Shown: piece by piece, positions 1-64,000 of the stretch
Numbering within the stretch: position 1 is the stretch's first letter
Layout: each line of letters begins with the position of its first letter
Source of the DNA: Armatimonadota bacterium
GTDB taxonomy: Bacteria > Armatimonadota > Zipacnadia > UBA1398 > JAKPQA01
Direction of reading: 5' to 3'
Assembly: GCA_029547025.1 (NCBI GenBank)
Contig: JAKPQA010000279.1
Coordinates: 1 to 64,000 of the forward strand
Length of the DNA stretch: 64,000 nucleotides
Translations under genes and position numbers: made by a program
The notes under the pieces: generated by a model
What the model was told of the DNA's origin: nothing
The model's input: the letters and a program-made list of their open reading frames with translations, nothing else
The model's database searches: none

Positions 1-199
1 CGTTGGTGTTGTCGTCCGGGGCACCGGTGCCGGTGCCATCCTCGGGGAACAACGGCTCGTCAGCTCCCGCGAGCACCATGCTTGGCGCAGCCCCGCCACA
101 TCGAGTCAGGGTCCCGGCCACGAAGACACAGACCAGCAGGGCCAGTGACGCACAGGCCGCCGTCTGCCACGACGGTCTGGCCCGCTGAGGAACGGGCAT
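1..199 (-). CDS. Secreted or membrane-anchored protein, partial (N-terminus only)
   Basis: Only the first 66 codons lie in the window; the rest runs off the left edge. The ATG at 199 has a GAGAGGGGG purine run about 8 nt upstream. The N-terminus is basic (RARPSWQ) and is followed by a hydrophobic stretch ending near a Cys (LLVCVFVAGTLTRCGG), which fits a signal peptide or uncleaved anchor. Residues after it are Gly/Thr/Asp-rich and low complexity (DGTGTGAPDD). No domain can be assigned from this fragment. It lies 82 bp downstream of the aminotransferase on the same strand and may be the end of that operon. Confidence 0.6.
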   Translation of the reverse strand, partial: MPVPQRARPSWQTAACASLALLVCVFVAGTLTRCGGAAPSMVLAGADEPLFPEDGTGTGAPDDNTN

Positions 200-281
200 G
201 CTTACCGCCCCCTCTCGCCCGCCATGTTCGCTGCCCGCTCCGGCGCCCCTCCCGTGGGCCCAGGGGCCAGCGAGCGCCGGG

Positions 282-1499
282 CTAGTGCAGCCTGTCGATG
301 AACCGACGGATCCGATCGACGGCGAGTCTCAGGTTCTCCCTCGATGTGGCGTAGCAGGCTCGGACATGGCCTTCGCCGCATGGGCCAAACGCGGTGCCGG
401 GCACCACCGCCACCCGCTCCTCTTCGAGGAGCCTCGACGCGAATTCGCGGCTGGTCAGGCCGGTCGACCGGATGGATGGGAAGGTGTAGAAGGCACCTTG
501 GGGCTCGAAGCAGTCGAGGCCCATGTCCTTCAGCGCGCCCACCAGCAGACGGCGCCGCTGGTCGTAGTCGGCCACCATACGCTGTACCTCGCCCTCGCCG
601 TGCGCCAACGCTTCAGCCGCACCGATCTGCGACGATGTCGAGCAGCACATGGCAGCATATTGGTGAATGCGGCACATGGCCTCAGTGAGATCGGCCGGCG
701 CGCAGGTGTAGCCGACCCGTAGGCCGGTCATCGCGAAGGCCTTCGAGAAGCCGTTGAGCAGGATGGTCCGCTCGCGCATGCCCGGCAAAGTGGCGAAGCA
801 CACATGCTGATGCCCGTCATAGACCAGGCGATCATAGATCTCGTCCGAGTAGACCAGCAGGTCATGGTCGAGCACGAACTGGGCCACCTCACCCATCTCG
901 GCGCGGGTCATGACGGCCCCGGTCGGGTTGCTGGGGTAGCCGAGCATGAGCGAGCGCGTGTTCGGACGAACGGCGGCCTCCAGGTCTTCACGGCGCAGCC
1001 GGAATCCGTTCTCGATCCGCGTGGGGACCGGAATTGCCTCGCCGCCCGCCAGCCAGGCGCAGGCGCTGTAGGAGACGAAGCAGGGCTCCGGCACGAGCAC
1101 GCTGTCGCCCGGACACAGCGTGGCCCGCATGGCGATGTCGATCCCCTCGCTCACCCCGTTCGTGACGAGGACCTCGGAGTTGGGATCATACTCCACGCCA
1201 TACAGGCGCTGCAGGTAGCCGGAGATGGCGGTACGCAGTTCGATGATGCCCTGATTGCTCGTGTAGGCCGTGCGCCCGCGCTCCAACGAGTCGATGATCT
1301 CATCGCAGACGTGCCACGGCGTGCGGAAGTCGGGTTCACCCACCCCCAGCGAGATAACGTCATCCATGGTCTGGACGAGGTCGAAGAACTCGCGGATCCC
1401 CGAAGGAGGCAGCGAGGCGACCCGTGGCGCCACACGGGCCCGGCGCCCCACCTCCTTGCTGGTTGCCGGCCGGCCGTCTGTGGGTGTGACTTGTGCCAT
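282..1499 (-). CDS. PLP-dependent aminotransferase, class I/II
   Basis: 405-residue fold-type I aminotransferase, a normal length for the family. Visible motifs are YPSNPTG (about residues 188-194), SDEIYDRL (218-225) and the Schiff-base lysine in NGFSKAFAMTGLRVGY (about K253). The family transfers amino groups between amino acids and 2-oxoacids in the cytoplasm using PLP. The substrate cannot be read from sequence; PatA/aspartate-type enzymes are nearest in feel. An Lrp/AsnC regulator lies 79 bp upstream on the same strand, a frequent pairing that suggests amino-acid-responsive control. The ATG at 1499 has an AAGGAGGGAATG run just upstream. Confidence 0.9.
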   Translation of the reverse strand: MAQVTPTDGRPATSKEVGRRARVAPRVASLPPSGIREFFDLVQTMDDVISLGVGEPDFRTPWHVCDEIIDSLERGRTAYTSNQGIIELRTAISGYLQRLYGVEYDPNSEVLVTNGVSEGIDIAMRATLCPGDSVLVPEPCFVSYSACAWLAGGEAIPVPTRIENGFRLRREDLEAAVRPNTRSLMLGYPSNPTGAVMTRAEMGEVAQFVLDHDLLVYSDEIYDRLVYDGHQHVCFATLPGMRERTILLNGFSKAFAMTGLRVGYTCAPADLTEAMCRIHQYAAMCCSTSSQIGAAEALAHGEGEVQRMVADYDQRRRLLVGALKDMGLDCFEPQGAFYTFPSIRSTGLTSREFASRLLEEERVAVVPGTAFGPCGEGHVRACYATSRENLRLAVDRIRRFIDRLH

Positions 1500-1578
1500 C
1501 CTCGCATTCCCTCCTTTGGTGGGTGATTACTCTGCCGGCAGACGCCAGCAGTCCGCTTCGTCACGCCAGATGCGCTGG

Positions 1579-2082
1579 TCAGGGTGTGACGGACAACCGG
1601 TCGGGCTTCTCCGCGTCCATCAGCACATCGCCGTCACGCTTGTAGGTCTGCAGCACAAACTGTGTGGCCGTGCTGCGAACTCCGGGGATGACGGCCAGCC
1701 GACGAGCGACAAAGTGGGCGATGTCGCGCATGCTACTGCCCTGGAGCACGACGTCGAAGTCCTGGGCCCCCGAGATGAGATAGAGCGAATGGACCTCGGG
1801 AAAGTGAACGAGCCGCCGGGCGATACCGTCGAAGCCCACTTCGCGCTCCGGGGTCGCCTGCACGCCGATGAAGGCGAACACGCGCTCGGGGCCGTCCAGC
1901 TTGTCCCAGTTGATGCGGGCCGAGTACCGAACGATGGCGCCGGACGCCTCCATCTCGGCAATCTCACGGGCCACAACGTCCGCGGGCACCGCCAGCATTC
2001 GGCCGATCTCGTCGGGCGACAAGCGGCAGTCGGCCTCCAGAATGCGGGCGATGTCTACCTTCAGGTTGGCGCGGTCAGCCAT
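1579..2082 (-). CDS. Lrp/AsnC family transcriptional regulator
   Basis: 167 residues, typical Lrp/AsnC length. The N-terminal helix-turn-helix (about residues 8-55, including LSPDEIGRMLAVPADVVARE) is followed by an RAM-type alpha/beta ligand-binding domain (about 65-150, including VFAFIGVQATPE and SGAQDFDVVLQG). The family binds DNA as dimers or octamers and senses amino acids. The gene lies 9 bp after the polyferredoxin stop and upstream of an aminotransferase on the same strand, so it probably regulates this cluster; that role is inferred from position. Confidence 0.88.
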   Translation of the reverse strand: MADRANLKVDIARILEADCRLSPDEIGRMLAVPADVVAREIAEMEASGAIVRYSARINWDKLDGPERVFAFIGVQATPEREVGFDGIARRLVHFPEVHSLYLISGAQDFDVVLQGSSMRDIAHFVARRLAVIPGVRSTATQFVLQTYKRDGDVLMDAEKPDRLSVTP

Positions 2083-2091
2083 GATGACTCC

Positions 2092-3672
2092 TCACTGACT
2101 CGTGAACCCCGACAGCGGCGACAGGCCCTCGTCCACCAGAGGACGCCGTTCGTCTCGGGCGCTCACCTCAATCGCCGCCACAGGGGTGACCGGGCACATC
2201 CGCTCGCAGATGCCGCAGCCGGTGCACTTGTCCTCGAGAACCACGGGGCGCTCGGCGCCGTCGATCATCCGGGTATCGATGGCATCGTACGAGCAGTGCT
2301 CGTCACAGATCGAGCACTTCTTGCCCCCATACCAGGGCCGGCAGGTCGAACGGTTGATCGATGCCTTGCCCAGGATGAACTTGTCGCGTTTCTCCTCGAT
2401 GCGGAAGTTCTGGATCGCGCCGGTGGGGCAGACCCGAGAGCAGGCGTTGCACCGCTCCTCACAATGCCCGATGCGGGGAACCAGGATGGGCGTGAACAGC
2501 CCTTCCAGCCCGCCCTCGCCCAAAGCGGGTTGCAGGGCGTTGGTCGGGCACACCTTCATACATTCGCCACAGCGGATGCACGTCTGCAGGAACTGGCGCT
2601 CGGGCAGGGCCCCCGGTGGCCGGATGCGTCGGGGGCTCTTCGTGTTCTCCTCGAGCTGGTTTGGGAGATCCGAGCGTCCGGCGGTGCGCGCGTGACCCAC
2701 CGATGTCCGTACGCCCACCATCCAGAGCACCCCGGCCGCCGCTCCGCCCAGCAGGCGCCGTCGGCCCAGTTGGTGGGAGGAATCCCGACCGGGCTCGGGC
2801 CCGGCTCCCAGAGGGAACGAGACGGCGTCCACGGGACATATGGACTCGCAGTTGTAGCAGAGAATGCACTCCCTTGAGCGGTACGATCGGCCCTTCTCCT
2901 GGATGCAGCCCATCTTGCAGTCGCGCTCGCACCGCATGCAGTGAGTGCACCCATCGGCCACGCGCCGGCGCAACAACGGCAGGTGCGCCACCAGAGCCAA
3001 CAGCGCCCCCAGGGGGCACAGATGACGGCACCAGAAGCGCTTCTGGACGGCACTCAGACCGAGCACTGTGCCCCACATCGCCAGGATCACAGCGTTCAGA
3101 TGGTACACGCGCGGAGCGGCACCCGGCTGGATCCGGCGCCCTCGGGCTCTCAGCGGCCTGTAGGCTACGTCCCGGGCGTCCTGCGCCAGGTTGTGGATTG
3201 GGCCGTGCACCACCGCGATGTAGCTCCGGTGCACCATACTGATGGGATCCAGGAACGCGGCCGGCTGGAAGGACAGGAGGGCCGCCGCCAGCATCCCGGT
3301 CAGTAGGACATACTTGATGGGCCGCGTGCGGTCCAGTCGCTTCGGGTCCGGGAGGGGATATCTGCGTCGCCGCAGGGCCAGCCGCTCGAACACGTCAATG
3401 GTCGTGCCCATGGGGCAGAACCATCCACAGAACACCCGCCCAAACAGCGCAGTGATCAGCAGCGTCGCCAGCCCAGGTAGCAGCGTGGTGTACAGGATCT
3501 CCCGCCGGGCCAGCATCGTGACGAGGCCGTTGAGTGGGCTCAGCCGCAGGTACAGATCGGTCGGCAGGCCCTCCGGTAGCGGGACCACGGTGATGTCCAG
3601 CAGGACCACGAAACCGATCAGAAAGAGGACCTGCACCAGCCAGCGCAGGCGACGAGTTGGTGGGAATGGCAC
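2092..3672 (-). CDS. NapH/NapG-like membrane polyferredoxin (4Fe-4S)
   Basis: 526 residues. The N-terminal half looks like NapH/YccM: transmembrane segments near residues 11-30, 62-80, 120-138 and 190-208, with the CGWFCPMGT (about 82) and CRHLCPLGALLAL (about 215) signatures. Cys clusters follow at about 242-252 and 269-279. An internal GRRRLLGGAAAGVLW stretch (about 303) resembles a Tat signal or anchor. After it come more ferredoxin clusters: CIRCGECMKVCP (about 365), CEERCNACSRVCP, CSICDEHC and CTGCGICERMCP. The second half therefore resembles NapG, making this a NapH-NapG-like fusion. The likely role is electron transfer between the quinone pool and a periplasmic partner. Start is GTG, 5 bp after the DUF362 stop, so the two are probably co-translated. 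Confidence 0.85.
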   Translation of the reverse strand: MPFPPTRRLRWLVQVLFLIGFVVLLDITVVPLPEGLPTDLYLRLSPLNGLVTMLARREILYTTLLPGLATLLITALFGRVFCGWFCPMGTTIDVFERLALRRRRYPLPDPKRLDRTRPIKYVLLTGMLAAALLSFQPAAFLDPISMVHRSYIAVVHGPIHNLAQDARDVAYRPLRARGRRIQPGAAPRVYHLNAVILAMWGTVLGLSAVQKRFWCRHLCPLGALLALVAHLPLLRRRVADGCTHCMRCERDCKMGCIQEKGRSYRSRECILCYNCESICPVDAVSFPLGAGPEPGRDSSHQLGRRRLLGGAAAGVLWMVGVRTSVGHARTAGRSDLPNQLEENTKSPRRIRPPGALPERQFLQTCIRCGECMKVCPTNALQPALGEGGLEGLFTPILVPRIGHCEERCNACSRVCPTGAIQNFRIEEKRDKFILGKASINRSTCRPWYGGKKCSICDEHCSYDAIDTRMIDGAERPVVLEDKCTGCGICERMCPVTPVAAIEVSARDERRPLVDEGLSPLSGFTSQ

Positions 3673-3677
3673 GATGG

Positions 3678-4826
3678 CTAGCCCGCCTTGTCCGATGAGT
3701 CGGTGGGGGCCGCCCCATCCGCATCGGCTTGCCCCTTGGCGGGGCCGGCCGGCCCGTCGATCTCGGCCAGACGATCCGATGCGCGAAGCTTGTCGACGTC
3801 CATCTCCCCAACCTTGCGGTCGGCGGCCGCCTTGACGTGCCCCACCTTGTCGGGCGCCATGCCGAAGATCTGAGCCCCGGCCGAGTCCACCGCCACTGGA
3901 TCTGTCCCCACGATGAGCGTCTGCAGCTCATCGCCCGGTGTACCGATGTCCCCCTTGGGCCCGGCTTCTCGAAGCACGAAAGTGGCGTCCAGCACCGTCA
4001 GAGTGAGCTTCGGCTTCAGCAGCACCGTCAGATCGACGATGCGCTCGTCCAACTCCTGGCTGCCGGAGTCGGGATCCGCGTCTTTCCCGCCGTGGTACCG
4101 GCGTGGGTTGTAGATGGCTCCCATCAGGTTCTTCATGCCCATCGACAGCCCGGTAGCCGAGTGCTGCTTGAGCACCGGCATGTTGAACACCACGTCGGCC
4201 TCCATTAGGTCTGAGGCGACTTCTTCGTTCTCACCGAATGGCTTGAGGAACTTGGTTCCCTCCGGGGCCTCCTGCGCGTCGTAGACCTGCTGGCTGTCTC
4301 CGTTGACCAGAGCGATCCGGCGGGCGTCACAGACGGCCTGGATCTCGCTGAACGAGGCCGCCGTGGTAAAGGCGTCCCGAGTGTGCTCGAACACCACGAT
4401 GTCCTTAGCCGCCACACCGGCCTGGAGGATCAGGTCGATCACGGCACCCAGCACGTCCGGGTTCGTGCAGGCACCCGAGCCCTTCTCGCGTGCCCACGCC
4501 ATGTTCGGTTTGAGGCAGACCTGCTGACCCGGCCGGACCAGCTTGTCCATTCCCCCGAGCTGATCGAACGCCAGACGAACCAGCTCAGCCGCCGGAGCCT
4601 TCCGCGCAATCACGAGGTCGTAGGCCAAGGAACCGGCGGTCGCCGCGGCCACCCTCGGCCGGGTCCCACTCCCCCCGGCACCTTCCTGCGGCGCCCCATT
4701 GCCGCTTCGCTTTCCACAGCCGAGGGAGCCAACCCCAAGGAGCGCGCCTCCTCCCACGAGTGCGGTGGCACGCTTCAAAAAGTCTCTGCGGCAGATGGTG
4801 AGTGGAACTCTCATACGGCGTGACAT
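3678..4826 (-). CDS. Tat-exported DUF362 domain protein
   Basis: 382 residues. The twin-arginine motif CRRDFLKRATAL (about 12-23) and a hydrophobic stretch ending in SLGCG form a Tat signal, perhaps with lipid attachment. The body has DUF362 features: LKPNMAWAREKGSGACTNPD (about 105-125), a Leu/Val-rich alpha/beta core, and VFNMPVLKQHSATGLSMGMK near the middle. DUF362 proteins often sit beside ferredoxins and their chemistry is unsettled. Immediate coupling to the polyferredoxin gene suggests a redox partnership. The C-terminus is Ala/Asp-rich and probably disordered. Two ATG codons (4826 and 4814) are possible because the GGGAGGGG run abuts the first one. Confidence 0.85.
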   Translation of the reverse strand: MSRRMRVPLTICRRDFLKRATALVGGGALLGVGSLGCGKRSGNGAPQEGAGGSGTRPRVAAATAGSLAYDLVIARKAPAAELVRLAFDQLGGMDKLVRPGQQVCLKPNMAWAREKGSGACTNPDVLGAVIDLILQAGVAAKDIVVFEHTRDAFTTAASFSEIQAVCDARRIALVNGDSQQVYDAQEAPEGTKFLKPFGENEEVASDLMEADVVFNMPVLKQHSATGLSMGMKNLMGAIYNPRRYHGGKDADPDSGSQELDERIVDLTVLLKPKLTLTVLDATFVLREAGPKGDIGTPGDELQTLIVGTDPVAVDSAGAQIFGMAPDKVGHVKAAADRKVGEMDVDKLRASDRLAEIDGPAGPAKGQADADGAAPTDSSDKAG

Positions 4827-4869
4827 CCCCTCCCGCAGCGGCCGCCCCCGCGCCCGCGCCGTACCGTGA

Positions 4870-6072
4870 CTACCGCGCTAGAGGGTACCCGAGGTCCCGA
4901 GCCAGGGCAAGGTGCTCTTTCGCCTCCGCGGCGCGGCCCTGCGCCTCCAGGATGCGGCTCAGCTGGTAATGGCACCGCGCCCTGACCGAGGGCGCGGCCA
5001 CACGCTCCACGGCCCGCCGCAGCGTCTCCATGGCCGCGTCGGTGTCGCCACACTTCCACTGAGCCCACCCGAGCGCCGCCAGGTCGCCGTCGGCCGCGTC
5101 GGGTGCTTCGGCCGCCGCTTTGGCCTCCCTGAGAGCCACGTCAAAGCGCTGCCCCAGAGCCAGCAGCGCCTCGGCCCGCGCTCGATGGGCCCAGGCCGGG
5201 GCGTCCGCCGCCAGCTTCTCCAGGTAGCGAGCGGCTTCGCTTGGGCGGTTGGCCTTCACCAATGCCTCACCGATGGCAGCGTCGGCCATGGGACGGCCCT
5301 CCGTGCGCATGCGAAACTGCTCGAGATATTGCTGGGCTGCCTCGGCGTCGCCCGCCCCGCCGCGCATCAGGTACCGTCGCATGATCACCAGCAGCGGACG
5401 AGACTGCTCCACAGCGTCGTTGCTCTCTCCCTGCGCCAGCTGTTCCAGTGCGGCGTTGGCCATGGCCATCGCCTCGTCGAACATCCGGGCTCCCAGGGCT
5501 GCCTCGGCGGCGGCCATGGCGATCTCTGGGCCCCCTCCTCCCAGGTCGAGAGCCACGCGGAGCTGCTCGTACGCTGCTTTGTGCCGCTCGAGCTTCAGCT
5601 GGAGCAGGCCGAGGGCTTCGTGTCCCCTGGGATCATCTGGCGCATCCAGCACGGCGGCCTCCGCCGCCTGCACCGCCTTCGCGTACCGCCCTGCGGCGTC
5701 CAGCGCCTGGGCGGCCAACAGGTGGAAATCCAGCCCCTCCGCCCCGGCTTCGGCAGCGGCCTCAAGGTCGTCCGCCGCGCCCGTCACGTCCTCGCGCTCG
5801 AACCGTGCCTGCCCGCGCAGTCGCAGAGCTTCGGCGTGGCGGCCGTTGGCCTCGATCACTGGCGTGACCAGCGTCTCCACCGAGGCCCAGTCGCCCCGCG
5901 TCGCCGCCTCGCGCGCGGCGTCCACGGCGTGCGCCATCGCCTCGGCCGAAAGCGCGGGCGGGGGGATCGGCCTCGCCGGCCGCGAGCGCCCACATCCCGG
6001 TGCGGCAATGCCCACCAGCGCTGCCACAGCCCAGACGGCCCAGCGGGATGGGCCGCATCTCTCGCAGACCAT
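4870..6072 (-). CDS. TPR-repeat protein, exported or lipid-anchored
   Basis: 400 residues. The N-terminus has a hydrophobic segment (WAVWAVAALVGIAAPGC) ending at a Cys; the lipobox is imperfect, so a lipoprotein is possible rather than certain. From about residue 45 onward the protein is made of Ala-rich helix pairs with TPR spacing (for example GRHAEALRLRGQARFEREDV and DDPRGHEALGLLQLKLERH). TPR arrays mediate protein-protein contacts. The ATG has an AAGGAGGAG site about 6 nt upstream. It is the first gene of a minus-strand run leading 43 bp on to the Tat-exported DUF362 gene, so it may scaffold that complex; this is inference. Confidence 0.8.
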   Translation of the reverse strand: MVCERCGPSRWAVWAVAALVGIAAPGCGRSRPARPIPPPALSAEAMAHAVDAAREAATRGDWASVETLVTPVIEANGRHAEALRLRGQARFEREDVTGAADDLEAAAEAGAEGLDFHLLAAQALDAAGRYAKAVQAAEAAVLDAPDDPRGHEALGLLQLKLERHKAAYEQLRVALDLGGGGPEIAMAAAEAALGARMFDEAMAMANAALEQLAQGESNDAVEQSRPLLVIMRRYLMRGGAGDAEAAQQYLEQFRMRTEGRPMADAAIGEALVKANRPSEAARYLEKLAADAPAWAHRARAEALLALGQRFDVALREAKAAAEAPDAADGDLAALGWAQWKCGDTDAAMETLRRAVERVAAPSVRARCHYQLSRILEAQGRAAEAKEHLALARDLGYPLAR

Positions 6073-6228
6073 GCCCGACTCCTCCTTCCAGCCGCGCCCC
6101 AGCGTCGCTCGGGGCCGAACCTGGCCGGGTCAGTATTCGAAGGACCGCCGATGGTCCCTGGTTCGCCCAGGCGCGCCGGAGGTATCGGCCAGCCGGCAGG
6201 GAAGCATCGTTGACGGAGGTGAGTGCCC

Positions 6229-7215
6229 ATGGACCGGCGGCTGCGTGCGGCGGTGATCGGTGCCTCAGGGATCGGCCGTTATCATGCCAAGTGGTTGGTG
6301 CATGAGGGTGCCGATCTCGTGGCGATCGTTGGCTCGTCGTCCTCCTCGACCCAGGTCACCGCCGCCCGTCTGAGCACGACGCTTGGCTTCACCGGACGCG
6401 CCTACGCCGCGGTCGATGACATGCTAGCCCGTGAACGACCCGACGTCGTGAGCATTGCGTCGCCGCCACATCTGCACGCCGACCACGCCCTCCGATGCCT
6501 GGAGGCCGGTGCCCACGTGTTGTGCGAGAAGCCCTTCGTCTGGGCCCCGGGGGTCGCATTCGCGGACCTGGAGGCGAGGGCCCGGGCCGTGCTCGCCGCA
6601 GCCGACCGTGCCGACCGGGTCTTCTGCCTCATGACCCAATACGTCTCGCTGGTCCCGAGTCTCCAGGAGATCGCCCGGCTATGCAGTGGGCCCGACACGG
6701 GCGTCTGGCAGTTCGGAATGCGTTTTGAGTCAATGCTCCGCGATGGCGCCGTGGTGAACGGTGACGACGTCTGGGTCGACCTCGGGCCCCACCCGCTGGC
6801 AGTAGCGGCGGCGCTGTTGCCCGGCTGGCATCTGGCCCCGGGGTCGCTGACTGTTGCCGCTGCCGGTCTGGAGACCCGCGTCACCTTTGACATGTCTCCG
6901 CCCCCCGCGCGGCCCAACCAGCCCCTCTGCGCCGTCGAGTTGCTGGTGTCCAAGGGCGAGGACCCCCAGCGCTGGTTCGAGGTCAATGGAATGCGCATCC
7001 ACTATGAGGGCCGCAACGACGAGTCGGGCGAGTTCCACGTCTGCTTGCGAGTGGGGGACACGAGCGCCGGCCACGAGGACCCGATGCGCCTGACGGTGCG
7101 CTCGTTCTTGGCCAAGTGCTCGGGGTTGCCTCACGGCCCTCTTCTCGGTGGCTCCGAGGGGCTCGAGACCCTCCGGGTCCTGTTCACAGTGCTGCGCGAA
7201 CGCCAGCCCCGATAG
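6229..7215 (+). CDS. Gfo/Idh/MocA family oxidoreductase
   Basis: 328 residues. An N-terminal Rossmann fold binds NAD(P), with the dinucleotide loop VIGASGIGRYHA near residue 8 and the family signature HVLCEKPFVW near 100 carrying the Lys of the EKP motif. The second half is the alpha/beta substrate domain. Such enzymes oxidise or reduce sugars and cyclitols; substrate is not predictable here. The ATG at 6229 is preferred over the in-frame GTG at 6223 because GGAGG at 6215-6219 gives a 9-nt spacing to the ATG. The 3' end overlaps the convergent dgkA/PAP2 gene by about 32 bp. Confidence 0.88.
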   Translation: MDRRLRAAVIGASGIGRYHAKWLVHEGADLVAIVGSSSSSTQVTAARLSTTLGFTGRAYAAVDDMLARERPDVVSIASPPHLHADHALRCLEAGAHVLCEKPFVWAPGVAFADLEARARAVLAAADRADRVFCLMTQYVSLVPSLQEIARLCSGPDTGVWQFGMRFESMLRDGAVVNGDDVWVDLGPHPLAVAAALLPGWHLAPGSLTVAAAGLETRVTFDMSPPPARPNQPLCAVELLVSKGEDPQRWFEVNGMRIHYEGRNDESGEFHVCLRVGDTSAGHEDPMRLTVRSFLAKCSGLPHGPLLGGSEGLETLRVLFTVLRERQPR

Positions 7216-7936
7216 CGTAGATGGCGGCCGCCAGGCTCACGCCGGCCACCGCGCCATAGACGACCTCTCGCACGGAGTGTATGCGGCCCTCCACGCGACT
7301 CTGGGCCACCAGTGCGGCCAGGACGAAACCGACCAGAGCCCACGCCTTGTCCTCGGACGCGAACCACAACAAGGTGGCCAGGAGGAACGACAGCGAGGCA
7401 TGCCCGCTGACCGCTCCACCGTGCAGCAGCGTCCCTCGCCCCGCCCGTTCCTTGAACACGATGATGACGAGCACCAGGACCACGAAGCTGATGAGGCCCA
7501 GCTCGACGAGCCCCACCTCTCGGGTCAAAAACGAACCACTGAGCACCTCGCGTATGCGCTGGGAGCCGAAGAAGACCACGAGCATGACCGCCACCGCGTA
7601 GCAGCACGCCACAAGCACTGCTGCCGCCGCCGAGTCCTTCGCCGCTCGGGCCAGAGGGCTGTACTCCGGCGACACGATGTCCACGATGGCTTCGAGCGAC
7701 GTATTCACCATCTCCGCGACCAGGACGAACATGATCGCCGAGAACACGAACAACAGCTCGATGGGACTGATGCGCAGGACGGCGGCGGCCACCAGCGCCA
7801 CGGTGATCGCGACGAAGTAATGGGCCAGGTGGCGCTGCGTCCGGAACGCGTACACGATCCCGTCGGTGGCATGGCGGAACGAGTCACGCGTGGGCTTCTC
7901 CAGCCCCCTCAATGGCGTGTCGTGTTGCGGGTCCAT
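7184..7936 (-). CDS. Diacylglycerol kinase-PAP2 phosphatase fusion
   Basis: 250 residues. The N-terminal half is DgkA-like (prokaryotic diacylglycerol or undecaprenol kinase) with three hydrophobic helices and the signature AEMVNTSLEAIVD near residue 80. The C-terminal half is a PAP2-type phosphatase core with SGHASLSF and SRVEGRIHSVREVV motifs among membrane helices. One polypeptide could therefore phosphorylate and dephosphorylate lipid carriers. The start ATG at 7936 follows the ybeY stop by 4 bp; an in-frame upstream ATG at 7969 would overlap ybeY. It is the last gene of the phoH-pgpH-ybeY operon. Confidence 0.88.
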   Translation of the reverse strand: MDPQHDTPLRGLEKPTRDSFRHATDGIVYAFRTQRHLAHYFVAITVALVAAAVLRISPIELLFVFSAIMFVLVAEMVNTSLEAIVDIVSPEYSPLARAAKDSAAAAVLVACCYAVAVMLVVFFGSQRIREVLSGSFLTREVGLVELGLISFVVLVLVIIVFKERAGRGTLLHGGAVSGHASLSFLLATLLWFASEDKAWALVGFVLAALVAQSRVEGRIHSVREVVYGAVAGVSLAAAIYAIGAGVRAAL

Positions 7937-7940
7937 CCTG

Positions 7941-8405
7941 CTACTGCGTTCCTTCCCAGCGCGCCGCATCGGCGACGGCGCGCCGCTGGAGTTCTACCAT
8001 AGCGTCGTAGCCCTCGGGCGTGCCGTCGTCGTAGCCCACCAGATGGAGTACGCCGTGGGCGACCACCTCGAGGAGCTCATCCTCGCGGCGGCGACCCGCC
8101 GCATCGGCCTGGCGGTTCGTTATCTCCGGGCACACAACTACGTCACCCAGAATCTCGCCGGGCGCTACCGTGAAGGGGTCAAGTTGCGGGAATGAGAGGA
8201 CATCTGTCGGCATATCGATGGCCCGGTGCCTCGCGTTGAGCGCCCGGATGGCGTCGGGCTCGACCAGGAGCAGGCTGACCTCGCACTCCGCGGCGCGCTC
8301 GCCGGCGGCGTGGCCGAGGGTGAGGCATACCACGCGCTCGATGGCCGACTCATCGACGGGGCAGGGTTGTTCGTTGCGTATTACGACTTCGACCCGCAGA
8401 TTCAT
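7941..8405 (-). CDS. ybeY: Endoribonuclease YbeY (rRNA maturation)
   Basis: 154 residues, normal YbeY length. YbeY is a zinc-dependent endoribonuclease for 16S rRNA 3' maturation and ribosome quality control. The metal motif reads HGVLHLVGYDD (about 117-127): the first two zinc histidines are present, but the third ligand position, His in the classical HGxLHLxGYDH motif, is Asp here. The conserved stretch MPTDVLSFP is intact. The ATG overlaps the pgpH stop as ATGA, implying translational coupling. Gene order phoH-pgpH-ybeY-dgkA matches that seen in many bacteria. Confidence 0.92.
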   Translation of the reverse strand: MNLRVEVVIRNEQPCPVDESAIERVVCLTLGHAAGERAAECEVSLLLVEPDAIRALNARHRAIDMPTDVLSFPQLDPFTVAPGEILGDVVVCPEITNRQADAAGRRREDELLEVVAHGVLHLVGYDDGTPEGYDAMVELQRRAVADAARWEGTQ

Positions 8406-10639
8406 GGGTGTTCGTTCGCCCGCGCGCGTCCGGGCCGGGCGCCCCCAGGCGCGGCGACGCCCGCCGCCGTCTGGGCCGACTGAAGGAGCTCGGCGTCGCC
8501 CGGGTACTCGACCCTTGTGTGGTGGATGCCCTGAAGTGCCCGCACCAAGGTGTCGATAGCCGTATCGATGTCGCGAAGTGTGAGCGGCGATTCACTCAGC
8601 TGGCCCTGCTCGACTCGCGACCGCACGATCCCGCGCACCATGCTGTCGATCTTGCTGTGGGTCGGCTCACGCATGGACCTCACCGCCGCCTCGACTGAGT
8701 CGGCCAGCATCACGATGGCGGTCTCGCGCGACTGAGGCTTGGGCCCGGGATAGCGGAATCGCTCCTCGGGAACGTTCTCGGCCCCTTCGGCATCGCAAGC
8801 CTGATGATAGAAGTACTCGATCAGGGTTGTCCCGTGATGCTGGCCGATGAAATCCAGGATCTGCACCGGCAACTTGGCCGCCCGACCGCGTTCCAGCCCC
8901 TCCTTCACGTGGGATATGAGGACGAGAGCGGACATCGACGGGGTCAGGCTCGCGTGGGGGTTGGGCCCGCCGAACTGGTTTTCCGCGAAGAAATGCGGGT
9001 ACCGGAGCTTCCCGATGTCGTGGTACATGGCGCCGACTCGGACGAGGAGATCGTTCATCGCCAGCTGCTCCGCAACCTCGCCGGCCAGCGCCGCGACCTG
9101 GAGTGATGAGTGATAGGTTCCCGGCGCCCGGCGCATCATCTCGTGCAGGAGAGGTTGTCGCGGGTCCGAGAGTTCCAGCAGGCGCATGTCCGTCAGAATC
9201 TGCAGGGGCCCCTCCAGCACCCGGGCCCCAAGCTGCCCCATGAGCACGGCTCCGATCCCCGGGATGAGCGTCCACTCGGCCAGCACCCCCAGCCCAGACC
9301 AATCCCCCGCCGCAAGCCCTTCAGAGCCAAAGAGCCCCCGCACCACCACCACGGCAGCCAGGTTCGATGCGCCGCCGCCAATCCCCAGCCGCAGCGCGGT
9401 GAGGGCCGACCCCGTGGTCCCACGAGCGATCAAGACGCCGACCAGCCCAGCGCACGACGTGGTCAGCAGTGCCAGGAGGCTGTTGCCGCCCACCATGGCC
9501 GCGGCGACACTCACGATGCCGATCACCAGTAGGGCCGGCAGGCTCCCGAATAGTAGAAAGCACATGACACCGATGGCTTGGCTGGCCGCCATAACGACGG
9601 CGACGCCCTCCATCGAGCGGCTGGGCGCCAGCGCCAGGTTGGTAATGAGCGTTCCCCCGACCACCGTGCCGGCCACGGCAGTCAGTGCCTTTGCATTCGC
9701 CCACAGCTCCGGGACGCAGTAGCGGAACATCAGGCCGAAAAGCAGCACACTGAGTGCGGCCGCCGTGGCCGTATAGGCCAGCTGGAGGTAGTCGACCTGC
9801 TCCTGGAGTAGCCCGAGGTGCGCGAGCTTCTCATAGGCCAGCTGATCAACGATCTGGCCCTCCTCGACGATGCGTTCGCGCTCCTTGACGGAGATGATGT
9901 GGCGCTGGACCTGATCCTGCGCCCGCTGCATGGCCGCCCGGGTCGCCGCATCGTTATAGCGCATGTTCGGCCGGAAACACGCACTGACGACCTCGCCGAG
10001 GGCTTCCCCAACCGGCCCACCCGCGGCGCGGCATGCCTCGGCCATTCGCTTCCGGGCCGCCTCATGCGCTTCCGGCTCATCATCCCGCGTCTCCGACTCC
10101 AGTGCTTCTCGCCGGATCACCTCTCTTCCGCGAGCTCGGAGCGCCTGCAGCTCGTCCGGGCTCCGGCGCACCAGGTTGCGCATGGCTCCGAGACTGATGT
10201 CCAGTCCGGCCTGCTTGAGCGACTGGGCCAGTTCATCGTCCGGCTCGCGCTCAGCGGGCGGGGTCCCCTTCTGCCGGTCGATGGCCGCGCGCAGCGCCGC
10301 CCATACAGCATCAAGGTCTGCTTCCATCTCCGACTGGGCTTGGACCTTGGCGCTATCGTACTGCTTGGGGGTGTTGCTTCTCGCCTGTTCGATGGCCTGG
10401 CGAGTGGCTTCCTCATCCTCAAACTGCGCATCCCGGGGCGAGAGGACGGTTCGCGGCGAGGGCTCGCCGACCTGCACGTGCAATGCGCGGGGGGCCACGC
10501 GGGTGCACACCGCGGCCGAGAAGCTCAATACCACGGCCCCACTCAGCAGCACACGGGAAAGGCGGCGCCGGGCCTCTTCACTCCCGCGGCCGGGGACCAC
10601 CCGGGCCCATCTGCGGATCAGGTCAGCCAGCCTGCGCAC
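8402..10639 (-). CDS. pgpH: 7TM-HD family phosphohydrolase, PgpH type
   Basis: 745 residues. An N-terminal membrane helix (about 30-50), an extracytoplasmic 7TMR-HDED-like domain (about 55-290, helical and charged), a block of about seven membrane segments (290-480) and a cytoplasmic HD domain make up the PgpH architecture. HD motifs include GTYHSSLQVAALAGEVAEQL, MYHDIGKLRYPHFFAENQ and a later FIGQHHGT. PgpH enzymes hydrolyse c-di-AMP, which is the likely role here. Start is GTG, 12 bp downstream of the phoH stop, and the stop overlaps ybeY. Confidence 0.92.
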   Translation of the reverse strand: MRRLADLIRRWARVVPGRGSEEARRRLSRVLLSGAVVLSFSAAVCTRVAPRALHVQVGEPSPRTVLSPRDAQFEDEEATRQAIEQARSNTPKQYDSAKVQAQSEMEADLDAVWAALRAAIDRQKGTPPAEREPDDELAQSLKQAGLDISLGAMRNLVRRSPDELQALRARGREVIRREALESETRDDEPEAHEAARKRMAEACRAAGGPVGEALGEVVSACFRPNMRYNDAATRAAMQRAQDQVQRHIISVKERERIVEEGQIVDQLAYEKLAHLGLLQEQVDYLQLAYTATAAALSVLLFGLMFRYCVPELWANAKALTAVAGTVVGGTLITNLALAPSRSMEGVAVVMAASQAIGVMCFLLFGSLPALLVIGIVSVAAAMVGGNSLLALLTTSCAGLVGVLIARGTTGSALTALRLGIGGGASNLAAVVVVRGLFGSEGLAAGDWSGLGVLAEWTLIPGIGAVLMGQLGARVLEGPLQILTDMRLLELSDPRQPLLHEMMRRAPGTYHSSLQVAALAGEVAEQLAMNDLLVRVGAMYHDIGKLRYPHFFAENQFGGPNPHASLTPSMSALVLISHVKEGLERGRAAKLPVQILDFIGQHHGTTLIEYFYHQACDAEGAENVPEERFRYPGPKPQSRETAIVMLADSVEAAVRSMREPTHSKIDSMVRGIVRSRVEQGQLSESPLTLRDIDTAIDTLVRALQGIHHTRVEYPGDAELLQSAQTAAGVAAPGGARPGRARANEHP

Positions 10640-10651
10640 CGCGCATCTTCC

Positions 10652-11674
10652 CTATGGCTCCGGCCTGCCCACGGTCTCGGCCGGCCCGTCCGTCTCCGGT
10701 CCGACCGATCGCCGGCCGGCCGCGGCCTCATCGTACGCGCGGATCACACGTCGAACCAGGGGATGGCGCACGACGTCCTCATCGGTCAGATGGACGATGC
10801 GGATCCCCTCAATGCCCTGCAGGATTCCCTCGGCATGGACGAGGCCGGACTCCTGGCCTTCGGGGAGATCCGTCTGGGTCACATCTCCCGTCACAACGAT
10901 CTTCGAGCTGAAGCCCATCCGGGTCAAGAACATCTGCATCTGGCGAACCGTCGTGTTCTGTGCCTCGTCCAGGATAACGAATGCGTTGTTCAGCGTGCGT
11001 CCACGCATGTACGCCAGGGGAACGACCTCGATGGTGCCGCGCTCGGCCAGTCGCCGCGCTCGTTCCACTCCCACCATGTCATAGAGCGCGTCATGCAGCG
11101 GGCGCAGGTAGGGGTCGACCTTCTCAGTCAGGTCGCCGGGCAGGAACCCCAGATGCTCCCCCGCCTCAACGGCCGGCCGTGTCAGGATGATCCGTTCCCG
11201 AACTTGGGCTTTGAGCTCGGCAATCGCCAAGGCCACCGCCAGATAGGTCTTCCCCGTGCCGGCAGGTCCGATGCCAAAGGTGAGGTCTGCGGCTCTCATC
11301 GCACTAACGTACGCGCGCTGGCCCGCTGTTCGAGGACGGATCTGTCGGCCGCGGTCGCCGCGGACGATGGTGTCCGCCAGTAGTCCCGCCAGGTCGATGG
11401 GTCGACCCGCGCGAGCGCGGCCAGCGGCATACTGAAGGTCCGCGGTCGTCACCGGGTGGCCTTGGCGGATCGCCTCGAGCGCCGACTGCAGAACCTGGGC
11501 CGCCCAGGCCACCGGGTCGGCCTCACCCGCAACCTCAACGGCACTGCCACGGCCGATAATCTTAACTCCCAGGATCTCGCGGAGTGCCACCAGGTGAGCG
11601 TCACCCTCGCCCACCAGGGCCGCGGCCTCGGCGGCATCCGCGGCGATCACTGTCTGATGTGCGTCCTCACCCAT
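10652..11674 (-). CDS. phoH: PhoH family ATPase
   Basis: 340 residues from the ATG at 11674. A KH-like N-terminal region (LREILGVKIIGRGSAVEVAG) precedes the PhoH ATPase, with Walker A GIGPAGTGKTYLA (about 145) and Walker B-like VILDEAQNTT. PhoH proteins are cytoplasmic ATPases linked to RNA metabolism and commonly precede ybeY. The open frame continues upstream, but the ATG at 11674 has GGAG about 7 nt before it and the KH-like region starts soon after, so longer forms are unlikely. The C-terminal tail is Pro/Gly-rich. Confidence 0.92.
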   Translation of the reverse strand: MGEDAHQTVIAADAAEAAALVGEGDAHLVALREILGVKIIGRGSAVEVAGEADPVAWAAQVLQSALEAIRQGHPVTTADLQYAAGRARAGRPIDLAGLLADTIVRGDRGRQIRPRTAGQRAYVSAMRAADLTFGIGPAGTGKTYLAVALAIAELKAQVRERIILTRPAVEAGEHLGFLPGDLTEKVDPYLRPLHDALYDMVGVERARRLAERGTIEVVPLAYMRGRTLNNAFVILDEAQNTTVRQMQMFLTRMGFSSKIVVTGDVTQTDLPEGQESGLVHAEGILQGIEGIRIVHLTDEDVVRHPLVRRVIRAYDEAAAGRRSVGPETDGPAETVGRPEP

Positions 11675-12188
11675 GGTTGTGCTCCGCCGCCCGACGGTGA
11701 CCAGCCTGCCACGCCCCGGTCGCCTCGGCCGTAGTCTATGCGCGGCCATCGGGGTCGTCAACGCGCGGTGGTGGCCCCCCCCGGGGGAGCTCTCGAAAAG
11801 CACGGCACTCTGAGCATCGGCGAACATCTTCGTAAAGAAACAAGGAAAATGCGGGTAGAACAGAGGACAACTGCCACCTCTTCCCTAAATTACTCGGCCA
11901 GTGCTGACGTTGCTTTCACCCCCTGGGTGGAGGATCGGAAGACGTGGGACCCGTGAGTCCAGGTGGAAACGCTTTCGGCGCTGGTGCGTGTGCTCGTGCC
12001 CCCATTTGATGTGACTGGTCCTTAGGGCCAGATCGCAGGCCCGCTTCGCGGGCTGGCCGGACCCTCTGACCCGCGACGACCTGGATGTCTCCAATCGGCG
12101 AGTGGTGGGGTGTTCGGCAATCACGATCAGGGTTTCCCGGGGTGGATGTCTTCGGGGAAGCGGTCCCTGCGACAGAGGTGGTGTAGGC
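11675..12188. other. Long divergent intergenic region with structured, AT-richer sequence
   Basis: No convincing gene was found between phoH (minus) and the TetR gene (plus). About 11815-11895 is clearly less GC-rich than its surroundings and could hold promoters. A strong hairpin is at 12039-12053 (GCCCGC-TTC-GCGGGC), enclosed by GGCCA at 12026-12030 and TGGCC at 12054-12058. Between 11885 and 12000 are several short complementary segments (for example CTGG with CCAG and GGAC with GTCC), which could form a multi-branched leader for either gene. I could not match it to a known riboswitch by eye. Confidence 0.4.
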
Positions 12189-12779
12189 ATGGTGACTTAC
12201 GAGGAGCCGACTCGGCGGATGCGGGGGGCCGACAGGAGGTCGCAGATCCTCGAGATGGCGACCGAGGTGTTCGGGAAGAGGGGCTTCCGCGGTTCTGCTC
12301 TACGTGATGTTGCAGATGCCTGCGGCGTAACCGAGCCGTTGATCTACAAGTACTTCCGATCCAAGCGCGAACTCTTCCTGGCGACCATCGACCACGCGAC
12401 CGAACTCGCGTTTCGTGCCGTGGCCGAGGAAGTGGGCGCGGCCGGCACCGGCGCCGAGACCCTCAAGGCCTTCGCGCGTGTTTTTGATGGCCAAACCGGT
12501 CACAAGCTGGGCACGGGCGTCCTGGTGCAGGCAGCCGCCGAAGCGGGCAAGGATCCAGATATCCGCGCGGCGGTTACCGAGACGATCACCAAACGCCTGA
12601 GCACCGTTCGCGACCTCGTGGTCAAGGGCAAGGCCGATGGGTCGCTCTCGGCCGGCGTGAATGCCGATGTCCTTTCCTGGCAGCTTCTCTCAACCGTTCT
12701 GGCTGCCACCATGTTGGCCGGAGTCGACGTGGGGTTCCCCGGCGTCGCGGCCATCTTCGAGGCCATTTTGGCGAAGTGA
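12189..12779 (+). CDS. TetR/AcrR family transcriptional regulator
   Basis: 196 residues. The N-terminal helix-turn-helix (about residues 15-60) contains RGSALRDVADACGVTEPL followed by IYKYFRSKRELFLATIDHA, the standard TetR DNA-binding signature. The C-terminal ligand domain is helical and Ala-rich with no recognisable ligand class. The ATG at 12189 is chosen because GAGGTGG lies 6 nt upstream; an upstream in-frame GTG would add 29 residues lacking family similarity. Upstream lies a 500-bp leader with hairpins; downstream is a strong terminator, so it is probably monocistronic. Confidence 0.85.
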   Translation: MVTYEEPTRRMRGADRRSQILEMATEVFGKRGFRGSALRDVADACGVTEPLIYKYFRSKRELFLATIDHATELAFRAVAEEVGAAGTGAETLKAFARVFDGQTGHKLGTGVLVQAAAEAGKDPDIRAAVTETITKRLSTVRDLVVKGKADGSLSAGVNADVLSWQLLSTVLAATMLAGVDVGFPGVAAIFEAILAK

Positions 12780-12818
12780 TCGCCTGAGTGGGTCAGTCCG
12801 TGCCGTTGCCGCATCGCT

Positions 12819-12855
12819 GACAAGCCGCCGGTGTCATCGGGGCCGGCGGCTTGTC
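12819..12855 (+). terminator. Rho-independent-like terminator after the TetR gene
   Basis: A perfect 13-bp inverted repeat GACAAGCCGCCGG / CCGGCGGCTTGTC with an 11-nt loop, followed by GTGTTTGG. It lies 40 bp beyond the TetR stop. Confidence 0.8.
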
Positions 12856-12903
12856 GTGTTTGGCCGGGCCGGTCCGACGCTCGTCGGAGGGGCGTGACGC
12901 CGC

Positions 12904-14334
12904 GTGCGCGTTCTGCTGGTCAACCCCAATCGAATGCGTCCGCCGGTGGCTCCCATCGCTCTCGAGTACCTGGCGGCGGCCCTGAGCCGAGCGAACCACC
13001 AGGTCACCGTGGCCGACCTCGGGCTCGTCGACGATCCGGCAGTCGAGCTGGCCTCGACACTGGACGCGTTCGACGCCCAACTCGTGGGTGTCACCGTCCG
13101 CAACTCCGACGACTGCTTCATGGCCAGTGCCACGAGCTTCGTCCCGGCCACAGCCGAGCTCGTCGCGCAGATCCGCGAGCGTACCGCGGCGCCTATCGTG
13201 CTCGGGGGAGCCGGCTTCTCGGCGGTGCCGGATGGGCTTCTGGCCCGGACGGGGGCCGACTATGGAGTCCGAGGCGATGGTGAGGACGCCCTGCCACGCC
13301 TCGCAACGGCCATCGAGGAGCGCGCGGATCCCGCAGGTATCCCCGGCCTGGCCATCCGCGGCCGGGCGTCCATGGGCGCGCCGCCTGCGAACGCGCCCGA
13401 TCTGAGCGGCAGCGAACCACTCCGCTGGGAGTGGATCGAGGTTGCCGATTACTTTCGGCAGGGCGGGCAGGCCGGCGTCGAGACCAAGCGGGGATGTCCA
13501 CAGGCCTGCGTCTACTGTGCCGACCCTCTGTCCAAGGGCAGCCGGGTACGGCCCAGACCCCTCGAGGCCGTCGCGCGGGAGATTGCCGGACTCGTGGCCG
13601 CCGGCATTGACCATCTGCATCTCTGCGATGCCGAGATCAATATCCCCCCCGAGCACCTGGTGGCGCTGTGCCGGGAGCTTGCACGCCGCGGCCTCGGCGA
13701 GCGTGTTCGTTGGTATGGCTACGCGACGCCGCAAGGCTTCTCGGCAGAGCTAGCGCGCTGGGCCCGGCGTGCGGGTTGCGCTGGCATCAACTTCGGCTCC
13801 GACAGTGGCGACGACGCCATGCTCGCCGCCCTGGGCCGTTCCCACACGGCTGTCGACGTGGCTGCGGCCACGAAAGCCTGCCGCGACGAAGGCATTGCCG
13901 TCATGCACGACCTGCTCCTCGGTGGACCGGGCGAGACCCGCGAGTCCATTGCGCGCACCATCGAACTGATGAAACATCTCGAACCGACTTGCGTCGGCGT
14001 CTCCTTCGGGGTCCGGCTGTACCCCGGCACCCGGCTCGCCCGGGCCATCACCCAGCAGGGGCCCCTGGCTCGGGTCCCGGGCGTGCGGGGAGAGGTCGAA
14101 GGCAATGAGGACTTGGCCCTGCCTGTCTTCTTTGTGGAGCCGGGTCTGGGCGACGAGCCCGAGCGTTACATCGCGGACCTCATCGGCCGCGATCCGCGCT
14201 TCTTCTTCGGCGGCCAGGTCGAGGAAGAAGCTGACTACAACTACAACGACAACACGCGCCTCGCCGAGGCCATCCGCAACGGGGCCCGTGGTGCCTACTG
14301 GCGCATTCTGGCCGAGCTGCGCGGCCTGCTGTGA
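12904..14334 (+). CDS. B12-binding-type radical SAM protein
   Basis: 476 residues. The N-terminal region (about 1-130: VLLVNPNRMRPPVAPIALEY, then LVGVTVRNSDD and VLGGAGFSAVPD) has the Rossmann-like fold of B12-binding radical SAM enzymes, though the DxHxxG cobalamin motif is not evident. The radical SAM core holds the CxxxCxxC cluster GCPQACVYCAD (C198, C202, C205), and GGPGETRESI is a typical later motif. These enzymes do methylation or rearrangement chemistry; substrate unknown. GTG start with a GGAGGGG run about 11 nt upstream. A short inverted repeat covers its stop codon. Confidence 0.88.
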   Translation: MRVLLVNPNRMRPPVAPIALEYLAAALSRANHQVTVADLGLVDDPAVELASTLDAFDAQLVGVTVRNSDDCFMASATSFVPATAELVAQIRERTAAPIVLGGAGFSAVPDGLLARTGADYGVRGDGEDALPRLATAIEERADPAGIPGLAIRGRASMGAPPANAPDLSGSEPLRWEWIEVADYFRQGGQAGVETKRGCPQACVYCADPLSKGSRVRPRPLEAVAREIAGLVAAGIDHLHLCDAEINIPPEHLVALCRELARRGLGERVRWYGYATPQGFSAELARWARRAGCAGINFGSDSGDDAMLAALGRSHTAVDVAAATKACRDEGIAVMHDLLLGGPGETRESIARTIELMKHLEPTCVGVSFGVRLYPGTRLARAITQQGPLARVPGVRGEVEGNEDLALPVFFVEPGLGDEPERYIADLIGRDPRFFFGGQVEEEADYNYNDNTRLAEAIRNGARGAYWRILAELRGLL

Positions 14335-14348
14335 GCCTCGGCGAGGCT
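14334..14348. terminator. Short hairpin between convergent ends
   Basis: AGCCTC-GGC-GAGGCT begins at the radical SAM stop codon. The stop of the small minus-strand ORF lies 8 bp to the right, so this hairpin could serve both directions. There is no T tract. Confidence 0.4.
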
Positions 14349-14355
14349 GGGCCCG

Positions 14356-14528
14356 CTAGTCGAACTCCCACTGCATTCGCCGGCCGACCCGCCTCTTGGT
14401 GGTCGCTGGGTCGTGGCCCGTCTCGCAGGTGTGGGCGACGTTCGGCCCGAGCCGACCGTGGTTCGTCTTCTTGCCGACCGGCAGCCCGGTGTGGCCCTTG
14501 CCTCACATTGGCGGCCCACATCACCCAT
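14356..14528 (-). pseudogene. Small basic ORF with one apparent frame break
   Basis: Reading minus strand from 14502 to the TAG at 14356 gives 48 residues with protein-like composition and strong third-position GC, including HTGLPVGKKTNHGRLGPNVA, HTCETGHD and RRMQWEFD at the end. No start codon exists in that frame because TGA precedes it. An ATG at 14528 with a GGGGGTG site 6 nt upstream begins a different frame (MGDVGRQCE). Adding one base near 14502 would join both parts into about 57 residues. It is either an assembly indel in a real small gene or a recent pseudogene. I recognise no family. Confidence 0.45.
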
Positions 14529-14742
14529 CGGCTTCACCCCCGCCGCTCACCCTGTGGCCGATTCGCACGCCGCGCCTGACCACGGCCTGATGACGGCCGC
14601 GTTCAACCTCGAGCGATGGTTGTCGATCCCGCCCCTGCCGCGCTCACGCCGAGCCAAGCCGCCCGGAGCGGGGCAGTTGACGACGGCTCTGACCCCCCAT
14701 ACCATCATCCGCGGCCGCAGCCTGTGTGCGAAGGATGACACC

Positions 14743-15576
14743 ATGCCCGAGCGCGCGTACCTCCCCGGAACGTCCATTGAGCTGTGCAACCCGGCTATCC
14801 CGCAGGGCCAGATTCGCTTCTGTCTGTTCGACTTCGACGGCACGCTCTCTCTCATCCGCGAGGGCTGGCAGGATGTTATGGTGCCCATGATGGTCGAGGT
14901 GCTTTCGGGGACCCCGAGAGCCGAGTCTCGCGAGGCCCTGTTCGGCGTGGTCCGCGATTACGTGGACCGCCTCACCGGCAAGCAGACGATCTACCAGATG
15001 CTGCAGCTCGTGGAGGAAGTGAAGAAGCGCGGGGGCACACCCAAGGACGCTCTCGCCTACAAGCATGACTATCTGGCCCTGCTCTGGGAGCGCATCCAGC
15101 ACCGCGTGGCGGACCTCAAGGCGGGCAGAGCCCAACCTGATGAGTACCTGGTCGCGGGTTCGGTCAAGCTCCTCACGGGGCTCCGCGACCGCGGTGTTAC
15201 GCTCTACCTTGCCAGCGGCACCGACATGCCGTGCGTCCTCGATGAGGCCGAAGCCCTCGGTCTCACGGGGTACTTCGATGGTGGCATCTACGGTGCCCTG
15301 GACAACTGGGAGAGCTTCTCGAAGCGCATGCTGATACAGGACCTGGTGCAGCGTTTTCAGCTGCGCGGCCCGCAGTTCCTGACATTTGGGGATGGCTTCG
15401 TCGAGATCGAGAACTGCAAGGAAGTTGGCGGGATCGCCGTGGGCGTGGCGTCCGACGAAGCTCGCCGCTCCGGCGTGGACGAGTGGAAACGCAACCGGCT
15501 CATCGGGGCGGGAGCCGACATGATCATACCGGACTTTCGCGAGGCCGACGCGCTACTCGGCTACCTGTTTCCCTAG
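14743..15576 (+). CDS. HAD superfamily hydrolase
   Basis: 277 residues. HAD motif I is LFDFDGTLS (D30 nucleophile, D32), a motif II-like segment is LYLASGTDM, and the motif IV-like acidic segment is TFGDGFVEIENCK. A helical cap sits between motifs I and II (about 45-150). HAD enzymes are usually cytoplasmic Mg-dependent phosphatases. The ATG at 14743 has AAGGA about 7 nt upstream; the open frame reads far upstream but without family features. The next gene is a deoxyhypusine-synthase-like protein 33 bp on, suggesting joint function on a phosphorylated metabolite. Confidence 0.85.
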   Translation: MPERAYLPGTSIELCNPAIPQGQIRFCLFDFDGTLSLIREGWQDVMVPMMVEVLSGTPRAESREALFGVVRDYVDRLTGKQTIYQMLQLVEEVKKRGGTPKDALAYKHDYLALLWERIQHRVADLKAGRAQPDEYLVAGSVKLLTGLRDRGVTLYLASGTDMPCVLDEAEALGLTGYFDGGIYGALDNWESFSKRMLIQDLVQRFQLRGPQFLTFGDGFVEIENCKEVGGIAVGVASDEARRSGVDEWKRNRLIGAGADMIIPDFREADALLGYLFP

Positions 15577-15609
15577 GATTTCATTCCCGTGGCGCCGGAG
15601 GTGTCCCTC

Positions 15610-16572
15610 GTGCCCCATCCTGTGTTTGATCGGAGCCGTCTGCGGCTGCGTCCGCTCTTCGAGCGTGTCCATGACTTCACCCACGCGCAGGTCATCCCGC
15701 TCGAGCGGCCGGCTCCGGCCTTCGATGACCCACAGATCGAGGCCCTGTCGGTGCGCATTCGGGCGGCCCGGCAGACCGGCGCTCCGGTCATTCTCTCTAT
15801 GGGCGCGCACGTGCTCAAGGTCGGCCTATCGCTCTACGTGGCCGACCTGGTGCGCCAGGGCTGGGTCACAGCTCTGGCCCTGAACGGCGCGTGCGTGATC
15901 CACGACTTCGAGATGGCTCTCATCGGCGCCACGACTGAGAGCGTCGCCCACTACATCCAGCAGGGCCAGTTCGGGCTCTGGACGGACACGGGGCGCATCA
16001 ATGCTCTGGCGGGTGAGGCTGCCGCGGAGGGCATCGGCCTGGGTGAACGTGTGGGCCGCGAGATCGCCACGGGTGACTTCCCCTACCGCCATCTGAGCAT
16101 TCTGGCCGCGGCCTATGAGAGCCAAGTACCGGCCACCGTTCATGTGGGGATTGGTTATGACATCATTCACGAGCACCCGAACTGCGATGGTGCGGCTCTG
16201 GGCGCCGCCTCGTACCACGACTTCCTCGTTTTCGCCGAGGTGGTTCGGCACCTCGAGGGCGGTGTCTTCCTCAACTACGGCACCGCGATCATGGGGCCGG
16301 AAGTGTACCTCAAGGCCCTCTCAATGGCGCGGAACGTTGCCCACCAGGAGGGCAAGGAGATCCGCCATTTCACCACAGCCGTCTTCGACCTGATTGACCT
16401 GGGCAATCGCCTCGATACGGAGGCCCCGAAATCCGATCCGAAGTATTACTACCGGCCGTTCAAGACCGTTCTCGTCCGCACGGTAGCCGACGGTGGCGAG
16501 AGCTTTTACATTCGTGGTGACCACACGGCCACCCTGCCCAACCTGTGGCGCCTGCTGACGCGTCAGGCCTGA
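15610..16572 (+). CDS. Deoxyhypusine-synthase-like conserved protein of unknown function
   Basis: 320 residues. The pattern GAPVILSMGAHVLKVGLSLY then GWVTALALNGACVIHDFEMA resembles the NAD-binding core of deoxyhypusine and homospermidine synthases (a glycine-rich loop, then an intra-protein IEED-like region). Later motifs are YDIIHEHPNCDG and NYGTAIMGPEV. The deoxyhypusine catalytic lysine is not obvious. Bacteria lack hypusine, so the role must differ; the fold call is tentative. The GTG at 15610 is preferred over GTG 15589 because GGAGGTG ends 6 nt before it. It follows the HAD gene and precedes the DUF4091 gene on the same strand. Confidence 0.6.
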   Translation: MPHPVFDRSRLRLRPLFERVHDFTHAQVIPLERPAPAFDDPQIEALSVRIRAARQTGAPVILSMGAHVLKVGLSLYVADLVRQGWVTALALNGACVIHDFEMALIGATTESVAHYIQQGQFGLWTDTGRINALAGEAAAEGIGLGERVGREIATGDFPYRHLSILAAAYESQVPATVHVGIGYDIIHEHPNCDGAALGAASYHDFLVFAEVVRHLEGGVFLNYGTAIMGPEVYLKALSMARNVAHQEGKEIRHFTTAVFDLIDLGNRLDTEAPKSDPKYYYRPFKTVLVRTVADGGESFYIRGDHTATLPNLWRLLTRQA

Positions 16573-16611
16573 GTTTTTCGCGCTTCAGAGGCTTTCGGAG
16601 GTGACGTCGCG

Positions 16612-18162
16612 ATGGTCGGCAGCGCTGCTCTCCCGCTCTCCGTCCTGTGGGTGCTGGCCGCCTCACCGGCCGACTCGGTGCCATACACGCTTTGGGCGGC
16701 GCCGAGCGTCCAGAAGGTCTTCCGTGATGCCGAGCCGTCGGGGCTGGGGGAGCCCGCCCACATCTACGCCGCGGCGAACGAGTTCGAGGCGGTTCAGGCC
16801 CTCCTCACCGCCGGTACCGAGTCGTTGGAGGACGTGACTGTCCGCGTAATGCCTTTCCGCCGGGAACGTCATGCCATCGGCAGCGCAAGTGTGACCCTCT
16901 ACCTCGCCCACTACGTCCCCTGCCCCGCCACCGGGAAGGACTACCCCGACCCCCTCCCACCCCTCCGTGACGGGTTCGATGTGCCCGCCGGCACAAGTCA
17001 GCCCATCTGGATCGAGGTGTTCGTGCCCAAGGGCACGCCGGCCGGCGATTATGCCGGAGGCATCGTCGTCACCCCGGCCAACGCCCCGGGCAGGCGTCTG
17101 CCGTTGCGGCTCACCGTCTACGGCTTCGAGCTGCCCGATCAGGTTCACGCGGTCACGGCTTTCGGGATCAGCGATGACTGCGTCTTCGACAAGCACGGTG
17201 TGGCCAGCTCCGATGGCCAAGCCACGAACGCACGGGCCCGCCTTCGCCAGCGTTACTATGAGTTTCTACTGGAGCACAAGATCTCGCCCTACTACCTCCC
17301 GGTCGATCTGCGGTCACCGTGGGCCTCGAAGTACCTCAACGACCCTCGTCTGACCTCCTTCGCCGTGCCCTACCGCGAAGACGAAGGGTACCTCAGGGAC
17401 ATCGCGGCGTACCTTCGCGAGAGAGGTCTCCTGAAGAAGGCCTACTTCTACGTGGTCGATGAGCCAGTTGCGCGCCCCTCATATGACGAGATCCGACATG
17501 TTGCAGAGGTGCTTCATCGGGTGGATCCCCAGTTGCGTCTGGTGGCCCCGTTCTACCGTGCACCCGACTGGGACGAGTCCCAAACCCCTTTCGACGAGCT
17601 GACCGGGTACCTCGACATCTGGTGCCCAAACGCGCATTACTTCGACCTCAACCCGCGCGTCCACCAGCAGATCCAGGAGCGCCGGGCTGCGGGTGAGACT
17701 GCGTGGTGCTATGTGTGCTGTGGGCCGGGCGAGCCGTACAACAACTTCTTCGTCCAGATGAGTGGCCTCTCGCATCGACTGCTCTTCACCCAGCTCTGGC
17801 GGCTGGGCGTCGAGGGTCTGCTGTACTGGAGCACCACCTACTGGGCAGCCGTGGCCGATCCGTGGACGGACATGACCACTGTGCCGGACATCAACAAGAG
17901 CATCTACGGTGATGGGTCGCTGCTCTATCCGGGCAAGCCCGTGGGAATCGACGGCCCCGTGGCCTCGATTCGGCTGAAGATCATCCGGGATGGGATCGAG
18001 GACTACGAGTACCTCCGGTTGCTCGCTCAGAGGCGGGGTATGCTCGCCGCCCACCGGGCGGCGGAAGCGCTCTGCCCATCGCTCTCGCAGTACACCCGCG
18101 ACCCCGCGACGTTTGCGTTCCTGCGCCACAAGATCGCGAGGGAGATCGAACCGGACCGTTAG
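16612..18162 (+). CDS. Secreted DUF4091 (GH123-like) protein
   Basis: 516 residues. A hydrophobic N-terminal segment (ALPLSVLWVLAASPA) marks export. The N-terminal half is beta-sandwich-like (about 25-170). The second half is a TIM-barrel-like region with the acidic VVDEP motif (about 283), and the C-terminal signature GPVASIRLKIIRDGIEDYEY matches DUF4091, which is related to GH123 beta-hexosaminidases. The likely role is extracytoplasmic glycan hydrolysis; specificity is unknown. RBS CGGAGGTGA lies about 8 nt upstream of the ATG. It is 15 bp from the DapA-like gene. Confidence 0.75.
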   Translation: MVGSAALPLSVLWVLAASPADSVPYTLWAAPSVQKVFRDAEPSGLGEPAHIYAAANEFEAVQALLTAGTESLEDVTVRVMPFRRERHAIGSASVTLYLAHYVPCPATGKDYPDPLPPLRDGFDVPAGTSQPIWIEVFVPKGTPAGDYAGGIVVTPANAPGRRLPLRLTVYGFELPDQVHAVTAFGISDDCVFDKHGVASSDGQATNARARLRQRYYEFLLEHKISPYYLPVDLRSPWASKYLNDPRLTSFAVPYREDEGYLRDIAAYLRERGLLKKAYFYVVDEPVARPSYDEIRHVAEVLHRVDPQLRLVAPFYRAPDWDESQTPFDELTGYLDIWCPNAHYFDLNPRVHQQIQERRAAGETAWCYVCCGPGEPYNNFFVQMSGLSHRLLFTQLWRLGVEGLLYWSTTYWAAVADPWTDMTTVPDINKSIYGDGSLLYPGKPVGIDGPVASIRLKIIRDGIEDYEYLRLLAQRRGMLAAHRAAEALCPSLSQYTRDPATFAFLRHKIAREIEPDR

Positions 18163-18177
18163 GGCCTGGGAGGACCC

Positions 18178-19248
18178 ATGAGCGAACCGATGGATTCGCG
18201 TGTCCGCACGGTGCTCGACGGAGGGACCGTCATCCCGGCAGTTCCCCTGGCGCTCACGGCCGAACGCCGATTGGACGAGCGGCGACAGCGCGCGCTTCTG
18301 CGGTACTACGTGGCCGCAGGCGCTGGCGGGCTGGCGGTGGGCGTCCACACGACGCAGTTCGCAATCCGCAGGCCCGAGATTGGGCTGTTCGAGCCCGTGC
18401 TCGCATTGGCGGCCGATGAGATGTCTCACCTGGACGCCGCCCGCTCTGGGCCTCTGGTGCGAATCGGCGGCGTGTGTGGTCCGACGCCGCAAGCGTTGGG
18501 TGAGGCCGAATGCCTGCGGAGGCTCGGGTACCATGCCGCGCTGTTGAGCCTGGCGGCGCTCCGCGACGCGGACGACGATGTCCTGCTCGCCCACTGCCGT
18601 GCCGTGGCCGGTGTGATGCCGCTGGTGGGCTTCTACCTGCAGCCGGCCGTGGGCGGCCGGGTCCTCTCACACGCCTTCTGGCGTCGATTCTGCGAGATAG
18701 AGAACGTAGTAGCCATCAAGATCGCGCCATTCCACCGCTACCGAACGCTCGATGTGGTTCGGGCCGTGGCTGAGGTCGGTCGAGATGATATCGCACTCTA
18801 CACGGGCAACGATGACAGCATCGTGGTCGACCTCTTGACGCCATACCGGGTCCGGGTGGGGGCGTGCGAGGTCGAGAGACGCATCGTGGGCGGCCTTTTG
18901 GGCCACTGGTCGGTGTGGACGCTCCGCGCGGTGGAGCTGCTCGACCGGTGCCACCGGGCGGTCCGCCATGGCGGAGATGCCCCGGTCGACCTCCTGAGGC
19001 TGGCCGGCCAGGTTACAGACGCCAACGCCGCAGTGTTCGATGCCGCCAACGGTTTCGCAGGCTGTATTGCGGGCATCCACGAAGTGCTTCGGCGACAGGG
19101 GCTGCTTGCGGGCTCCTGGTGCCTCGACCCCAACGAGGGCCTGAGCCCCGGGCAGGCCGAGGAACTGGATCGTGTGCACGCCGCCTACCCTCACCTCAAC
19201 GATGACGGCTTTGTGGCGGCCCACCTTGACGAGTGGCTGGCAGACTAG
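18178..19248 (+). CDS. DapA-like dihydrodipicolinate synthase family aldolase
   Basis: 356 residues, longer than DapA (about 290). The TIM barrel begins with GTVIPAVPLALTAERRLDER; the Schiff-base lysine is probably that of NVVAIKIAPFHRY (about K181). Members condense or cleave pyruvate-type substrates (NanA, KDG aldolase and similar), so a role in sugar-acid catabolism is plausible near the glycosidases. RBS GGAGGA is directly before the ATG. The C-terminal extension is helical. Confidence 0.8.
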   Translation: MSEPMDSRVRTVLDGGTVIPAVPLALTAERRLDERRQRALLRYYVAAGAGGLAVGVHTTQFAIRRPEIGLFEPVLALAADEMSHLDAARSGPLVRIGGVCGPTPQALGEAECLRRLGYHAALLSLAALRDADDDVLLAHCRAVAGVMPLVGFYLQPAVGGRVLSHAFWRRFCEIENVVAIKIAPFHRYRTLDVVRAVAEVGRDDIALYTGNDDSIVVDLLTPYRVRVGACEVERRIVGGLLGHWSVWTLRAVELLDRCHRAVRHGGDAPVDLLRLAGQVTDANAAVFDAANGFAGCIAGIHEVLRRQGLLAGSWCLDPNEGLSPGQAEELDRVHAAYPHLNDDGFVAAHLDEWLAD

Positions 19249-19270
19249 ACTACCGAGGAGATGAACCACG

Positions 19271-19462
19271 CTGATCGAGCACAAGAAGCTACCCGTGGAC
19301 GACGCGGTGGAGCAGTGCCCCGAGTGCGGCTACACGGGGGGGTTTCACGTCGTCGTGGAGCGCCGGTCGCAGACCAGTGACACGAACGCGCTCCTGCTGC
19401 TTCGCTGTCCTGGATGCCGGGCCACATTTGACATCGGCTGGGTCGGCTCGCTTGTGGGCTAG
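19271..19462 (+). CDS. Small zinc-ribbon protein (CTG start or frame break)
   Basis: 63 residues beginning LIEHKKLPVDDAVEQCPECG and containing a second CxxC (RCPGCRATFD), so four Cys form a zinc ribbon. No ATG or GTG opens this frame with a normal ribosome site. GAGGAG at 19256-19261 is 9 nt upstream of a CTG at 19271. An ATG at 19261 lies one base out of frame, so either CTG initiation or a one-base indel applies. It lies 22 bp after the DapA-like gene. Function unknown; the Cys spacing suggests zinc binding rather than Fe-S. Confidence 0.55.
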   Translation: MIEHKKLPVDDAVEQCPECGYTGGFHVVVERRSQTSDTNALLLLRCPGCRATFDIGWVGSLVG

Positions 19463-19503
19463 TGCCACCCGGAGCCGGGCAGGGGCGATCGGAGGGGTTC
19501 GGG

Positions 19504-21279
19504 ATGCTCTCTCTCGCATGGCCGCTGTTCGCGGCCGCGGTTGGGGGCGGCGATCCGGCCCCCCTTCCGGTGCTCAGGCACTCGGATGTCGTGTTCATGT
19601 ATGAGGCAAGCGCGGACGTGTACCGCGCCTACGGAGCCACAGTTCTCGCGTGGGGGGGGACCCCCACAGCAGAGGCGCTTGCCACAGCGCATGGCGCCGG
19701 AGTGGCCTACTTCGGTAGTGTGGGCATGGTCACGGAGTTCGGTCGGGTGATCGACGCCTACCCAGGCTATGAAGAGGCCATCTGCCTTGATGTCGAAGGC
19801 AACCGCCTGCGGGTACCGTGGTTGTGGGATCACCAGCACAAGGGCGTGCCGGCTTACTGGTTCTGCACGAACCAGCCGATCTTCCGTGACTACATGCGCC
19901 GCCGGGTCGTCGAGACGGTTCGGGCCGGTGCCGACGGTGTTCACATTGACGACCATCTCGGAACGGCCGGCAACAGCTGGCTCGGCGGTTGCTACTGCGA
20001 CCAGTGCCTGGCCGGCTTCCGCGAGTATCTGGCAGTGGATGCTCCGCCTGACGATCTGGCTGGCGCCGGCATTGCCGATCCGGCGGGACTCGACTATCGG
20101 GCTCTCGTGCTCGGGTTCATCGCCCAGCACCCCGAGGCCAAGGAGCAGCTCTGGCGACGCCCGCTCGCCCACCACTTCGCCACCTTCCAGAGCCGGAGAG
20201 CGGCGGCGTTCATGATGGAGCTCAGGCGGCTCGCCGCCGACACGGCCGGGCGTCCCCTGCCCATGTCGGCGAACGCCGGTGTCCCCCACATTGCTCACCT
20301 TTCGGACTATCGGGCGCTCGATTTCCTGTCGTGCGAGGTGGAACAGAGGGCGAGTGAGCTCAAACCCTACGACGGTGTGGCGTTCGCCTACAGAATGGCC
20401 GAGGCGTTGGGGCGTCCGGTCGCAGGTACCGCGAGCGGGTGGGATTGGTCGGTCATTAACGACAAGCGACTCTCTGGCCTCGTCCGTCTGTGGATCGCGC
20501 AGGCATATGCCCTGGGGCACTTCTTCATGGCGCCCCATCACCAGTGGTGCTACACGCAAGAGAAGGGCACTCACTGGTACGAGGGGCCGACGGAGGAGTA
20601 CGCCTGGTTGTTCCGCGCCGTTCGGGACCACGCCTCGCTGTTCGACGGCTACGAGACTGTGGCCGATGTGGGTTTGTTGGTCGCGGCCGGTGCGTACCGT
20701 GAGGGCAAGCACGAGGCCGAGGAAGCGGCAGCCGCGCTGACCCGCGCCAACATCCCGTACCGCGTGTTCCTGGCCGGCGATGATGCCCTGCCCTGCACCC
20801 TTTCTGTGGACGAGCTGCGGTCAGTGAGGACACTCGTGGTCTCGCACCGAGAGGCACTGAGCGCCGTGGACCGCGCCGAGCTGGATGCCCGGGCCGCCGA
20901 CGGCGGCGTGATCGACTGGCAGGGTGCCGAAGCCCTTCTGGCGGCGATTCCCCGGCCCATTCGCGTCCGTGGTGGGAACTCAGTGTGGGCCATACCCCGG
21001 GCCAATCCGACGGACGAAGCCGCCCCCAAGGTGATCCACCTGGTGAATCGGGACTACGATGCTGCCAGCGACACCGTGACGCCGCTCGCCGATGTATCGG
21101 TAGAGGTGGATCCCGCGCTCTTTGGCTGCGAGGGCTTTGCTCGGGCGGTCCTGCACCCGATGGCGCCACCGGGTGAGCCGAGGGACTTGCCCCTGACGAT
21201 GGGTGGCGGCGCAGCCACGGTTGGTGTGCCGGAGTTGGGTATGTGGGCGATCATCGAACTCGTGCCCGGTGGGGAATAG
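19504..21279 (+). CDS. Secreted TIM-barrel glycosidase-like protein
   Basis: 591 residues from the ATG at 19504, with GGAGGGG 6 nt upstream. The signal peptide is MLSLAWPLFAAAVGGG. The barrel has GADGVHIDDHLG (about 155) with the candidate catalytic acid pair, and GGCYCDQCLAGF, a Cys-rich loop seen in hypothetical GHL6/GH42-like hydrolases. The second half has a glutaminase/amidotransferase-like segment (DVGLLVAAGAYREG) and a C-terminal beta domain. It is predicted to act outside the cytoplasm on glycans; the family is not settled. A perfect terminator follows. Confidence 0.7.
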   Translation: MLSLAWPLFAAAVGGGDPAPLPVLRHSDVVFMYEASADVYRAYGATVLAWGGTPTAEALATAHGAGVAYFGSVGMVTEFGRVIDAYPGYEEAICLDVEGNRLRVPWLWDHQHKGVPAYWFCTNQPIFRDYMRRRVVETVRAGADGVHIDDHLGTAGNSWLGGCYCDQCLAGFREYLAVDAPPDDLAGAGIADPAGLDYRALVLGFIAQHPEAKEQLWRRPLAHHFATFQSRRAAAFMMELRRLAADTAGRPLPMSANAGVPHIAHLSDYRALDFLSCEVEQRASELKPYDGVAFAYRMAEALGRPVAGTASGWDWSVINDKRLSGLVRLWIAQAYALGHFFMAPHHQWCYTQEKGTHWYEGPTEEYAWLFRAVRDHASLFDGYETVADVGLLVAAGAYREGKHEAEEAAAALTRANIPYRVFLAGDDALPCTLSVDELRSVRTLVVSHREALSAVDRAELDARAADGGVIDWQGAEALLAAIPRPIRVRGGNSVWAIPRANPTDEAAPKVIHLVNRDYDAASDTVTPLADVSVEVDPALFGCEGFARAVLHPMAPPGEPRDLPLTMGGGAATVGVPELGMWAIIELVPGGE

Positions 21280-21283
21280 GCTG

Positions 21284-21324
21284 AGGCCCCCCGCCTGTGG
21301 TGCGCAGGCTTCGGCGGGGGGCCT
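21284..21324 (+). terminator. Strong terminator after the glycosidase-like gene
   Basis: A perfect 12-bp stem AGGCCCCCCGCC / GGCGGGGGGCCT closes a 17-nt loop, followed by TGCTGCTGG. It lies 4 bp beyond the stop codon. Confidence 0.85.
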
Positions 21325-21698
21325 TGCTGCTGGGGTGGGCAGCAACCTCAGTAGTGCCTGATCAGTGCGCGATTGGCTTCCGAGTGTGCTTTGGGCGGCT
21401 TCGGCTGCCACTGACGTTATTCCGCCCACGCTCCGGGTGCGGTGCATGGGAGACATCTCTTTGCGCGATCGTTACCCCGTGCGCGATGATAGCTGCGACC
21501 GCTCCACAACTTGGGGGACTCCGCCTCCTCACTGAGCCCTGGTGTGGAACACTCGCCTCAGGAGGGTGTTGAGCGGCTTCTCATAGTTCGTATGAGTCAG
21601 GCCCTTGGGGACGAGGCACTCAGGTGCATGGGGTGGCGCCGGCCGGGCGAGTCTCCGGCCGAGGGTGCATGACTCGTTGTCAGCGAGGGGGCCTTCAC
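21325..21698. other. Intergenic region with short repeats, no gene seen
   Basis: About 370 bp. The word TGCGCGAT occurs three times, near 21366, 21464 and 21480. A hairpin CTCATA-GTTCG-TATGAG is at 21580-21596. It probably contains the promoter of the downstream lipoprotein gene, but I could not place one confidently. Confidence 0.3.
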
Positions 21699-23267
21699 AT
21701 GTCTGCCTCGCTACGCGCCGTCTATCGCGTGCCGCTGCCTCTGGCCGCGTGCCTGTTCGTTTGCGCCACGATGCCGCTGATCGGCGGCTGCAGCGGTTCG
21801 GCGCCAACGACTCCCGAGCAGACCGTCACCGACAGCGCCTCATCAGTCGACGGCTACGTCTACGTGCCGCCGCGGACACGGGCGACCCGTCAGCTACTGA
21901 GCGACCGAGAGATCATCGTGTCCTCCGCACCTGTCGCCGCCCTGACCGAGTGGCCCGCGCCGGACGGCACTGTGGTCCGCCTGGACTCCGGCCAGCAGGG
22001 GGTTACTGCGGGCGGCTACTACCAGATCAGCCAGGTGCCCGTCGGCCTACGCACCCTCACGGTCTCCGCCGTGGTGGGAGACGAAGCGCTTGAGCGCGTG
22101 ATCGATGATGTCGTTGTGGCCCCCACGGTCACGACCCACGGCCTCGACCTGCCCGACGCCGACCTCCGTGTGGTGATCATCACGGCCGACGGGACGCAGG
22201 TGCCCCAGGGCAGCTCGATCGCACTGGAGGCGGTCCTGCTCGTCGACGGCCGGCGGTCCACTGAGTTCGCCGACTTCATCTGGTCGTCTTCCGACGCGTC
22301 GGTTCTCTCGGTGGACCGCGGCGGCCAGGCCACCGGCCTCAATCCAGGAGGGGTCACGGTGACCGCCGCGGCGGGCCGCCTCGCCTCCTCTCCTTCGGAC
22401 GCGGTCGGCATTGAGGTGGTCGATGCGGCGACGGCAGGCCGTGAGTGCATCGCATTCACGAGGGTCGTCGACGGCGTGCCACGTCTGTACTCGGTTCGAC
22501 CGGACGGCACGGGTCTCGCCGAGGGAACAGCCCCGCCCACGGGCGCCATGGCGCCAGACTGGTCATGGGACGCCAATGCCCTGGTGGTCGCATCCCCGAC
22601 GGCAGCGGGTCCCTCTGCCCTGTGGGTCCGCTACATTGCGGGCGACACGTGGGACAGGGTAACCTCTGGGCTGGTGCCCGACGAGCGCCCCGCCTGGTCA
22701 CCCGATGGCGCCCACATCGCTTTCAGCCGCTCCGATCCGCAGGGGGTTCGGCACATCTATATCTGCGGCCCTGACGGGAGTGGCCTGCGGCAACTCACCG
22801 ACGGCACGACGGACGACCAGTGCCCCACCTGGGACCCCAGTGGAACCCGCGTCGTCTATGCCCGCATGGGTGAGGACCGCGACCAGGACCTCTACTCGGT
22901 TGGTCTCGACGGCTCCGCACCGTACCCGGTGATTGCGTCCGAAGAGAACGAGTGGGATCCGTGTTTCTCGCGTGACGGGCGGCTCCTCGCGTTCTCACAA
23001 GGCGACCAGACCCGCGACGTCGAGGTCCTGGTCTACAGGATCCACGGTGACACCATCGAGAACGTGACCCAGGCTCCCGGATCGCGGGAGTGGGATCCCA
23101 CGTTCTCGCCCGATGGGTCGGCGATTGCATTCGTCTCCGACCGCTCGGGCTACCAGGACATATGGGTACAGCGGCTGGATGGCACGGGTCTGCTCAACCT
23201 GACGGACTCGGACGCGTCCGACGCGCTTCCCGCGTGGTCACCCGGACCGGTGTCCCGCTCACCCTAG
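21699..23267 (+). CDS. Lipoprotein with Big2-like domain and WD40/TolB-like beta-propeller
   Basis: 522 residues from the ATG at 21699, with GAGGGGG 7 nt upstream. The signal peptide ends in a lipobox (PLIGGCSG), so it should be lipid-anchored. An N-terminal carboxypeptidase-like or Ig-like segment and a Big2-like domain (VLLVDGRRSTEFADFIWSSS, GLNPGGVTVTA) precede a beta-propeller with repeated PAWSPDGAHIAF, PTWDPSGTRVVY, PCFSRDGRLLAF and PTFSPDGSAIAF blades, as in TolB. Probably a periplasmic or surface binding scaffold. A terminator follows. Confidence 0.82.
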   Translation: MSASLRAVYRVPLPLAACLFVCATMPLIGGCSGSAPTTPEQTVTDSASSVDGYVYVPPRTRATRQLLSDREIIVSSAPVAALTEWPAPDGTVVRLDSGQQGVTAGGYYQISQVPVGLRTLTVSAVVGDEALERVIDDVVVAPTVTTHGLDLPDADLRVVIITADGTQVPQGSSIALEAVLLVDGRRSTEFADFIWSSSDASVLSVDRGGQATGLNPGGVTVTAAAGRLASSPSDAVGIEVVDAATAGRECIAFTRVVDGVPRLYSVRPDGTGLAEGTAPPTGAMAPDWSWDANALVVASPTAAGPSALWVRYIAGDTWDRVTSGLVPDERPAWSPDGAHIAFSRSDPQGVRHIYICGPDGSGLRQLTDGTTDDQCPTWDPSGTRVVYARMGEDRDQDLYSVGLDGSAPYPVIASEENEWDPCFSRDGRLLAFSQGDQTRDVEVLVYRIHGDTIENVTQAPGSREWDPTFSPDGSAIAFVSDRSGYQDIWVQRLDGTGLLNLTDSDASDALPAWSPGPVSRSP

Positions 23268-23317
23268 GGGGCGCCACCGTAGCGGCCGACGTCGGACTGT
23301 GCTCGAACGAACCTGCG

Positions 23318-23352
23318 CTGCCGGGGATCTGTGACCGCTCAGTCCCCGGCAG
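23318..23352. terminator. Bidirectional hairpin between convergent genes
   Basis: A perfect 10-bp stem CTGCCGGGGA / TCCCCGGCAG with a 15-nt loop lies between the propeller gene (plus) and the DUF4838 gene (minus), so it can end both transcripts. Confidence 0.7.
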
Positions 23353-23418
23353 ACGCCGTTGAGCCACGACCGCCGGGCGTACGTGGATGTGCCAAGCGGC
23401 CTCCTAATGAGCCCCGAC

Positions 23419-25692
23419 TTACTCCGCGCGCTTCAGGAAGAACCGGTCGACCCATACGGCTTCGATGTTCGCCTCGTTGTTGGCGGGCGCCACCCACAGC
23501 AACAGGCCCGGCTTCAGGCTGATCGTGGCGATCTCGTATACTTGATAGCTCGAGTCGGCCAGGTCGGCACACCCTACCGCGTGGCTCGCCACGGGCTGAC
23601 CGTTTGCGGAGTCCCAGAGGCCGAAGCTGAAGGCTGGCCCTTCCTGACCTCGGACATCACCTCTGATGACGACACAGACCGTCCACCGGTCCATGGTCCC
23701 ATCGGTGGGCACTCCCAGGGCTTGTTGAACAGCCCACTCGATATGAGTCGCGGGCATCCGTGCCGCCACGCCGTCGGAAGCCGAGGGGTCGGCCGCCAGT
23801 GCCGATAGCTCTCCCTCGCGATAGAGAGAGAACCCGTCATCCTGCAGATCCAGGTAGTCCCCGATGGGCAGGTCTTCGCACCCGGGGGGCGGTCCAGCTT
23901 CCTGCCTCGGCATGCCGTAAAGCTTCTGCTCCAGGGCTTCGAGGCGGCTGCCTTCGCTGTGCATGGTGGCGCCATTGGCCCTGAGCAGTTCGATCATGCG
24001 GCGCGAGAAATCCGCGCGGCTCTCGCCGATGGGCCAGTCGAGTCCCTGCAGCTTGGCGCTTTGCTGAAGCTCGCCCCAGCGGATGGCGAAGACATAGTCG
24101 ACGGGCACCTCGGCCATTCGCACGCGATTGAGCAGCTCGGCGTTGGCGGCCACCAGCCGTTCAGCCTCGGCGAAGAGCCGCTTGGCCTCGGTCAGCACCT
24201 CGAGGTTCAGAAACGGCGCCTGGGCTGACGAGAAGCAGCTCAGGTAGTGGTCCGAGACCTCACATGAGTCATGCATCAGCTTGATGTAGGCGCCGATGGG
24301 CCCCGCCGCCTGACCATAGTACCCCGCCAGGAACTCGTCGATCAGGGCCTGATCGCCCTGCTCCGGGTCCCAGAGCAGTTTCGCAAGTACCCAGGCCCGC
24401 AGTTCGGCGAACTCGGCCCCTGCCGATGTGTAGGCCCCCTGTTCGAAGATGCCCCTGACGCCGTTTCGAACGAAGAAGCGCACGTTGGGTCCGAGGACCC
24501 GGAGGTTCGGATGCGGCAGCAGATAGTGAGCGAAGTTGGTCGTGTAATCCCAGATGTAGAGGCGGTTGCAGACCTTCGACCACCCCTCGATGTCCTCGGC
24601 AAATGACCGGTTGGTGTCGCCGGTCCCCAGCGGGTCGGCGAAGGAGCACTCGATGCTGCACAGGCGGACGATGACGTTCCCCCGCGGACGCACATGGAGG
24701 GGTGGTTTGCGCGTGTACTGGTACGCTAACGTGTCGATGGCAACTTGGGGGAACTCCGGCTCGATGGCCTCGGCCACCTGGTTGACGAAGTGCAGCAGCG
24801 GGCCTGATGGTGATCCCTCGGCCTCCTCGAGCGCCCTGCAGTTGGCGCACTCGCAGCGGCCGCCCCAATCGTTTTGTGACAGCGAGATGATGGTGGCTTC
24901 GGGGCTCTCCCGCAGCCACTGCTTCACGCGCTCGATGACGAAGGCCGTCAGCTCGGGGTTGGTTGTGCAGAGCTGGCCCCCATCGGCCCTGCGGACGCCG
25001 CCAATCTCGCTATACCATTCCGGGTGGGTGGCGAAGTGCTCCTCGGGTGGGACGAGCGGGTAGAACGTGTGAACGAAGCCCTTGTAGACATGCTTGCCTC
25101 CGCGCGCCTCGTCCAGCCGAGCCGTATTCCCGTTAGCCCGGTTCCGCACGGCCCAGTCGCCGTCAAACGCGTCGAACCAGAATGGTTCGCGGTACTCAAG
25201 CACGGGCACCTCACGCACGGCCAGCTCCGGGACGACCAGCCGCCGCTTGAGAGGGATCGTGCTCGCCGAAGAAGTCCACCAGCGGCATCCCACCTCATCT
25301 TCGAGGAAGTCGTAGACGGCATAGAGTGTGCCGCGGGGACGGCCGCCAGCCAGGATCAGATCCGACCCGACCGTTCGTTTGATCAGTCCGTCACTGCCCA
25401 GACTTGCCCAGTCGCATTCGGGAAGCACGGCCTCCACGTGGGCCCCTTGGCCGACAAGAATTCGCGGTCTGCCGCCCACGTCAGCCGGCCCGACTATGGG
25501 GAAGTCCGCCCGTGTAACCTCGAGGAGGAAATGGCTCAGCTCCTCGGCCGCATGGCGCTCCGGCGCGGTACCGTCATCCGCGACGACGATGCAGTACGCT
25601 GTCTCACCTCCATCAGCCAGCACCAAGGGCCGTGCCAGAGCACACGCCGGCACGGCCAGCACCACGGTGACCCCCAGGGCGGTGCTCCGCAT
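23419..25692 (-). CDS. Secreted DUF4838 glycosidase-like protein
   Basis: 757 residues. The signal peptide is MRSTALGVTVVLAVPACALA. The N-terminal part resembles the alpha-glucuronidase/GH20-type beta domain (APERHAAEELSHFLLEVTRA, then GGRPRGTLYAVYDFLEDEVG), followed by a TIM barrel with VHTFYPLVPPEEHFATHPEW and the Cys-rich LSQNDWGGRCECANCRALEE typical of DUF4838. The C-terminal 100 residues are a beta-rich binding module. Probably cleaves uronate- or hexosamine-type glycans outside the cell. The ATG at 25692 is taken rather than the TTG two codons upstream. Confidence 0.75.
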   Translation of the reverse strand: MRSTALGVTVVLAVPACALARPLVLADGGETAYCIVVADDGTAPERHAAEELSHFLLEVTRADFPIVGPADVGGRPRILVGQGAHVEAVLPECDWASLGSDGLIKRTVGSDLILAGGRPRGTLYAVYDFLEDEVGCRWWTSSASTIPLKRRLVVPELAVREVPVLEYREPFWFDAFDGDWAVRNRANGNTARLDEARGGKHVYKGFVHTFYPLVPPEEHFATHPEWYSEIGGVRRADGGQLCTTNPELTAFVIERVKQWLRESPEATIISLSQNDWGGRCECANCRALEEAEGSPSGPLLHFVNQVAEAIEPEFPQVAIDTLAYQYTRKPPLHVRPRGNVIVRLCSIECSFADPLGTGDTNRSFAEDIEGWSKVCNRLYIWDYTTNFAHYLLPHPNLRVLGPNVRFFVRNGVRGIFEQGAYTSAGAEFAELRAWVLAKLLWDPEQGDQALIDEFLAGYYGQAAGPIGAYIKLMHDSCEVSDHYLSCFSSAQAPFLNLEVLTEAKRLFAEAERLVAANAELLNRVRMAEVPVDYVFAIRWGELQQSAKLQGLDWPIGESRADFSRRMIELLRANGATMHSEGSRLEALEQKLYGMPRQEAGPPPGCEDLPIGDYLDLQDDGFSLYREGELSALAADPSASDGVAARMPATHIEWAVQQALGVPTDGTMDRWTVCVVIRGDVRGQEGPAFSFGLWDSANGQPVASHAVGCADLADSSYQVYEIATISLKPGLLLWVAPANNEANIEAVWVDRFFLKRAE

Positions 25693-25860
25693 GGACAATC
25701 CCCATCGCCCCTCTCGGCGAGCCCGCCTCCAGCAGCGTCTCGCCCCGAATGAGCCTCACTTCCCGCCACCGCGTCCGTTGGCCTCCCTTCGGGGGGCCCG
25801 ATGCGCTACCCTGAATGCCGCTCGGCGAGACGGATTGCCGCTGCGGGAAGGGAGAGTACC

Positions 25861-26349
25861 ATGCTCGATACAGGCTCGGTTACAGTCCGGAGGGCCCGTC
25901 AGGAGGATCTGGACGCCATCGTCGCGCTCTGGGTAGAACTGGTCGAGTACCACCACAACCTGGATTGCCGGCTCTGGGAGGCGGCCGAAGACGGGACGCT
26001 CACCTATCGCGAATGGGCTCTCGAGTCCATGGGCGAGCCTCGGGCCGCTGTGCTGGTTGCGGAGGTGGACGGTGAAGTCGTCGGCTTCGCGCATGCGCTG
26101 CCGGGCAGAGCACCGGCCTCGATGCGCGAACGCGCCATGGGGGTCATCGCGGACGTGTGCGTGGCGCCGGGACACCGCAACCGCGGCGTCGGCCGGCGGC
26201 TCGCCGAAGCCGCCATCTCGCATTTCGTCGAGCAGGGAATGACCGAGGTGATGCTGAGCGCCGCGGTTGGCAATGAAGGAGCCGTGCGGTTCTGGCGAAG
26301 CCTCGGGTTCGACCCGATTCTCTACTCCATGCATCGCCCTCTGGCGTAG
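25861..26349 (+). CDS. GNAT family N-acetyltransferase
   Basis: 162 residues. The acetyl-CoA signature is VAPGHRNRGVGRRLAEAAI (about 98-116), and the C-terminal VGNEGAVRFWRSLGFDPIL is the usual beta6-beta7 region. GNAT enzymes acetylate amines such as antibiotics, protein N-termini or polyamines; substrate unknown. The ATG at 25861 has GGGAAGGGAGAG a few nt upstream. It stands between two secreted-glycosidase genes and seems to be a separate unit. Confidence 0.85.
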   Translation: MLDTGSVTVRRARQEDLDAIVALWVELVEYHHNLDCRLWEAAEDGTLTYREWALESMGEPRAAVLVAEVDGEVVGFAHALPGRAPASMRERAMGVIADVCVAPGHRNRGVGRRLAEAAISHFVEQGMTEVMLSAAVGNEGAVRFWRSLGFDPILYSMHRPLA

Positions 26350-26635
26350 GCGAACTCGGCGCGACAGGCCCGCGGCTGCCGCTCGGCCTCGGCAGCGCGT
26401 CCGTACGCGGCCGTGGGGCATCCTCCCCGTTCCATCTGGCGTGGGGGCGGCTTGTGCCACCCGGTCAGCGAACCGCGGGGCCCTCTGTGACCTTCTGAGA
26501 CCAGAGAGGAAGGCTCTCGTGACCACCCGAACCAACCATGTTGGGTGGGGTTCGAGCCCCTGCCGGCGGCACTCGAGGCACCCTCGAGGCTTCCGTGCCA
26601 CGGGACTCTCTCCAGTGGGAGGCCGCTGTGCCGTG

Positions 26636-28714
26636 ATGACCGGACACGCCGATCGACCCCGTTGCGCGGGGCTGTGCGGGTGGCTGACGCTGGTGGCGCT
26701 CATGTTACTCCCCACCGCCGCGACCGCGCAGAATCTGGTGACACTGGCAGACTTCGAGGATGGGGTTGGCCCCTGGAAGGTGGAGGCCGACCGCATCGAT
26801 GCCATAGGGACGGAGCCTGCGGGACTGGCCCGGGTCGCCCCGGCGGAGAAGACCCACGCCCTCGGCGGGCACTCCGCGGGAGCATTCACCTTCGCTACAG
26901 CCAGTCGGGCTTTCGCTCGCATCGCGCTGCCCATCGATGGGGCCGCCCTGGCGGCGGCCGGAGCTCATACGCTCTCGTTCTGGCTGCGCCCCTATGGCCC
27001 TGCCGCTTCGGTCCAAATGGTGTTGTCGGGTGTTGAGCCCAGTGGGATCGAACACCGGTATGTGGCAACGCTCAAACTGTCCGAGGTGCCCTGGACGCAA
27101 GTGATGGCGCCGCTGACCAAGTTCACCGAGGACAAGCAGCCCATGGGGGCTGGGCTCAAGTGGGTGTCGTCGTTCTCCTTCTACAAGCGTGGTGACTGGC
27201 AAGGGTTCACGTTCCTCCTCGATGACCTGCGGATGGATTGCGCGCGGCCGCTGGCGCCATCGGCAGTCCAACCGCCGTCCCAGCCTTTGGGGCCCGATAC
27301 GCCCCCGCGTCCCGACGTTCCCCCGCCACTCCCCACCGGGCCCGAGGTGCCTTCCGAGGCCGCACCGGTCACCGAGGGCCCACTTCTGCCGGCACCCGGG
27401 GCGCCGTATGACGTTACCGTGAACGTGAGGTTCGATAAGCCCCTCCAGATCGGCTGGAGGCCAGCCATAGGCGCCTCCGTGGGCCTGGCAGATGCCTCGG
27501 CGCTTCAGGATCCACGCGTCGCGCGGCGTCTGCAGGCGGCCGGTCTCAAGCTGCTCCGGATCCGCGTGCCAGTGGCCCCGGGTGGCATGCTGTCTCCGCA
27601 GGATCTGGCAGCGCTGGATGCCATCGTGGCAACCCGGCCCAAGCTGGGGAACCCCACGCTCATGGTCTGCCTCGATGATCCATACCGGAGCAAAGGGTCT
27701 GCCGACCTGGTTGCGGTTGCCACCACCATCGCCAGACGCTTCAACGGGGATGCGGACAAGCGGATCATGTACTGGGAGGTCTTCAACGAGCCCGCTTTCC
27801 TGGCGGCGTCGGATGCCACCGCAGCCACCCAGGCGGCCAAAGACGTGGCACTGGCCCTCTCGTCGATCGATGCGGGCGCCCGACTGGGCGGACTGGGGCT
27901 CGGCGTCGCCGAGGCGTCACAGATGGCGGCCATCGTCAAGGCCGGAGAAGGGCTGCCGTTCTACTCGTGGCATCTCTACGGAAGTCGAGGCCTTACGTCG
28001 AGCCCGGAGCAACTGATGGCCGCCGCGCGCTTGGCCCGCCAGGATGGTGCGCCGGGTGTGCTCGATCCCGGTCAGGTCGACAAACTGCTCACATCGTTGC
28101 CAAACTGGAAGGAGAAACTGCTCTTCGTCACAGAGTGCGCGGCAAACGGCCTCCGGGATGAAGTCACCGGCGCGGCGCGCGATCCGCGGCTCGTGACCCG
28201 TCTCCATGCTGCATGGTTCGCCTCCGCCATGATCTCGTTTGCGCCCTTTGTGGACGCGGTGTTCCTCTCGGATGCCGTGGGTGCGAGCTGGGGGGTGCTG
28301 GACGCAGAGGGGTCCCCCTACCCCGCCTACTGGGCCGCCTACCTGATCTCGCGTCACATGCCACGTGGCGCAACGATCTGCGAGATCGACATCACCCCGA
28401 ACCAGCCGCTTCGGGCCCTCTGTGTCAGTGGGAAGCAGAAGGCCGTCTTGCTCGTCAACCAGGCCAACGCCGAGGCGCGCCTGTCGCTTCGGGCGTCTGG
28501 GGTCGCATCGCAATCCGACGCGAAGCTCCTGGTGGTGGGTGATAAGGCGGGTATGGAGTTGGCCGAGTCTGCCGTGAGTCCCCAGTACTCCGCCATGGCC
28601 AAAGGCGATGGGACACAACCGGCCGGCGGGAAGCTCTACGCGGCCAAACTCGACGGCCTCTCGCTCGGTCCGTTCGGCGTCGCCATCGTCCTGTTCGACG
28701 CGCCGGCCGCCTGA
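26636..28714 (+). CDS. Secreted protein: CBM-like domain, Pro-rich linker, GH5/GH39-like catalytic domain
   Basis: About 692 residues. A signal peptide (LTLVALMLLPTAATAQ) precedes a CBM11/CIA30-like beta-sandwich (about 35-200, LVTLADFEDGVGPWKVEADR). A Pro-rich linker follows (about 205-260, DTPPRPDVPPPLPTGPEVP). The C-terminal TIM barrel has the acid/base glutamate in MYWEVFNEPAF and a candidate nucleophile in LLFVTECAANG, as in clan A glycosidases. Predicted extracellular hydrolase; the family is uncertain. Start is ATG 26636 or GTG 26633 with GGGAGG 10-13 nt upstream. The preceding 286 bp show no other gene. Confidence 0.75.
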   Translation: MTGHADRPRCAGLCGWLTLVALMLLPTAATAQNLVTLADFEDGVGPWKVEADRIDAIGTEPAGLARVAPAEKTHALGGHSAGAFTFATASRAFARIALPIDGAALAAAGAHTLSFWLRPYGPAASVQMVLSGVEPSGIEHRYVATLKLSEVPWTQVMAPLTKFTEDKQPMGAGLKWVSSFSFYKRGDWQGFTFLLDDLRMDCARPLAPSAVQPPSQPLGPDTPPRPDVPPPLPTGPEVPSEAAPVTEGPLLPAPGAPYDVTVNVRFDKPLQIGWRPAIGASVGLADASALQDPRVARRLQAAGLKLLRIRVPVAPGGMLSPQDLAALDAIVATRPKLGNPTLMVCLDDPYRSKGSADLVAVATTIARRFNGDADKRIMYWEVFNEPAFLAASDATAATQAAKDVALALSSIDAGARLGGLGLGVAEASQMAAIVKAGEGLPFYSWHLYGSRGLTSSPEQLMAAARLARQDGAPGVLDPGQVDKLLTSLPNWKEKLLFVTECAANGLRDEVTGAARDPRLVTRLHAAWFASAMISFAPFVDAVFLSDAVGASWGVLDAEGSPYPAYWAAYLISRHMPRGATICEIDITPNQPLRALCVSGKQKAVLLVNQANAEARLSLRASGVASQSDAKLLVVGDKAGMELAESAVSPQYSAMAKGDGTQPAGGKLYAAKLDGLSLGPFGVAIVLFDAPAA

Positions 28715-28719
28715 TCGCG

Positions 28720-29229
28720 TTAGGCCGCGGTTTCCCCTCCGAATAAGCTCAGCGTCCGCGTCGATGTGGGGGGCAGCACGGGTTCGCGCGTGAGTACCAG
28801 CTGTCTCATTTCGTCACGTATCGCGTCCGAGATCTCGTGGTAGTTCACCCGGCTGAGTTTGCGGGCACTGGTGCGTGCCCAGAAGAACGCCTTCGACGCG
28901 CCCTCAGGAGCTTGAGTTCGACGCGCCAGGATGTCCACAGCGTCGGGCTCACTCAGGTAGACATCGAGGCTCCGCACGCCCAGTGTGTGGGCGGCTGAGT
29001 GGGCGTGATACGCCCCCCACAGTGCGGCCTCCACCGCGCTACCAGCGCCAGCCTGATGCCGCGTGGTGTAGAGGATCTCCCCACGGCGGCTGCGGAGCTC
29101 CACGAGACTGACGAAGCTGCCCCCCGTGCTGTCCACCCTCACGACGGCGCGGCACGGGATCCGTAGTGCACGAGGTACCGTCGCTACCTGTTCCACGTCG
29201 ACCACCTCGCTCCCAACTCCAAGAGCCAT
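28720..29229 (-). CDS. RNase H-like domain protein
   Basis: 169 residues. The arrangement is three beta strands (RAVVRVDSTGGSFVSLVELR), a helix (AVEAALWGAYHAHSAAHTLG) and a strand with LDVYLSEPDAVDIL, which fits the RNase HI fold. Candidate metal ligands are D in VRVDST, E in AVEAAL and D in SEPDAV. RNase H-like proteins cleave RNA in hybrids or act in unrelated nuclease roles; this is short and divergent, so activity is unproven. The gene converges on the preceding glycosidase with only 5 bp between stops. A good sigma70-type promoter with an internal palindrome is about 155 bp upstream of its ATG. Confidence 0.6.
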   Translation of the reverse strand: MALGVGSEVVDVEQVATVPRALRIPCRAVVRVDSTGGSFVSLVELRSRRGEILYTTRHQAGAGSAVEAALWGAYHAHSAAHTLGVRSLDVYLSEPDAVDILARRTQAPEGASKAFFWARTSARKLSRVNYHEISDAIRDEMRQLVLTREPVLPPTSTRTLSLFGGETAA

Positions 29230-29384
29230 GTACCCGTGCTCGGAGTTCCCTGAGTGCAGTCGACGTGGGAGCCAGGGCCACGTTCATCCGCACTCCTGAT
29301 CCACCCTCACTCTTCCACACCGCAGCACCCACCGTGCATGCAGGGCTACTGAACATGCCGGGGCGCGACTCGCTTCGAGGCCCG

Positions 29385-29413
29385 AGCATATAGCAAACGC
29401 GTGTTTGTGTCAA
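29385..29413 (-). promoter_or_regulatory. Sigma70-like promoter with operator-like palindrome
   Basis: On the minus strand, TTGACA (29413-29408) is 17 bp from TATGCT (29390-29385). Inside the spacer is the inverted repeat CAAAC-ACGC-GTTTG, well placed for a repressor. It points at the RNase H-like gene and starts 18 bp beyond the stop of a small upstream ORF. Confidence 0.75.
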
Positions 29414-29430
29414 GCCCCGGAGGCCATCCT

Positions 29431-29692
29431 TCACACAACCTTAGACGTCCGGCGACCCCGGAGGGTGCACTTCCGCGCACGCCGTTTCGGGTCGCTGGTC
29501 CCGACGAGATTGGGGGCTTCGAGCATGGCCTCCGCGGGCTCGCCGAGCGGCTCGCCATCGCGAGTGACTTCGAGGGTCCATACGGCTCGGTCGGCGATGC
29601 AGATCGATCCCTCGGTGGTGAGCCACGGCGGCGGCAGGTCGGCGCGGGCCAAGCCATCGAGCACGCCGCCCGCCCCCCGGGTCGAAGCGCAT
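29431..29692 (-). CDS. Small ORF of unknown function, possible frame break
   Basis: From a GTG at 29664 to the TGA at 29431 is a 77-residue frame with protein-like sequence (for example LARADLPPPWLTTEG and VWTLEVTRDGEPLGE) and high third-position GC. A better-looking start, ATG at 29692 (MRFDPGG), is in another frame; removing one G from the six-G run (minus strand, 29673-29678) joins them as MRFDPGAGGVLDG and onward, about 87 residues. It may be a real gene with an indel error. No family recognised. Confidence 0.5.
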
Positions 29693-29804
29693 CGTTCTTC
29701 CGGACGCGAGACGCGGCACGTGGACGCTGATTGGGCCCCGCTACCGCAACAGACGCGGCAGGACGGGTTCTAGTAAGTCCGGAAGAGTACGCGAGGGTGT
29801 GACC

Positions 29805-31151
29805 ATGGAGCACGTATCTTCACGGACCGCAGCGAGGCATGCCGTCACGGGTGCCCGGCGGGCGAGCATGACTCGGGCCATGCTTGCGCCTCCGGTCCCG
29901 GCGGTGCTGGATCGCGGTTCCGCACACAGGATCATCCCCCATCCGGTTCGCGTCCGCGACTTCCCGGTCAGCCCCATCCACGCTCCCGCGGTGCTGGTCC
30001 TCGCCATGGTCATTCTCGGCGCGCTCCCTGCGCGGCCCGAGGAGAGCTTGGTGCCGCCGACGTACCCCAAGGGCAGGCGCCTCGTCAGTGCCGACGCTCG
30101 CGACTGGCAGATCGACATTGTTCGAGCCCTGTTCATCCCCGACGCGGGCGCCCGGAGGATCGTGCGCTATATCCAGGACCTCGGGGGTGAGAACCCCAAG
30201 CTGCGCGCGTTCCGCGTGAGCCGAAACGCATGGCAGGCCCCGAGAGAGATCCACGGCTTCTATGCGAGCTGGGCCTCCCGCAATGGTTTCCATCCGCTGA
30301 TCGAGGTAAGGCTCGGCACGCCGCCCGGCGTTCGGTACGGTGACCCAATCGACCGGTACCCGCGGCCGACACCGTATCACCCGCGGCTCTGGCCCCCGGC
30401 CATCCCCAACACCTCGCCTCCGTTCAGTTTCGCGCGCCCGCCGAAGTGGGAACGCGAGGACTACGCCTGGCTCACGGCCTTCTACCGCCCCGGCGATGAC
30501 GGCGGCGTGCTCGTCATCGTGTGGGTCCGTGGGGTGCACATCTGGGTGTGGCGTCCGGGCCACTGTCCCGTGGGCCCGATCCTCAGCGAGTGGCTGGGGC
30601 TCCGATGGGCGCCCACTGAAACAGCCCCGCCGGAGAAGGTCGCCCTGCCCGATCGGCCGCCACCCGGCATGCCGGTACCCGGTGACACCGACTATCTCGT
30701 CCGCGCCGAGCTGACGAAGTGGGAGCTGGATGCCGTCGCTCACGACCTGCAGGCGCGGGCCAAGCAGGGGCCCGTCAGGACCCCGCTGGACGCTTTCTTC
30801 ACGGTGATCCCCCAGGTAGTGCAGCCGGTCTCCCAGGCGTGGGTGACGACCTACCGTGGACCGGCGGCGCGCCGCGCGTCCCTGCTGAAGCCATGGGTCG
30901 ACTGGCTGAGCCGGTCCAACTGGCCGCTGCTGCACCAGGGGACCTACGATGCCGTGCCGGTGCGAATATGGAGCCAGGGCGGCCCCAACGGCGGCGCCGT
31001 CGCCACGTTTGACGTCGACGACACCACCACGGTGCTGGCGCTGCGTGGCGGCGTGAATCTGCTGGCCATGATGCCGGTCATGGCCACGATGAGGCAGGCC
31101 GACGCGGCGGCAGCGGCCCCAGCTCGGGCGGTTGCGCCCGGCGAGCCGTGA
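29805..31151 (+). CDS. Uncharacterised exported protein
   Basis: 448 residues. The N-terminus is basic, then a hydrophobic segment (about 63-78, APAVLVLAMVILGALPARP) suggests a late signal anchor. The body has Trp/Pro-rich segments (RPGDDGGVLVIVWVRGVHIW, LRWAPTETAPPEKVALP) and ends in a Leu/Met-rich region then an Ala-rich tail. No domain is recognised. ATG 29805 has GAGGG 8 nt upstream; the ATG at 29871 is an alternative. It is divergent from the small ORF at 29431. Confidence 0.55.
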   Translation: MEHVSSRTAARHAVTGARRASMTRAMLAPPVPAVLDRGSAHRIIPHPVRVRDFPVSPIHAPAVLVLAMVILGALPARPEESLVPPTYPKGRRLVSADARDWQIDIVRALFIPDAGARRIVRYIQDLGGENPKLRAFRVSRNAWQAPREIHGFYASWASRNGFHPLIEVRLGTPPGVRYGDPIDRYPRPTPYHPRLWPPAIPNTSPPFSFARPPKWEREDYAWLTAFYRPGDDGGVLVIVWVRGVHIWVWRPGHCPVGPILSEWLGLRWAPTETAPPEKVALPDRPPPGMPVPGDTDYLVRAELTKWELDAVAHDLQARAKQGPVRTPLDAFFTVIPQVVQPVSQAWVTTYRGPAARRASLLKPWVDWLSRSNWPLLHQGTYDAVPVRIWSQGGPNGGAVATFDVDDTTTVLALRGGVNLLAMMPVMATMRQADAAAAAPARAVAPGEP

Positions 31152-31403
31152 GGCACCCGGAACGCAGCGCCCCTGGGATCCACGAGGTTTGGACCCGCGG
31201 TGGTTGGTGCCGTCGTGTATGATGGGGGCGAGGCCACGCGGAGCTTCCCCCAGATGGGCCACGCCTTTCGGGATGCGACGACGGCACCGCCGTTCCCCCG
31301 GCGGGTCCCGCCAGGCCTGAACCGAACACCCCGAAACGCTCGCGCGCGGAGCGCCGCCGTGTCTGATTGCCACACGATTGGTGACAGGAGAGGGGCAACT
31401 GCT

Positions 31404-32255
31404 GTGCCGTTGGTGCCCATGCGTGAGTTACTCAACGACGCGACGGCTCGGGGCTATGCCGTGCCGTCCTTTTGTGTCTGGAATGCCGAGACCGCCCGCA
31501 CGGTACTCATGGCGGCCGAGGATCTCCGGGCTCCGGTGATCCTCATGGGCGCCTGGGGCGAGCTGCTGATGCTCCCACCTGCCGACATGGCAGCGGTGGT
31601 CCGCGCCATAGGCGCCCGTTGCTCGGTCCCCTTCTCTCTTCACCTGGACCACGGGCACACACTGGAGCTCGTCAACGACTGCCTGAGGGCGGGCTACTCG
31701 TCCGTGATGCTGGACTTCTCGGCCAAGCCCATTGAGGAGAACACCGAGGCGCTTCGCGCCGTCGTCGAGATGGCGCGGCCCCATGGCGCCAGCGTCGAGG
31801 GCGAACTCGGAGTCGTGGGCCGCGTGGACCACGTGACCGGCGAGGGCGGCACGGGATCCACTCTCACCGACCCGTCGATGGCGGCCGAGTTCGTGGCGGC
31901 AACCGGCGTCGACGCCCTGGCCGTGTCGATCGGCAACGCGCACGGCATGTACCACGAACTGCCGCGGCTCGACTTTGGGCGCCTCGCCCAGCTCCGCGAC
32001 GCCGTGCCGGTCCCGCTGGTGCTGCACGGCGGCAGCGGCACGCCGGACGCGGATCTTCGCCGGGCCATTTCGCTCGGGATCGCCAAGGTGAACGTCGCTA
32101 GCGAGCTGGTGAAAGCCATGAGGGAGTCTCTCATGGCCCAGTGGAGCACGGGGGAGAATCTCTGGATCCCCATCGCCCAGGCCAAGGCGATGGAGTCATT
32201 CGGCGATGTGGTTCGCCGATGGCTCGGCCTGACCGCGGCCGAGGGGAAGGCCTGA
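31404..32255 (+). CDS. Class II fructose-bisphosphate/tagatose-bisphosphate aldolase
   Basis: 283 residues. The start is taken as GTG 31404, giving MPLVPMRELLNDATARGYAV as in the family, with GGAGAGGGG 8 nt upstream. Zn and catalytic motifs are SLHLDHGHTLE (about 80), VEGELGVVGRVD, SIGNAHGMYH and LVLHGGSGTPD. It cleaves ketose-bisphosphates to DHAP and an aldehyde. GatY, KbaY and Fba cannot be separated by eye. It serves sugar catabolism in the cytoplasm, fitting the glycosidase-rich neighbourhood. It converges on the frameshifted arrestin-like locus. Confidence 0.9.
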   Translation: MPLVPMRELLNDATARGYAVPSFCVWNAETARTVLMAAEDLRAPVILMGAWGELLMLPPADMAAVVRAIGARCSVPFSLHLDHGHTLELVNDCLRAGYSSVMLDFSAKPIEENTEALRAVVEMARPHGASVEGELGVVGRVDHVTGEGGTGSTLTDPSMAAEFVAATGVDALAVSIGNAHGMYHELPRLDFGRLAQLRDAVPVPLVLHGGSGTPDADLRRAISLGIAKVNVASELVKAMRESLMAQWSTGENLWIPIAQAKAMESFGDVVRRWLGLTAAEGKA

Positions 32256-32266
32256 AGACCTGACGG

Positions 32267-32958
32267 TCACTCGCTGCGCGGTGCCACGAGGAACGGCAGG
32301 GCAACACGCCTGTCGCGCCAGACGGGGGTTTCGATGAGTACCACTACCTCCAGCGTTACCCGGACAACCTTGCCTGCGTAGCTCACGGGGCCATCGGCGG
32401 GCACCCGTATGCCCAGGATATGCCGGGCGCGAAGGCCACCCTGAAGTGCCCCTTCGTGCATGGTCTGCTCTGGCGTGATCGCTCGCTTCTCCTCGTTGCC
32501 ATCACCGTACGCCGCCACACCTGGGTCCCCAGGCACACCTGGTCCGCTCCCGGAGGCGACGCACGGTGCGACCGTCACGGGCCATCTCACCCGCAGCCCG
32601 GGCCCAGCCCAGCCAGGCGCACGTCGGCCTTCAAAGCCCACTGGACCCCCGCGCAGCGCGCCTCGAGCGAATGGGGTCCGCCCGGAGGCACCTCCAGACG
32701 GGCCGACAGCTCCATCTGCTTGCCGGGCCCCACCGGCTTCGGGCCCGCCCGGGCGAGTACCTGCTGGAGCGCGAAGCCCTTGTGCTCGTGCCTCGACGTG
32801 CCCGAGCCGTGGAACTCTCGCTCGACGCACTCGGCGGCGAGCTCGATACCGGCCATCAGTTGCCGCCTGGCGACCAGTCGCACGGCGCATGGGGCGCCCT
32901 GACCGAGAAACATGCTGCCAGGCGCGGCCACCCACACTTCGGAGGTCGCGATGCCCAT
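32267..32958 (-). pseudogene. Arrestin-like-fold protein, apparently frameshifted
   Basis: Two frames cover one protein. From 32958 a frame reads MGIATSEVWVAAPGSM..., then QLMAGIELAAECVEREFHG and VPPGGPHSLEARCAG, stopping at 32587. The continuation is in another frame from about 32600: RVRWPVTVAPCVASG, then GLRARHILGIRVPADG and VRVTLEVVVLIETPV, ending at 32267. A single extra C within the GGGCCCGGG at about 32600 would join them. Strand pattern resembles SpoOM/arrestin-type beta-sandwich proteins (tentative). Either an assembly indel or a decayed gene. It overlaps the membrane ORF at its 5' end. Confidence 0.55.
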
Positions 32959-33167
32959 CGAGCCAGCAGGGCGTACACGCCGGCCGGTCCGACGCCGAAC
33001 AGAGCCAGCGCGGCCATGACCATCCGTGCGCCGAACCGCGGCGCGTGGGACGAGTGCGACGCCCCGTGCACGACCAGCGCCGCGGCGAGGCTAACGGCCC
33101 CCAGGCCGCCCAGCACGCAGGCAGTGGTCCCTCGCACGCCTAGGCTCGTCCCCTGACACGGGGCCAT
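32856..33167 (-). CDS. Two-helix small membrane protein
   Basis: 103 residues. Two hydrophobic helices (VLGGLGAVSLAAALVV and MVMAALALFGVGPAGVYAL) are separated by a short loop. The last 35 residues overlap the arrestin-like frame and look non-native (RPPKCGWPRLAACFS). It may therefore be the N-terminal part of the downstream protein separated by another indel near 32930, giving one membrane-anchored arrestin-like protein. No RBS stands out before the ATG. Confidence 0.4.
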   Translation of the reverse strand: MAPCQGTSLGVRGTTACVLGGLGAVSLAAALVVHGASHSSHAPRFGARMVMAALALFGVGPAGVYALLARWASRPPKCGWPRLAACFSVRAPHAPCDWSPGGN

Positions 33168-33399
33168 CGCGGCCCGGCCGGGCCGGCCGTCTCAAGTTGC
33201 GGTGTGCGCACGGGCTGTTGCTCCGCGACATGGTGACTTCAGAGAGACGTGACCTCCGACGCCCTCGGCGCTTCGCGTGCCCGTGCGCCGCAACCTGCAC
33301 GCACAAGGGCCCGACCTGCTGCTCCCCCACGGCGAGCCGGGGCGGCCCGACTTCCCGAGCCGCCCCCAAAAACCAGCGCGCCGGTCTCGACTTCCCGCT

Positions 33400-34761
33400 C
33401 TACCCTCCCACAGCCGGAAGGCACTTCAGCGCACGGTCGAGGGCCTCGGCGGGAAGGTCGTAGTCCACCAGCTCACCTGCGAAGTAGGCGTCGTAGGCAC
33501 CCAGATCGAACATGCCGTGCCCGCTGAGGTTGAACAGGATCACTCGCTCCTCGCCCAGCTCCTTGGCTTCCAGCGCCTCGTCCACCACCGCACGGATGGC
33601 GTGAGCGGATTCCGGCGCCGGGACGAGCCCCTCGGCCCGCGCGAACTGCACCGCGGCATCGAACACGGGGACTTGTGGGTATGCCTTGGCCTCGATCATC
33701 CCGTCGGCCAGCAGCTTGCTGCAGATCGGTGCCGCTCCGTGATAGCGCAGCCCACCCGCATGAATGCCGGCCGGTACGAAGCTGTGGCCCAGGGTGTGCA
33801 TCTTCAGCAGAGGCGTCATCTGACCCAGATCGCCAAAGTCGTAGGCGTAGGGCCCGCGAGTCAGGGTCGGACAAGCCGTCGGCTCCACGGCGAGCAGCCG
33901 CACCGTCCGTCCTGCCAGCTTATCATCCACGAAGGGCAGGGCAATGCCCGCGAAGTTGCTGCCTCCGCCGTGGCATCCGATGACCACATCCGGCTGCTCC
34001 CCTAGCTTCTCGAGCTGCTGCTTGGCCTCGAGGCCAATGATGGTCTGGTGCAGGAGCACGTGGTTGAGCACCGAGCCCAGTGAGTATTTGCAGTCCTCGT
34101 GCTTCACGGTGTCCTCGAGAGCCTCACTGATGGCGATGCCCAGGCTCCCCGGGGTATCCGGGTCATCGGCGAGAACCTTCCGGCCGATCTCGGTCACCGT
34201 GCTGGGACTCGAGTGAACCGCGGCACCGAACACCTGCATGAAGGACCGACGGTACGGCTTCTGGTTGTAGCTAACGCGCACCATGTAGACGGTGCACTCG
34301 AGACCGAACATGGCGCACGCGTGAGCCAACGCGCTGCCCCACTGCCCCGCTCCGGTCTCCGTGGCGAGACGGCGAACGCCTTCCTGTTTGTTCACGTAGG
34401 CTTGAGCGATGGCGGTATTCGGCTTGTGGCTTCCCGCGGCGCTCACGCCCTCGTACTTGTAGTAGATGTGGGCGGGCGTCTCGAGCGCTTCCTCGAGCCG
34501 AATCGCGCGCACCAACGGCGACGGACGGTAGGTACGATAGATGTCGAGCACGGGCCCCGGGATGTCCACCCAGGGGTCCGGGCACATCTCCTGCATGACC
34601 AGGCCTTCAGGGAAGATGGGCAACAGATCCGCTGGGCCGGCAGGCTGCCCCGTGGCCGGGTTCAGTGGAGGGGCTAGCGGAGTCGACAACCTGGGCAACA
34701 CGTTGTACCAGGCGCTTGGCATATCACCAGGGGGCAACAAATAGCGAATGGACGCAGACAC
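33400..34761 (-). CDS. TrpB2-type tryptophan synthase beta-like PLP enzyme
   Basis: 453 residues, the longer TrpB2 class. The PLP lysine is in [11 protein letters not shown] (about K113); the phosphate loop is [24 protein letters not shown] is near the C-terminus. TrpB2 proteins make tryptophan from serine and indole without needing the usual TrpA partner; no trpA is nearby. The GTG at 34761 has AAGGAGAGG about 7 nt upstream, preferred over longer starts in the frame. It is divergent from the exported protein gene at 34968. Confidence 0.9.
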
Positions 34762-34967
34762 GTGAACGCCTCTCCTTATGGTCGCATGGATATGCGCGCA
34801 GGGCGCGTGGGCTCGGGAGCCCTCAGCCGGCCGCCAGACCGCGCGGCACACAATGGTGTAGTGTATTCCCGCGGGTTCGCGTCACACCCTTCCACGTGTG
34901 CGCATGCAACCAACCCGCGTCGCCCCGGGCGCATCTACTCACAAAGAGGCCAAGCGGAGGTGACTCG

Positions 34968-36140
34968 ATGCGGCGCGCGACGGTCTGGGTCATAGCGGTG
35001 GGTGCCCTCTCGTTCCCCGCCTGGCCCCAGTCTCCTGAAGTCCTCGCCGAGGTGGAGGCCGTTATTGGCCCTTGGCGCGTCGCGGCGCCGGCCGACAACG
35101 GGTTCGCTGACTTGGTGGCGGCGATCCAGCGCGTCACAGAGGGTGACTCCGTCGATCTCCTCAATGGCCCCGACGCCGGGCCGGCAGCCGAGGAGCTCAT
35201 CGCCACGAATGCTGAGGCCCTGGCGGCGGTTCGCGCGGCCATGGGGCGGGAGTGTCGCGTGCCGCCCGTCACGTCGTTCACGACTCCCCTCCCGTACCTA
35301 GCCAATGCGCGTGTGACGGCCCGCGTACTGTGTGTTGAGGGCCGATGCCGGGAGGTCGACGGCGACCCGTCCGGGGCTCTTGGCTCGTACCTGGACGCCG
35401 TCCAGCTCGGCGGCGCCATCTCACGGGGCGGCACCCTCATTCACGGGCTGGTGGACGCAGCCGTCATCCGGATCGCCTCCGCTGAAGTGCGGCGGCTATG
35501 CGAATCTGGACCGGCCTTCCCCGACGCGACTCTGGCCGACGCCATCGACCGGCTGACTCGGCTCGAGCGCGCAGGTCCTTCGCCCCAGCAGTTCCTCGCG
35601 ACCGAGCTGGAGGCGAGCGTGGCGGGCCTGAGAGAGATAGCGGAGAACCCGCAACTGCTCGAGCAGATCGCCACGGACGCGGGCATGAGCAGGTCGCGCG
35701 GTACCATCGAGCTCGATGCCGAAGCCCGCGCGCTCATTGAGTACTATGGGCGCCTTATCGAGCTCCTCGACCTTCCGTACCGCGACTCCCTGGGCGTCGC
35801 GCAGCCTCCCGAGGCCGCAGAGACACCCCTGGCCGCCATGGTAGCGCCCTCTGCAGACAGGGCCAGCGAACGTCTCCGCGGCGGCGCCGCAGTGCTCCGC
35901 GGTGTGCGCGTCCTCCTGGCCATCGTGCGGTTCCGCCAGGCACGAGAGGCCTACCCCGACACCCTGAGCCAGCTTGTTCCTGACTACTTGCCCGCCGCGG
36001 TAGTTGACCCCTACACGCTCGAGCCCTTCGTCTACGCAGGCACACCGAACGGGAGAGCGCTCTACTCGCCCGGGCCCGATGGGGTGGACGACGGCGCCGA
36101 TGAGGAACGCGATGTGGTGATCGCCGCCCTGCCGGAATAG
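34968..36140 (+). CDS. Exported protein with GspG-like C-terminal segment
   Basis: 390 residues. A signal peptide (TVWVIAVGALSFPAWPQS) precedes a helical Ala/Leu-rich body (about 25-310, with LDAVQLGGAISRGGTLIHGL). The C-terminus reads AYPDTLSQLVPDYLPAAVVD, then FVYAGTPNGRALYSPGPDG, like the calcium-binding end of type II pseudopilins, but without an N-terminal methylation motif. Function unknown. RBS GGAGG lies 7 nt before ATG 34968. A terminator follows. Confidence 0.6.
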   Translation: MRRATVWVIAVGALSFPAWPQSPEVLAEVEAVIGPWRVAAPADNGFADLVAAIQRVTEGDSVDLLNGPDAGPAAEELIATNAEALAAVRAAMGRECRVPPVTSFTTPLPYLANARVTARVLCVEGRCREVDGDPSGALGSYLDAVQLGGAISRGGTLIHGLVDAAVIRIASAEVRRLCESGPAFPDATLADAIDRLTRLERAGPSPQQFLATELEASVAGLREIAENPQLLEQIATDAGMSRSRGTIELDAEARALIEYYGRLIELLDLPYRDSLGVAQPPEAAETPLAAMVAPSADRASERLRGGAAVLRGVRVLLAIVRFRQAREAYPDTLSQLVPDYLPAAVVDPYTLEPFVYAGTPNGRALYSPGPDGVDDGADEERDVVIAALPE

Positions 36141-36157
36141 GCCCTGGCAAAGCCAGT

Positions 36158-36184
36158 GAGCCCCGGAGGCAGCCCCCGGGGCTC
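36158..36184 (+). terminator. Terminator after the GspG-like gene
   Basis: A perfect 9-bp stem GAGCCCCGG / CCGGGGCTC with a 9-nt loop lies 18 bp after the stop; no clear T tract. It also faces the end of the minus-strand isomerase gene. Confidence 0.65.
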
Positions 36185-36210
36185 CGTCTGATGGCCCAGC
36201 GCGTTCCCAG

Positions 36211-37173
36211 TTATGCCCAGTAGGCCTCGCCAGCCGGTTCGGAGATGCAGACGCCCTTGAGGAACTCGACGGCCTTGCGCAAGCCCTCGCGGCCCGACAT
36301 CAGGCTGTCCTCGTGTTCGATGGACAGCACGTGATCGTAGCCAACCAGGCGAAGGTTCGACACGAAGGCATTCCAGAAGTCGAGTCCATGGCCGTAGCCC
36401 ACGGTGCGGAAGATCCAAGCCCGATGGATCTCGTCGGTGTAGTTCTTGGTGTCCAGCACGCCGTTGACGGGCGCGTTGTACGGGTCGACCTTGCAGTCTT
36501 TGGCGTGGACGTGCCAGATGCATCCCTCGAGGGCTCGAACAGCCTGGCACGGATCGATCCCCTGCCAGAATAGGTGACTTGGGTCGAAATTGGCGCCCAG
36601 GTTGTCGCCGCAGGCGGCCCGCAGCTTCAGCAGCGTCTCCGGGTTGTAGACGACGAAATTGGGGTGCATTTCAAACCCGATGTTGACCCCATTGTCTTTG
36701 GCGTACTTGGCCTCCACAGTCCAATATGGAATGACTTTCTCATCCCACTGCCACGTCACCGTCTTCAGGAAGTCGTCGGGCCAAGGCGCGGTCACCCAGA
36801 TCGGTTCCTTGCCTCCGCTGGGCCCACCGGGGCAGCCCGAGAAGTTGATCACCGTCTTCACGCCGAGCTGTGCCGCCAGCTGCACGGCCTTGCGGTGGGT
36901 CTCATGATGCGCCTTCGCCACCGCGTCATCCGGGTGCAGTGGGTTGCCGTGGCAGGACAGAGCGCTGATCTCGAGCCCACGGCCGTCGAATTCACCCTTC
37001 CACGCCGCGCGCTTGCTGGCGTCGCTGAGGAGCTCATCTACGGGGCAGTGGGCCTGGCCCGGGTAGTTGCCTGCCCCGATCTCCACCGCCTCGGCTCCGA
37101 GCCCCTTCAGGTAGTCCAGCGCCGCCGGCAGCGGCATGTCCCCAAGGACCACGGAAAGCACACCGATCTTCAT
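36211..37173 (-). CDS. Sugar phosphate isomerase/epimerase (xylose isomerase-like TIM barrel)
   Basis: 320 residues. It begins MKIGVLSVVLGDMPLPAALD with later motifs AVEIGAGNYPGQ, NIGFEMHPNF, LGANFDPSHLFWQG and WHVHAKDCKV, giving the E/D/H metal-binding set of the AP endonuclease 2/xylose isomerase-like family. It probably interconverts a sugar or inositol derivative with a divalent metal. RBS GAGAGGAG lies before the ATG. On the minus strand the 58-aa gene and a strong hairpin lie upstream; the hairpin is about 150 bp before this start. Confidence 0.85.
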   Translation of the reverse strand: MKIGVLSVVLGDMPLPAALDYLKGLGAEAVEIGAGNYPGQAHCPVDELLSDASKRAAWKGEFDGRGLEISALSCHGNPLHPDDAVAKAHHETHRKAVQLAAQLGVKTVINFSGCPGGPSGGKEPIWVTAPWPDDFLKTVTWQWDEKVIPYWTVEAKYAKDNGVNIGFEMHPNFVVYNPETLLKLRAACGDNLGANFDPSHLFWQGIDPCQAVRALEGCIWHVHAKDCKVDPYNAPVNGVLDTKNYTDEIHRAWIFRTVGYGHGLDFWNAFVSNLRLVGYDHVLSIEHEDSLMSGREGLRKAVEFLKGVCISEPAGEAYWA

Positions 37174-37326
37174 CCTGCAGACTCCTCTCGGCGGAGCGGA
37201 CCCCGCCCGATAGTGGCATCACGCCACCCCTGCGACGCATGGCACGAGCCACTGACCGACGCTCGCTCCCTGCGTCGCGGAGGGGTTCGGCCTGGGTGGC
37301 GGCCCGACCTGCCGCCGCGTTACCAG

Positions 37327-37359
37327 AACGCCGCGTCCCCGGACACGGGGCGCGGCGTT
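37327..37359 (-). terminator. Very strong hairpin behind the 58-aa gene
   Basis: AACGCCGCG pairs with CGCGGCGTT, enclosing CCCCG/CGGGG. It lies 42 bp downstream of the small gene stop and upstream of the isomerase gene, so it could be a terminator or an attenuator. It has no T tract. Confidence 0.7.
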
Positions 37360-37400
37360 CTGAACGGCATGGCAGGCAGGGCTATAGGACGTGGTGGACT

Positions 37401-37577
37401 CTAGTCGAGAACCACGGCTTTCCGCCAGTTGATCTTGCGTTCGTCTTGCTTGGGCTGCAGGCCCGAGGTGATCCCATCACCGCGATACGGCTTACAGGTA
37501 TGGTGAGTTGAACTGTACCCGTAGAACGAGTCTTTCCGGACGACGAGCGGCCTGGGATCACGACGTGCATCGCTCAC
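37401..37577 (-). CDS. Small 58-aa protein of unknown function
   Basis: The GTG at 37577 has AAGGAGG 8 nt upstream. The product reads MSDARRDPRPLVVRKDSFYG, then YSSTHHTCKPYRGDG, and ends NWRKAVVLD before a TAG at 37401. It is polar and basic in the middle, with one Cys and no membrane segment or signal. Codon choice is like neighbouring genes. It has its own hairpin downstream. No family recognised; it may be a short conserved protein or, less likely, a regulatory leader peptide for the isomerase gene downstream. Confidence 0.75.
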   Translation of the reverse strand: MSDARRDPRPLVVRKDSFYGYSSTHHTCKPYRGDGITSGLQPKQDERKINWRKAVVLD

Positions 37578-37771
37578 GCAGCATACCTCCTTGGCGTAGT
37601 ACTCGGAGCGACCCTAGCGAGGTCTGCCCTGAAGGTCTTCACCGGGAGATCACTGAACTGCCCTGAGGCCTGTGCAACCGCGTCTTGTCACCGCAGCCTG
37701 TCATGGGTCTTATTCGTGTGGCCGCCGCCGATTCCTTCTCGTGGGGGGCGGTGAGCGAGGCGCCGCGCGGT

Positions 37772-37800
37772 TTGACAGCCGAGCGACCGTGCCCAATAAT
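37772..37800 (+). promoter_or_regulatory. Sigma70-like promoter for the phosphatase-DUF512-der operon
   Basis: TTGACA (37772-37777), 17-bp spacer, AATAAT (37795-37800). It lies 41 bp upstream of ATG 37842. Confidence 0.8.
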
Positions 37801-37841
37801 GTGCCGCCCGGAGTCCCCATCGAGCGGAAGCGAGTCCATCC

Positions 37842-38321
37842 ATGGCCGAACCTGTCCGTTCCCTGCTCCTTGTTTGCACGGGGAACACCTGTCGTAGTCC
37901 TATGGCCGAAGCGCTGCTCACCCAGCGGCTGCGGCAGGCGGGGCTTGATACCGTGGTGCAGTCGGCCGGTCTGGGCGCCGCCGAAGGCTGCGCCGCCACA
38001 CCTGAGGCCACCGAGGTCGCGCGGGAGTTTGGTGTGGATCTCGCCGCGCATCGTTCCGAGCCGCTTGATGCGGCGATGGTCGAGTCCGCCGACCTGATTC
38101 TGACGATGACACAGAGTCAGCTGGACTGCCTCCTCATCCGCTTCCCCGCGGCAGAAGGCAAGTCGCACACCCTGCTTGGCTATGCGTACGGAGGGCAGGG
38201 GGTGGCGACCGACATCGAGGATCCGCTGGGCCGAGGCACCTCGGCCTATCGGGCTGCGGCCGAGATCATGGTGCGGGCCTTCGAGGTCATCGTCCGGCGC
38301 GTGCTCCTGGGGAACCCGTGA
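37842..38321 (+). CDS. Low-molecular-weight phosphatase, YwlE-like arginine phosphatase
   Basis: 159 residues. The P-loop is VCTGNTCRSPMAEALL (C12, R18), and the late DIEDPLGRG supplies the general-acid Asp. The Thr after Asn (T16 in CTGNTC) is the residue that favours phosphoarginine over phosphotyrosine in YwlE; ordinary LMW-PTPs have Ile there. This supports arginine phosphatase activity, though no McsB kinase is in the window. Cytoplasmic. A promoter lies 41 bp upstream; it is followed directly by the DUF512 gene. Confidence 0.85.
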   Translation: MAEPVRSLLLVCTGNTCRSPMAEALLTQRLRQAGLDTVVQSAGLGAAEGCAATPEATEVAREFGVDLAAHRSEPLDAAMVESADLILTMTQSQLDCLLIRFPAAEGKSHTLLGYAYGGQGVATDIEDPLGRGTSAYRAAAEIMVRAFEVIVRRVLLGNP

Positions 38322-38327
38322 TGGCGC

Positions 38328-39626
38328 ATGGGAGGGATTGTTGCAGCGGTTGAGGACGGCAGTATCGCCGCCGAGCTCGGGCTTCGCGCTGGTGATGAGG
38401 TTATCGCCATTGATGGCCATCCGCTCCGCGACCTCATCGACTACCGCTTCCACTCATCGGAGTCCGAGATCGAGATGCTCGTCCGCCGGGCCACGGGCGA
38501 GGTGCTCTTCGAGATCGAGAAGGACTGGTCCGAGGACCTGGGGCTGCACTTCACCTGTCCCGTGTTCGATGGCGTCCGCGAATGCAACAACCGGTGTGTT
38601 TTCTGCTTCGTTGACCAGGCCGCCCCGGGCATGCGCGAGTCCGTCCGCATCCACGACGACGACTATCGTCTCTCGTTTCTCGCGGGCAACTTCGTCACTC
38701 TGACGAACCTCGGCGAAGACGACCTGCGGCGCATCGTGGAGTGGCGCCTTAGCCCCCTCTATGTCTCGGTCCACGCTACCGATCCCAAGGCGCGAGCGCG
38801 GCTACTTCGGTCCCCCCATCATGAGGCAGGTCTGAGGAACCTGAGGCACCTGGCCGATGCCGGGATCGACTTCCATTGTCAGATCGTGCTGTGTCCGGGC
38901 ATCAACGACGGTTCGGTACTCGAGAGCACGGTGCGGGAGCTGGCTGCCCTCCACCCAAGGGTTCTGTCGGTGGGAGTGGTTCCAGTGGGTCTGACTGCGT
39001 TCCGCCAAGGCCTCGCATTTCTGCGACCGGTCGGGCCGACCGAGGCTCGGCATGCCCTCGAGGTCATCGACCGCCTGCAGAGGGAGCTGTACCCAGCGCT
39101 GGGCACCCGATTCGCCTTCGCCGCCGACGAGCTGTACATCCAGGCTGGCCGCGAGTTTCCAGACCTGGAGGAGTATGAGGAACTACCCCAGGTCGAGAAT
39201 GGTATCGGGCTCTGCAGGCCCTTCTTCGATGAGCTGGGCGCGGTGCTCGGCCGGCTCGACGGAGTGCGGGGCCCCCGGGCCATCGTCACAGGGACTGCGG
39301 CCGCACCGCTGTTTCGCGAAGCTCTTGGCGCGCTTCCAAGCGGCGCCGTCGAGGTGATAGCCGTCGAGAACCGGTATCTCGGCCCAAGCGTCACCGTGGC
39401 TGGTCTCATGGCGGGGCAGGACATCCTGGCTGCTCTGGAACGTACGGGATGGCATTGCAGGCCGGGCAGTATCCTCATCCCGGCTGTCGCGCTGAACCAT
39501 GAGGAATTGTTCATCGATAGTGTCTCGTTGGCGCAGGTCCGGGAGCGCACCTTGGCCTCCATCCACGTGACGACCACCCCCGAAGACGTCGGGGCTGCCC
39601 TTCGCGCTCGGCTAGAGGAGGCGTAG
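38328..39626 (+). CDS. DUF512 PDZ/radical-SAM-like protein
   Basis: 432 residues. A PDZ-like N-terminus (IVAAVEDGSIAAELGLRAGD, about 4-60) is followed by a radical SAM-like region with CNNRCVFCFVD (C86, C90, C93) and the DUF512 domain. Function is unknown; these proteins often neighbour der in bacteria and are probable Fe-S enzymes. The ATG at 38328 is 6 bp after the phosphatase stop, and the gene ends 3 bp before der. Likely co-transcribed with the phosphatase and der. Confidence 0.88.
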   Translation: MGGIVAAVEDGSIAAELGLRAGDEVIAIDGHPLRDLIDYRFHSSESEIEMLVRRATGEVLFEIEKDWSEDLGLHFTCPVFDGVRECNNRCVFCFVDQAAPGMRESVRIHDDDYRLSFLAGNFVTLTNLGEDDLRRIVEWRLSPLYVSVHATDPKARARLLRSPHHEAGLRNLRHLADAGIDFHCQIVLCPGINDGSVLESTVRELAALHPRVLSVGVVPVGLTAFRQGLAFLRPVGPTEARHALEVIDRLQRELYPALGTRFAFAADELYIQAGREFPDLEEYEELPQVENGIGLCRPFFDELGAVLGRLDGVRGPRAIVTGTAAAPLFREALGALPSGAVEVIAVENRYLGPSVTVAGLMAGQDILAALERTGWHCRPGSILIPAVALNHEELFIDSVSLAQVRERTLASIHVTTTPEDVGAALRARLEEA

Positions 39627-39629
39627 ACC

Positions 39630-41030
39630 ATGAAGCCGATCGTCGCCATTGTCGGGCGGACCAATGTGGGGAAGTCTACTCTGTTCAACAGGATCGCCGG
39701 GCGCCTCTACGCGATCATCGAGGATGAGCCCGGGGTCACCCGGGACCGCCTCTACTGCGATGTGGAACATGGTGGGCGCGTCTTCACCCTCGTCGACACG
39801 GGTGGGCTAGCCGATGCGCCACGTGAGGATCTGCGTGGGGTTGTGACCGCGCAGGCCGAGGCAGCCATCACCCAGGCGGATGTGGTCGTCTTCGTGGTCG
39901 ACGGCATCACGGGCCTCGTTCCTGCCGACTGGGAGGTCGCGGACCGCGTACGGGCTGCGGGCAAACCCACCATTCTCGCCATCAACAAGATGGAGTCTCC
40001 CAAGCGCGACGAGTATGAGTTTGCCGCGTTTGGCATCGATCCGGCCATCCCGGTGTCGGCCAAGGCCAGAATGAACATTCCCTACCTACTCGACACAATC
40101 GTTGCCAAGCTGCCGTCTGAGGACGAGGGCGAACCCGGCGCCGAGATCGCCTATGACTTCGCCGCCACCATCGTCGGCCGACCGAACGTGGGCAAGTCAT
40201 CGCTTCTGAACCGGCTCCTGGGGCAGGAGCGCTCCATCGTCAGCGAGATCCCGGGCACCACGCGGGATGCCATCGACAGCCTGCTCGAGTGGGACGGCCA
40301 CCGAATCCTGCTCACGGACACGGCAGGCATGCGGCGGAAGGCGAAGGTCAAGGAAGACGTCGAGTACTACAGCGTGGTCCGGGCGCTCAGGTCGATCGAC
40401 CGATCCGACCTGGTGCTCCTCATGATTGACGCCACCGAGGGGATCACCGAGCAGGACCAGCGGATCGCGGGCTACGCCCACGAGAAGGGTCGCCTGGTGA
40501 TCCTGCTCGTCAACAAGTGGGATCTGCTGACCGATCCGGTGGAGCTGGACCTCCCCTACAAGCTGGACGATCCGCTAACGCCGACCCAGGTCGCGAAGCT
40601 CGAACGGCGCCTGCAGGGCGACTGGAAGCACTCGGTGCGCGACAAGCTCGTGTTCATCGACTATAGCCCCGTCCTCTTCATCTCGGCCCTGAAGGGGCGC
40701 GGCATCGACGCGATACTCCCGCAGATGGTGGAGTCCATCGGCCAGTACCGCACTCGAGTCCCGACGCCGAAGCTCAACCGCCTCATGGTCGATGCAGCGG
40801 CCGCCCATCCGGCCCCCATGCGACGCGGCCGTCGGCTCAAAGTCTACTACGCCACTCAGGCGGAGACCTCGCCCCCGACCATTATCCTGTTCGTCAACGA
40901 CCCCGAGCTGATGCACTTCTCCTATGAACGTTACCTGCGCAACCGCATCCGTGAGGTCTTCGGCCTGACCGGCACACCGATCCGGCTTATGGTCCGGCAG
41001 AGGCGGCGGGTGGAACGAGACGGGGCGTGA
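39630..41030 (+). CDS. der: Ribosome biogenesis GTPase Der (EngA)
   Basis: 466 residues with two tandem GTPase domains: G1 GRTNVGKST (about 8), G3 DTGG and G4 NKME in the first; G1 GRPNVGKSS, G3 DTAG and G4 NKWD in the second; then a KH-like C-terminal domain (LKVYYATQAETSPPTIILF). Der is required for 50S subunit maturation. It is the last gene of the three-gene operon from 37842. Confidence 0.97.
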   Translation: MKPIVAIVGRTNVGKSTLFNRIAGRLYAIIEDEPGVTRDRLYCDVEHGGRVFTLVDTGGLADAPREDLRGVVTAQAEAAITQADVVVFVVDGITGLVPADWEVADRVRAAGKPTILAINKMESPKRDEYEFAAFGIDPAIPVSAKARMNIPYLLDTIVAKLPSEDEGEPGAEIAYDFAATIVGRPNVGKSSLLNRLLGQERSIVSEIPGTTRDAIDSLLEWDGHRILLTDTAGMRRKAKVKEDVEYYSVVRALRSIDRSDLVLLMIDATEGITEQDQRIAGYAHEKGRLVILLVNKWDLLTDPVELDLPYKLDDPLTPTQVAKLERRLQGDWKHSVRDKLVFIDYSPVLFISALKGRGIDAILPQMVESIGQYRTRVPTPKLNRLMVDAAAAHPAPMRRGRRLKVYYATQAETSPPTIILFVNDPELMHFSYERYLRNRIREVFGLTGTPIRLMVRQRRRVERDGA

Positions 41031-41051
41031 GCGCCGGCCGCGCCCGGCTCC

Positions 41052-42275
41052 CTACGGCGCATCGCCCCAGTCCGGCACATCCAGCCGTTCGCCATCCTTG
41101 AGCGCCGACTGGTGGGCCATGACGCCCATCACCATGTACCGCGCAGCCTCCCAGATGTTGGTCGTCGGGTGCCGGTCGTGCGCAACGGCATCGACGAACT
41201 CGTGCACCAAGTACGGATGCGACCCGCCGTGGCCCGATGGGATGAAGTCGCCCTCGCCCTGGATGCCCAAGGCATCTTTGAAGGCTGCTGCGACCTCCGG
41301 CGGCAGCGGCTCGAACATCTCCTCATCGGTGAGTGTCACGCGCTCGAACTTTGACATGTCGGCAGGTGGCGTGTCGCGGTGGTTGCAGATCCACTGGTTC
41401 TCGCGGAAGGTCGCCCGGGTGCCCATGATCCGGAAAGTCTCGCCATCCATGCCCAGCTCACCCGCACACTCGCGGAACTCGCAGATCCGCACCGCGGCAC
41501 CATTGCTCATCTCGAACAGCGCGGTCTCGTTGCTAATCTGTCCATTACCGAAGTAGCCGTCGCCGTTCCGGTTGCGGTAACCGTAGCACGTGACCTTCAC
41601 GGCGTGCGCGCGCATCACCGATACGGGCCCCGATGTCGAGTGAGTCGGATAGTGCATCGGGCCGCCCTCGACGCCTCGCCGCTCGTAGCGCTTCTCCTCC
41701 TCGAGCCACTCTTTGCCGGAGGTACTTGAGGTTCGCGATCGCTGCACCTCGCGCAGGTTACATCCGGGGCAGTCCACATCGTGGAAGTACTCGCCCTCCG
41801 CGTAGACGAAGTCTCCAAACGCGCCCTGCGCCGCCATCCTCCGGCAGAACTGCGCCGTGGGCCGGTAGTAGGTCGTCTCGCCGAGCATGTAGTGCAGCCC
41901 TGTGCGCCGACACGTCTCCACCAGCCGGTCGCACCAGTCGAGGATCTCCTGGCCGTCGGGAAGCGACACGATGGGCACGGCGCTATAGACGTGCTTCCCG
42001 GCCTCGAGGGCCTTCATGCACTGCTCGGCATGGAGCCAGGGCTGCGTGATGATGACCAGGGCATCGAGGTCGGTCCTGAGGATCTCGTCGAGCGAGGGGT
42101 ATAGGTCGGTGGGCTTAAGCTTCGCACGCCATGACTCCTTGTGCAGGTACGGAGCCATGCGATCGGGCTCCCGGTCGCAGAGCGCGATGCGGTCGACCAT
42201 CGGGTGGCTCATGAACATATCCGCGAAGGCTGTGCCGAAGGATCCAAGACCGACCATGCCGATGCTGATTCCCAT
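41052..42275 (-). CDS. Gfo/Idh/MocA family oxidoreductase without EKP motif
   Basis: 407 residues. The NAD(P) loop GMVGLGSFGTAFAD is near residue 7. Where the family usually has EKP, the sequence reads GKHVYSAVPIVSLP. Substrate domain motifs include GDFVYAEGEYFHDV and GGPMHYPTHSTSGP. Substrate unknown; such enzymes are common in carbohydrate-degrading planctomycetes and relatives. The ATG at 42275 is supported by a GGAGGTTT upstream; the longer frame is unlikely. Its stop is 21 bp from that of der, convergent. Confidence 0.85.
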   Translation of the reverse strand: MGISIGMVGLGSFGTAFADMFMSHPMVDRIALCDREPDRMAPYLHKESWRAKLKPTDLYPSLDEILRTDLDALVIITQPWLHAEQCMKALEAGKHVYSAVPIVSLPDGQEILDWCDRLVETCRRTGLHYMLGETTYYRPTAQFCRRMAAQGAFGDFVYAEGEYFHDVDCPGCNLREVQRSRTSSTSGKEWLEEEKRYERRGVEGGPMHYPTHSTSGPVSVMRAHAVKVTCYGYRNRNGDGYFGNGQISNETALFEMSNGAAVRICEFRECAGELGMDGETFRIMGTRATFRENQWICNHRDTPPADMSKFERVTLTDEEMFEPLPPEVAAAFKDALGIQGEGDFIPSGHGGSHPYLVHEFVDAVAHDRHPTTNIWEAARYMVMGVMAHQSALKDGERLDVPDWGDAP

Positions 42276-42444
42276 GATGGCGAAACCTCCAGATGAGATG
42301 GGGCAGTGGCCAGCGGCGCTTCGCCCCGTGGGGCCTCGGCGCCTCCAACGGGCGCGTGGCCGGGAGCGTTTGTCGCGGACCGCCGACGGCGGTGACAAGG
42401 GCCGCCCACGGCACGGTCATCGAGGTGAGAGGCAGGGGCGGCTT

Positions 42445-42829
42445 GGGAGAGTGGGCCTGTAAGCCGAATTCTGTACCGGGCCGAAGCCCGGCTGCGGCCA
42501 TCTATCTTGGGTGGCTGTTGCCAGACACCTCTAGCGACCTACCCGGGGAGCGGCGGGCCACCGCTGCCAGACCCCAGGGCCTGGCTCCCCTGCACGGTCT
42601 TGCTCCGGACGGGGTTTGCCCGGCCGCGATGTCTCCATCGCGCCGGTGAGCTCTTACCTCACCATTTCACCCTTACCGGCCCGGCGAGCCGGCCCGGCGG
42701 TATGTTTCTGTGGCACTTTCCGTAGGGTCGCCCCTCCCTGCCGTTAGCAGGCGTCCCGCCCTCTGGAGTTCGGACTTTCCTCGAGCCTGCCGCGAACGGC
42801 ATGGCCCGCGGCCGCACGGCCCACTCTCC
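42445..42829 (-). ncRNA. rnpB: RNase P RNA, bacterial class A
   Basis: The minus strand begins GGAGAGTGGGCC and ends GGCCCACTCTCC (P1 helix). The CR-I-like core GAGGAAAGTCCGAACTCC near the 5' end and the 3' hallmark ACAGAATTCGGCTTACAGGC are both present. Length is about 385 nt. It is the catalytic RNA that matures tRNA 5' ends. Confidence 0.95.
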
Positions 42830-42836
42830 ATAGGCG

Positions 42837-42865
42837 AGTGTACCCTACGGGCCGGCGAGGGGGAA
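42837..42865 (-). promoter_or_regulatory. Likely rnpB promoter
   Basis: On the minus strand, a weak TTCCCC -35 (42865-42860), 17-bp spacer and TACACT -10 (42842-42837) put the start about 7 bp before the RNA 5' end. Confidence 0.55.
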
Positions 42866-42878
42866 GGGCAGCGCCACG

Positions 42879-45017
42879 CTACACACCCTCGATCACGAGC
42901 AGCTCCGAGGTGAGGGCCCCTTCCAGTCGGACGGTGAGCCCCTGTTGCATCAGAACCATCCCCTCGATCTCGGCGGTCTGGCCGCTGTTGTCGAACATCA
43001 CCCGGTACCGGCGTGATCGATCCAGGCCCCGCAGTCTGAGCACGTACTCGGGCTCCGTCGGTGCGGCGAGCTGGAACAGGCCACAGATGGCCCGGGTGCG
43101 GTCATGTGAGGCGAGTTCCAGAACACCCCACCCTCGCGGCTCCGGATTGGGCACGCACGGGGTGTGGTGGTAGATGCGCCCCGTGCTCATGAAAGGCCGC
43201 ACGAAGTCCTTGTAGAGGCCAACGGCGTGCTTGAGGCGTTCCAGCAGTGCTGGGTTCCAGTTGGAGCCCATGGGCTTGGGGAAGCCGATCGTCGGCCGGA
43301 CGAACAGCAGCAGGCGGGTCTGGAACTCAAACTCGGCCGTGGTGTGGCCGCTCTGGCCGCCGATGAGTCGATCCACGTATTCCGGCGGCAGGGCCATGGT
43401 CATGCCATTCGTGATCGCGAACGAGCGGGGCGCGATCTGCCAGTCAGTCACCCATGTGTGGCTGAAGTGTCGCACCAGGCCGATGTCGGTCCGGCCGCCG
43501 CCGCCGGCGCAGTTCTCGAAAATCACGTCGGGGAACCGCCTGCGCAGCCGGTCATAGATGCCGTACAGGGCTTCGTAGTACCGGAAGTACCCGTTCTCGA
43601 CGAACCCGTCGCGGCGGGTCTGCAGACCGGGGCCCGGATGGGTGTTGTGGTCGAGGCGGAAGAACTCGAGACCATACTCCTCGATGACCCGCGCGATGGT
43701 CCCCTCCATCCACCGTGCCACGTCGGGGTTGGTCAGGTCGAGGAGTCCACCCAGGTTCCGCTGTCCGTCGTACCCGGCCGCGAGCCAGTCCGGGTGTTCC
43801 TTGCAGACGCCGCTCTCGTTGCCGATGCGCTCGGCGTCCATCCATAGGCCCCAGAGCATGCCCTTCTCGTGCACCCGCTTGCGGAATGACGCCAGACCCT
43901 CCGGGAAACGCTCTCGGTCCTCCCGCCAGTCGCCCACCGTGCTCCACCAATTGCCGCCAGGCTTGGCGTACCAACTCGCGTCGATGAAGAAGACCTCGGC
44001 CCCGAACTCGGCAGCCGCGTCGATGGCGTGAATGACCTGATCAGACGTGATCTCGATCTCGGGCCCGATGCCCGACTCCACCCATCCGCCGCGGCCTCTT
44101 GGTTGAGGCATGAATACGCTCTTTCGGAGATGATCGTGCATGGCCTGGATGACGGTGTCCAGGTCGCCGAAGGCCGCTCCCAGGTGCACCTCCGGCGTGG
44201 CGATGGTCTCCCCGGGAGCGATGATTCGTAGCGGCGCCGGTGCGTCGGGCCCGGCACGAAATGCCAATCGTGCCGCCTGGTCCATCGTGCCCGCATCCGC
44301 GTCGAGATCGAATTCGAAGCTGTACCCACCCGTCCAGGCCAACTGCCAGATGAAGTGTTCGCCCGTGGCGTTGTTCCGGACCACTACCATCGGGTGCCGA
44401 TGACGGTCTCGGCGATAGCGGCCGTCCACCCGGTAACCGGCCTGGGGGAGGTCGAACCACTGGAAGTCACCCTCGTTGCCCCAGTGGCTGTTGGCGAAGT
44501 AGCCGATCGAGTAAAGAGGGGCGTCGCCGCCGCCCATGAGCAAGCGCCAGCGGCTCGTCTTCTGCAGCACTCCGCTCCACGAGGCCACTGACGAGAGTGC
44601 CGCGGGCTGGGTCCCCGTGTTCGTGACCTCGAGCCAACGCGTCAGGATGGGCGTGCCGTCGAGCCTCGTGTGGACCTTCGCCGTGACCGGTCGCACCAGA
44701 TGACGCAGGCTGACGACCATGTGGCGTGTGTGGGCCTCGGTAGCCACCTCCTCGAGGCCCTGCCACTCCCAGTCCCACGCGAGCAGTTGCCCGTCGACCT
44801 CCAGCCAGAATGCCTGGGGCGTCGCATGCTCGGCGGGGTTGAGTCGGCCGTCGTAGAAGTTCACGTACCCTGAGGCATTCCACCCGCGGCCCACGAGACG
44901 TCCCTGAGTCAGCGACTCCTCATATACGACCAAGCCGCTGCGGTAGGTGATCGTCGGCTCGGCCCCCTCAGTCAGCAGGACATCGGACCAGTCGTTACCA
45001 AGCTCGCTGCTGCTCAT
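42879..45017 (-). CDS. Alpha-galactosidase, GH36
   Basis: 712 residues, typical GH36 length. The N-terminal beta-supersandwich is at about 1-310. The TIM barrel has FFIDASWYAKPGGNWWSTVG and FFRLDHNTHPGPG (nucleophile D456), FENCAGGGGRTD and an acid/base candidate in TWVTDWQIAP. The C-terminal beta domain follows. It hydrolyses alpha-galactosides; no signal peptide is seen, so it is probably cytoplasmic. RBS GAGGGAG is upstream of the ATG. Upstream neighbours GH29 and the LamG protein point to heterogalactan or glycoprotein glycan use. Confidence 0.9.
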   Translation of the reverse strand: MSSSELGNDWSDVLLTEGAEPTITYRSGLVVYEESLTQGRLVGRGWNASGYVNFYDGRLNPAEHATPQAFWLEVDGQLLAWDWEWQGLEEVATEAHTRHMVVSLRHLVRPVTAKVHTRLDGTPILTRWLEVTNTGTQPAALSSVASWSGVLQKTSRWRLLMGGGDAPLYSIGYFANSHWGNEGDFQWFDLPQAGYRVDGRYRRDRHRHPMVVVRNNATGEHFIWQLAWTGGYSFEFDLDADAGTMDQAARLAFRAGPDAPAPLRIIAPGETIATPEVHLGAAFGDLDTVIQAMHDHLRKSVFMPQPRGRGGWVESGIGPEIEITSDQVIHAIDAAAEFGAEVFFIDASWYAKPGGNWWSTVGDWREDRERFPEGLASFRKRVHEKGMLWGLWMDAERIGNESGVCKEHPDWLAAGYDGQRNLGGLLDLTNPDVARWMEGTIARVIEEYGLEFFRLDHNTHPGPGLQTRRDGFVENGYFRYYEALYGIYDRLRRRFPDVIFENCAGGGGRTDIGLVRHFSHTWVTDWQIAPRSFAITNGMTMALPPEYVDRLIGGQSGHTTAEFEFQTRLLLFVRPTIGFPKPMGSNWNPALLERLKHAVGLYKDFVRPFMSTGRIYHHTPCVPNPEPRGWGVLELASHDRTRAICGLFQLAAPTEPEYVLRLRGLDRSRRYRVMFDNSGQTAEIEGMVLMQQGLTVRLEGALTSELLVIEGV

Positions 45018-45134
45018 GTCGGGCTCCCTCTACTCGGCCATCGGCCAACGACCACGCACTGCGGCACACGCCGCCCAGGGCATCGGTTTCGGCAGCAATC
45101 CGAGCCGTCCTGCCAGGGCAGACGGCAGCGGAGC

Positions 45135-48100
45135 TCACGGCGCCAGAGTGCGGATGTCCCAGGGCCTGATCTGCAGCCGCACCTCGCCCCGTCCGCCCCG
45201 GCGCTCGATGTCGCATCGCGTGTTGAGGGCGAGATCGCGCAGGCCGCGCATCGCGTAGCCCGCGGGCAACACGAGGGTGATCTCGCGTGCCTCCGGGCCG
45301 TCGTTCACGATGCTGATGCGGTCGCGGAACATCCGCACACAGAGGCGCTCATCGGCGGCTGCGGCAGCCGGCTCGACCCGACCGGGGAACGGCTGCGGGT
45401 CGACCATTGGCAGCCCGCGGTAGGCGCGGCAGAACTCCCGCAGGTCCGTCTCGTGGCCCATGGTGGCGCGGAACCAGTTGTAGAAGCAGAAGCTGCCGGG
45501 GTTCTGATACCGCAGGGCGTGCGTCATCGGCTCATAGAACGCGCGGCCACGCGGTGAGGCCGGCCCGACGCGAAAGCCCAACGGGTGATCGGGCAGCTCC
45601 CAGTAGATGTAGTAGAGCTCGACGCCGCTGGGCGAGGCCGTCCGGAAGAACCCGTCGATCGGTGGCTGAAAGAAGAACTCCTTGTTCCAGCGCTGCAGCC
45701 AGTACCGGTCGGCGTTGACGCCCATCACCCGTGAGAGGGTCAGGCCGCGATCTGCGGTGTACAGCGCCGGGTCGTAGCCATGGTATTTGTGGAGCGTCAG
45801 TAGGTCGACGGGCCCACTCTCCCAGTCGCGCTTCTCGCCCGGGTCGTTCGCGGGGATCTTCGTGAAGACGATGAGCTGCTTCGCCGGATCGACCGCGCGC
45901 ACGGCCGCAGCCAGGCGTAGCCAGTGGTCATGGATCCGCTGGCACCGCCACTCGATCCACTCATCCCACGCATTCGCCTTCAGCCAGTCGTACCGGCTCT
46001 GGGCGTCGCCCGCAGTGCCGCCCACGGGCTCCCCACGGTCCTTCTCGAACTCGCGGATGTCGAACTCGCTGTACCCCGACTCCTCCGGCGGGTGCTCGCG
46101 GTCCACGCCCACATAGAGACTCCCGAACTTCCCGTTCGCTCGGAAGCCGACGGCCGGCACGTTGGGCCAGCCTTTGGTCTTTCGCGCCAGCTCGCAGAGC
46201 ATGTCCTGCAGGAGTTGCTGCACCTGCGGGTGTAGAGGATCGGGAACGAGGCCAAAGAAGCGCATCGTCTCCCCTCGGCGAGTGAGCTGGTAGGCCTCTC
46301 TGTCCGCGTACAGTGTCTTGCCCGCATCATCGGACAGGTAGAAGCACGTGGAGTCGATGCGCGGAACGACCTCGATCCCCTTCGCCTTGGTGATCGGGAG
46401 GGTGTCCTCGAGGACGTCGGCATCGCCTTGGCGCGGGAAGATGTCCGAGTCGAACTCCGCGCTCCGGCCGAACTGGTAAGGGTGGAACTCGATGCGGCTG
46501 AAGCCCATGAACCGGAGGTAGTCGGTGAGTGTGTCCACGGAGGCACGCCGCGTGCCCTCGGTGCTCGCGCAGAAGCCGTACTCGCTGTACAGCGGCGAAA
46601 CCCACGGGTAGAACAGGCTGACGCTGCGCTCGGCCTCGTCCACCTCGGCCGGCAAGTCAGCGAGGTCGGCCGTAACCTCGTAGACAGACAGGCGAGCCAC
46701 GGCCGCGCCCGTGCCTTCGTCCTGCTGGAGCTCGCGGCGCGAGTCGGTGATCGTGACCGTCACCGCATCGCTCTTCGGGTAGAAGAGCGTGATCTGCTGG
46801 AATGGCTGCCCGTCGAGCGCATACTCGCGCCCGGTGTACGTGACGTTCAGGTTGGTGAGGTCGGTCGCGCCCACGCCGGTGGCCGCCAGGAGTGGGGCGA
46901 CGCCGCTGCCCGGCGCCACGTCGATCGCAGTCTCGAGGTAGCGCTCGCGGTCGTTGAGGGTGTCAACGACCAACAGGTGCGGAACCGGCCGCGGCGCGCT
47001 CGCCAGCCGGTACTGGAACCCCGGCACAACGCTCGCCGTGTTGCCGTAGACCTCCCTCTGCTCCCTGACGCTCTCACGAGTGCCCGTGATGCGGTAGGGC
47101 CGTCCGTCGCCCAGCGCGGACACATGCGAGGTGCCCCACTCGCGAAAGCCGTGGTCGGTCCGGCTGCAGTCCACCTCGTCGACCAACCGGCACGGCAGTA
47201 CATCCACGATACGGCCCGACTCCACCAACGACTCGCATAGCTCCTGCCCGGCTCTGTCGTAGGGGCGCACGGCGCCATCAAACCAGAAGGCGACGCCCTC
47301 GCCCGGCGCCAAGTACACGTCCTCCCCGCGCAGAACCTTGCGGTGCGAGAACCGCCAGGCCCTTCTGGCATCGCCCGCGGGCGGTCGCGAGACCTGGACC
47401 GTCGTTGCCCACGGCGCCGCGTCGGCCACAACCGCCCCGGCCAGGCTCGCGGCAAGCTCATGCTCGCCAGGCACGAGGTGGTAGTACGCGGGGAGTTCGA
47501 AGTGCAGTGGACCATAGGTGGCCGCGCCTGGCCGGAGCCTAGCCGTCGCTTGGCCCTCGACGCACGGCAAGGGCAGGCCGTCCAGCGTCACCGACAAGGG
47601 CAGTTCGTCCGGCGTAGCCTCGGCGGCCTCGCAGGCGAGCGTCACCGCGAACGGCCGGCCGATGGTGATCGTGTCCGGTGCCTTCAGTTGTGTCGGCCTG
47701 ACCGCCGGCAGGGCTTGGCCCGTTGCCACTCGTGCCACCTGCCCGGCGTCAAGCGGCGCGCTGTAGATCACCACGTCCTCGATGAGGGCCTGGGCCGGCG
47801 AGCCGCCGCTCCAGTTGGCGCCGATGTAGAACCGCGTGCCCGGCTTGGGCTCCCACTCGAGTTCCAGGACCGCGACCTGCCGGCCATCGATGAACAGCCG
47901 CGTCCCGGCCTGGCAGTCCCACGCGACCGCGAGGTGGTGCCATTCGCCGGCCTTCCAGTCGGCGATGCCGAACTCGATGTCTCTCAGCTCCTCCGTGCGG
48001 ATGTCAAATCGGAGCGAGTCGCCCGACAGCCACTTCCACAGGTGCAGGTTGTTCGCGGCCGGCTGGTTGAAGTCGAGGTCATCAGCGAAGAAGCTGTGGT

Positions 48101-48398
48101 TCTGCCCGTCGGCCCCGTCCCATTGCGGGCAGACCCACATGCCGATGGTCCCTCGCGCCTTGTCGAGGTTGCCGTCCGCCGAGTAGCTCAGGACGCACTG
48201 GCCGTCGGCCACGAACGCACGCCCGTGCCTCCCCGGGGCGAACTCGGGCGTGCCCTGCGTGGAGGCTTCGCCCCTGCCGACCTGCGGAGCCACGCTGCCA
48301 TTCAGATCGGCGCGGAAGACAACCTGAGGCCCCCTGGCGTCGGGTGCAGCCGCTGTCATGAGCGTCGGGGCCAAGGTGAGTGCAGCGAGCAGGTGCAT
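45135..48398 (-). CDS. Large secreted protein: LamG-like domain with glycosidase-like barrel
   Basis: 1087 residues. A signal peptide (LLAALTLAPTLMTAAAPDA) precedes a LamG/concanavalin-like domain (about 22-230, KARGTIGMWVCPQWDGADG, then LAVAWDCQAGTRLFIDGRQV). A beta-rich middle is followed by a TIM-barrel-like region with MGFSRIEFHPYQFGRS and DVLEDTLPITKAKGIEVVPR, ending in a beta-sandwich. It looks like an extracellular glycosidase of an uncertain family. The ATG at 48398 has GGAGG 7 nt upstream; a longer open frame lacks support. Confidence 0.7.
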   Translation of the reverse strand: MHLLAALTLAPTLMTAAAPDARGPQVVFRADLNGSVAPQVGRGEASTQGTPEFAPGRHGRAFVADGQCVLSYSADGNLDKARGTIGMWVCPQWDGADGQNHSFFADDLDFNQPAANNLHLWKWLSGDSLRFDIRTEELRDIEFGIADWKAGEWHHLAVAWDCQAGTRLFIDGRQVAVLELEWEPKPGTRFYIGANWSGGSPAQALIEDVVIYSAPLDAGQVARVATGQALPAVRPTQLKAPDTITIGRPFAVTLACEAAEATPDELPLSVTLDGLPLPCVEGQATARLRPGAATYGPLHFELPAYYHLVPGEHELAASLAGAVVADAAPWATTVQVSRPPAGDARRAWRFSHRKVLRGEDVYLAPGEGVAFWFDGAVRPYDRAGQELCESLVESGRIVDVLPCRLVDEVDCSRTDHGFREWGTSHVSALGDGRPYRITGTRESVREQREVYGNTASVVPGFQYRLASAPRPVPHLLVVDTLNDRERYLETAIDVAPGSGVAPLLAATGVGATDLTNLNVTYTGREYALDGQPFQQITLFYPKSDAVTVTITDSRRELQQDEGTGAAVARLSVYEVTADLADLPAEVDEAERSVSLFYPWVSPLYSEYGFCASTEGTRRASVDTLTDYLRFMGFSRIEFHPYQFGRSAEFDSDIFPRQGDADVLEDTLPITKAKGIEVVPRIDSTCFYLSDDAGKTLYADREAYQLTRRGETMRFFGLVPDPLHPQVQQLLQDMLCELARKTKGWPNVPAVGFRANGKFGSLYVGVDREHPPEESGYSEFDIREFEKDRGEPVGGTAGDAQSRYDWLKANAWDEWIEWRCQRIHDHWLRLAAAVRAVDPAKQLIVFTKIPANDPGEKRDWESGPVDLLTLHKYHGYDPALYTADRGLTLSRVMGVNADRYWLQRWNKEFFFQPPIDGFFRTASPSGVELYYIYWELPDHPLGFRVGPASPRGRAFYEPMTHALRYQNPGSFCFYNWFRATMGHETDLREFCRAYRGLPMVDPQPFPGRVEPAAAAADERLCVRMFRDRISIVNDGPEAREITLVLPAGYAMRGLRDLALNTRCDIERRGGRGEVRLQIRPWDIRTLAP

Positions 48399-48855
48399 GG
48401 GCGGACCTCCAGTGTGTGTATCTGGTTCGGCATCAAGAGTCACCGGCCCGGGTGGCGATGACTTGGGGCACCGTCTGTGCCGGCACTCCCCAACCGTCTG
48501 TCCCAAGCGCACCCGGTCCATGGCGGAGCACCCGCCCAAGGCACGACGGACACCACCGGACTGCGCGACCGCGCCGAATGGCTTTCCGCGGGCGCGAACC
48601 GTGCGTACCTACCGCCGGAAAGACTCCGTACGGCCCCGTGAGGCCGGTGCACCGCCTGGACCATTCGCTCTGCCCGAGGTGCCGCCCACCGCGGCGTAAT
48701 CCCGGGGTGGGCCGTACGGCGTTGCCCCCGGCTCTCCTTCGTGTCTGTCGCGGACCATCGCCGTTCGACGTCCACGCCGTCAATGCCCGGTGCGGCTCCA
48801 CATTGGTGGCGCGTGGGCGGACTCCACTCCTATGCCCGGCCCGGTCGGCACGCCC
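48399..48855. other. Intergenic region, no gene seen
   Basis: About 450 bp between two minus-strand genes. I see only scattered open frames with no ribosome sites or protein-like composition. It may carry the promoter for the LamG gene. Confidence 0.35.
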
Positions 48856-50193
48856 CTACCGCACCTCGGCGACCCGCACGACCATGTTCACCCCGGGCGG
48901 GTACGGCGTTACGTGCACGGTGAGCATATCGTCATCGCCGCGCTCGAACTTCAGCTCCTCGCCATTGTCCATCCACCGGACAGACCGGACGGGTCGATCG
49001 ACGCCGGCGAACACTCTCGGCCCGTGACCCGCCACCCCCGTCACAACGTGCTCGCCCGGCCTCGGCAGTATGTCGTGCACGAACAGGAACAGCCGATCGT
49101 CGACCTGGACAGCGAAGTCTCGCCCCGGGCCCCTGACGGCTGTCGGCTTGCCCTTGTAGATAGGTTCGGCGTGACGATCGACCCACCCGCCGGCGCGCTC
49201 GAAGGCTGCAGACTCATACGCGGGTAGCCTTCCCTCAGGCGTCGGGCCGATGTTCAGGAGCAGATTGGCGCCGACTCCCCGGCACGCGCAGAGGTCCTCG
49301 ATAATCCCCTTCGGCGAAAGGTAGTTGTAGTCATTGGGCGTGATGCCCCAGTGGGAGTTCATCGACTCGCACATCTCCGCCGCAACGTACTTGGCAGCGC
49401 CCTGGCGGTCCATTCGCGTCGGATGGCTCTGCTCGAACGTCACGCAGTCCACCTCCGGATGCCCCAGCGCGCCAGGAGCATCGACGCCCGTGTTGTTGAT
49501 GATGACCGCTTCGGGCTGGAGGCGGCGGATGATGCTGTAGAGCCGGTCCTCCTTCCAGTCGGCGTCCCGCTTGCTCCAGTTCCCGTCGAACCAGAACCCA
49601 CCCAACTTTCCGTAGTAGGTGCAGAGCACTTCGATCGACTTGTGGAGGTACTCGAGATACGCGTCGAAGTCCTGGGTGAAGCTGGGCTGATACCAGTCGT
49701 ATGTGGTGTGGTAGAGGAACGGCTCGATCCCCTCTGCCCGGCAGCCCTCCACAAACTCGGCGACGAGATCGCGCCCGGGGCCGACGTGCACGGCGTCGTA
49801 ATCCGACAAGCCCCGCGTGTCGTAGAGGCTGAAGCCGTCATGCTGGCGCGCAGTCAGCGTCATGTACCGCATCCCGCTCCGGCGCGCCGTCGCCGCCCAG
49901 GCTCGCGGGTTGAACTCCTTGGCCGTGAACCGAGGGACCTGTCGCTTGTAGTCCTCGAGTGGGAATCGTCCCGGGTGCATCGCCCACACACATTGCCCCA
50001 TGAGCGAGAACACTCCCCAGTGCACGAACATCCCGTATGCGAGTTCCTCGAACCGCGCGATACGGGGCTCCGGTACCGGGATCACCCTCGCTCCCCCTTC
50101 CGTGTCGCGTCCGACTGTTGGCCGATGACCGGCTGCGACCACGACCGCACCGGTGGTGAATAGCTTCAGCAGTGTGCGTCGAGTCTGGGGCAT
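48856..50193 (-). CDS. Alpha-L-fucosidase, GH29, Tat-exported
   Basis: 445 residues. A Tat-like signal (TRRTLLKLFTTGAVVVAAG) is at the N-terminus. The GH29 barrel has YGMFVHWGVFS (about 53), ARQHDGFSLYDT, and the nucleophile in GGFWFDGNW (D203). It hydrolyses alpha-L-fucosides of plant or algal glycans or glycoproteins outside the cytoplasm. The ATG is 7 bp after the phosphodiesterase stop, so the two are likely co-transcribed. Confidence 0.92.
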   Translation of the reverse strand: MPQTRRTLLKLFTTGAVVVAAGHRPTVGRDTEGGARVIPVPEPRIARFEELAYGMFVHWGVFSLMGQCVWAMHPGRFPLEDYKRQVPRFTAKEFNPRAWAATARRSGMRYMTLTARQHDGFSLYDTRGLSDYDAVHVGPGRDLVAEFVEGCRAEGIEPFLYHTTYDWYQPSFTQDFDAYLEYLHKSIEVLCTYYGKLGGFWFDGNWSKRDADWKEDRLYSIIRRLQPEAVIINNTGVDAPGALGHPEVDCVTFEQSHPTRMDRQGAAKYVAAEMCESMNSHWGITPNDYNYLSPKGIIEDLCACRGVGANLLLNIGPTPEGRLPAYESAAFERAGGWVDRHAEPIYKGKPTAVRGPGRDFAVQVDDRLFLFVHDILPRPGEHVVTGVAGHGPRVFAGVDRPVRSVRWMDNGEELKFERGDDDMLTVHVTPYPPGVNMVVRVAEVR

Positions 50194-50200
50194 CCTCAGA

Positions 50201-51688
50201 TCACTCCGGCGCCTCGGCCTGGCTCGCCTTCTTCAGCGCGTCGCGCACCGGCCCCAGCAGACTGGTGGCCCTGTCCTGGTTCGTGGCGTCCGCTGCGCTT
50301 CCCTCGGCCAGCGCATCGTTCAGGACTACCCCGTCGAAAGGCCCGCCCCGCAGGCCGAGTAGACGACACAGGGTCGGGGTGACGTCGGCCAGGGTGGCAG
50401 GCGCACTCGATACCACACCACCCGCGATCCCGGGCCCTGCCCAGACCATGGGGATGTGCTGCGCGTGCCATGTCAGGCCTGTGTGCACACCGAAAGGCCT
50501 GTTCGGGTCGGACGAACCGATCACCGTGTCCTCGGGCAGCACGAAAACCACATCGGGCCCCTGAGGGCCTGCGTAGGTTGACAGCAGGAACTGGCAGGCG
50601 GTATCGAATGCAGGATCGGGTGTAGGGCCGGGCGCCAGGCGGTAGGGCGCGTTCGGGTCACCACCCGGCCGGTAGTAGACCGCCTTCGCGCCCGGTACCG
50701 CGCCATCGGCCAGGGCGAACGCGAGGGCCTCAGTCTTGGTCGGGTCCGAGAGCCACAGATGCTCGTGCGTCATCTCTCCCGAGACCATGAGCCGACGCGT
50801 GATATCCCATATGGCTCGCGGATGGACCACATGCCGGCTGGGAAGCTGTCCGTGATCCGCCACGATGCAGAACACGGTCTCGTCATACATGCCATTCTCG
50901 CGGTACGCCGCCACGAGCCGGCCGATCTGTGTGTCCACATTTGCGGCCACGACCGACATGACGTCCGGTGCCGTCACCCCACCGGTGAAATGGCCCATGC
51001 GGTCGGTGTCCGGCAGGTTGATCAGCAGCAACTTGGGCCGCTTCGCCTTCACGATGTCAATGGCGGCCGTAACGGCCGAAGTGTCCAGGATAGTCCAGTC
51101 GCGCGCATCGCCCACCGGGCCCTGATCGAGCGAGGAGTCGGGCGGGAAGTAGACGATCTCATCGGCATCTGGCCCCCCCATCAGCATCGCGGCGTAGTAC
51201 TTGCCGCATGTCACGGCAGCCACATATGCCCTGGGATCCAACCGCTTGACCAGTGTGCTGAGTGACGCGATGCCCCGCTCGGGGTACACGCGCAGCAGGT
51301 TCCCGTCAGCGGCGGCCTTGAGCCCGGTGATACTGACCTTCTTGCCCGTGTTTCGGTCGATCCATTCATGGGCCACAATGCCATGCGATCGGGGCAGCAG
51401 GCCGGTCACCAGAGTCGCGTGGCCGGGCGGCGTATCGGAGACGAGGTGCCCCACCATGGCCTCGGCGTAACGGGTACCCCGCGAGCCCAATGCATCGATG
51501 TTCGGCGTTGGGGCAAGCTCCAGGTACTCCGGCCGGCAGCCATCGATCACAACGACCACCGCCCGTTGGGCCGGCGCCGGCTCCGCCCATCCCACCACGC
51601 AATGCACGAGCGCCAGCGCCAGCCACACGGCGAACCCTCGCGGTCCACACCCGAACTCCCGATGTCCAAACCGTCGCGCACGACCCAT
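50201..51688 (-). CDS. Secreted alkaline phosphatase/phosphodiesterase family protein
   Basis: 495 residues. The signal is FAVWLALALVHCVVGWAEPA. The NPP/PafA-like core has VVVIDGCRPEYLELAP (metal Asp), DTPPGHATLVTGLLPRSHGI (Thr nucleophile region), LPDTDRMGHFTG and CIVADHGQLPS, then a late HTGLTW metal His. It hydrolyses phosphate mono- or diesters outside the cell. The ATG at 51688 has GAGGTGAC about 8 nt upstream. It precedes the fucosidase, perhaps for phosphorylated glycans; this is inference. Confidence 0.88.
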   Translation of the reverse strand: MGRARRFGHREFGCGPRGFAVWLALALVHCVVGWAEPAPAQRAVVVVIDGCRPEYLELAPTPNIDALGSRGTRYAEAMVGHLVSDTPPGHATLVTGLLPRSHGIVAHEWIDRNTGKKVSITGLKAAADGNLLRVYPERGIASLSTLVKRLDPRAYVAAVTCGKYYAAMLMGGPDADEIVYFPPDSSLDQGPVGDARDWTILDTSAVTAAIDIVKAKRPKLLLINLPDTDRMGHFTGGVTAPDVMSVVAANVDTQIGRLVAAYRENGMYDETVFCIVADHGQLPSRHVVHPRAIWDITRRLMVSGEMTHEHLWLSDPTKTEALAFALADGAVPGAKAVYYRPGGDPNAPYRLAPGPTPDPAFDTACQFLLSTYAGPQGPDVVFVLPEDTVIGSSDPNRPFGVHTGLTWHAQHIPMVWAGPGIAGGVVSSAPATLADVTPTLCRLLGLRGGPFDGVVLNDALAEGSAADATNQDRATSLLGPVRDALKKASQAEAPE

Positions 51689-52020
51689 TTCGTGGTCACC
51701 TCGTCCAGCATCACCGTCGCACACCATGGTAACAGACGCTCCGTACACCTCAGAGGTGCCGGCCGCAGCCTGCTAAGCCTTATTGCCTGGGCAGCCATCG
51801 TCTGGACATGACCGTGGCGGTGACACCCGTTGTTGCCCGCCACTCAGGAGGCGCCATGCACTGCTGGTAAATGAGCCGCGCCATCGGCGCCGCTGGCGCC
51901 ACGGCCCAGACGGCCGCGCCGGGGCCCTTCGGCAGGGCACCCCGACGGGCGCCGCGGTCGAGGTACCCTGGTCAGTCGTCGGCCGACGACGGGCTTTGGC
52001 CCAGCCGGTGGGGTGTCTGT
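51689..52020. other. Intergenic region, no gene seen
   Basis: About 330 bp between the phosphodiesterase gene and the tRNA promoter. It contains AGGAGG at 51847 followed by a four-codon frame (MHCW then stop), which I do not count as a gene. Confidence 0.35.
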
Positions 52021-52050
52021 TTGACCCTCGCTACAACGCCGGGCTATACT
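52021..52050 (+). promoter_or_regulatory. tRNA-Leu promoter
   Basis: TTGACC (52021-52026), 18-bp spacer, TATACT (52045-52050). The tRNA starts 23 bp downstream. Confidence 0.75.
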
Positions 52051-52073
52051 CACGCGTACCACGAACGAATCGG

Positions 52074-52158
52074 GCCGAAGTGGCGGAATCGGCAGACGCG
52101 GCGGACTCAAAATCCGTTGCCCCTCGCGGGCGTGTGGGTTCAACTCCCACCTTCGGCA
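52074..52158 (+). tRNA. tRNA-Leu(CAA)
   Basis: Acceptor GCCGAAG pairs with CTTCGGC. The anticodon loop CTCAAAA gives CAA, reading UUG. A long variable arm and a GGTTCAACTCCC T-arm confirm a class II tRNA-Leu. CCA is not fully encoded (ACC then T). Confidence 0.96.
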
Positions 52159-52462
52159 CCTGTCCCGATTCATGGCGCCCCTCGGCGGGGCAGCATCCGA
52201 GTGCGAACGGCCGACTTCGGCCGACTCGGGCGTGTCCATCCTCGAGACGGGCGGCGCGACGAGCGCCGTGATCTGCAGGGCATTGGCCGCCCCTCAGGCC
52301 CCGCCGCGCGCGGACGCGGATGTGCCGCCTCCCCAACTGGTCGTGTCGGCTCCGGTTGCGGCTGGCCATGCGGTGCTGCCCGATGCGGCTCATGTGGGCA
52401 TTCCCGGCGACCTGCGCCTCCTGTATCCTGGGGCCTGCTGCCACGCGGGAGGTGCTCCGCCT
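52159..52462. other. Leader region of the beta-helix gene, no gene seen
   Basis: About 300 bp between the tRNA and the beta-helix lyase. The open frame of the next gene extends back into it, but without protein-like features before GTG 52463. Confidence 0.35.
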
Positions 52463-54298
52463 GTGCTCGGTATCGCCGTCATCTCGTTGCTGTCTGCCAC
52501 GCTTCCCGCCGCAACGTTTGGCGTGTCCGACTTCGGCGCCAGGGGCGACGGCCGCACCGACGATGGCCCCGCCATTCGCGCTGCGCTGAATGCCGCCGCC
52601 GAGGCCGGTGAGCCCAGCCGCATCGTCTTCGAGCGTCGCACCTACCGTCTTGAGCCGTGGGATGGCTCCTGGTTCGCGCTTTACCTGGCCGATGCGCGCG
52701 ATGTGGTGCTCGACGGCCACGGCGCCGCGTTCCTTGTCCATCCCGCCACGAGGGTGCTGTTCCTCGATCGCTGCGAGCGCGTCACCGTGCGCAACTTCCG
52801 GATCGACTACGACCCGCTGCCCTATACGCAAGGCAGCGTGCTCGAGGTCGCTAGCGACCGCGCCTGGTTCACGCTGCACCTGGACGACGGCTACCCAGAC
52901 CTGCCGGCCCAGACATGGGTGGAGGCCAACGGCGGGGCCGGCGATTGGCGGCACGGGGTGTTCGCCGATCCCACCGGGCGCTTCATGCACGCCTGGGTGC
53001 CGGTTGGGCGCGTCGAGCGGGTGGCTGGCGCCGCGAGGACCTACCGGGTCACTCCGCCCGCAAGTGCTCGCGACTCGCTCGCGAAGGTCGCCGTCGGCCA
53101 TCGCTTTGCCATGCGCGTCCCGTGCATCACGGCCGACCGAAAGCGGAAGCTATTCGCCCAGGGCTCGGGCCAGAACGACCTGGGCGTCTTTCAGTTTGGC
53201 GGCCCCCTCGCCAACATCCGCCTGGCTCACACCCGCGATTGCGTGCTCGAGGGCATCGACCAGCTCATGGCGCCCGACATGGGCGTTCACCTGTTCGACA
53301 CGTGGAACACGCGGCTCCAACGCATCCGCAGCCTACGGAAGCCCGGGACCAATCGGCTGATGGCTGGCATGTCCGATGGCGTTCACTGCAAGGGTAACCT
53401 CTCCGGCCCCATCTTCGACGAGTGCCACTTCGAGGCTCTGGGTGATGATTCCATCAACATCTCACACCACCCTGAAGTGGTGGTCGAACAGCGGAGCCCC
53501 CGCGAGCTGCTCACGCAATATAGCGACATCATGTGGTTCGATAGCCCGCTCCAACCAGGTGATGAGCTGGAGGCATTCGACCCCGTCGAGGGCACTGTCG
53601 TCGGCCGCGCATCGGCTGAGAACGTGCAGTTCGTCCAGAACCAGCAGCGGCTGGTCACGCTCGATCGCGACCTTCCCGGACTGCGAGAGGCCGGGTCGGG
53701 CTCCTTCGACGATGCAGTCCAGCTCTACCGTGTTCCGCGCGAGCGGTTCGTCATCCGTAGCTGCAGGTTCCGCTCACAGCTCAAGACCGCCATGCTCGTG
53801 CGCACGACCGGGCTCGTCGAAGGCAATGATGTGCGCGACTGCGCCTACGGGGTCACGGCGTACAACTGCGAACGCTTCCGCGAGGGCCCCTACCCTCGCG
53901 ATTTGGCCATCCGCGGCAATCGCTTCGAGCGTATCTGGATCGGTGCGATCAACATCCTCACATTAGCCCCGAAGCTGCGTGCGCCACTGGGCGATGGCAT
54001 CGTCATCGAGCGCAACCGCATCCGCCAACACGACGGTAGCGGCATCGATCTGACGCAGCTCGCCGATGTGGTGCTCCGCGACAACCGCGTTGAGATCGAT
54101 GCGGCTACGCCGTCACACTGGTTGCCCGTGCACCTCACCCACTGCGGCCGGGTCACCATCGATGGCCTGCGGATCGACGACCCGCGGCCCGGTACGCCGG
54201 CGGCAGTGACGCTGGACCGGATGGGCCTGGCCAGCCTCGCCGTCGAAGGGCTGCGAGCGCGGATGGCTCCGGGTGTGCCCGGTGTGGCGGCACGGTAG
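52463..54298 (+). CDS. Secreted right-handed beta-helix protein (pectate lyase/polygalacturonase-like)
   Basis: 611 residues from GTG 52463 (GGGAGGTG upstream). A signal peptide (LGIAVISLLSATLPAATF) is followed by the GH28/pectate-lyase-3-like start VSDFGARGDGRTDDGPAIRA (about 21-40). Later segments show parallel beta-helix coils (DRCERVTVRNFRIDYDPLPY, SDGVHCKGNLSGPIFDECHF). Probably a lyase or hydrolase of uronate-containing polysaccharides outside the cell; the exact activity is uncertain. It lies downstream of the tRNA on the same strand. Confidence 0.8.
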   Translation: MLGIAVISLLSATLPAATFGVSDFGARGDGRTDDGPAIRAALNAAAEAGEPSRIVFERRTYRLEPWDGSWFALYLADARDVVLDGHGAAFLVHPATRVLFLDRCERVTVRNFRIDYDPLPYTQGSVLEVASDRAWFTLHLDDGYPDLPAQTWVEANGGAGDWRHGVFADPTGRFMHAWVPVGRVERVAGAARTYRVTPPASARDSLAKVAVGHRFAMRVPCITADRKRKLFAQGSGQNDLGVFQFGGPLANIRLAHTRDCVLEGIDQLMAPDMGVHLFDTWNTRLQRIRSLRKPGTNRLMAGMSDGVHCKGNLSGPIFDECHFEALGDDSINISHHPEVVVEQRSPRELLTQYSDIMWFDSPLQPGDELEAFDPVEGTVVGRASAENVQFVQNQQRLVTLDRDLPGLREAGSGSFDDAVQLYRVPRERFVIRSCRFRSQLKTAMLVRTTGLVEGNDVRDCAYGVTAYNCERFREGPYPRDLAIRGNRFERIWIGAINILTLAPKLRAPLGDGIVIERNRIRQHDGSGIDLTQLADVVLRDNRVEIDAATPSHWLPVHLTHCGRVTIDGLRIDDPRPGTPAAVTLDRMGLASLAVEGLRARMAPGVPGVAAR

Positions 54299-54316
54299 CC
54301 CCGCGCCCGGCCCCCC

Positions 54317-55273
54317 TCAGCACTCCGCCGTCGCCTTGATGACCTCCTCCGGATGCTCCATCACCAGCCGGAACAGCTCCGGCGCATCGGCGAGGCCCAC
54401 ATGGTGCGTCAGCAGCGGCACCAGGTCGATCCGCCCCTGAGCCACCAGGTCACAAGCCCGCTGGCACAGGGGGCGAACCTCCTCAAACGGCAGGTGGGCG
54501 GGCACGATCCGGATGCCCCGGTCGCCCAACACCTGGGGTACGAACGACCTTGGCTGCGGGCTCAGACTCAGCAGCAGGTACCACCCGCGCACTCCGATCA
54601 GCGATAGGGCTTCGGCAGTGGTCGCCTGCGCCGGGGACAGGTCATTGGCCATGGCGTCGATGACGCCAGTGAGCTGGCCGAACGCCCCGCGCACCGCGTC
54701 GGTGAGCGACTCGCGAGCCACGTTCACACACGCGGCAGCCCCCAGTGCCGCCGCCGCGCGGAGCCGGTTGTCATGCAGGTCCGCCGCCATGACCTCGGCG
54801 CCCGCCAGCCGGGCACACTGCAGGGCCAGGAGCCCCACCCCGCCGACGCCCAGCACGAGTATGCGGTCGCCCGGCACGATCTCCATGGGTGTCAGGCCCC
54901 GGAGGACGGCGCACAGAAGCTGCGTGGTCGCCCCCTGATCGTCGGGCACATGCGGCGCGATTCTGCCCACGGACAAGCTGGCCGGGCGGATGAGGGCATA
55001 CTCGGCCATGCTCCCATAGCTCACCCACCAGGTGATCCGGTCGCCCGGCTTCAGGCCCTCTACGCCGGGGCCGACCTCGACCACTTCGCCTGCGGCCTCG
55101 TGCCCCATCGTGAACGGCAGCGGGCGAGGATGCTCCCCCCGCAGGATGTGGATGTCGCTCCCACAGATGGCACACGCGCGCACCCGCACCAGTGCGGTGC
55201 CGTCACCGACCTCCGGCACCGCTACGTCTTCAACGCGCAGACCGTGCGCTGCATGGAGCACGCATGCCTTCAT
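54317..55273 (-). CDS. Zinc-type alcohol dehydrogenase-like oxidoreductase
   Basis: 318 residues, shorter than usual (about 340). Catalytic zinc Cys in CAICGSDIHILRG (about 34), GHEAAGEVVEVGPGVEGLKP (about 57), and the NAD-binding loop VLGVGGVGLLALQCARLAGA (about 144). The lobe that carries the four-Cys structural zinc, normally after GDRI, is absent: it reads GDRITWWVSYGSMAEYALI. It oxidises alcohols or polyols with NAD(P). It is divergent from nrdR. Confidence 0.88.
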   Translation of the reverse strand: MKACVLHAAHGLRVEDVAVPEVGDGTALVRVRACAICGSDIHILRGEHPRPLPFTMGHEAAGEVVEVGPGVEGLKPGDRITWWVSYGSMAEYALIRPASLSVGRIAPHVPDDQGATTQLLCAVLRGLTPMEIVPGDRILVLGVGGVGLLALQCARLAGAEVMAADLHDNRLRAAAALGAAACVNVARESLTDAVRGAFGQLTGVIDAMANDLSPAQATTAEALSLIGVRGWYLLLSLSPQPRSFVPQVLGDRGIRIVPAHLPFEEVRPLCQRACDLVAQGRIDLVPLLTHHVGLADAPELFRLVMEHPEEVIKATAEC

Positions 55274-55445
55274 CGGGCGTCATCCTCCCGGGCTTCGTCG
55301 GCAGCAGAGCGCCCCTGCCTTCGGCGCGCCACACCCAGTCCCTTCGCGGGGACGGCCGAAGGCCATTGGTGCGCCGTCGGGAGGAGGCGTGGTCGTGCGG
55401 AGCCGTCGGCGATTGGCCACCACTGCACTGACCCGCCCGGTTGCG

Positions 55446-55475
55446 TTGACCCCTCCGATGCGCGGCCTCTATAAT
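55446..55475 (+). promoter_or_regulatory. nrdR promoter
   Basis: TTGACC (55446-55451), 18-bp spacer, TATAAT (55470-55475), 18 bp upstream of the ATG. Confidence 0.8.
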
Positions 55476-55493
55476 CGCCAGGGTGGCTTACCG

Positions 55494-55970
55494 ATGCGGT
55501 GCCCATTCTGCCAGGAGCCGGATGCCCGGGTCATAGACACTCGCGAGACCGACGATGGCACGGCAACGCGCCGCCGGCGGATCTGTGACGCGTGTGGTCA
55601 ACGCTTCACCACCTATGAGCGTCTCGAGAGCATCTCTGTCATGGTCCGCAAACGGGATGGACGCCGCGAGCCGCTCGACCTCGAGAAGATCCACATGGGC
55701 ATCCGCAAGGCGTGCAGCAAGCGGCCCATCACTGAGCAAACCATGGCGGATGCTGCCCAGAGGGTCGAAGCTGCCATTCGCGAGCGGGGTGTTCCCGAGG
55801 TCGATAGTCACGACGTTGGACGTCTCGTAATGGATGAACTCCGGCGGATCGACGACGTCGCCTATGTACGCTTCGCCTCCGTGTATCGCGAGTTTGAGGA
55901 CGTCGGGCGCTTTGTCGACGCTGTCGAGGAACTGGCGCCACAGCCCCGAACCGCGCGGAGGCAGACTTAG
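55494..55970 (+). CDS. nrdR: Transcriptional repressor NrdR
   Basis: 158 residues. The N-terminal zinc ribbon is CPFC (3-6) and CDACGQRFTTYER, followed by an ATP-cone (VMVRKRDGRREPLDLEKIHM). NrdR represses ribonucleotide reductase genes in response to nucleotides. The ATG at 55494 gives the full MRCPFC start, and a promoter lies 18 bp upstream. Confidence 0.96.
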   Translation: MRCPFCQEPDARVIDTRETDDGTATRRRRICDACGQRFTTYERLESISVMVRKRDGRREPLDLEKIHMGIRKACSKRPITEQTMADAAQRVEAAIRERGVPEVDSHDVGRLVMDELRRIDDVAYVRFASVYREFEDVGRFVDAVEELAPQPRTARRQT

Positions 55971-56030
55971 CGGCACCCTCGCCGACCCACGGACGGCCAG
56001 TGGATCACAACAAGGGGGACAGAGCGGCTC

Positions 56031-57107
56031 GTGCAGACACTGTGCCCACAGTGTGGCAGGATCAACACAGTCACGGGCCCCTCGGCCACGTGTCATTGGT
56101 GCTATGCTGCGCTGCCCCATGCGCAGAATGTCGCAGATCCCCGCCGCGCCGTCGTGGCGCGTCCGCCACAGGAGTGGCCACTGCCCCACGAATGCCGTCG
56201 ATGCGGGGGTCCGCTTCCTCCGCGGGCCTTCGACTGTCCCCGGTGCGGCTTCTCCATGCTCGTCGACTTGCCTGCGGCGTCGAGGCCCAGCAAGCGAGGT
56301 CCGTGGACGTGGTTGGGCGCCCTCGTGGTGCTTGGGGTTCTGGCTGCTCCCGTCGCCATTGTGCTGCGGCCGCGTTCGGAGAGCCAGGCCAGTCCCATTC
56401 CACAGGGGCAGTGGCACAGCCCGGCCGCAGCCGACTTGGGTTTCGGGTCGAACACGGCGCGGCCGCTGGTGCCGACGCCGGCCGACGTGACTACCGGGCG
56501 CGACAGCCCCTTCCCGGCGCCCCTCCCGTCCACGTCGATTCCCGCCACGGCGCAGGCCTATGCATCCCCGGCCGTTCTGAAGTTCCTGGGCGCCAACAGC
56601 CAGGTCGACTGGGCGGCCGAGTTGGCCTCATGGATCTGCGAGCCACCCGAATCCCTCATCGTCCTGCCCCGGGAGTCGCCGGACGGCGCTCCGCTGGAGC
56701 TCGCGGACCTGGGGACACTTCGATCACTCGCCTACCCCGATGAGCGTGCGGTCAGTGGCGGGTCGGGCACGCGTGGCCACGGCGGCAGCGAGGCGAGCTA
56801 CCATGCTCACGCACACACGATCTACGTCCACAAACCGAGTGATGTGGTGACCGCGTTCTATCAGCGCCTCCTGGGTGACAACACCCGCCAGACCGCCTGG
56901 GTGACCGAGCGGTTCATCCCCGTGTGCCAGCTCGTGCGCATTGCCGACCGCGAGGCCGTGGTGGTCACCGTGTGCCCGGGCTCGGCATTTGCCTCCGCTG
57001 AGCCTCTTGCCGCCATCCGCCTTTGCCGCGTCGAGCGTCGGCCGGGTGCCGCCGGCGAGTACGGGGAGAACACCGGCAAGGGGCAGCCCCGTGAGGTGGG
57101 GCGTTGA
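56031..57107 (+). CDS. Zinc-ribbon protein with one transmembrane segment
   Basis: 358 residues. Two zinc-ribbon blocks: LCPQCGRINTVTGPSATCHW (about 4-23) and ECRRCGGPLPPRAFDCPRCG (about 54-73). A single transmembrane helix (WTWLGALVVLGVLAAPVAIV, about 92-112) leads to a low-complexity Pro/Thr/Ser linker and a C-terminal region that may be extracytoplasmic (TIYVHKPSDVVTAFYQRLLG). Function unknown; zinc ribbons on the cytoplasmic side suggest sensing or scaffolding. GTG start, 60 bp after nrdR. The CPBP gene follows within 8 bp. Confidence 0.75.
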   Translation: MQTLCPQCGRINTVTGPSATCHWCYAALPHAQNVADPRRAVVARPPQEWPLPHECRRCGGPLPPRAFDCPRCGFSMLVDLPAASRPSKRGPWTWLGALVVLGVLAAPVAIVLRPRSESQASPIPQGQWHSPAAADLGFGSNTARPLVPTPADVTTGRDSPFPAPLPSTSIPATAQAYASPAVLKFLGANSQVDWAAELASWICEPPESLIVLPRESPDGAPLELADLGTLRSLAYPDERAVSGGSGTRGHGGSEASYHAHAHTIYVHKPSDVVTAFYQRLLGDNTRQTAWVTERFIPVCQLVRIADREAVVVTVCPGSAFASAEPLAAIRLCRVERRPGAAGEYGENTGKGQPREVGR

Positions 57108-57114
57108 CCATCCG

Positions 57115-58080
57115 ATGACGCCCGAGTTCGAGTCCGGTGCAACACCGGTATCTGACCACCCGACCGCCGACGCACTGCCGGGCCCTGAGACCCCATGGGG
57201 CAGCGCCGCCAAGCCGCCATGTGGGAATTGGATCCATGCCGTCGTGCTGCTGGGCGGCACTGCGGGCTTGGCTTACATCTACCGGCGGTTCTTCATGGGC
57301 CTCCCCGTCGCGGCTGGTGTCGCGTTCGACATCGCCAGTGCCGCCCTGTTGGTCCTGTACTGCGCCCAGGCACTCGACATTCCACTGCGTAGCCCCGAGA
57401 TCGAGGCGCTCCAGGTCATGCTGGTGGCCGTCATCTCGGGTCGCTACCTGGGTCAACTCGTCCACGTCACGAGCATCGGCTCGCAGGTCTTGTGGCTCCG
57501 CCCCACAGGCCCGCGCGATGTCTTGATCCTCAACTGGTTGACCGGCGCATCCGCCTTCCTTGTCCTCATCCCGTTCGCGGTCATCCTCCTCATCCGGAGG
57601 CGCCGGCTCTCCGACTACGGCCTCTGCTGGGGCGACTGGCGGCGCTGGGGCCCCTGGGTCTGCGGGGGCGTGGCCATCATGATTCCGATTCTGTGGTTCG
57701 CCACGGGCGCTTTCAGGGAACTACAGACTTTCTACCCTATGGTCAGGGGCGCGCGGGCGAGCCTCGGTGCCTTCGTCGTGTTCCAGTGCTTTGTCGTCCT
57801 GCTGATGTTCGGCTGGGAGTTCTCGCTACGCGGGTACCTGCAGTTTGCGCTCCAGGCGCGGCTGGGGCTCATGGCCGTAGTAGTTCAGAACGTCCCATTC
57901 GTCCTCGGCCATGTGAGGAAGCCCGAGTCTGAGCTCTACGGCACCCTCGTCTCGGGCCTCTTCCTCGGTTACATCGCCTACCGCGGCCGATCCATGCTTC
58001 CCGCCCTCATCACCCACGTCGCTGTGGCGGTCATCAACGACGCGATGGTGATCGCCCACCTCGGGGGATTCAGGCACTAA
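57115..58080 (+). CDS. CPBP/Rce1-type membrane protein
   Basis: 321 residues with about eight membrane helices. CPBP region: WEFSLRGY (234-241), FVLGH (262-266) and H301 in ITHVAVAVIND. The first motif is normally EExxxR; here the first Glu is Trp, while F262/H266, H301 and N308 are kept. The first Glu is essential in Rce1-type peptidases, so this protein may be non-proteolytic. The ATG at 57115 is 7 bp after the previous stop; an in-frame GTG at 57091 is an alternative. It converges on the CDF gene. Confidence 0.8.
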   Translation: MTPEFESGATPVSDHPTADALPGPETPWGSAAKPPCGNWIHAVVLLGGTAGLAYIYRRFFMGLPVAAGVAFDIASAALLVLYCAQALDIPLRSPEIEALQVMLVAVISGRYLGQLVHVTSIGSQVLWLRPTGPRDVLILNWLTGASAFLVLIPFAVILLIRRRRLSDYGLCWGDWRRWGPWVCGGVAIMIPILWFATGAFRELQTFYPMVRGARASLGAFVVFQCFVVLLMFGWEFSLRGYLQFALQARLGLMAVVVQNVPFVLGHVRKPESELYGTLVSGLFLGYIAYRGRSMLPALITHVAVAVINDAMVIAHLGGFRH

Positions 58081-58092
58081 GCGGGCCGGTTC

Positions 58093-59181
58093 TCAGGGCC
58101 GCCGCGCCCGTGGGCACTCGTCGTCCGTCGCCGCGTCGCACTCCCGCACGCAGAATGGTGGCTCGTCTCCGGTGGCGAGGGGGGCCCATCCCGGCTCGGG
58201 CCCCTCAATGTGGATCATGGCCGTCGCACCGGGAACCTGGGCATGGATGTCATCCTCGATGTGCGAAGCCAAGTCGTGCGCGAGGGAGACGTGCATGTCG
58301 GGACAGACGACCAGGTGCAGGTCCACGTGGATCTCCGCTCCCGCGCGGCGAGTGCGTAGTTTGTGAGCCTCCACAAACTGCCCGCTGTGGGTGTGGACAA
58401 TGTTGGCAATCAGACTCTCGATCTGGGGGTCCACCGGGCTGTCGAGGAGCTGCCTCACCGCCTTGCGGGTCAGCGAGTAGGCCGCGTGCAGGATCACGCC
58501 CGCCACGACCAGCGCCGCGATGGGGTCCAGCAGTTTCTGGCCTGTGATGCCCACCAGCGCCAGGCCAACCAGCACGCCCAGCGATGTGTAGACATCGGTA
58601 CGCAGGTGCCATCCATCCGCCTCCAGCGCGATCGACTGGTGCCGTTTCGCGACCCGCAACAGATGAGCCGAGACCAGTGCGTTCATCGTGGCCGAGACCG
58701 CCATCACAGCCAGGCCAGCGCCCACCGACTCGATCTCGCCCCCGCCGCGGAGGCGCCTAACTGCGCTCCAGACGATGCCCGCCGCGGCCATCGCGATGAG
58801 CCCGGCCTCGATCGCGCCAGAGAGGCTCTCGAACTTGCCATGACCGTAGGGGTGGTCGAGGTCGGGCGGTTTGCTGGCCTGGCGCACGGCACCCAGGGCG
58901 ATGGCGGCGGCGAGCAGGTCGTTGCCTGAGTGCAACGCTTCCGCCACAACACTCACCGAGCCCGTGACCCAGCCCACCACCAGCTTGGCGACGACCAGCA
59001 CGATGTTCGAGGCCACCGAAAGCCGTGCCGCACCCACGGTCTGGCGCGACCGCAGCAGCGATGGGTCCCCGGCGTGCGAGTTGGCTCCAGCCTCAGCCAC
59101 GCGGGCCTCCTCCAGACGCGCGCCGACGGCTCTGGCCACCTCTAGATCCCGCCCCGGCAGCCATCTACGGCGACCCGCCAT
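58093..59181 (-). CDS. Cation diffusion facilitator (CDF) transporter
   Basis: 362 residues. Six membrane helices with LHSGNDLLAAA (about 83), HPYGHGKFESLSGA (about 110) and ADGWHLRTDVYTSLG (about 195), the metal-binding motifs of the family, then a cytoplasmic C-terminal domain (AEIHVDLHLVV). It exports divalent metals such as Zn, Fe, Mn or Co by proton antiport. The ATG at 59181 overlaps the 3' end of alr by about 17 bp, suggesting coupling. Confidence 0.9.
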   Translation of the reverse strand: MAGRRRWLPGRDLEVARAVGARLEEARVAEAGANSHAGDPSLLRSRQTVGAARLSVASNIVLVVAKLVVGWVTGSVSVVAEALHSGNDLLAAAIALGAVRQASKPPDLDHPYGHGKFESLSGAIEAGLIAMAAAGIVWSAVRRLRGGGEIESVGAGLAVMAVSATMNALVSAHLLRVAKRHQSIALEADGWHLRTDVYTSLGVLVGLALVGITGQKLLDPIAALVVAGVILHAAYSLTRKAVRQLLDSPVDPQIESLIANIVHTHSGQFVEAHKLRTRRAGAEIHVDLHLVVCPDMHVSLAHDLASHIEDDIHAQVPGATAMIHIEGPEPGWAPLATGDEPPFCVRECDAATDDECPRARRP

Positions 59182-60301
59182 CGAGGGAAGCGCCCCGGTA
59201 CACACGTGGGAGCCGCTGGCTCAGCCCCGTGACAAACTCGTGGGGTATGGTCCCGAGCCGCTTCGCCAGTGCGCAGACTGACATCTCGGGCTCCGGTCCG
59301 CCGGCAACGAGCACTTCGTCGCCGATCACCACGTCCGGCACTCCTGTGACGTCCACCATGAATTGGTCCATGCAGACGCGGCCCACCACAGGGACCACGC
59401 GCCTTCTGACAACCACCATACCACTGTTGGAGAAACGCCGGTCGTAGCCGTCGGCGTACCCGAGGGGCACTGTGGCAATCCGGCTCGGACCCGCAGCCTC
59501 ATGGGTCAGGCCGTATGAAACTCCGTCACCCCTATCGACATCCGTGAGTGCAACGATCCTCGCCTTCACTGACAGCGCCGGGCGGTAGTGGATCCCGAAC
59601 ACGTTGTGGCCCGGGCACGGGTCCATCCCGTACAGCGCCAGGCCTGGCCGAACCCCCCCCAGGTGCATCTCCCCGAAACGAGCGATGCCCGCGCTCGCCG
59701 CCAGGTGGACCATCGGCACGTCCACTCCCACGGACCGAAGCTCCCGCACGGCAGCCATGAGCCGCCGGTGCTGCTCCCGGGCGAATGAGTCGTCCGACTC
59801 GTCCGCCGTGGCCAAGTGGGACCACACAGCGCCCAGCACCAGGTGGGAGTCATCGCGTACCGCCTGACCCAGGGCCGACACGGCCGACGGCGAAACCCCG
59901 ATCCGGTTCATGCCTGTGTTCACCTTTAGATGGACGGCCGCGCTCTTGCCCTGCGCCTCACACGCGGAGGAGAGCGCCTTCAGTCCGTCCTCACTGCACA
60001 GGGAGGCCGTGATTCCATGGGTGACGTAGTCCGACGCCTGATCGGGCACCATCGCCCCCATCACCAGAATCGGCGCCGCAACCCCGCTCTCTCGGAGCTC
60101 CAGGGCCTCCTCCAACAACGCGACGCACAGCGAGTCCGCGCCGCACGCCACGAAGTGCTGGGCGACTCGCACCAGACCGTGACCATACGCATTGGCTTTG
60201 ACCACGGCCATGAGCTCGCACTCAAGCCCAACGACCTGGCGGATGGACTGAAGATTCGCACGAAGGGCGTCGAGGTCGACTTCGACCCAGGCCGGACGCA
60301 T
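59165..60301 (-). CDS. alr: Alanine racemase
   Basis: 378 residues. The PLP lysine is in MAVVKANAYGHG (K35), and the opposing catalytic Tyr in DGVSYGLTHE. VHLKVNTGMNRIG and VPLGYADGYDRRFS complete the fold-type III barrel and C-terminal domain. It makes D-alanine for peptidoglycan. It is divergent from the chorismate-synthase-like gene, with a well-formed promoter at 60337-60366 and a shared inverted repeat. Confidence 0.96.
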   Translation of the reverse strand: MRPAWVEVDLDALRANLQSIRQVVGLECELMAVVKANAYGHGLVRVAQHFVACGADSLCVALLEEALELRESGVAAPILVMGAMVPDQASDYVTHGITASLCSEDGLKALSSACEAQGKSAAVHLKVNTGMNRIGVSPSAVSALGQAVRDDSHLVLGAVWSHLATADESDDSFAREQHRRLMAAVRELRSVGVDVPMVHLAASAGIARFGEMHLGGVRPGLALYGMDPCPGHNVFGIHYRPALSVKARIVALTDVDRGDGVSYGLTHEAAGPSRIATVPLGYADGYDRRFSNSGMVVVRRRVVPVVGRVCMDQFMVDVTGVPDVVIGDEVLVAGGPEPEMSVCALAKRLGTIPHEFVTGLSQRLPRVYRGASLDGGSP

Positions 60302-60336
60302 GGCGGCTCTCCGAGGACGGGAAGGGTAACCCGGCC

Positions 60337-60366
60337 ATCATAGGGCTACCCCACACGGAGCGTCAA
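60337..60366 (-). promoter_or_regulatory. alr promoter
   Basis: On the minus strand, TTGACG (60366-60361), 18-bp spacer, TATGAT (60342-60337), 36 bp upstream of the alr start. Confidence 0.75.
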
Positions 60367-60388
60367 CTCGAGCTGCTGTCAGCTCGAG
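60367..60388. repeat. Operator-like inverted repeat between divergent promoters
   Basis: CTCGAGCTG-CTGT-CAGCTCGAG is a perfect 9-bp inverted repeat. It touches the alr -35 element on one side and lies 5 bp from the plus-strand -35-like TTGGTG on the other, so one regulator could serve both genes. Confidence 0.6.
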
Positions 60389-60392
60389 CTGC

Positions 60393-60422
60393 TTGGTGCA
60401 TCGCCCTCTGCCATGATAGACT
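60393..60422 (+). promoter_or_regulatory. Weak promoter of the aroC-like gene
   Basis: TTGGTG (60393-60398), 18-bp spacer, TAGACT (60417-60422), 32 bp upstream of ATG 60455. Poor match; suggestion only. Confidence 0.4.
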
Positions 60423-60454
60423 TGCCACCTACTCAGCCATGAGGGGGAGCGAAC

Positions 60455-61786
60455 ATGGTCGGATGCCACCTCGGAAGGTTGCTGCAGGTCACGGTGGCCG
60501 GGGGATCCTATCAGGAAGGACTGACATCGGTCATCCAGGGGATCCCACCGGGCCTCCTAGTGACCGAACAGGCGATCTACGGCGACCTGCTTCTGCGGAA
60601 GCCAGGGGCCGACGAGTTGTCCTCCCCGCGCAAGGAGCCGGATCTGCCTATCATCTACACAGGGCTCAACGCCGCCGACACCGTCGAGGGCGCCGGCAAC
60701 TGCAACCGCACCAACGGCACGCCGATCACCATCCTGATCCCGAACCTCGACCGCCACTTCATCCATGTGAAGCAGTATCAGGACACCAATCGCACCCCAC
60801 GGCCCGGCCATGCTTCCTATGCTTCGTTCATCAAGTACGGGCCAGCAGACGATGCCATTGGTGCCGGCATCTTCAGCGGCCGATACACCTGCACCATCGT
60901 TGCCGCCGGCTCCATCGCCAAGCAGGTCCTCGCCGAGTGCGGTGTCCAGGTCTATGCCTTCGTTCGGGAGGCCGCCGGAGTACGGTGCCCCGACCTCGGC
61001 CACGATCTGGAGCTCGACCGGACCCGCCGATACCGGCAGATGCGGCGTGATCTGGATCCCTTCTACCAGCACGTCTATGTCAGTGGGCGCATCACCCCTG
61101 AGATGAGGTTTCTCGAGAAGACCCGCGTGTTTGCCGAGATCGAGCAGCAGATTGACGCCATCCGCGATGGGGCTCCCGCCATGGACCCGGCCGAGGTTCG
61201 CGACCGCTATGGTGTTCATCCGGTGATCAACTGCCCGGATCTCGATGCCGCCCAGGCTATGGTCGAGGCCTGCAACCGCGTCTCGGCCAGCGGCGATTCA
61301 TCGGGCGGCCTCGTCGAGGTGGTCGTCCTGGGCGCGCCGGTGGGTCTGGGTGAGCCCGTCTTCGCCAAGCTGGATGCCGAGCTTGGACGGATGCTCGGCA
61401 TCGGGGCTGTCAAAGGCGTCGAGGTGGGCGCCGGATTCGCCGTCAGGAACATGGTCGGCAGCCAGACGAACGACCAGATGCGCTCCGATGGCCGAACGGT
61501 GCTCTTCGACTCCAATCAGGCTGGCGGGATCACGGGGGGCCTAAGCACAGGACAGCCCATCATCGTGCGCCTGGCCGTCAAGCCAACACCCACAATTGCT
61601 AAGGCGCAACATACGATTGACAAGTACACTCTCGAAAATCGCGAGCTGGCGGCCATCACCCGGCGCGACCCCACCATCGTCGCGCGCGTCTGGCCGGTCG
61701 CCGAGGCGTTCACCGCCCTCGTGATCCTGGACAATCTGATGGCCTATTACGGATATGAGGAGCTGAAGAGAAGGACTGGCAGTTAA
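60455..61786 (+). CDS. Divergent chorismate synthase homologue
   Basis: 443 residues. Chorismate synthase fold features are clear: GIPPGL (29-34), TNGTPITILIPNLD (86-99), TPRPGHASY (114-122), GIFSGRYT (138-145), AGSIAKQVLA (151-160), GLGEPVFAKLDAELGRMLGI, SNQAGGITGGLSTGQPI and AVKPTPTIAKAQ. But the near-invariant GESHG is GGSYQ (16-20), GGGHFSGR is GAGIFSGR, and RHDPC is RRDPT. The catalytic His of GESHG is therefore Tyr19, while the His of RPGHAS (H119) is kept. It may have lost or changed its activity. RBS GAGGGGGAG lies before the ATG. It is divergent from alr. Confidence 0.8.
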   Translation: MVGCHLGRLLQVTVAGGSYQEGLTSVIQGIPPGLLVTEQAIYGDLLLRKPGADELSSPRKEPDLPIIYTGLNAADTVEGAGNCNRTNGTPITILIPNLDRHFIHVKQYQDTNRTPRPGHASYASFIKYGPADDAIGAGIFSGRYTCTIVAAGSIAKQVLAECGVQVYAFVREAAGVRCPDLGHDLELDRTRRYRQMRRDLDPFYQHVYVSGRITPEMRFLEKTRVFAEIEQQIDAIRDGAPAMDPAEVRDRYGVHPVINCPDLDAAQAMVEACNRVSASGDSSGGLVEVVVLGAPVGLGEPVFAKLDAELGRMLGIGAVKGVEVGAGFAVRNMVGSQTNDQMRSDGRTVLFDSNQAGGITGGLSTGQPIIVRLAVKPTPTIAKAQHTIDKYTLENRELAAITRRDPTIVARVWPVAEAFTALVILDNLMAYYGYEELKRRTGS

Positions 61787-61898
61787 CCTTCGGCTAACCG
61801 ACTATCAGCTTGCCATATCATGTGCTGGGTGGATCCGTGGGGCCATCCCCCGCCTGGCCGGCGCGGGCTGCGCGCGGAACGATCGCTGTGGCACTGCC

Positions 61899-64000
61899 TC
61901 ACCTCGGCTCAAACAACATGAACTCCCAAAGGGTCGGCCCGCCCGGGCCATCGGTGATGAGGAGGCGGACGCGCTGGGCGGTGACGGGCTCGAACTCAAT
62001 GTCCAGATTCGTGCCGATGGGGCCGCCCCGTGCGAAGGTCACCCAATCGCCCCCTCGCTCCATTTGGAGTTCGAAAGCACGCACTCGGCCGTATGCCTCC
62101 GAGAGATAGGCCCGGCCGATGCGTTCGGGGCGGCCGAGGTCCACCGCCAACCACGCCTGCGAAACCGTGTCGTCCGTTGCCCAGCGCGTGCCCGCATCAC
62201 CGTCGGACGCCATCTCGGGCCCGTAGACTGACATGCCGCGGTAGACGTTCGACGCGGTCGTGGGCTTGCCCAGGTTGAGTGCGCTCCCGGCGTCCTCGGG
62301 CAGGTCCGGAATGTCCTCGACCGGCAGGTCAGGGCCGAGTGGCGGATGCCCGACCCGGTCACGCAGCCATCGCCGCAGAACCGCCAGCTTGTGAGGCGGG
62401 ACGAGCTCGTCCCACAGGCGTAGTGGCTGGACCTCGGGTACCGCGGTGGGCGTGCTCAGACGCAGGGTCACGATCTGCTGCGGGCGCAGCGGGAACTCAT
62501 AGACCGGCCCACCACGCAGGGGACGCCGGTTGCCTCCTACGAGGTCGGTGAGCCAGGCCCGCCGATGGGGGAGCCTGATCTCGACCTGCCCAGTGCCCGC
62601 AGCGCCGCGGCACTCGACCATCCGCAGCTCGATCTCACCGCCCTCGCGCCTCAACGCCTCGGTAACCAGGTTCGGCGAAGTCCGAACGAGCGAGGAACCG
62701 GGAAGCTCCCGGACGCCCGGGACACAGACCGGCGGCGCGTTGTACGCGTAGGCCGCCCTGGCTACGTCTGCCTGGCCGAAGGCATCGGAGTGTGCCAACA
62801 GGGCGAAAGCCGCTCGGTGCGTGCCTCGGCCGCTAAGCCAGTCGCACCGGTAGCCGAGATACTTGTCTTGCGCGCTCAGAAGGAACAGCGTCGGTGTGCT
62901 GCCCGTGAGCTCCCTACCAGGCAGGCCGCGGTCGAGGATCGCGACGCCGCCTCCTCCAGTGAGCTGGTAGTCCGACCAGCGGATGGCCGCCTGAATGCCG
63001 TCGGCGTAGCCAGGTAGAGCCGGGTTCGCCACCTGCCACGCGGCGTGCGAGAACCCGTAGGGGATGCCGCGCCGAACCTGTGAGATGCTGCCGGCCAGTG
63101 GGAACTCCGCCAGGACCACGGTGCCGCTGGGGACATCCGTGACCTCGACATCGAAGTCGATGCGAGGGGAATCGCGGTAGAACCGGATCGTCTGGCTCAC
63201 GGGCCTGCCCTCGATCAGGGTGCCCTCAGACCGGACGATAGTTGCCACGGGTCCTCTAACCGCGGTGACGCGCGCGGCCCCCCGAGCGGACTCGGCCAGC
63301 CGCTGCCGTCCGGACCGTGGAGGCGTGTCGTGGCCGTCGCCGCCGGTCTCGGCGACGATCTGCACGGGTCCTGCAAGAAGCTCTCGGCCGTGCGGTGCAA
63401 GCCTGAGACTGCACAGCGCGCCAGTCCGCGGGTCGACCCTGGCGCAGTAGTGACGCGTTATGATGGCTTCACTCGCATCCGCAGGCTCAGGTTCTGGCGG
63501 CGCGCCCGCTGTGATCCGTGGTGTCCACGTGCCCATGGCGGGCAAAGAGGCGGCGACCAGCGTCTGTCCGTCGGCATACTGCTGCGATGGCACCCCCGTC
63601 ACGTATGTTCCGGGCGAAAGTCGGAGGACGAACGGCTCGCTTCTCTCCCAACTCACCGGGTTGAACAGCCCGAGTCGGCTCCCGCGCCCGCCGAGGGCGT
63701 GCATGGCTGCCTGCTGGGTCCGAGTGCACGCTTCGTCAACCCAATCGAAGCGATCCTTCACATCCCACGAGCGCGGGTGGTCGAAAACCATCCCGCCCGC
63801 GGCGCCCCACAGCGTGTTCCGGTCCATGTTGAGGAGCATCTGCAACCAGGCGCAGTAGAGCGACTGAGCGGGGTAGGTGTACTCAGCGGTCGTGCTGGCC
63901 ACCGTTGCCAGCGCCTCGGTGGCAGCGAGGCTGTGCTCCGACGAGCGGTACCAGCCCTTCACCTTGGGGTTCTCGATCCAGAATGACGTCCAGGACAAAC
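61899..64000 (-). CDS. GH38 alpha-mannosidase with F5/8-type C-terminal domain, partial
   Basis: The 5' part lies beyond the window; at least 700 residues are here. GH38 features include LYCAWLQMLLNMDRN, LGLFNPVSWERSEPFVL and the beta-sandwich that follows (RVDPRTGALCSLRL). The catalytic nucleophile region is not in the window. The C-terminal 140 residues are an F5/8 type C (CBM32-like) module: LNLGKPTTASNVYRGMSVYG, then AWLAVDLGRPERIGRAYLSE. Signal status cannot be judged. Predicted to remove alpha-mannose from glycans, with the C-terminal module for carbohydrate binding. Confidence 0.85.
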   Translation of the reverse strand, partial: LSWTSFWIENPKVKGWYRSSEHSLAATEALATVASTTAEYTYPAQSLYCAWLQMLLNMDRNTLWGAAGGMVFDHPRSWDVKDRFDWVDEACTRTQQAAMHALGGRGSRLGLFNPVSWERSEPFVLRLSPGTYVTGVPSQQYADGQTLVAASLPAMGTWTPRITAGAPPEPEPADASEAIITRHYCARVDPRTGALCSLRLAPHGRELLAGPVQIVAETGGDGHDTPPRSGRQRLAESARGAARVTAVRGPVATIVRSEGTLIEGRPVSQTIRFYRDSPRIDFDVEVTDVPSGTVVLAEFPLAGSISQVRRGIPYGFSHAAWQVANPALPGYADGIQAAIRWSDYQLTGGGGVAILDRGLPGRELTGSTPTLFLLSAQDKYLGYRCDWLSGRGTHRAAFALLAHSDAFGQADVARAAYAYNAPPVCVPGVRELPGSSLVRTSPNLVTEALRREGGEIELRMVECRGAAGTGQVEIRLPHRRAWLTDLVGGNRRPLRGGPVYEFPLRPQQIVTLRLSTPTAVPEVQPLRLWDELVPPHKLAVLRRWLRDRVGHPPLGPDLPVEDIPDLPEDAGSALNLGKPTTASNVYRGMSVYGPEMASDGDAGTRWATDDTVSQAWLAVDLGRPERIGRAYLSEAYGRVRAFELQMERGGDWVTFARGGPIGTNLDIEFEPVTAQRVRLLITDGPGGPTLWEFMLFEPR

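What the first reader, a model, noticed from the sequence alone, without database searches (positions are those of the whole stretch)
60455..61786. Chorismate synthase homologue lacking the GESHG histidine
Overall similarity to chorismate synthase is strong across the full length, yet three conserved sites differ: GESHG is GGSYQ, GGGHFSGR is GAGIFSGR, and RHDPC is RRDPT. The His in GESHG is regarded as catalytic in this FMN enzyme. The fold and the FMN/phosphate segments are kept, so this may be a paralogue with another reaction or a regulatory role. No other shikimate gene is adjacent; the neighbour is alr.
Basis: partly seen in the sequence, partly recalled or inferred. Interest (0 to 1): 0.72.

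Follow-up and report, generated by a model that had tools for sequence, protein, structure and literature searches.

The report
Chorismate synthase with tyrosine replacing histidine
This gene encodes a second, divergent form of chorismate synthase, the last enzyme of the shikimate pathway, in which a supposedly invariant active-site histidine is a tyrosine; because many other bacteria appear to have only this form, that histidine is probably not indispensable in nature.

Summary
ORF 60455-61786 (+, 443 aa) is a full-length AroC homologue with GGSYQ for GESHG and RRDPT for RHDPC. The same genome has a second, canonical aroC beside a shikimate kinase-like gene.

The ORF belongs to a distinct subfamily (here AroC') found in MAGs recorded as Planctomycetes, Armatimonadetes, Spirochaetales, Omnitrophota and others. 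In 25 of 29 tallied AroC' genomes it is the only AroC found. In 14 it lies downstream of aroA (EPSP synthase). aroA, aroB and chorismate-using enzymes are mostly present too.

Two of the three changes are older than AroC'. Canonical-length AroCs with GESYG and RRDPT/RRDAT, also sole AroCs and mostly next to aroA, group with AroC' in one well-supported clade. His17 to Tyr and RHD to RRD thus trace to one branch. The five EPSP-contacting arginines and the His106, Ser16/Ser127 and Asp367 equivalents are kept.

Best explanation: a working chorismate synthase whose leaving phosphate is handled by Tyr19 plus an extra Arg404; here a lone second copy, probably horizontally acquired. Activity was not tested; a different substrate is not excluded. 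I found no description of it in the open papers searched.

The parts
60455..61786 (+). aroC' CDS, 443 aa, divergent chorismate synthase (GGSYQ type)
   Evidence: PF01264 310 bits over the full profile, TIGR00033 above cut-off; 69-76% identity to 19 loci of other MAGs
60441..60449 (+). likely Shine-Dalgarno (GAGGGGGAG), 5 bases before the ATG
   Evidence: sequence read directly
60500..60514 (+). GGSYQ motif (res. 16-20); Tyr19 at the position of His17 (N. crassa) / His10 (S. pneumoniae); Ser18 = Ser16 kept
   Evidence: alignments
60593..60601 (+). Leu47-Arg48-Lys49: first Arg of RRRPG lost, EPSP-binding Arg46 kept as Arg48
   Evidence: alignments; EPSP contact from PMC11633415
60668..60703 (+). 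short clade-specific insert (about res. 72-83)
   Evidence: alignment
60800..60811 (+). RPGH (res. 116-119): EPSP-binding Arg103 and FMN-N1 His106 equivalents kept
   Evidence: alignments
60860..60889 (+). GAGIFSGRYT (res. 136-145): Ser127 and Arg129 kept (Ser141, Arg143); Arg125 to Ile139, Glu130 to Tyr144
   Evidence: alignments
60995..61216 (+). clade-specific helical insert (about res. 181-254), no Pfam match
   Evidence: alignment, AlphaFold2 model mostly 85-95 pLDDT in this stretch, Pfam
61661..61675 (+). RRDPT (res. 403-407): Arg403 and base Asp405 kept, His to Arg404
   Evidence: alignments
59165..60301 (-). alr, divergently transcribed neighbour, not part of the pathway
   Evidence: TIGR00492 345 bits

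Best explanation
AroC' is a genuine, divergent, FMNH2-dependent chorismate synthase (EPSP to chorismate + Pi) in which Tyr replaces the histidine thought to protonate the departing phosphate. Shown here: the fold and sequence family; retention of the EPSP-binding arginines (Arg48, 116, 143, 403, 411), the FMN-N1 histidine (His119), the serines (Ser18, Ser141) and the base Asp405; sole-AroC status in most genomes carrying it; position downstream of aroA in 14; and a single-branch origin of Tyr19/RRD shared with canonical-length aroA-linked AroCs. Inferred: Tyr19, helped by the extra Arg404 beside the phosphate-binding Arg403, stabilises or protonates the leaving phosphate. In this genome the gene is a lone, probably horizontally acquired second isozyme beside the canonical aroK-aroC; its added value there is unknown.
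For: Sole AroC in 25 of 29 genomes carrying it: 15 and 10, against 4 with a canonical copy as well (G000, G067, G073, G078). These include a one-contig genome (G265, estimated 81% complete) and MAGs of 95-97% completeness. aroA upstream in 14 AroC' genomes (one of them, G072, with aroA cut at a contig end and about 0.9 kb away). aroA above cut-off in 16 of 19 genomes, with a 17th in two pieces; aroB above cut-off in 20 of 28; chorismate-binding enzymes in 27 of 28. Intermediate GESYG/RRD AroCs of ordinary length, one PF01264 gene per genome where tested, aroA present in 22 of 22 and directly upstream in at least 18. One Tyr clade with bootstrap/SH-aLRT 99/99 even when the motif columns are masked. 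EPSP-binding and catalytic residues kept. Foldseek: all 28 significant PDB hits are chorismate synthases. 69-76% identity across phyla argues for strong purifying selection.
Against: No assay. A long stem leads to the GGSYQ clade (1.13 changes per site), with further loss of otherwise invariant Glu15, Arg125, Glu130 and Arg134, as might follow a change of function. Four genomes keep a canonical AroC as well. Most genomes are MAGs, so absence of a canonical gene in any single one is weak. aroB was not found in 7 of the 28 genomes, and no full-length AroA in G074 and G076. The active-site loops of the model have low confidence.
Confidence: 0.8

Rival explanations
1. AroC' is a neofunctionalised paralogue that acts on another phosphorylated cyclohexene (an EPSP analogue) or serves regulation.
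For: Canonical AroC also present in G000, G067, G073 and G078; a long stem branch and loss of several invariant residues; in this window no shikimate gene is adjacent.
Against: Only AroC in 25 genomes that mostly retain aroA, aroB and chorismate-using enzymes; next to aroA in 14; EPSP-binding arginines and catalytic Asp/Ser/His106 kept.
Confidence: 0.12
2. AroC' is a bifunctional chorismate synthase: the clade-specific helical insert gives it its own FMN reduction or another oligomeric state, so it complements rather than copies the canonical enzyme.
For: A well-modelled helical insert of about 72 residues and smaller inserts present in the whole GGSYQ clade; bifunctional chorismate synthases with NAD(P)H:FMN reductase activity are known (PMC7144000, PMC2386126).
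Against: The insert matches no Pfam family, so nothing points to NAD(P)H binding; the bifunctional M. tuberculosis enzyme has that activity at ordinary length. It could also be true alongside the best explanation.
Confidence: 0.1
3. The window copy is a binning contaminant or a decaying pseudogene.
For: The genome is a MAG with 4.83% estimated contamination.
Against: Tetranucleotide correlation of the window with other contigs of the bin is 0.98-0.99 and GC is alike (resolution limited, as a member of family f38 also reaches 0.95-0.97). The ORF is intact with a Shine-Dalgarno and all clade-conserved motifs. A genome recorded as a chromosome of 6.5 Mb (CP070782.1 = G078) also carries both forms.
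Confidence: 0.04

Closest known systems
Canonical chorismate synthase AroC (EC 4.2.3.5; TIGR00033, PF01264; e.g. PDB 1qxo, 4lj2, 1r52)
   Same: Fold, full-length alignment, EPSP-binding arginines, His106/His110, Ser16/Ser127, Asp367/Asp339 equivalents, aroA linkage in relatives
   Different: His17/His10 is Tyr, RHD is RRD, GES is GGS, and Arg45, Arg125, Glu130, Arg134 are replaced; about 90 extra residues, mainly one helical insert
GESYG-type AroC of the same phylum and of one genome of the G078-phylum sample (L015, L017, L019-L021, L023, L025, L028, L098-L104, L126)
   Same: Tyr at the His17 position, RRD, loss of Arg45 in most, RPGHA(E/S), sole AroC, aroA upstream; one clade with AroC'
   Different: Ordinary length, no large insert; GES, Arg125, Glu130 and Arg134 kept
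Syntrophaceae-type AroC (L051-L054)
   Same: Another natural departure from the two 'invariant' histidines, with aroA close upstream
   Different: GESHG kept; it is the other histidine (His106, RPGHAD) that is changed, to Gln (RPGQGD)

Membership tests
Chorismate synthase (TIGR00033 / PF01264) | Profile score above curated cut-off over the full length | tested here: met
   PF01264 310 bits (cut-off 27), profile 1-327; TIGR00033 308 bits (cut-off 212)
Chorismate synthase (TIGR00033 / PF01264) | Chorismate synthase fold | tested here: met
   Foldseek: all 28 PDB matches with E <= 0.001 are chorismate synthases, TM (target) 0.66-0.85; model pTM 0.81, mean pLDDT 73, active-site loops low
Chorismate synthase (TIGR00033 / PF01264) | Active-site His of GESHG (His17 Nc / His10 Sp) | tested here: not met
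   Tyr19 in the window and in all clade members. The same Tyr occurs in GESYG AroCs that are the sole AroC next to aroA, so I doubt that this site defines the family; the filing as chorismate synthase stays an inference until assayed
Chorismate synthase (TIGR00033 / PF01264) | Second active-site His (His106 Nc / His110 Sp), Ser16, Ser127, Asp367 | tested here: met
   His119, Ser18, Ser141, Asp405
Chorismate synthase (TIGR00033 / PF01264) | EPSP-binding arginines (PbCS R46, R103, R129, R354, R362) | tested here: met
   Arg48, 116, 143, 403, 411; the last two assigned by their spacing of 8 around RHD
Chorismate synthase (TIGR00033 / PF01264) | Linkage to and completion of the shikimate pathway | tested here: met
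   In relatives: aroA adjacent and only AroC; not adjacent in the window itself
Chorismate synthase (TIGR00033 / PF01264) | EPSP to chorismate activity with reduced FMN | not testable with these tools
   needs enzyme assay or complementation
Bifunctional (NAD(P)H:FMN reductase) chorismate synthase | Intrinsic flavin reduction | not testable with these tools
   no sequence signature usable here

The most novel reading that the evidence does not exclude
In genomes that keep a canonical AroC (such as this one), AroC' has moved to another EPSP-like substrate, or has gained its own flavin-reducing function through the helical insert, so that the GGSYQ clade is a functionally distinct flavin-dependent lyase rather than an isozyme.
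Probability: 0.13. Interest if true: 0.75.

Novelty: new variant of a known kind. Interest (0 to 1): 0.5.

Why it matters
Chorismate synthase is described as having two invariant active-site histidines, one proposed to protonate the leaving phosphate. A natural clade, apparently the only chorismate synthase of whole families of bacteria, has Tyr there, paired with an extra Arg beside the phosphate site. That makes the debated fate of the leaving group directly testable with natural variants, and warns against calling such genes non-enzymes from one residue.

Tried and rejected
Regulatory RNA around the gene: no Rfam match at E <= 1 for 60200-61950. Function through a conserved neighbour other than aroA: other neighbours vary (CstA, PfkB, signal peptidase, DUF4914, aminotransferase, SAICAR synthetase). 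Insert as a known domain: no Pfam match. Native versus foreign contig by alr identity: low (mostly 36-45%) to all class members, uninformative. Original mutagenesis paper (Kitzing 2004): not held. Annotation of CP070782 was not available. Literature searches returned no paper on such a variant; only titles, abstracts and selected passages were looked at, and subscription journals are mostly not held.

Full report
Observation. The ORF at 60455-61786 (+) encodes an intact 443-aa protein starting at an ATG with a good Shine-Dalgarno sequence. It matches the chorismate synthase profile PF01264 over its whole length with 310 bits and passes the TIGR00033 cut-off. The neighbours are alr (minus strand, divergent) and, downstream, a glycosyl hydrolase family 38-like protein with an F5/8 domain on the minus strand. 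No shikimate gene is adjacent in this window. The protein is also about 90 residues longer than an ordinary AroC, chiefly through a helical insert at residues 181-254.

A canonical aroC exists in the same genome. G000 has a second PF01264 gene on contig C229 (471 bits) with GESHG, GSGRASGRET and RHDPC, directly downstream of a gene resembling shikimate kinases (below the curated cut-offs). In the tree it groups with AroCs that include those of the same order, G001 and G002. The window copy is therefore a paralogue in this genome. GC and tetranucleotide make-up of the window agree with other contigs of the bin (0.98-0.99), although a MAG cannot exclude binning error. A record titled as a chromosome (CP070782.1 = G078, 6.5 Mb) carries both forms as well.

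A clade of its own. A scan of GTDB genome contigs found 19 loci at 69-76% identity over nearly the full length, in MAGs titled Planctomycetes, Phycisphaerae, Brocadiia, Armatimonadetes, Spirochaetales, Omnitrophota, UBP15 and others. All carry GGSYQ and RRD(P/A)T, and the insert is present in all. In 291 genomes of the window's own phylum, AroC' occurs in G000, in family f10 (G027, G031), in genus g151 of f45, and in all seven sampled members of family f38 at 61-62% identity. A sample of 199 genomes of G078's phylum held nine with AroC', some as fragments. The patchy distribution across phyla suggests horizontal transfer (inference).

It is usually the only AroC. Of 18 genomes reached through the loci, 15 have only AroC' (one of these with two AroC' copies) and three have a canonical copy too (G067, G073, G078). 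In the window's phylum, ten further genomes have only AroC' and G000 alone has both (G027 and G031 appear to be the same genomes as G062 and G065, by identical sizes and coordinates, and are counted once). Taken together, 25 genomes have only AroC' and 4 have both. AroA passes its cut-off in 16 of 19 of the first set, with G072 having it in two pieces. AroB passes in 20 of 28. Chorismate-binding enzymes (PF00425) are found in 27 of 28. So the pathway is fed with EPSP and chorismate is consumed in genomes where AroC' is the only visible chorismate synthase. aroB was not found in seven of these genomes, which shows how far MAG incompleteness limits single absences.

It sits next to aroA. The ORF immediately upstream of AroC' is a bona fide EPSP synthase (TIGR01356 above cut-off) in L033, L034, L035, L037, L041, L049, L105, L106, L108, L109, L114 and L110. 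Two more, G031 (L036) and G072 (L043, where aroA is cut at a contig end and lies about 0.9 kb away), come. That makes 14 genomes. In the others, as in the window, the gene stands alone or beside variable neighbours.

The key intermediate. Many genomes of the phylum (families f4, f7, f15, f45 read directly; f44 by its match pattern), and one of the G078-phylum sample (L126), carry an AroC of ordinary length with GESYG, RPGHAE, GAGRASGRET and RRDPT/RRDAT. Those covered by the profile search have it as their single PF01264 gene. aroA passes its cut-off in 22 of 22 of these genomes tested. It lies within 500 bp directly upstream of the aroC match in 18 with both coordinates listed; G289 very likely belongs here too, but the start of its aroC match was estimated, so the '19' printed there includes an estimate. 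In a 74-row tree the GESYG and GGSYQ proteins together form one side of a branch with SH-aLRT 99-100. This holds with the motif columns masked (99/99; 100% of 200 bootstrap trees). All readable Tyr-type rows have RRD and none of the 29 His-type rows has it (with two RRDAQ rows and one GRHDK row read by eye). Because this is one branch, it is a correlated pair of changes and not independent evidence of covariation.

What the active site keeps and loses. A review states that His110 of S. pneumoniae (His106 of N. crassa) protonates FMN N1, that Asp367 primes N5 (300-600-fold loss when replaced), and that His106 to Ala costs about 20-fold (PMC3509576). His17 is proposed to protonate the leaving phosphate (PMC2386126, PMC7144000), with arginines named as possible alternatives (PMC12697075). 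In the P. brasiliensis enzyme, docking places EPSP against R46, R103 and R362, with R129 and R354 at the phosphate (PMC11633415). Mapping through yeast Aro2, whose numbering runs two lower than N. crassa's in the middle of the protein, gives Arg48, Arg116, Arg411, Arg143 and Arg403 in the window protein, all kept; R354 and R362 are assigned by their spacing of eight. Ser18, Ser141, His119 and Asp405 are kept. Changed in the whole Tyr clade: His17 to Tyr19, Arg45 replaced (not uniformly), Asp108 to Glu or Ser, RHD to RRD. Changed only in AroC': Glu15 to Gly, Arg125, Glu130 and Arg134.

Mechanism. I infer that Tyr19 lies where His17 donates a proton or hydrogen bond to the leaving phosphate, and that Arg404, next to phosphate-binding Arg403, adds charge so that phosphate can leave with less or no protonation. 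The remaining steps (reduced FMN, N1 protonation by His119, N5 chemistry primed by Asp405) would be as in the known enzyme. The predicted model supports the fold (pTM 0.81; all 28 significant PDB matches are chorismate synthases), but the active-site loops are of low confidence and no coordinates could be measured.

What remains open. The long stem to the GGSYQ clade and its additional losses mean a change of substrate or added function is not excluded, particularly where a canonical AroC coexists. No measurement of activity exists here. Among the open papers searched I found no account of Tyr-type chorismate synthases, but coverage of subscription journals is poor.

Noticed in passing
L051-L054, AroC ORFs at about 6001-7074: Syntrophaceae/deltaproteobacterial AroCs have RPGQGD where RPGHAD is expected: the other 'invariant' histidine (His106/His110) is Gln, with GESHG kept and aroA close upstream.
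   Followed up: partly
L015, L017, L019-L021, L023, L025, L028, L098-L104, L126: Canonical-length AroCs with GESYG and RRDPT/RRDAT, mostly next to aroA and the only AroC of their genomes.
   Followed up: yes
L114, L115 (G268) and L046, L050 (G075): Two AroC' copies in one bin; may be duplication, transfer or mixed strains.
   Followed up: no
L105:9223-11787 (-) and L108:4613-7336 (-): The aroA upstream of AroC' in two f38 genomes sits at the C-terminal end of an open frame of 855-908 aa; the N-terminal 440-490 residues match no Pfam family and may be a fusion or only an open frame.
   Followed up: partly
L105:6335-7858 (-), L106:10403-12106 (+): A CstA-type carbon starvation/pyruvate transporter lies directly downstream of aroC' in family f38, and an amino acid permease with a Usp domain upstream of aroA in L106 and L114.
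   Followed up: no
window 60367-60377 and 60383-60393: Two direct copies of CTCGAGCTGCT, 16 bases apart, in the alr/aroC' divergent intergenic region; possible operator or chance.
   Followed up: no
window 56941-58080 (+): ORF with a CAAX protease Rce1-like domain (PF02517) near its C-terminus.
   Followed up: no
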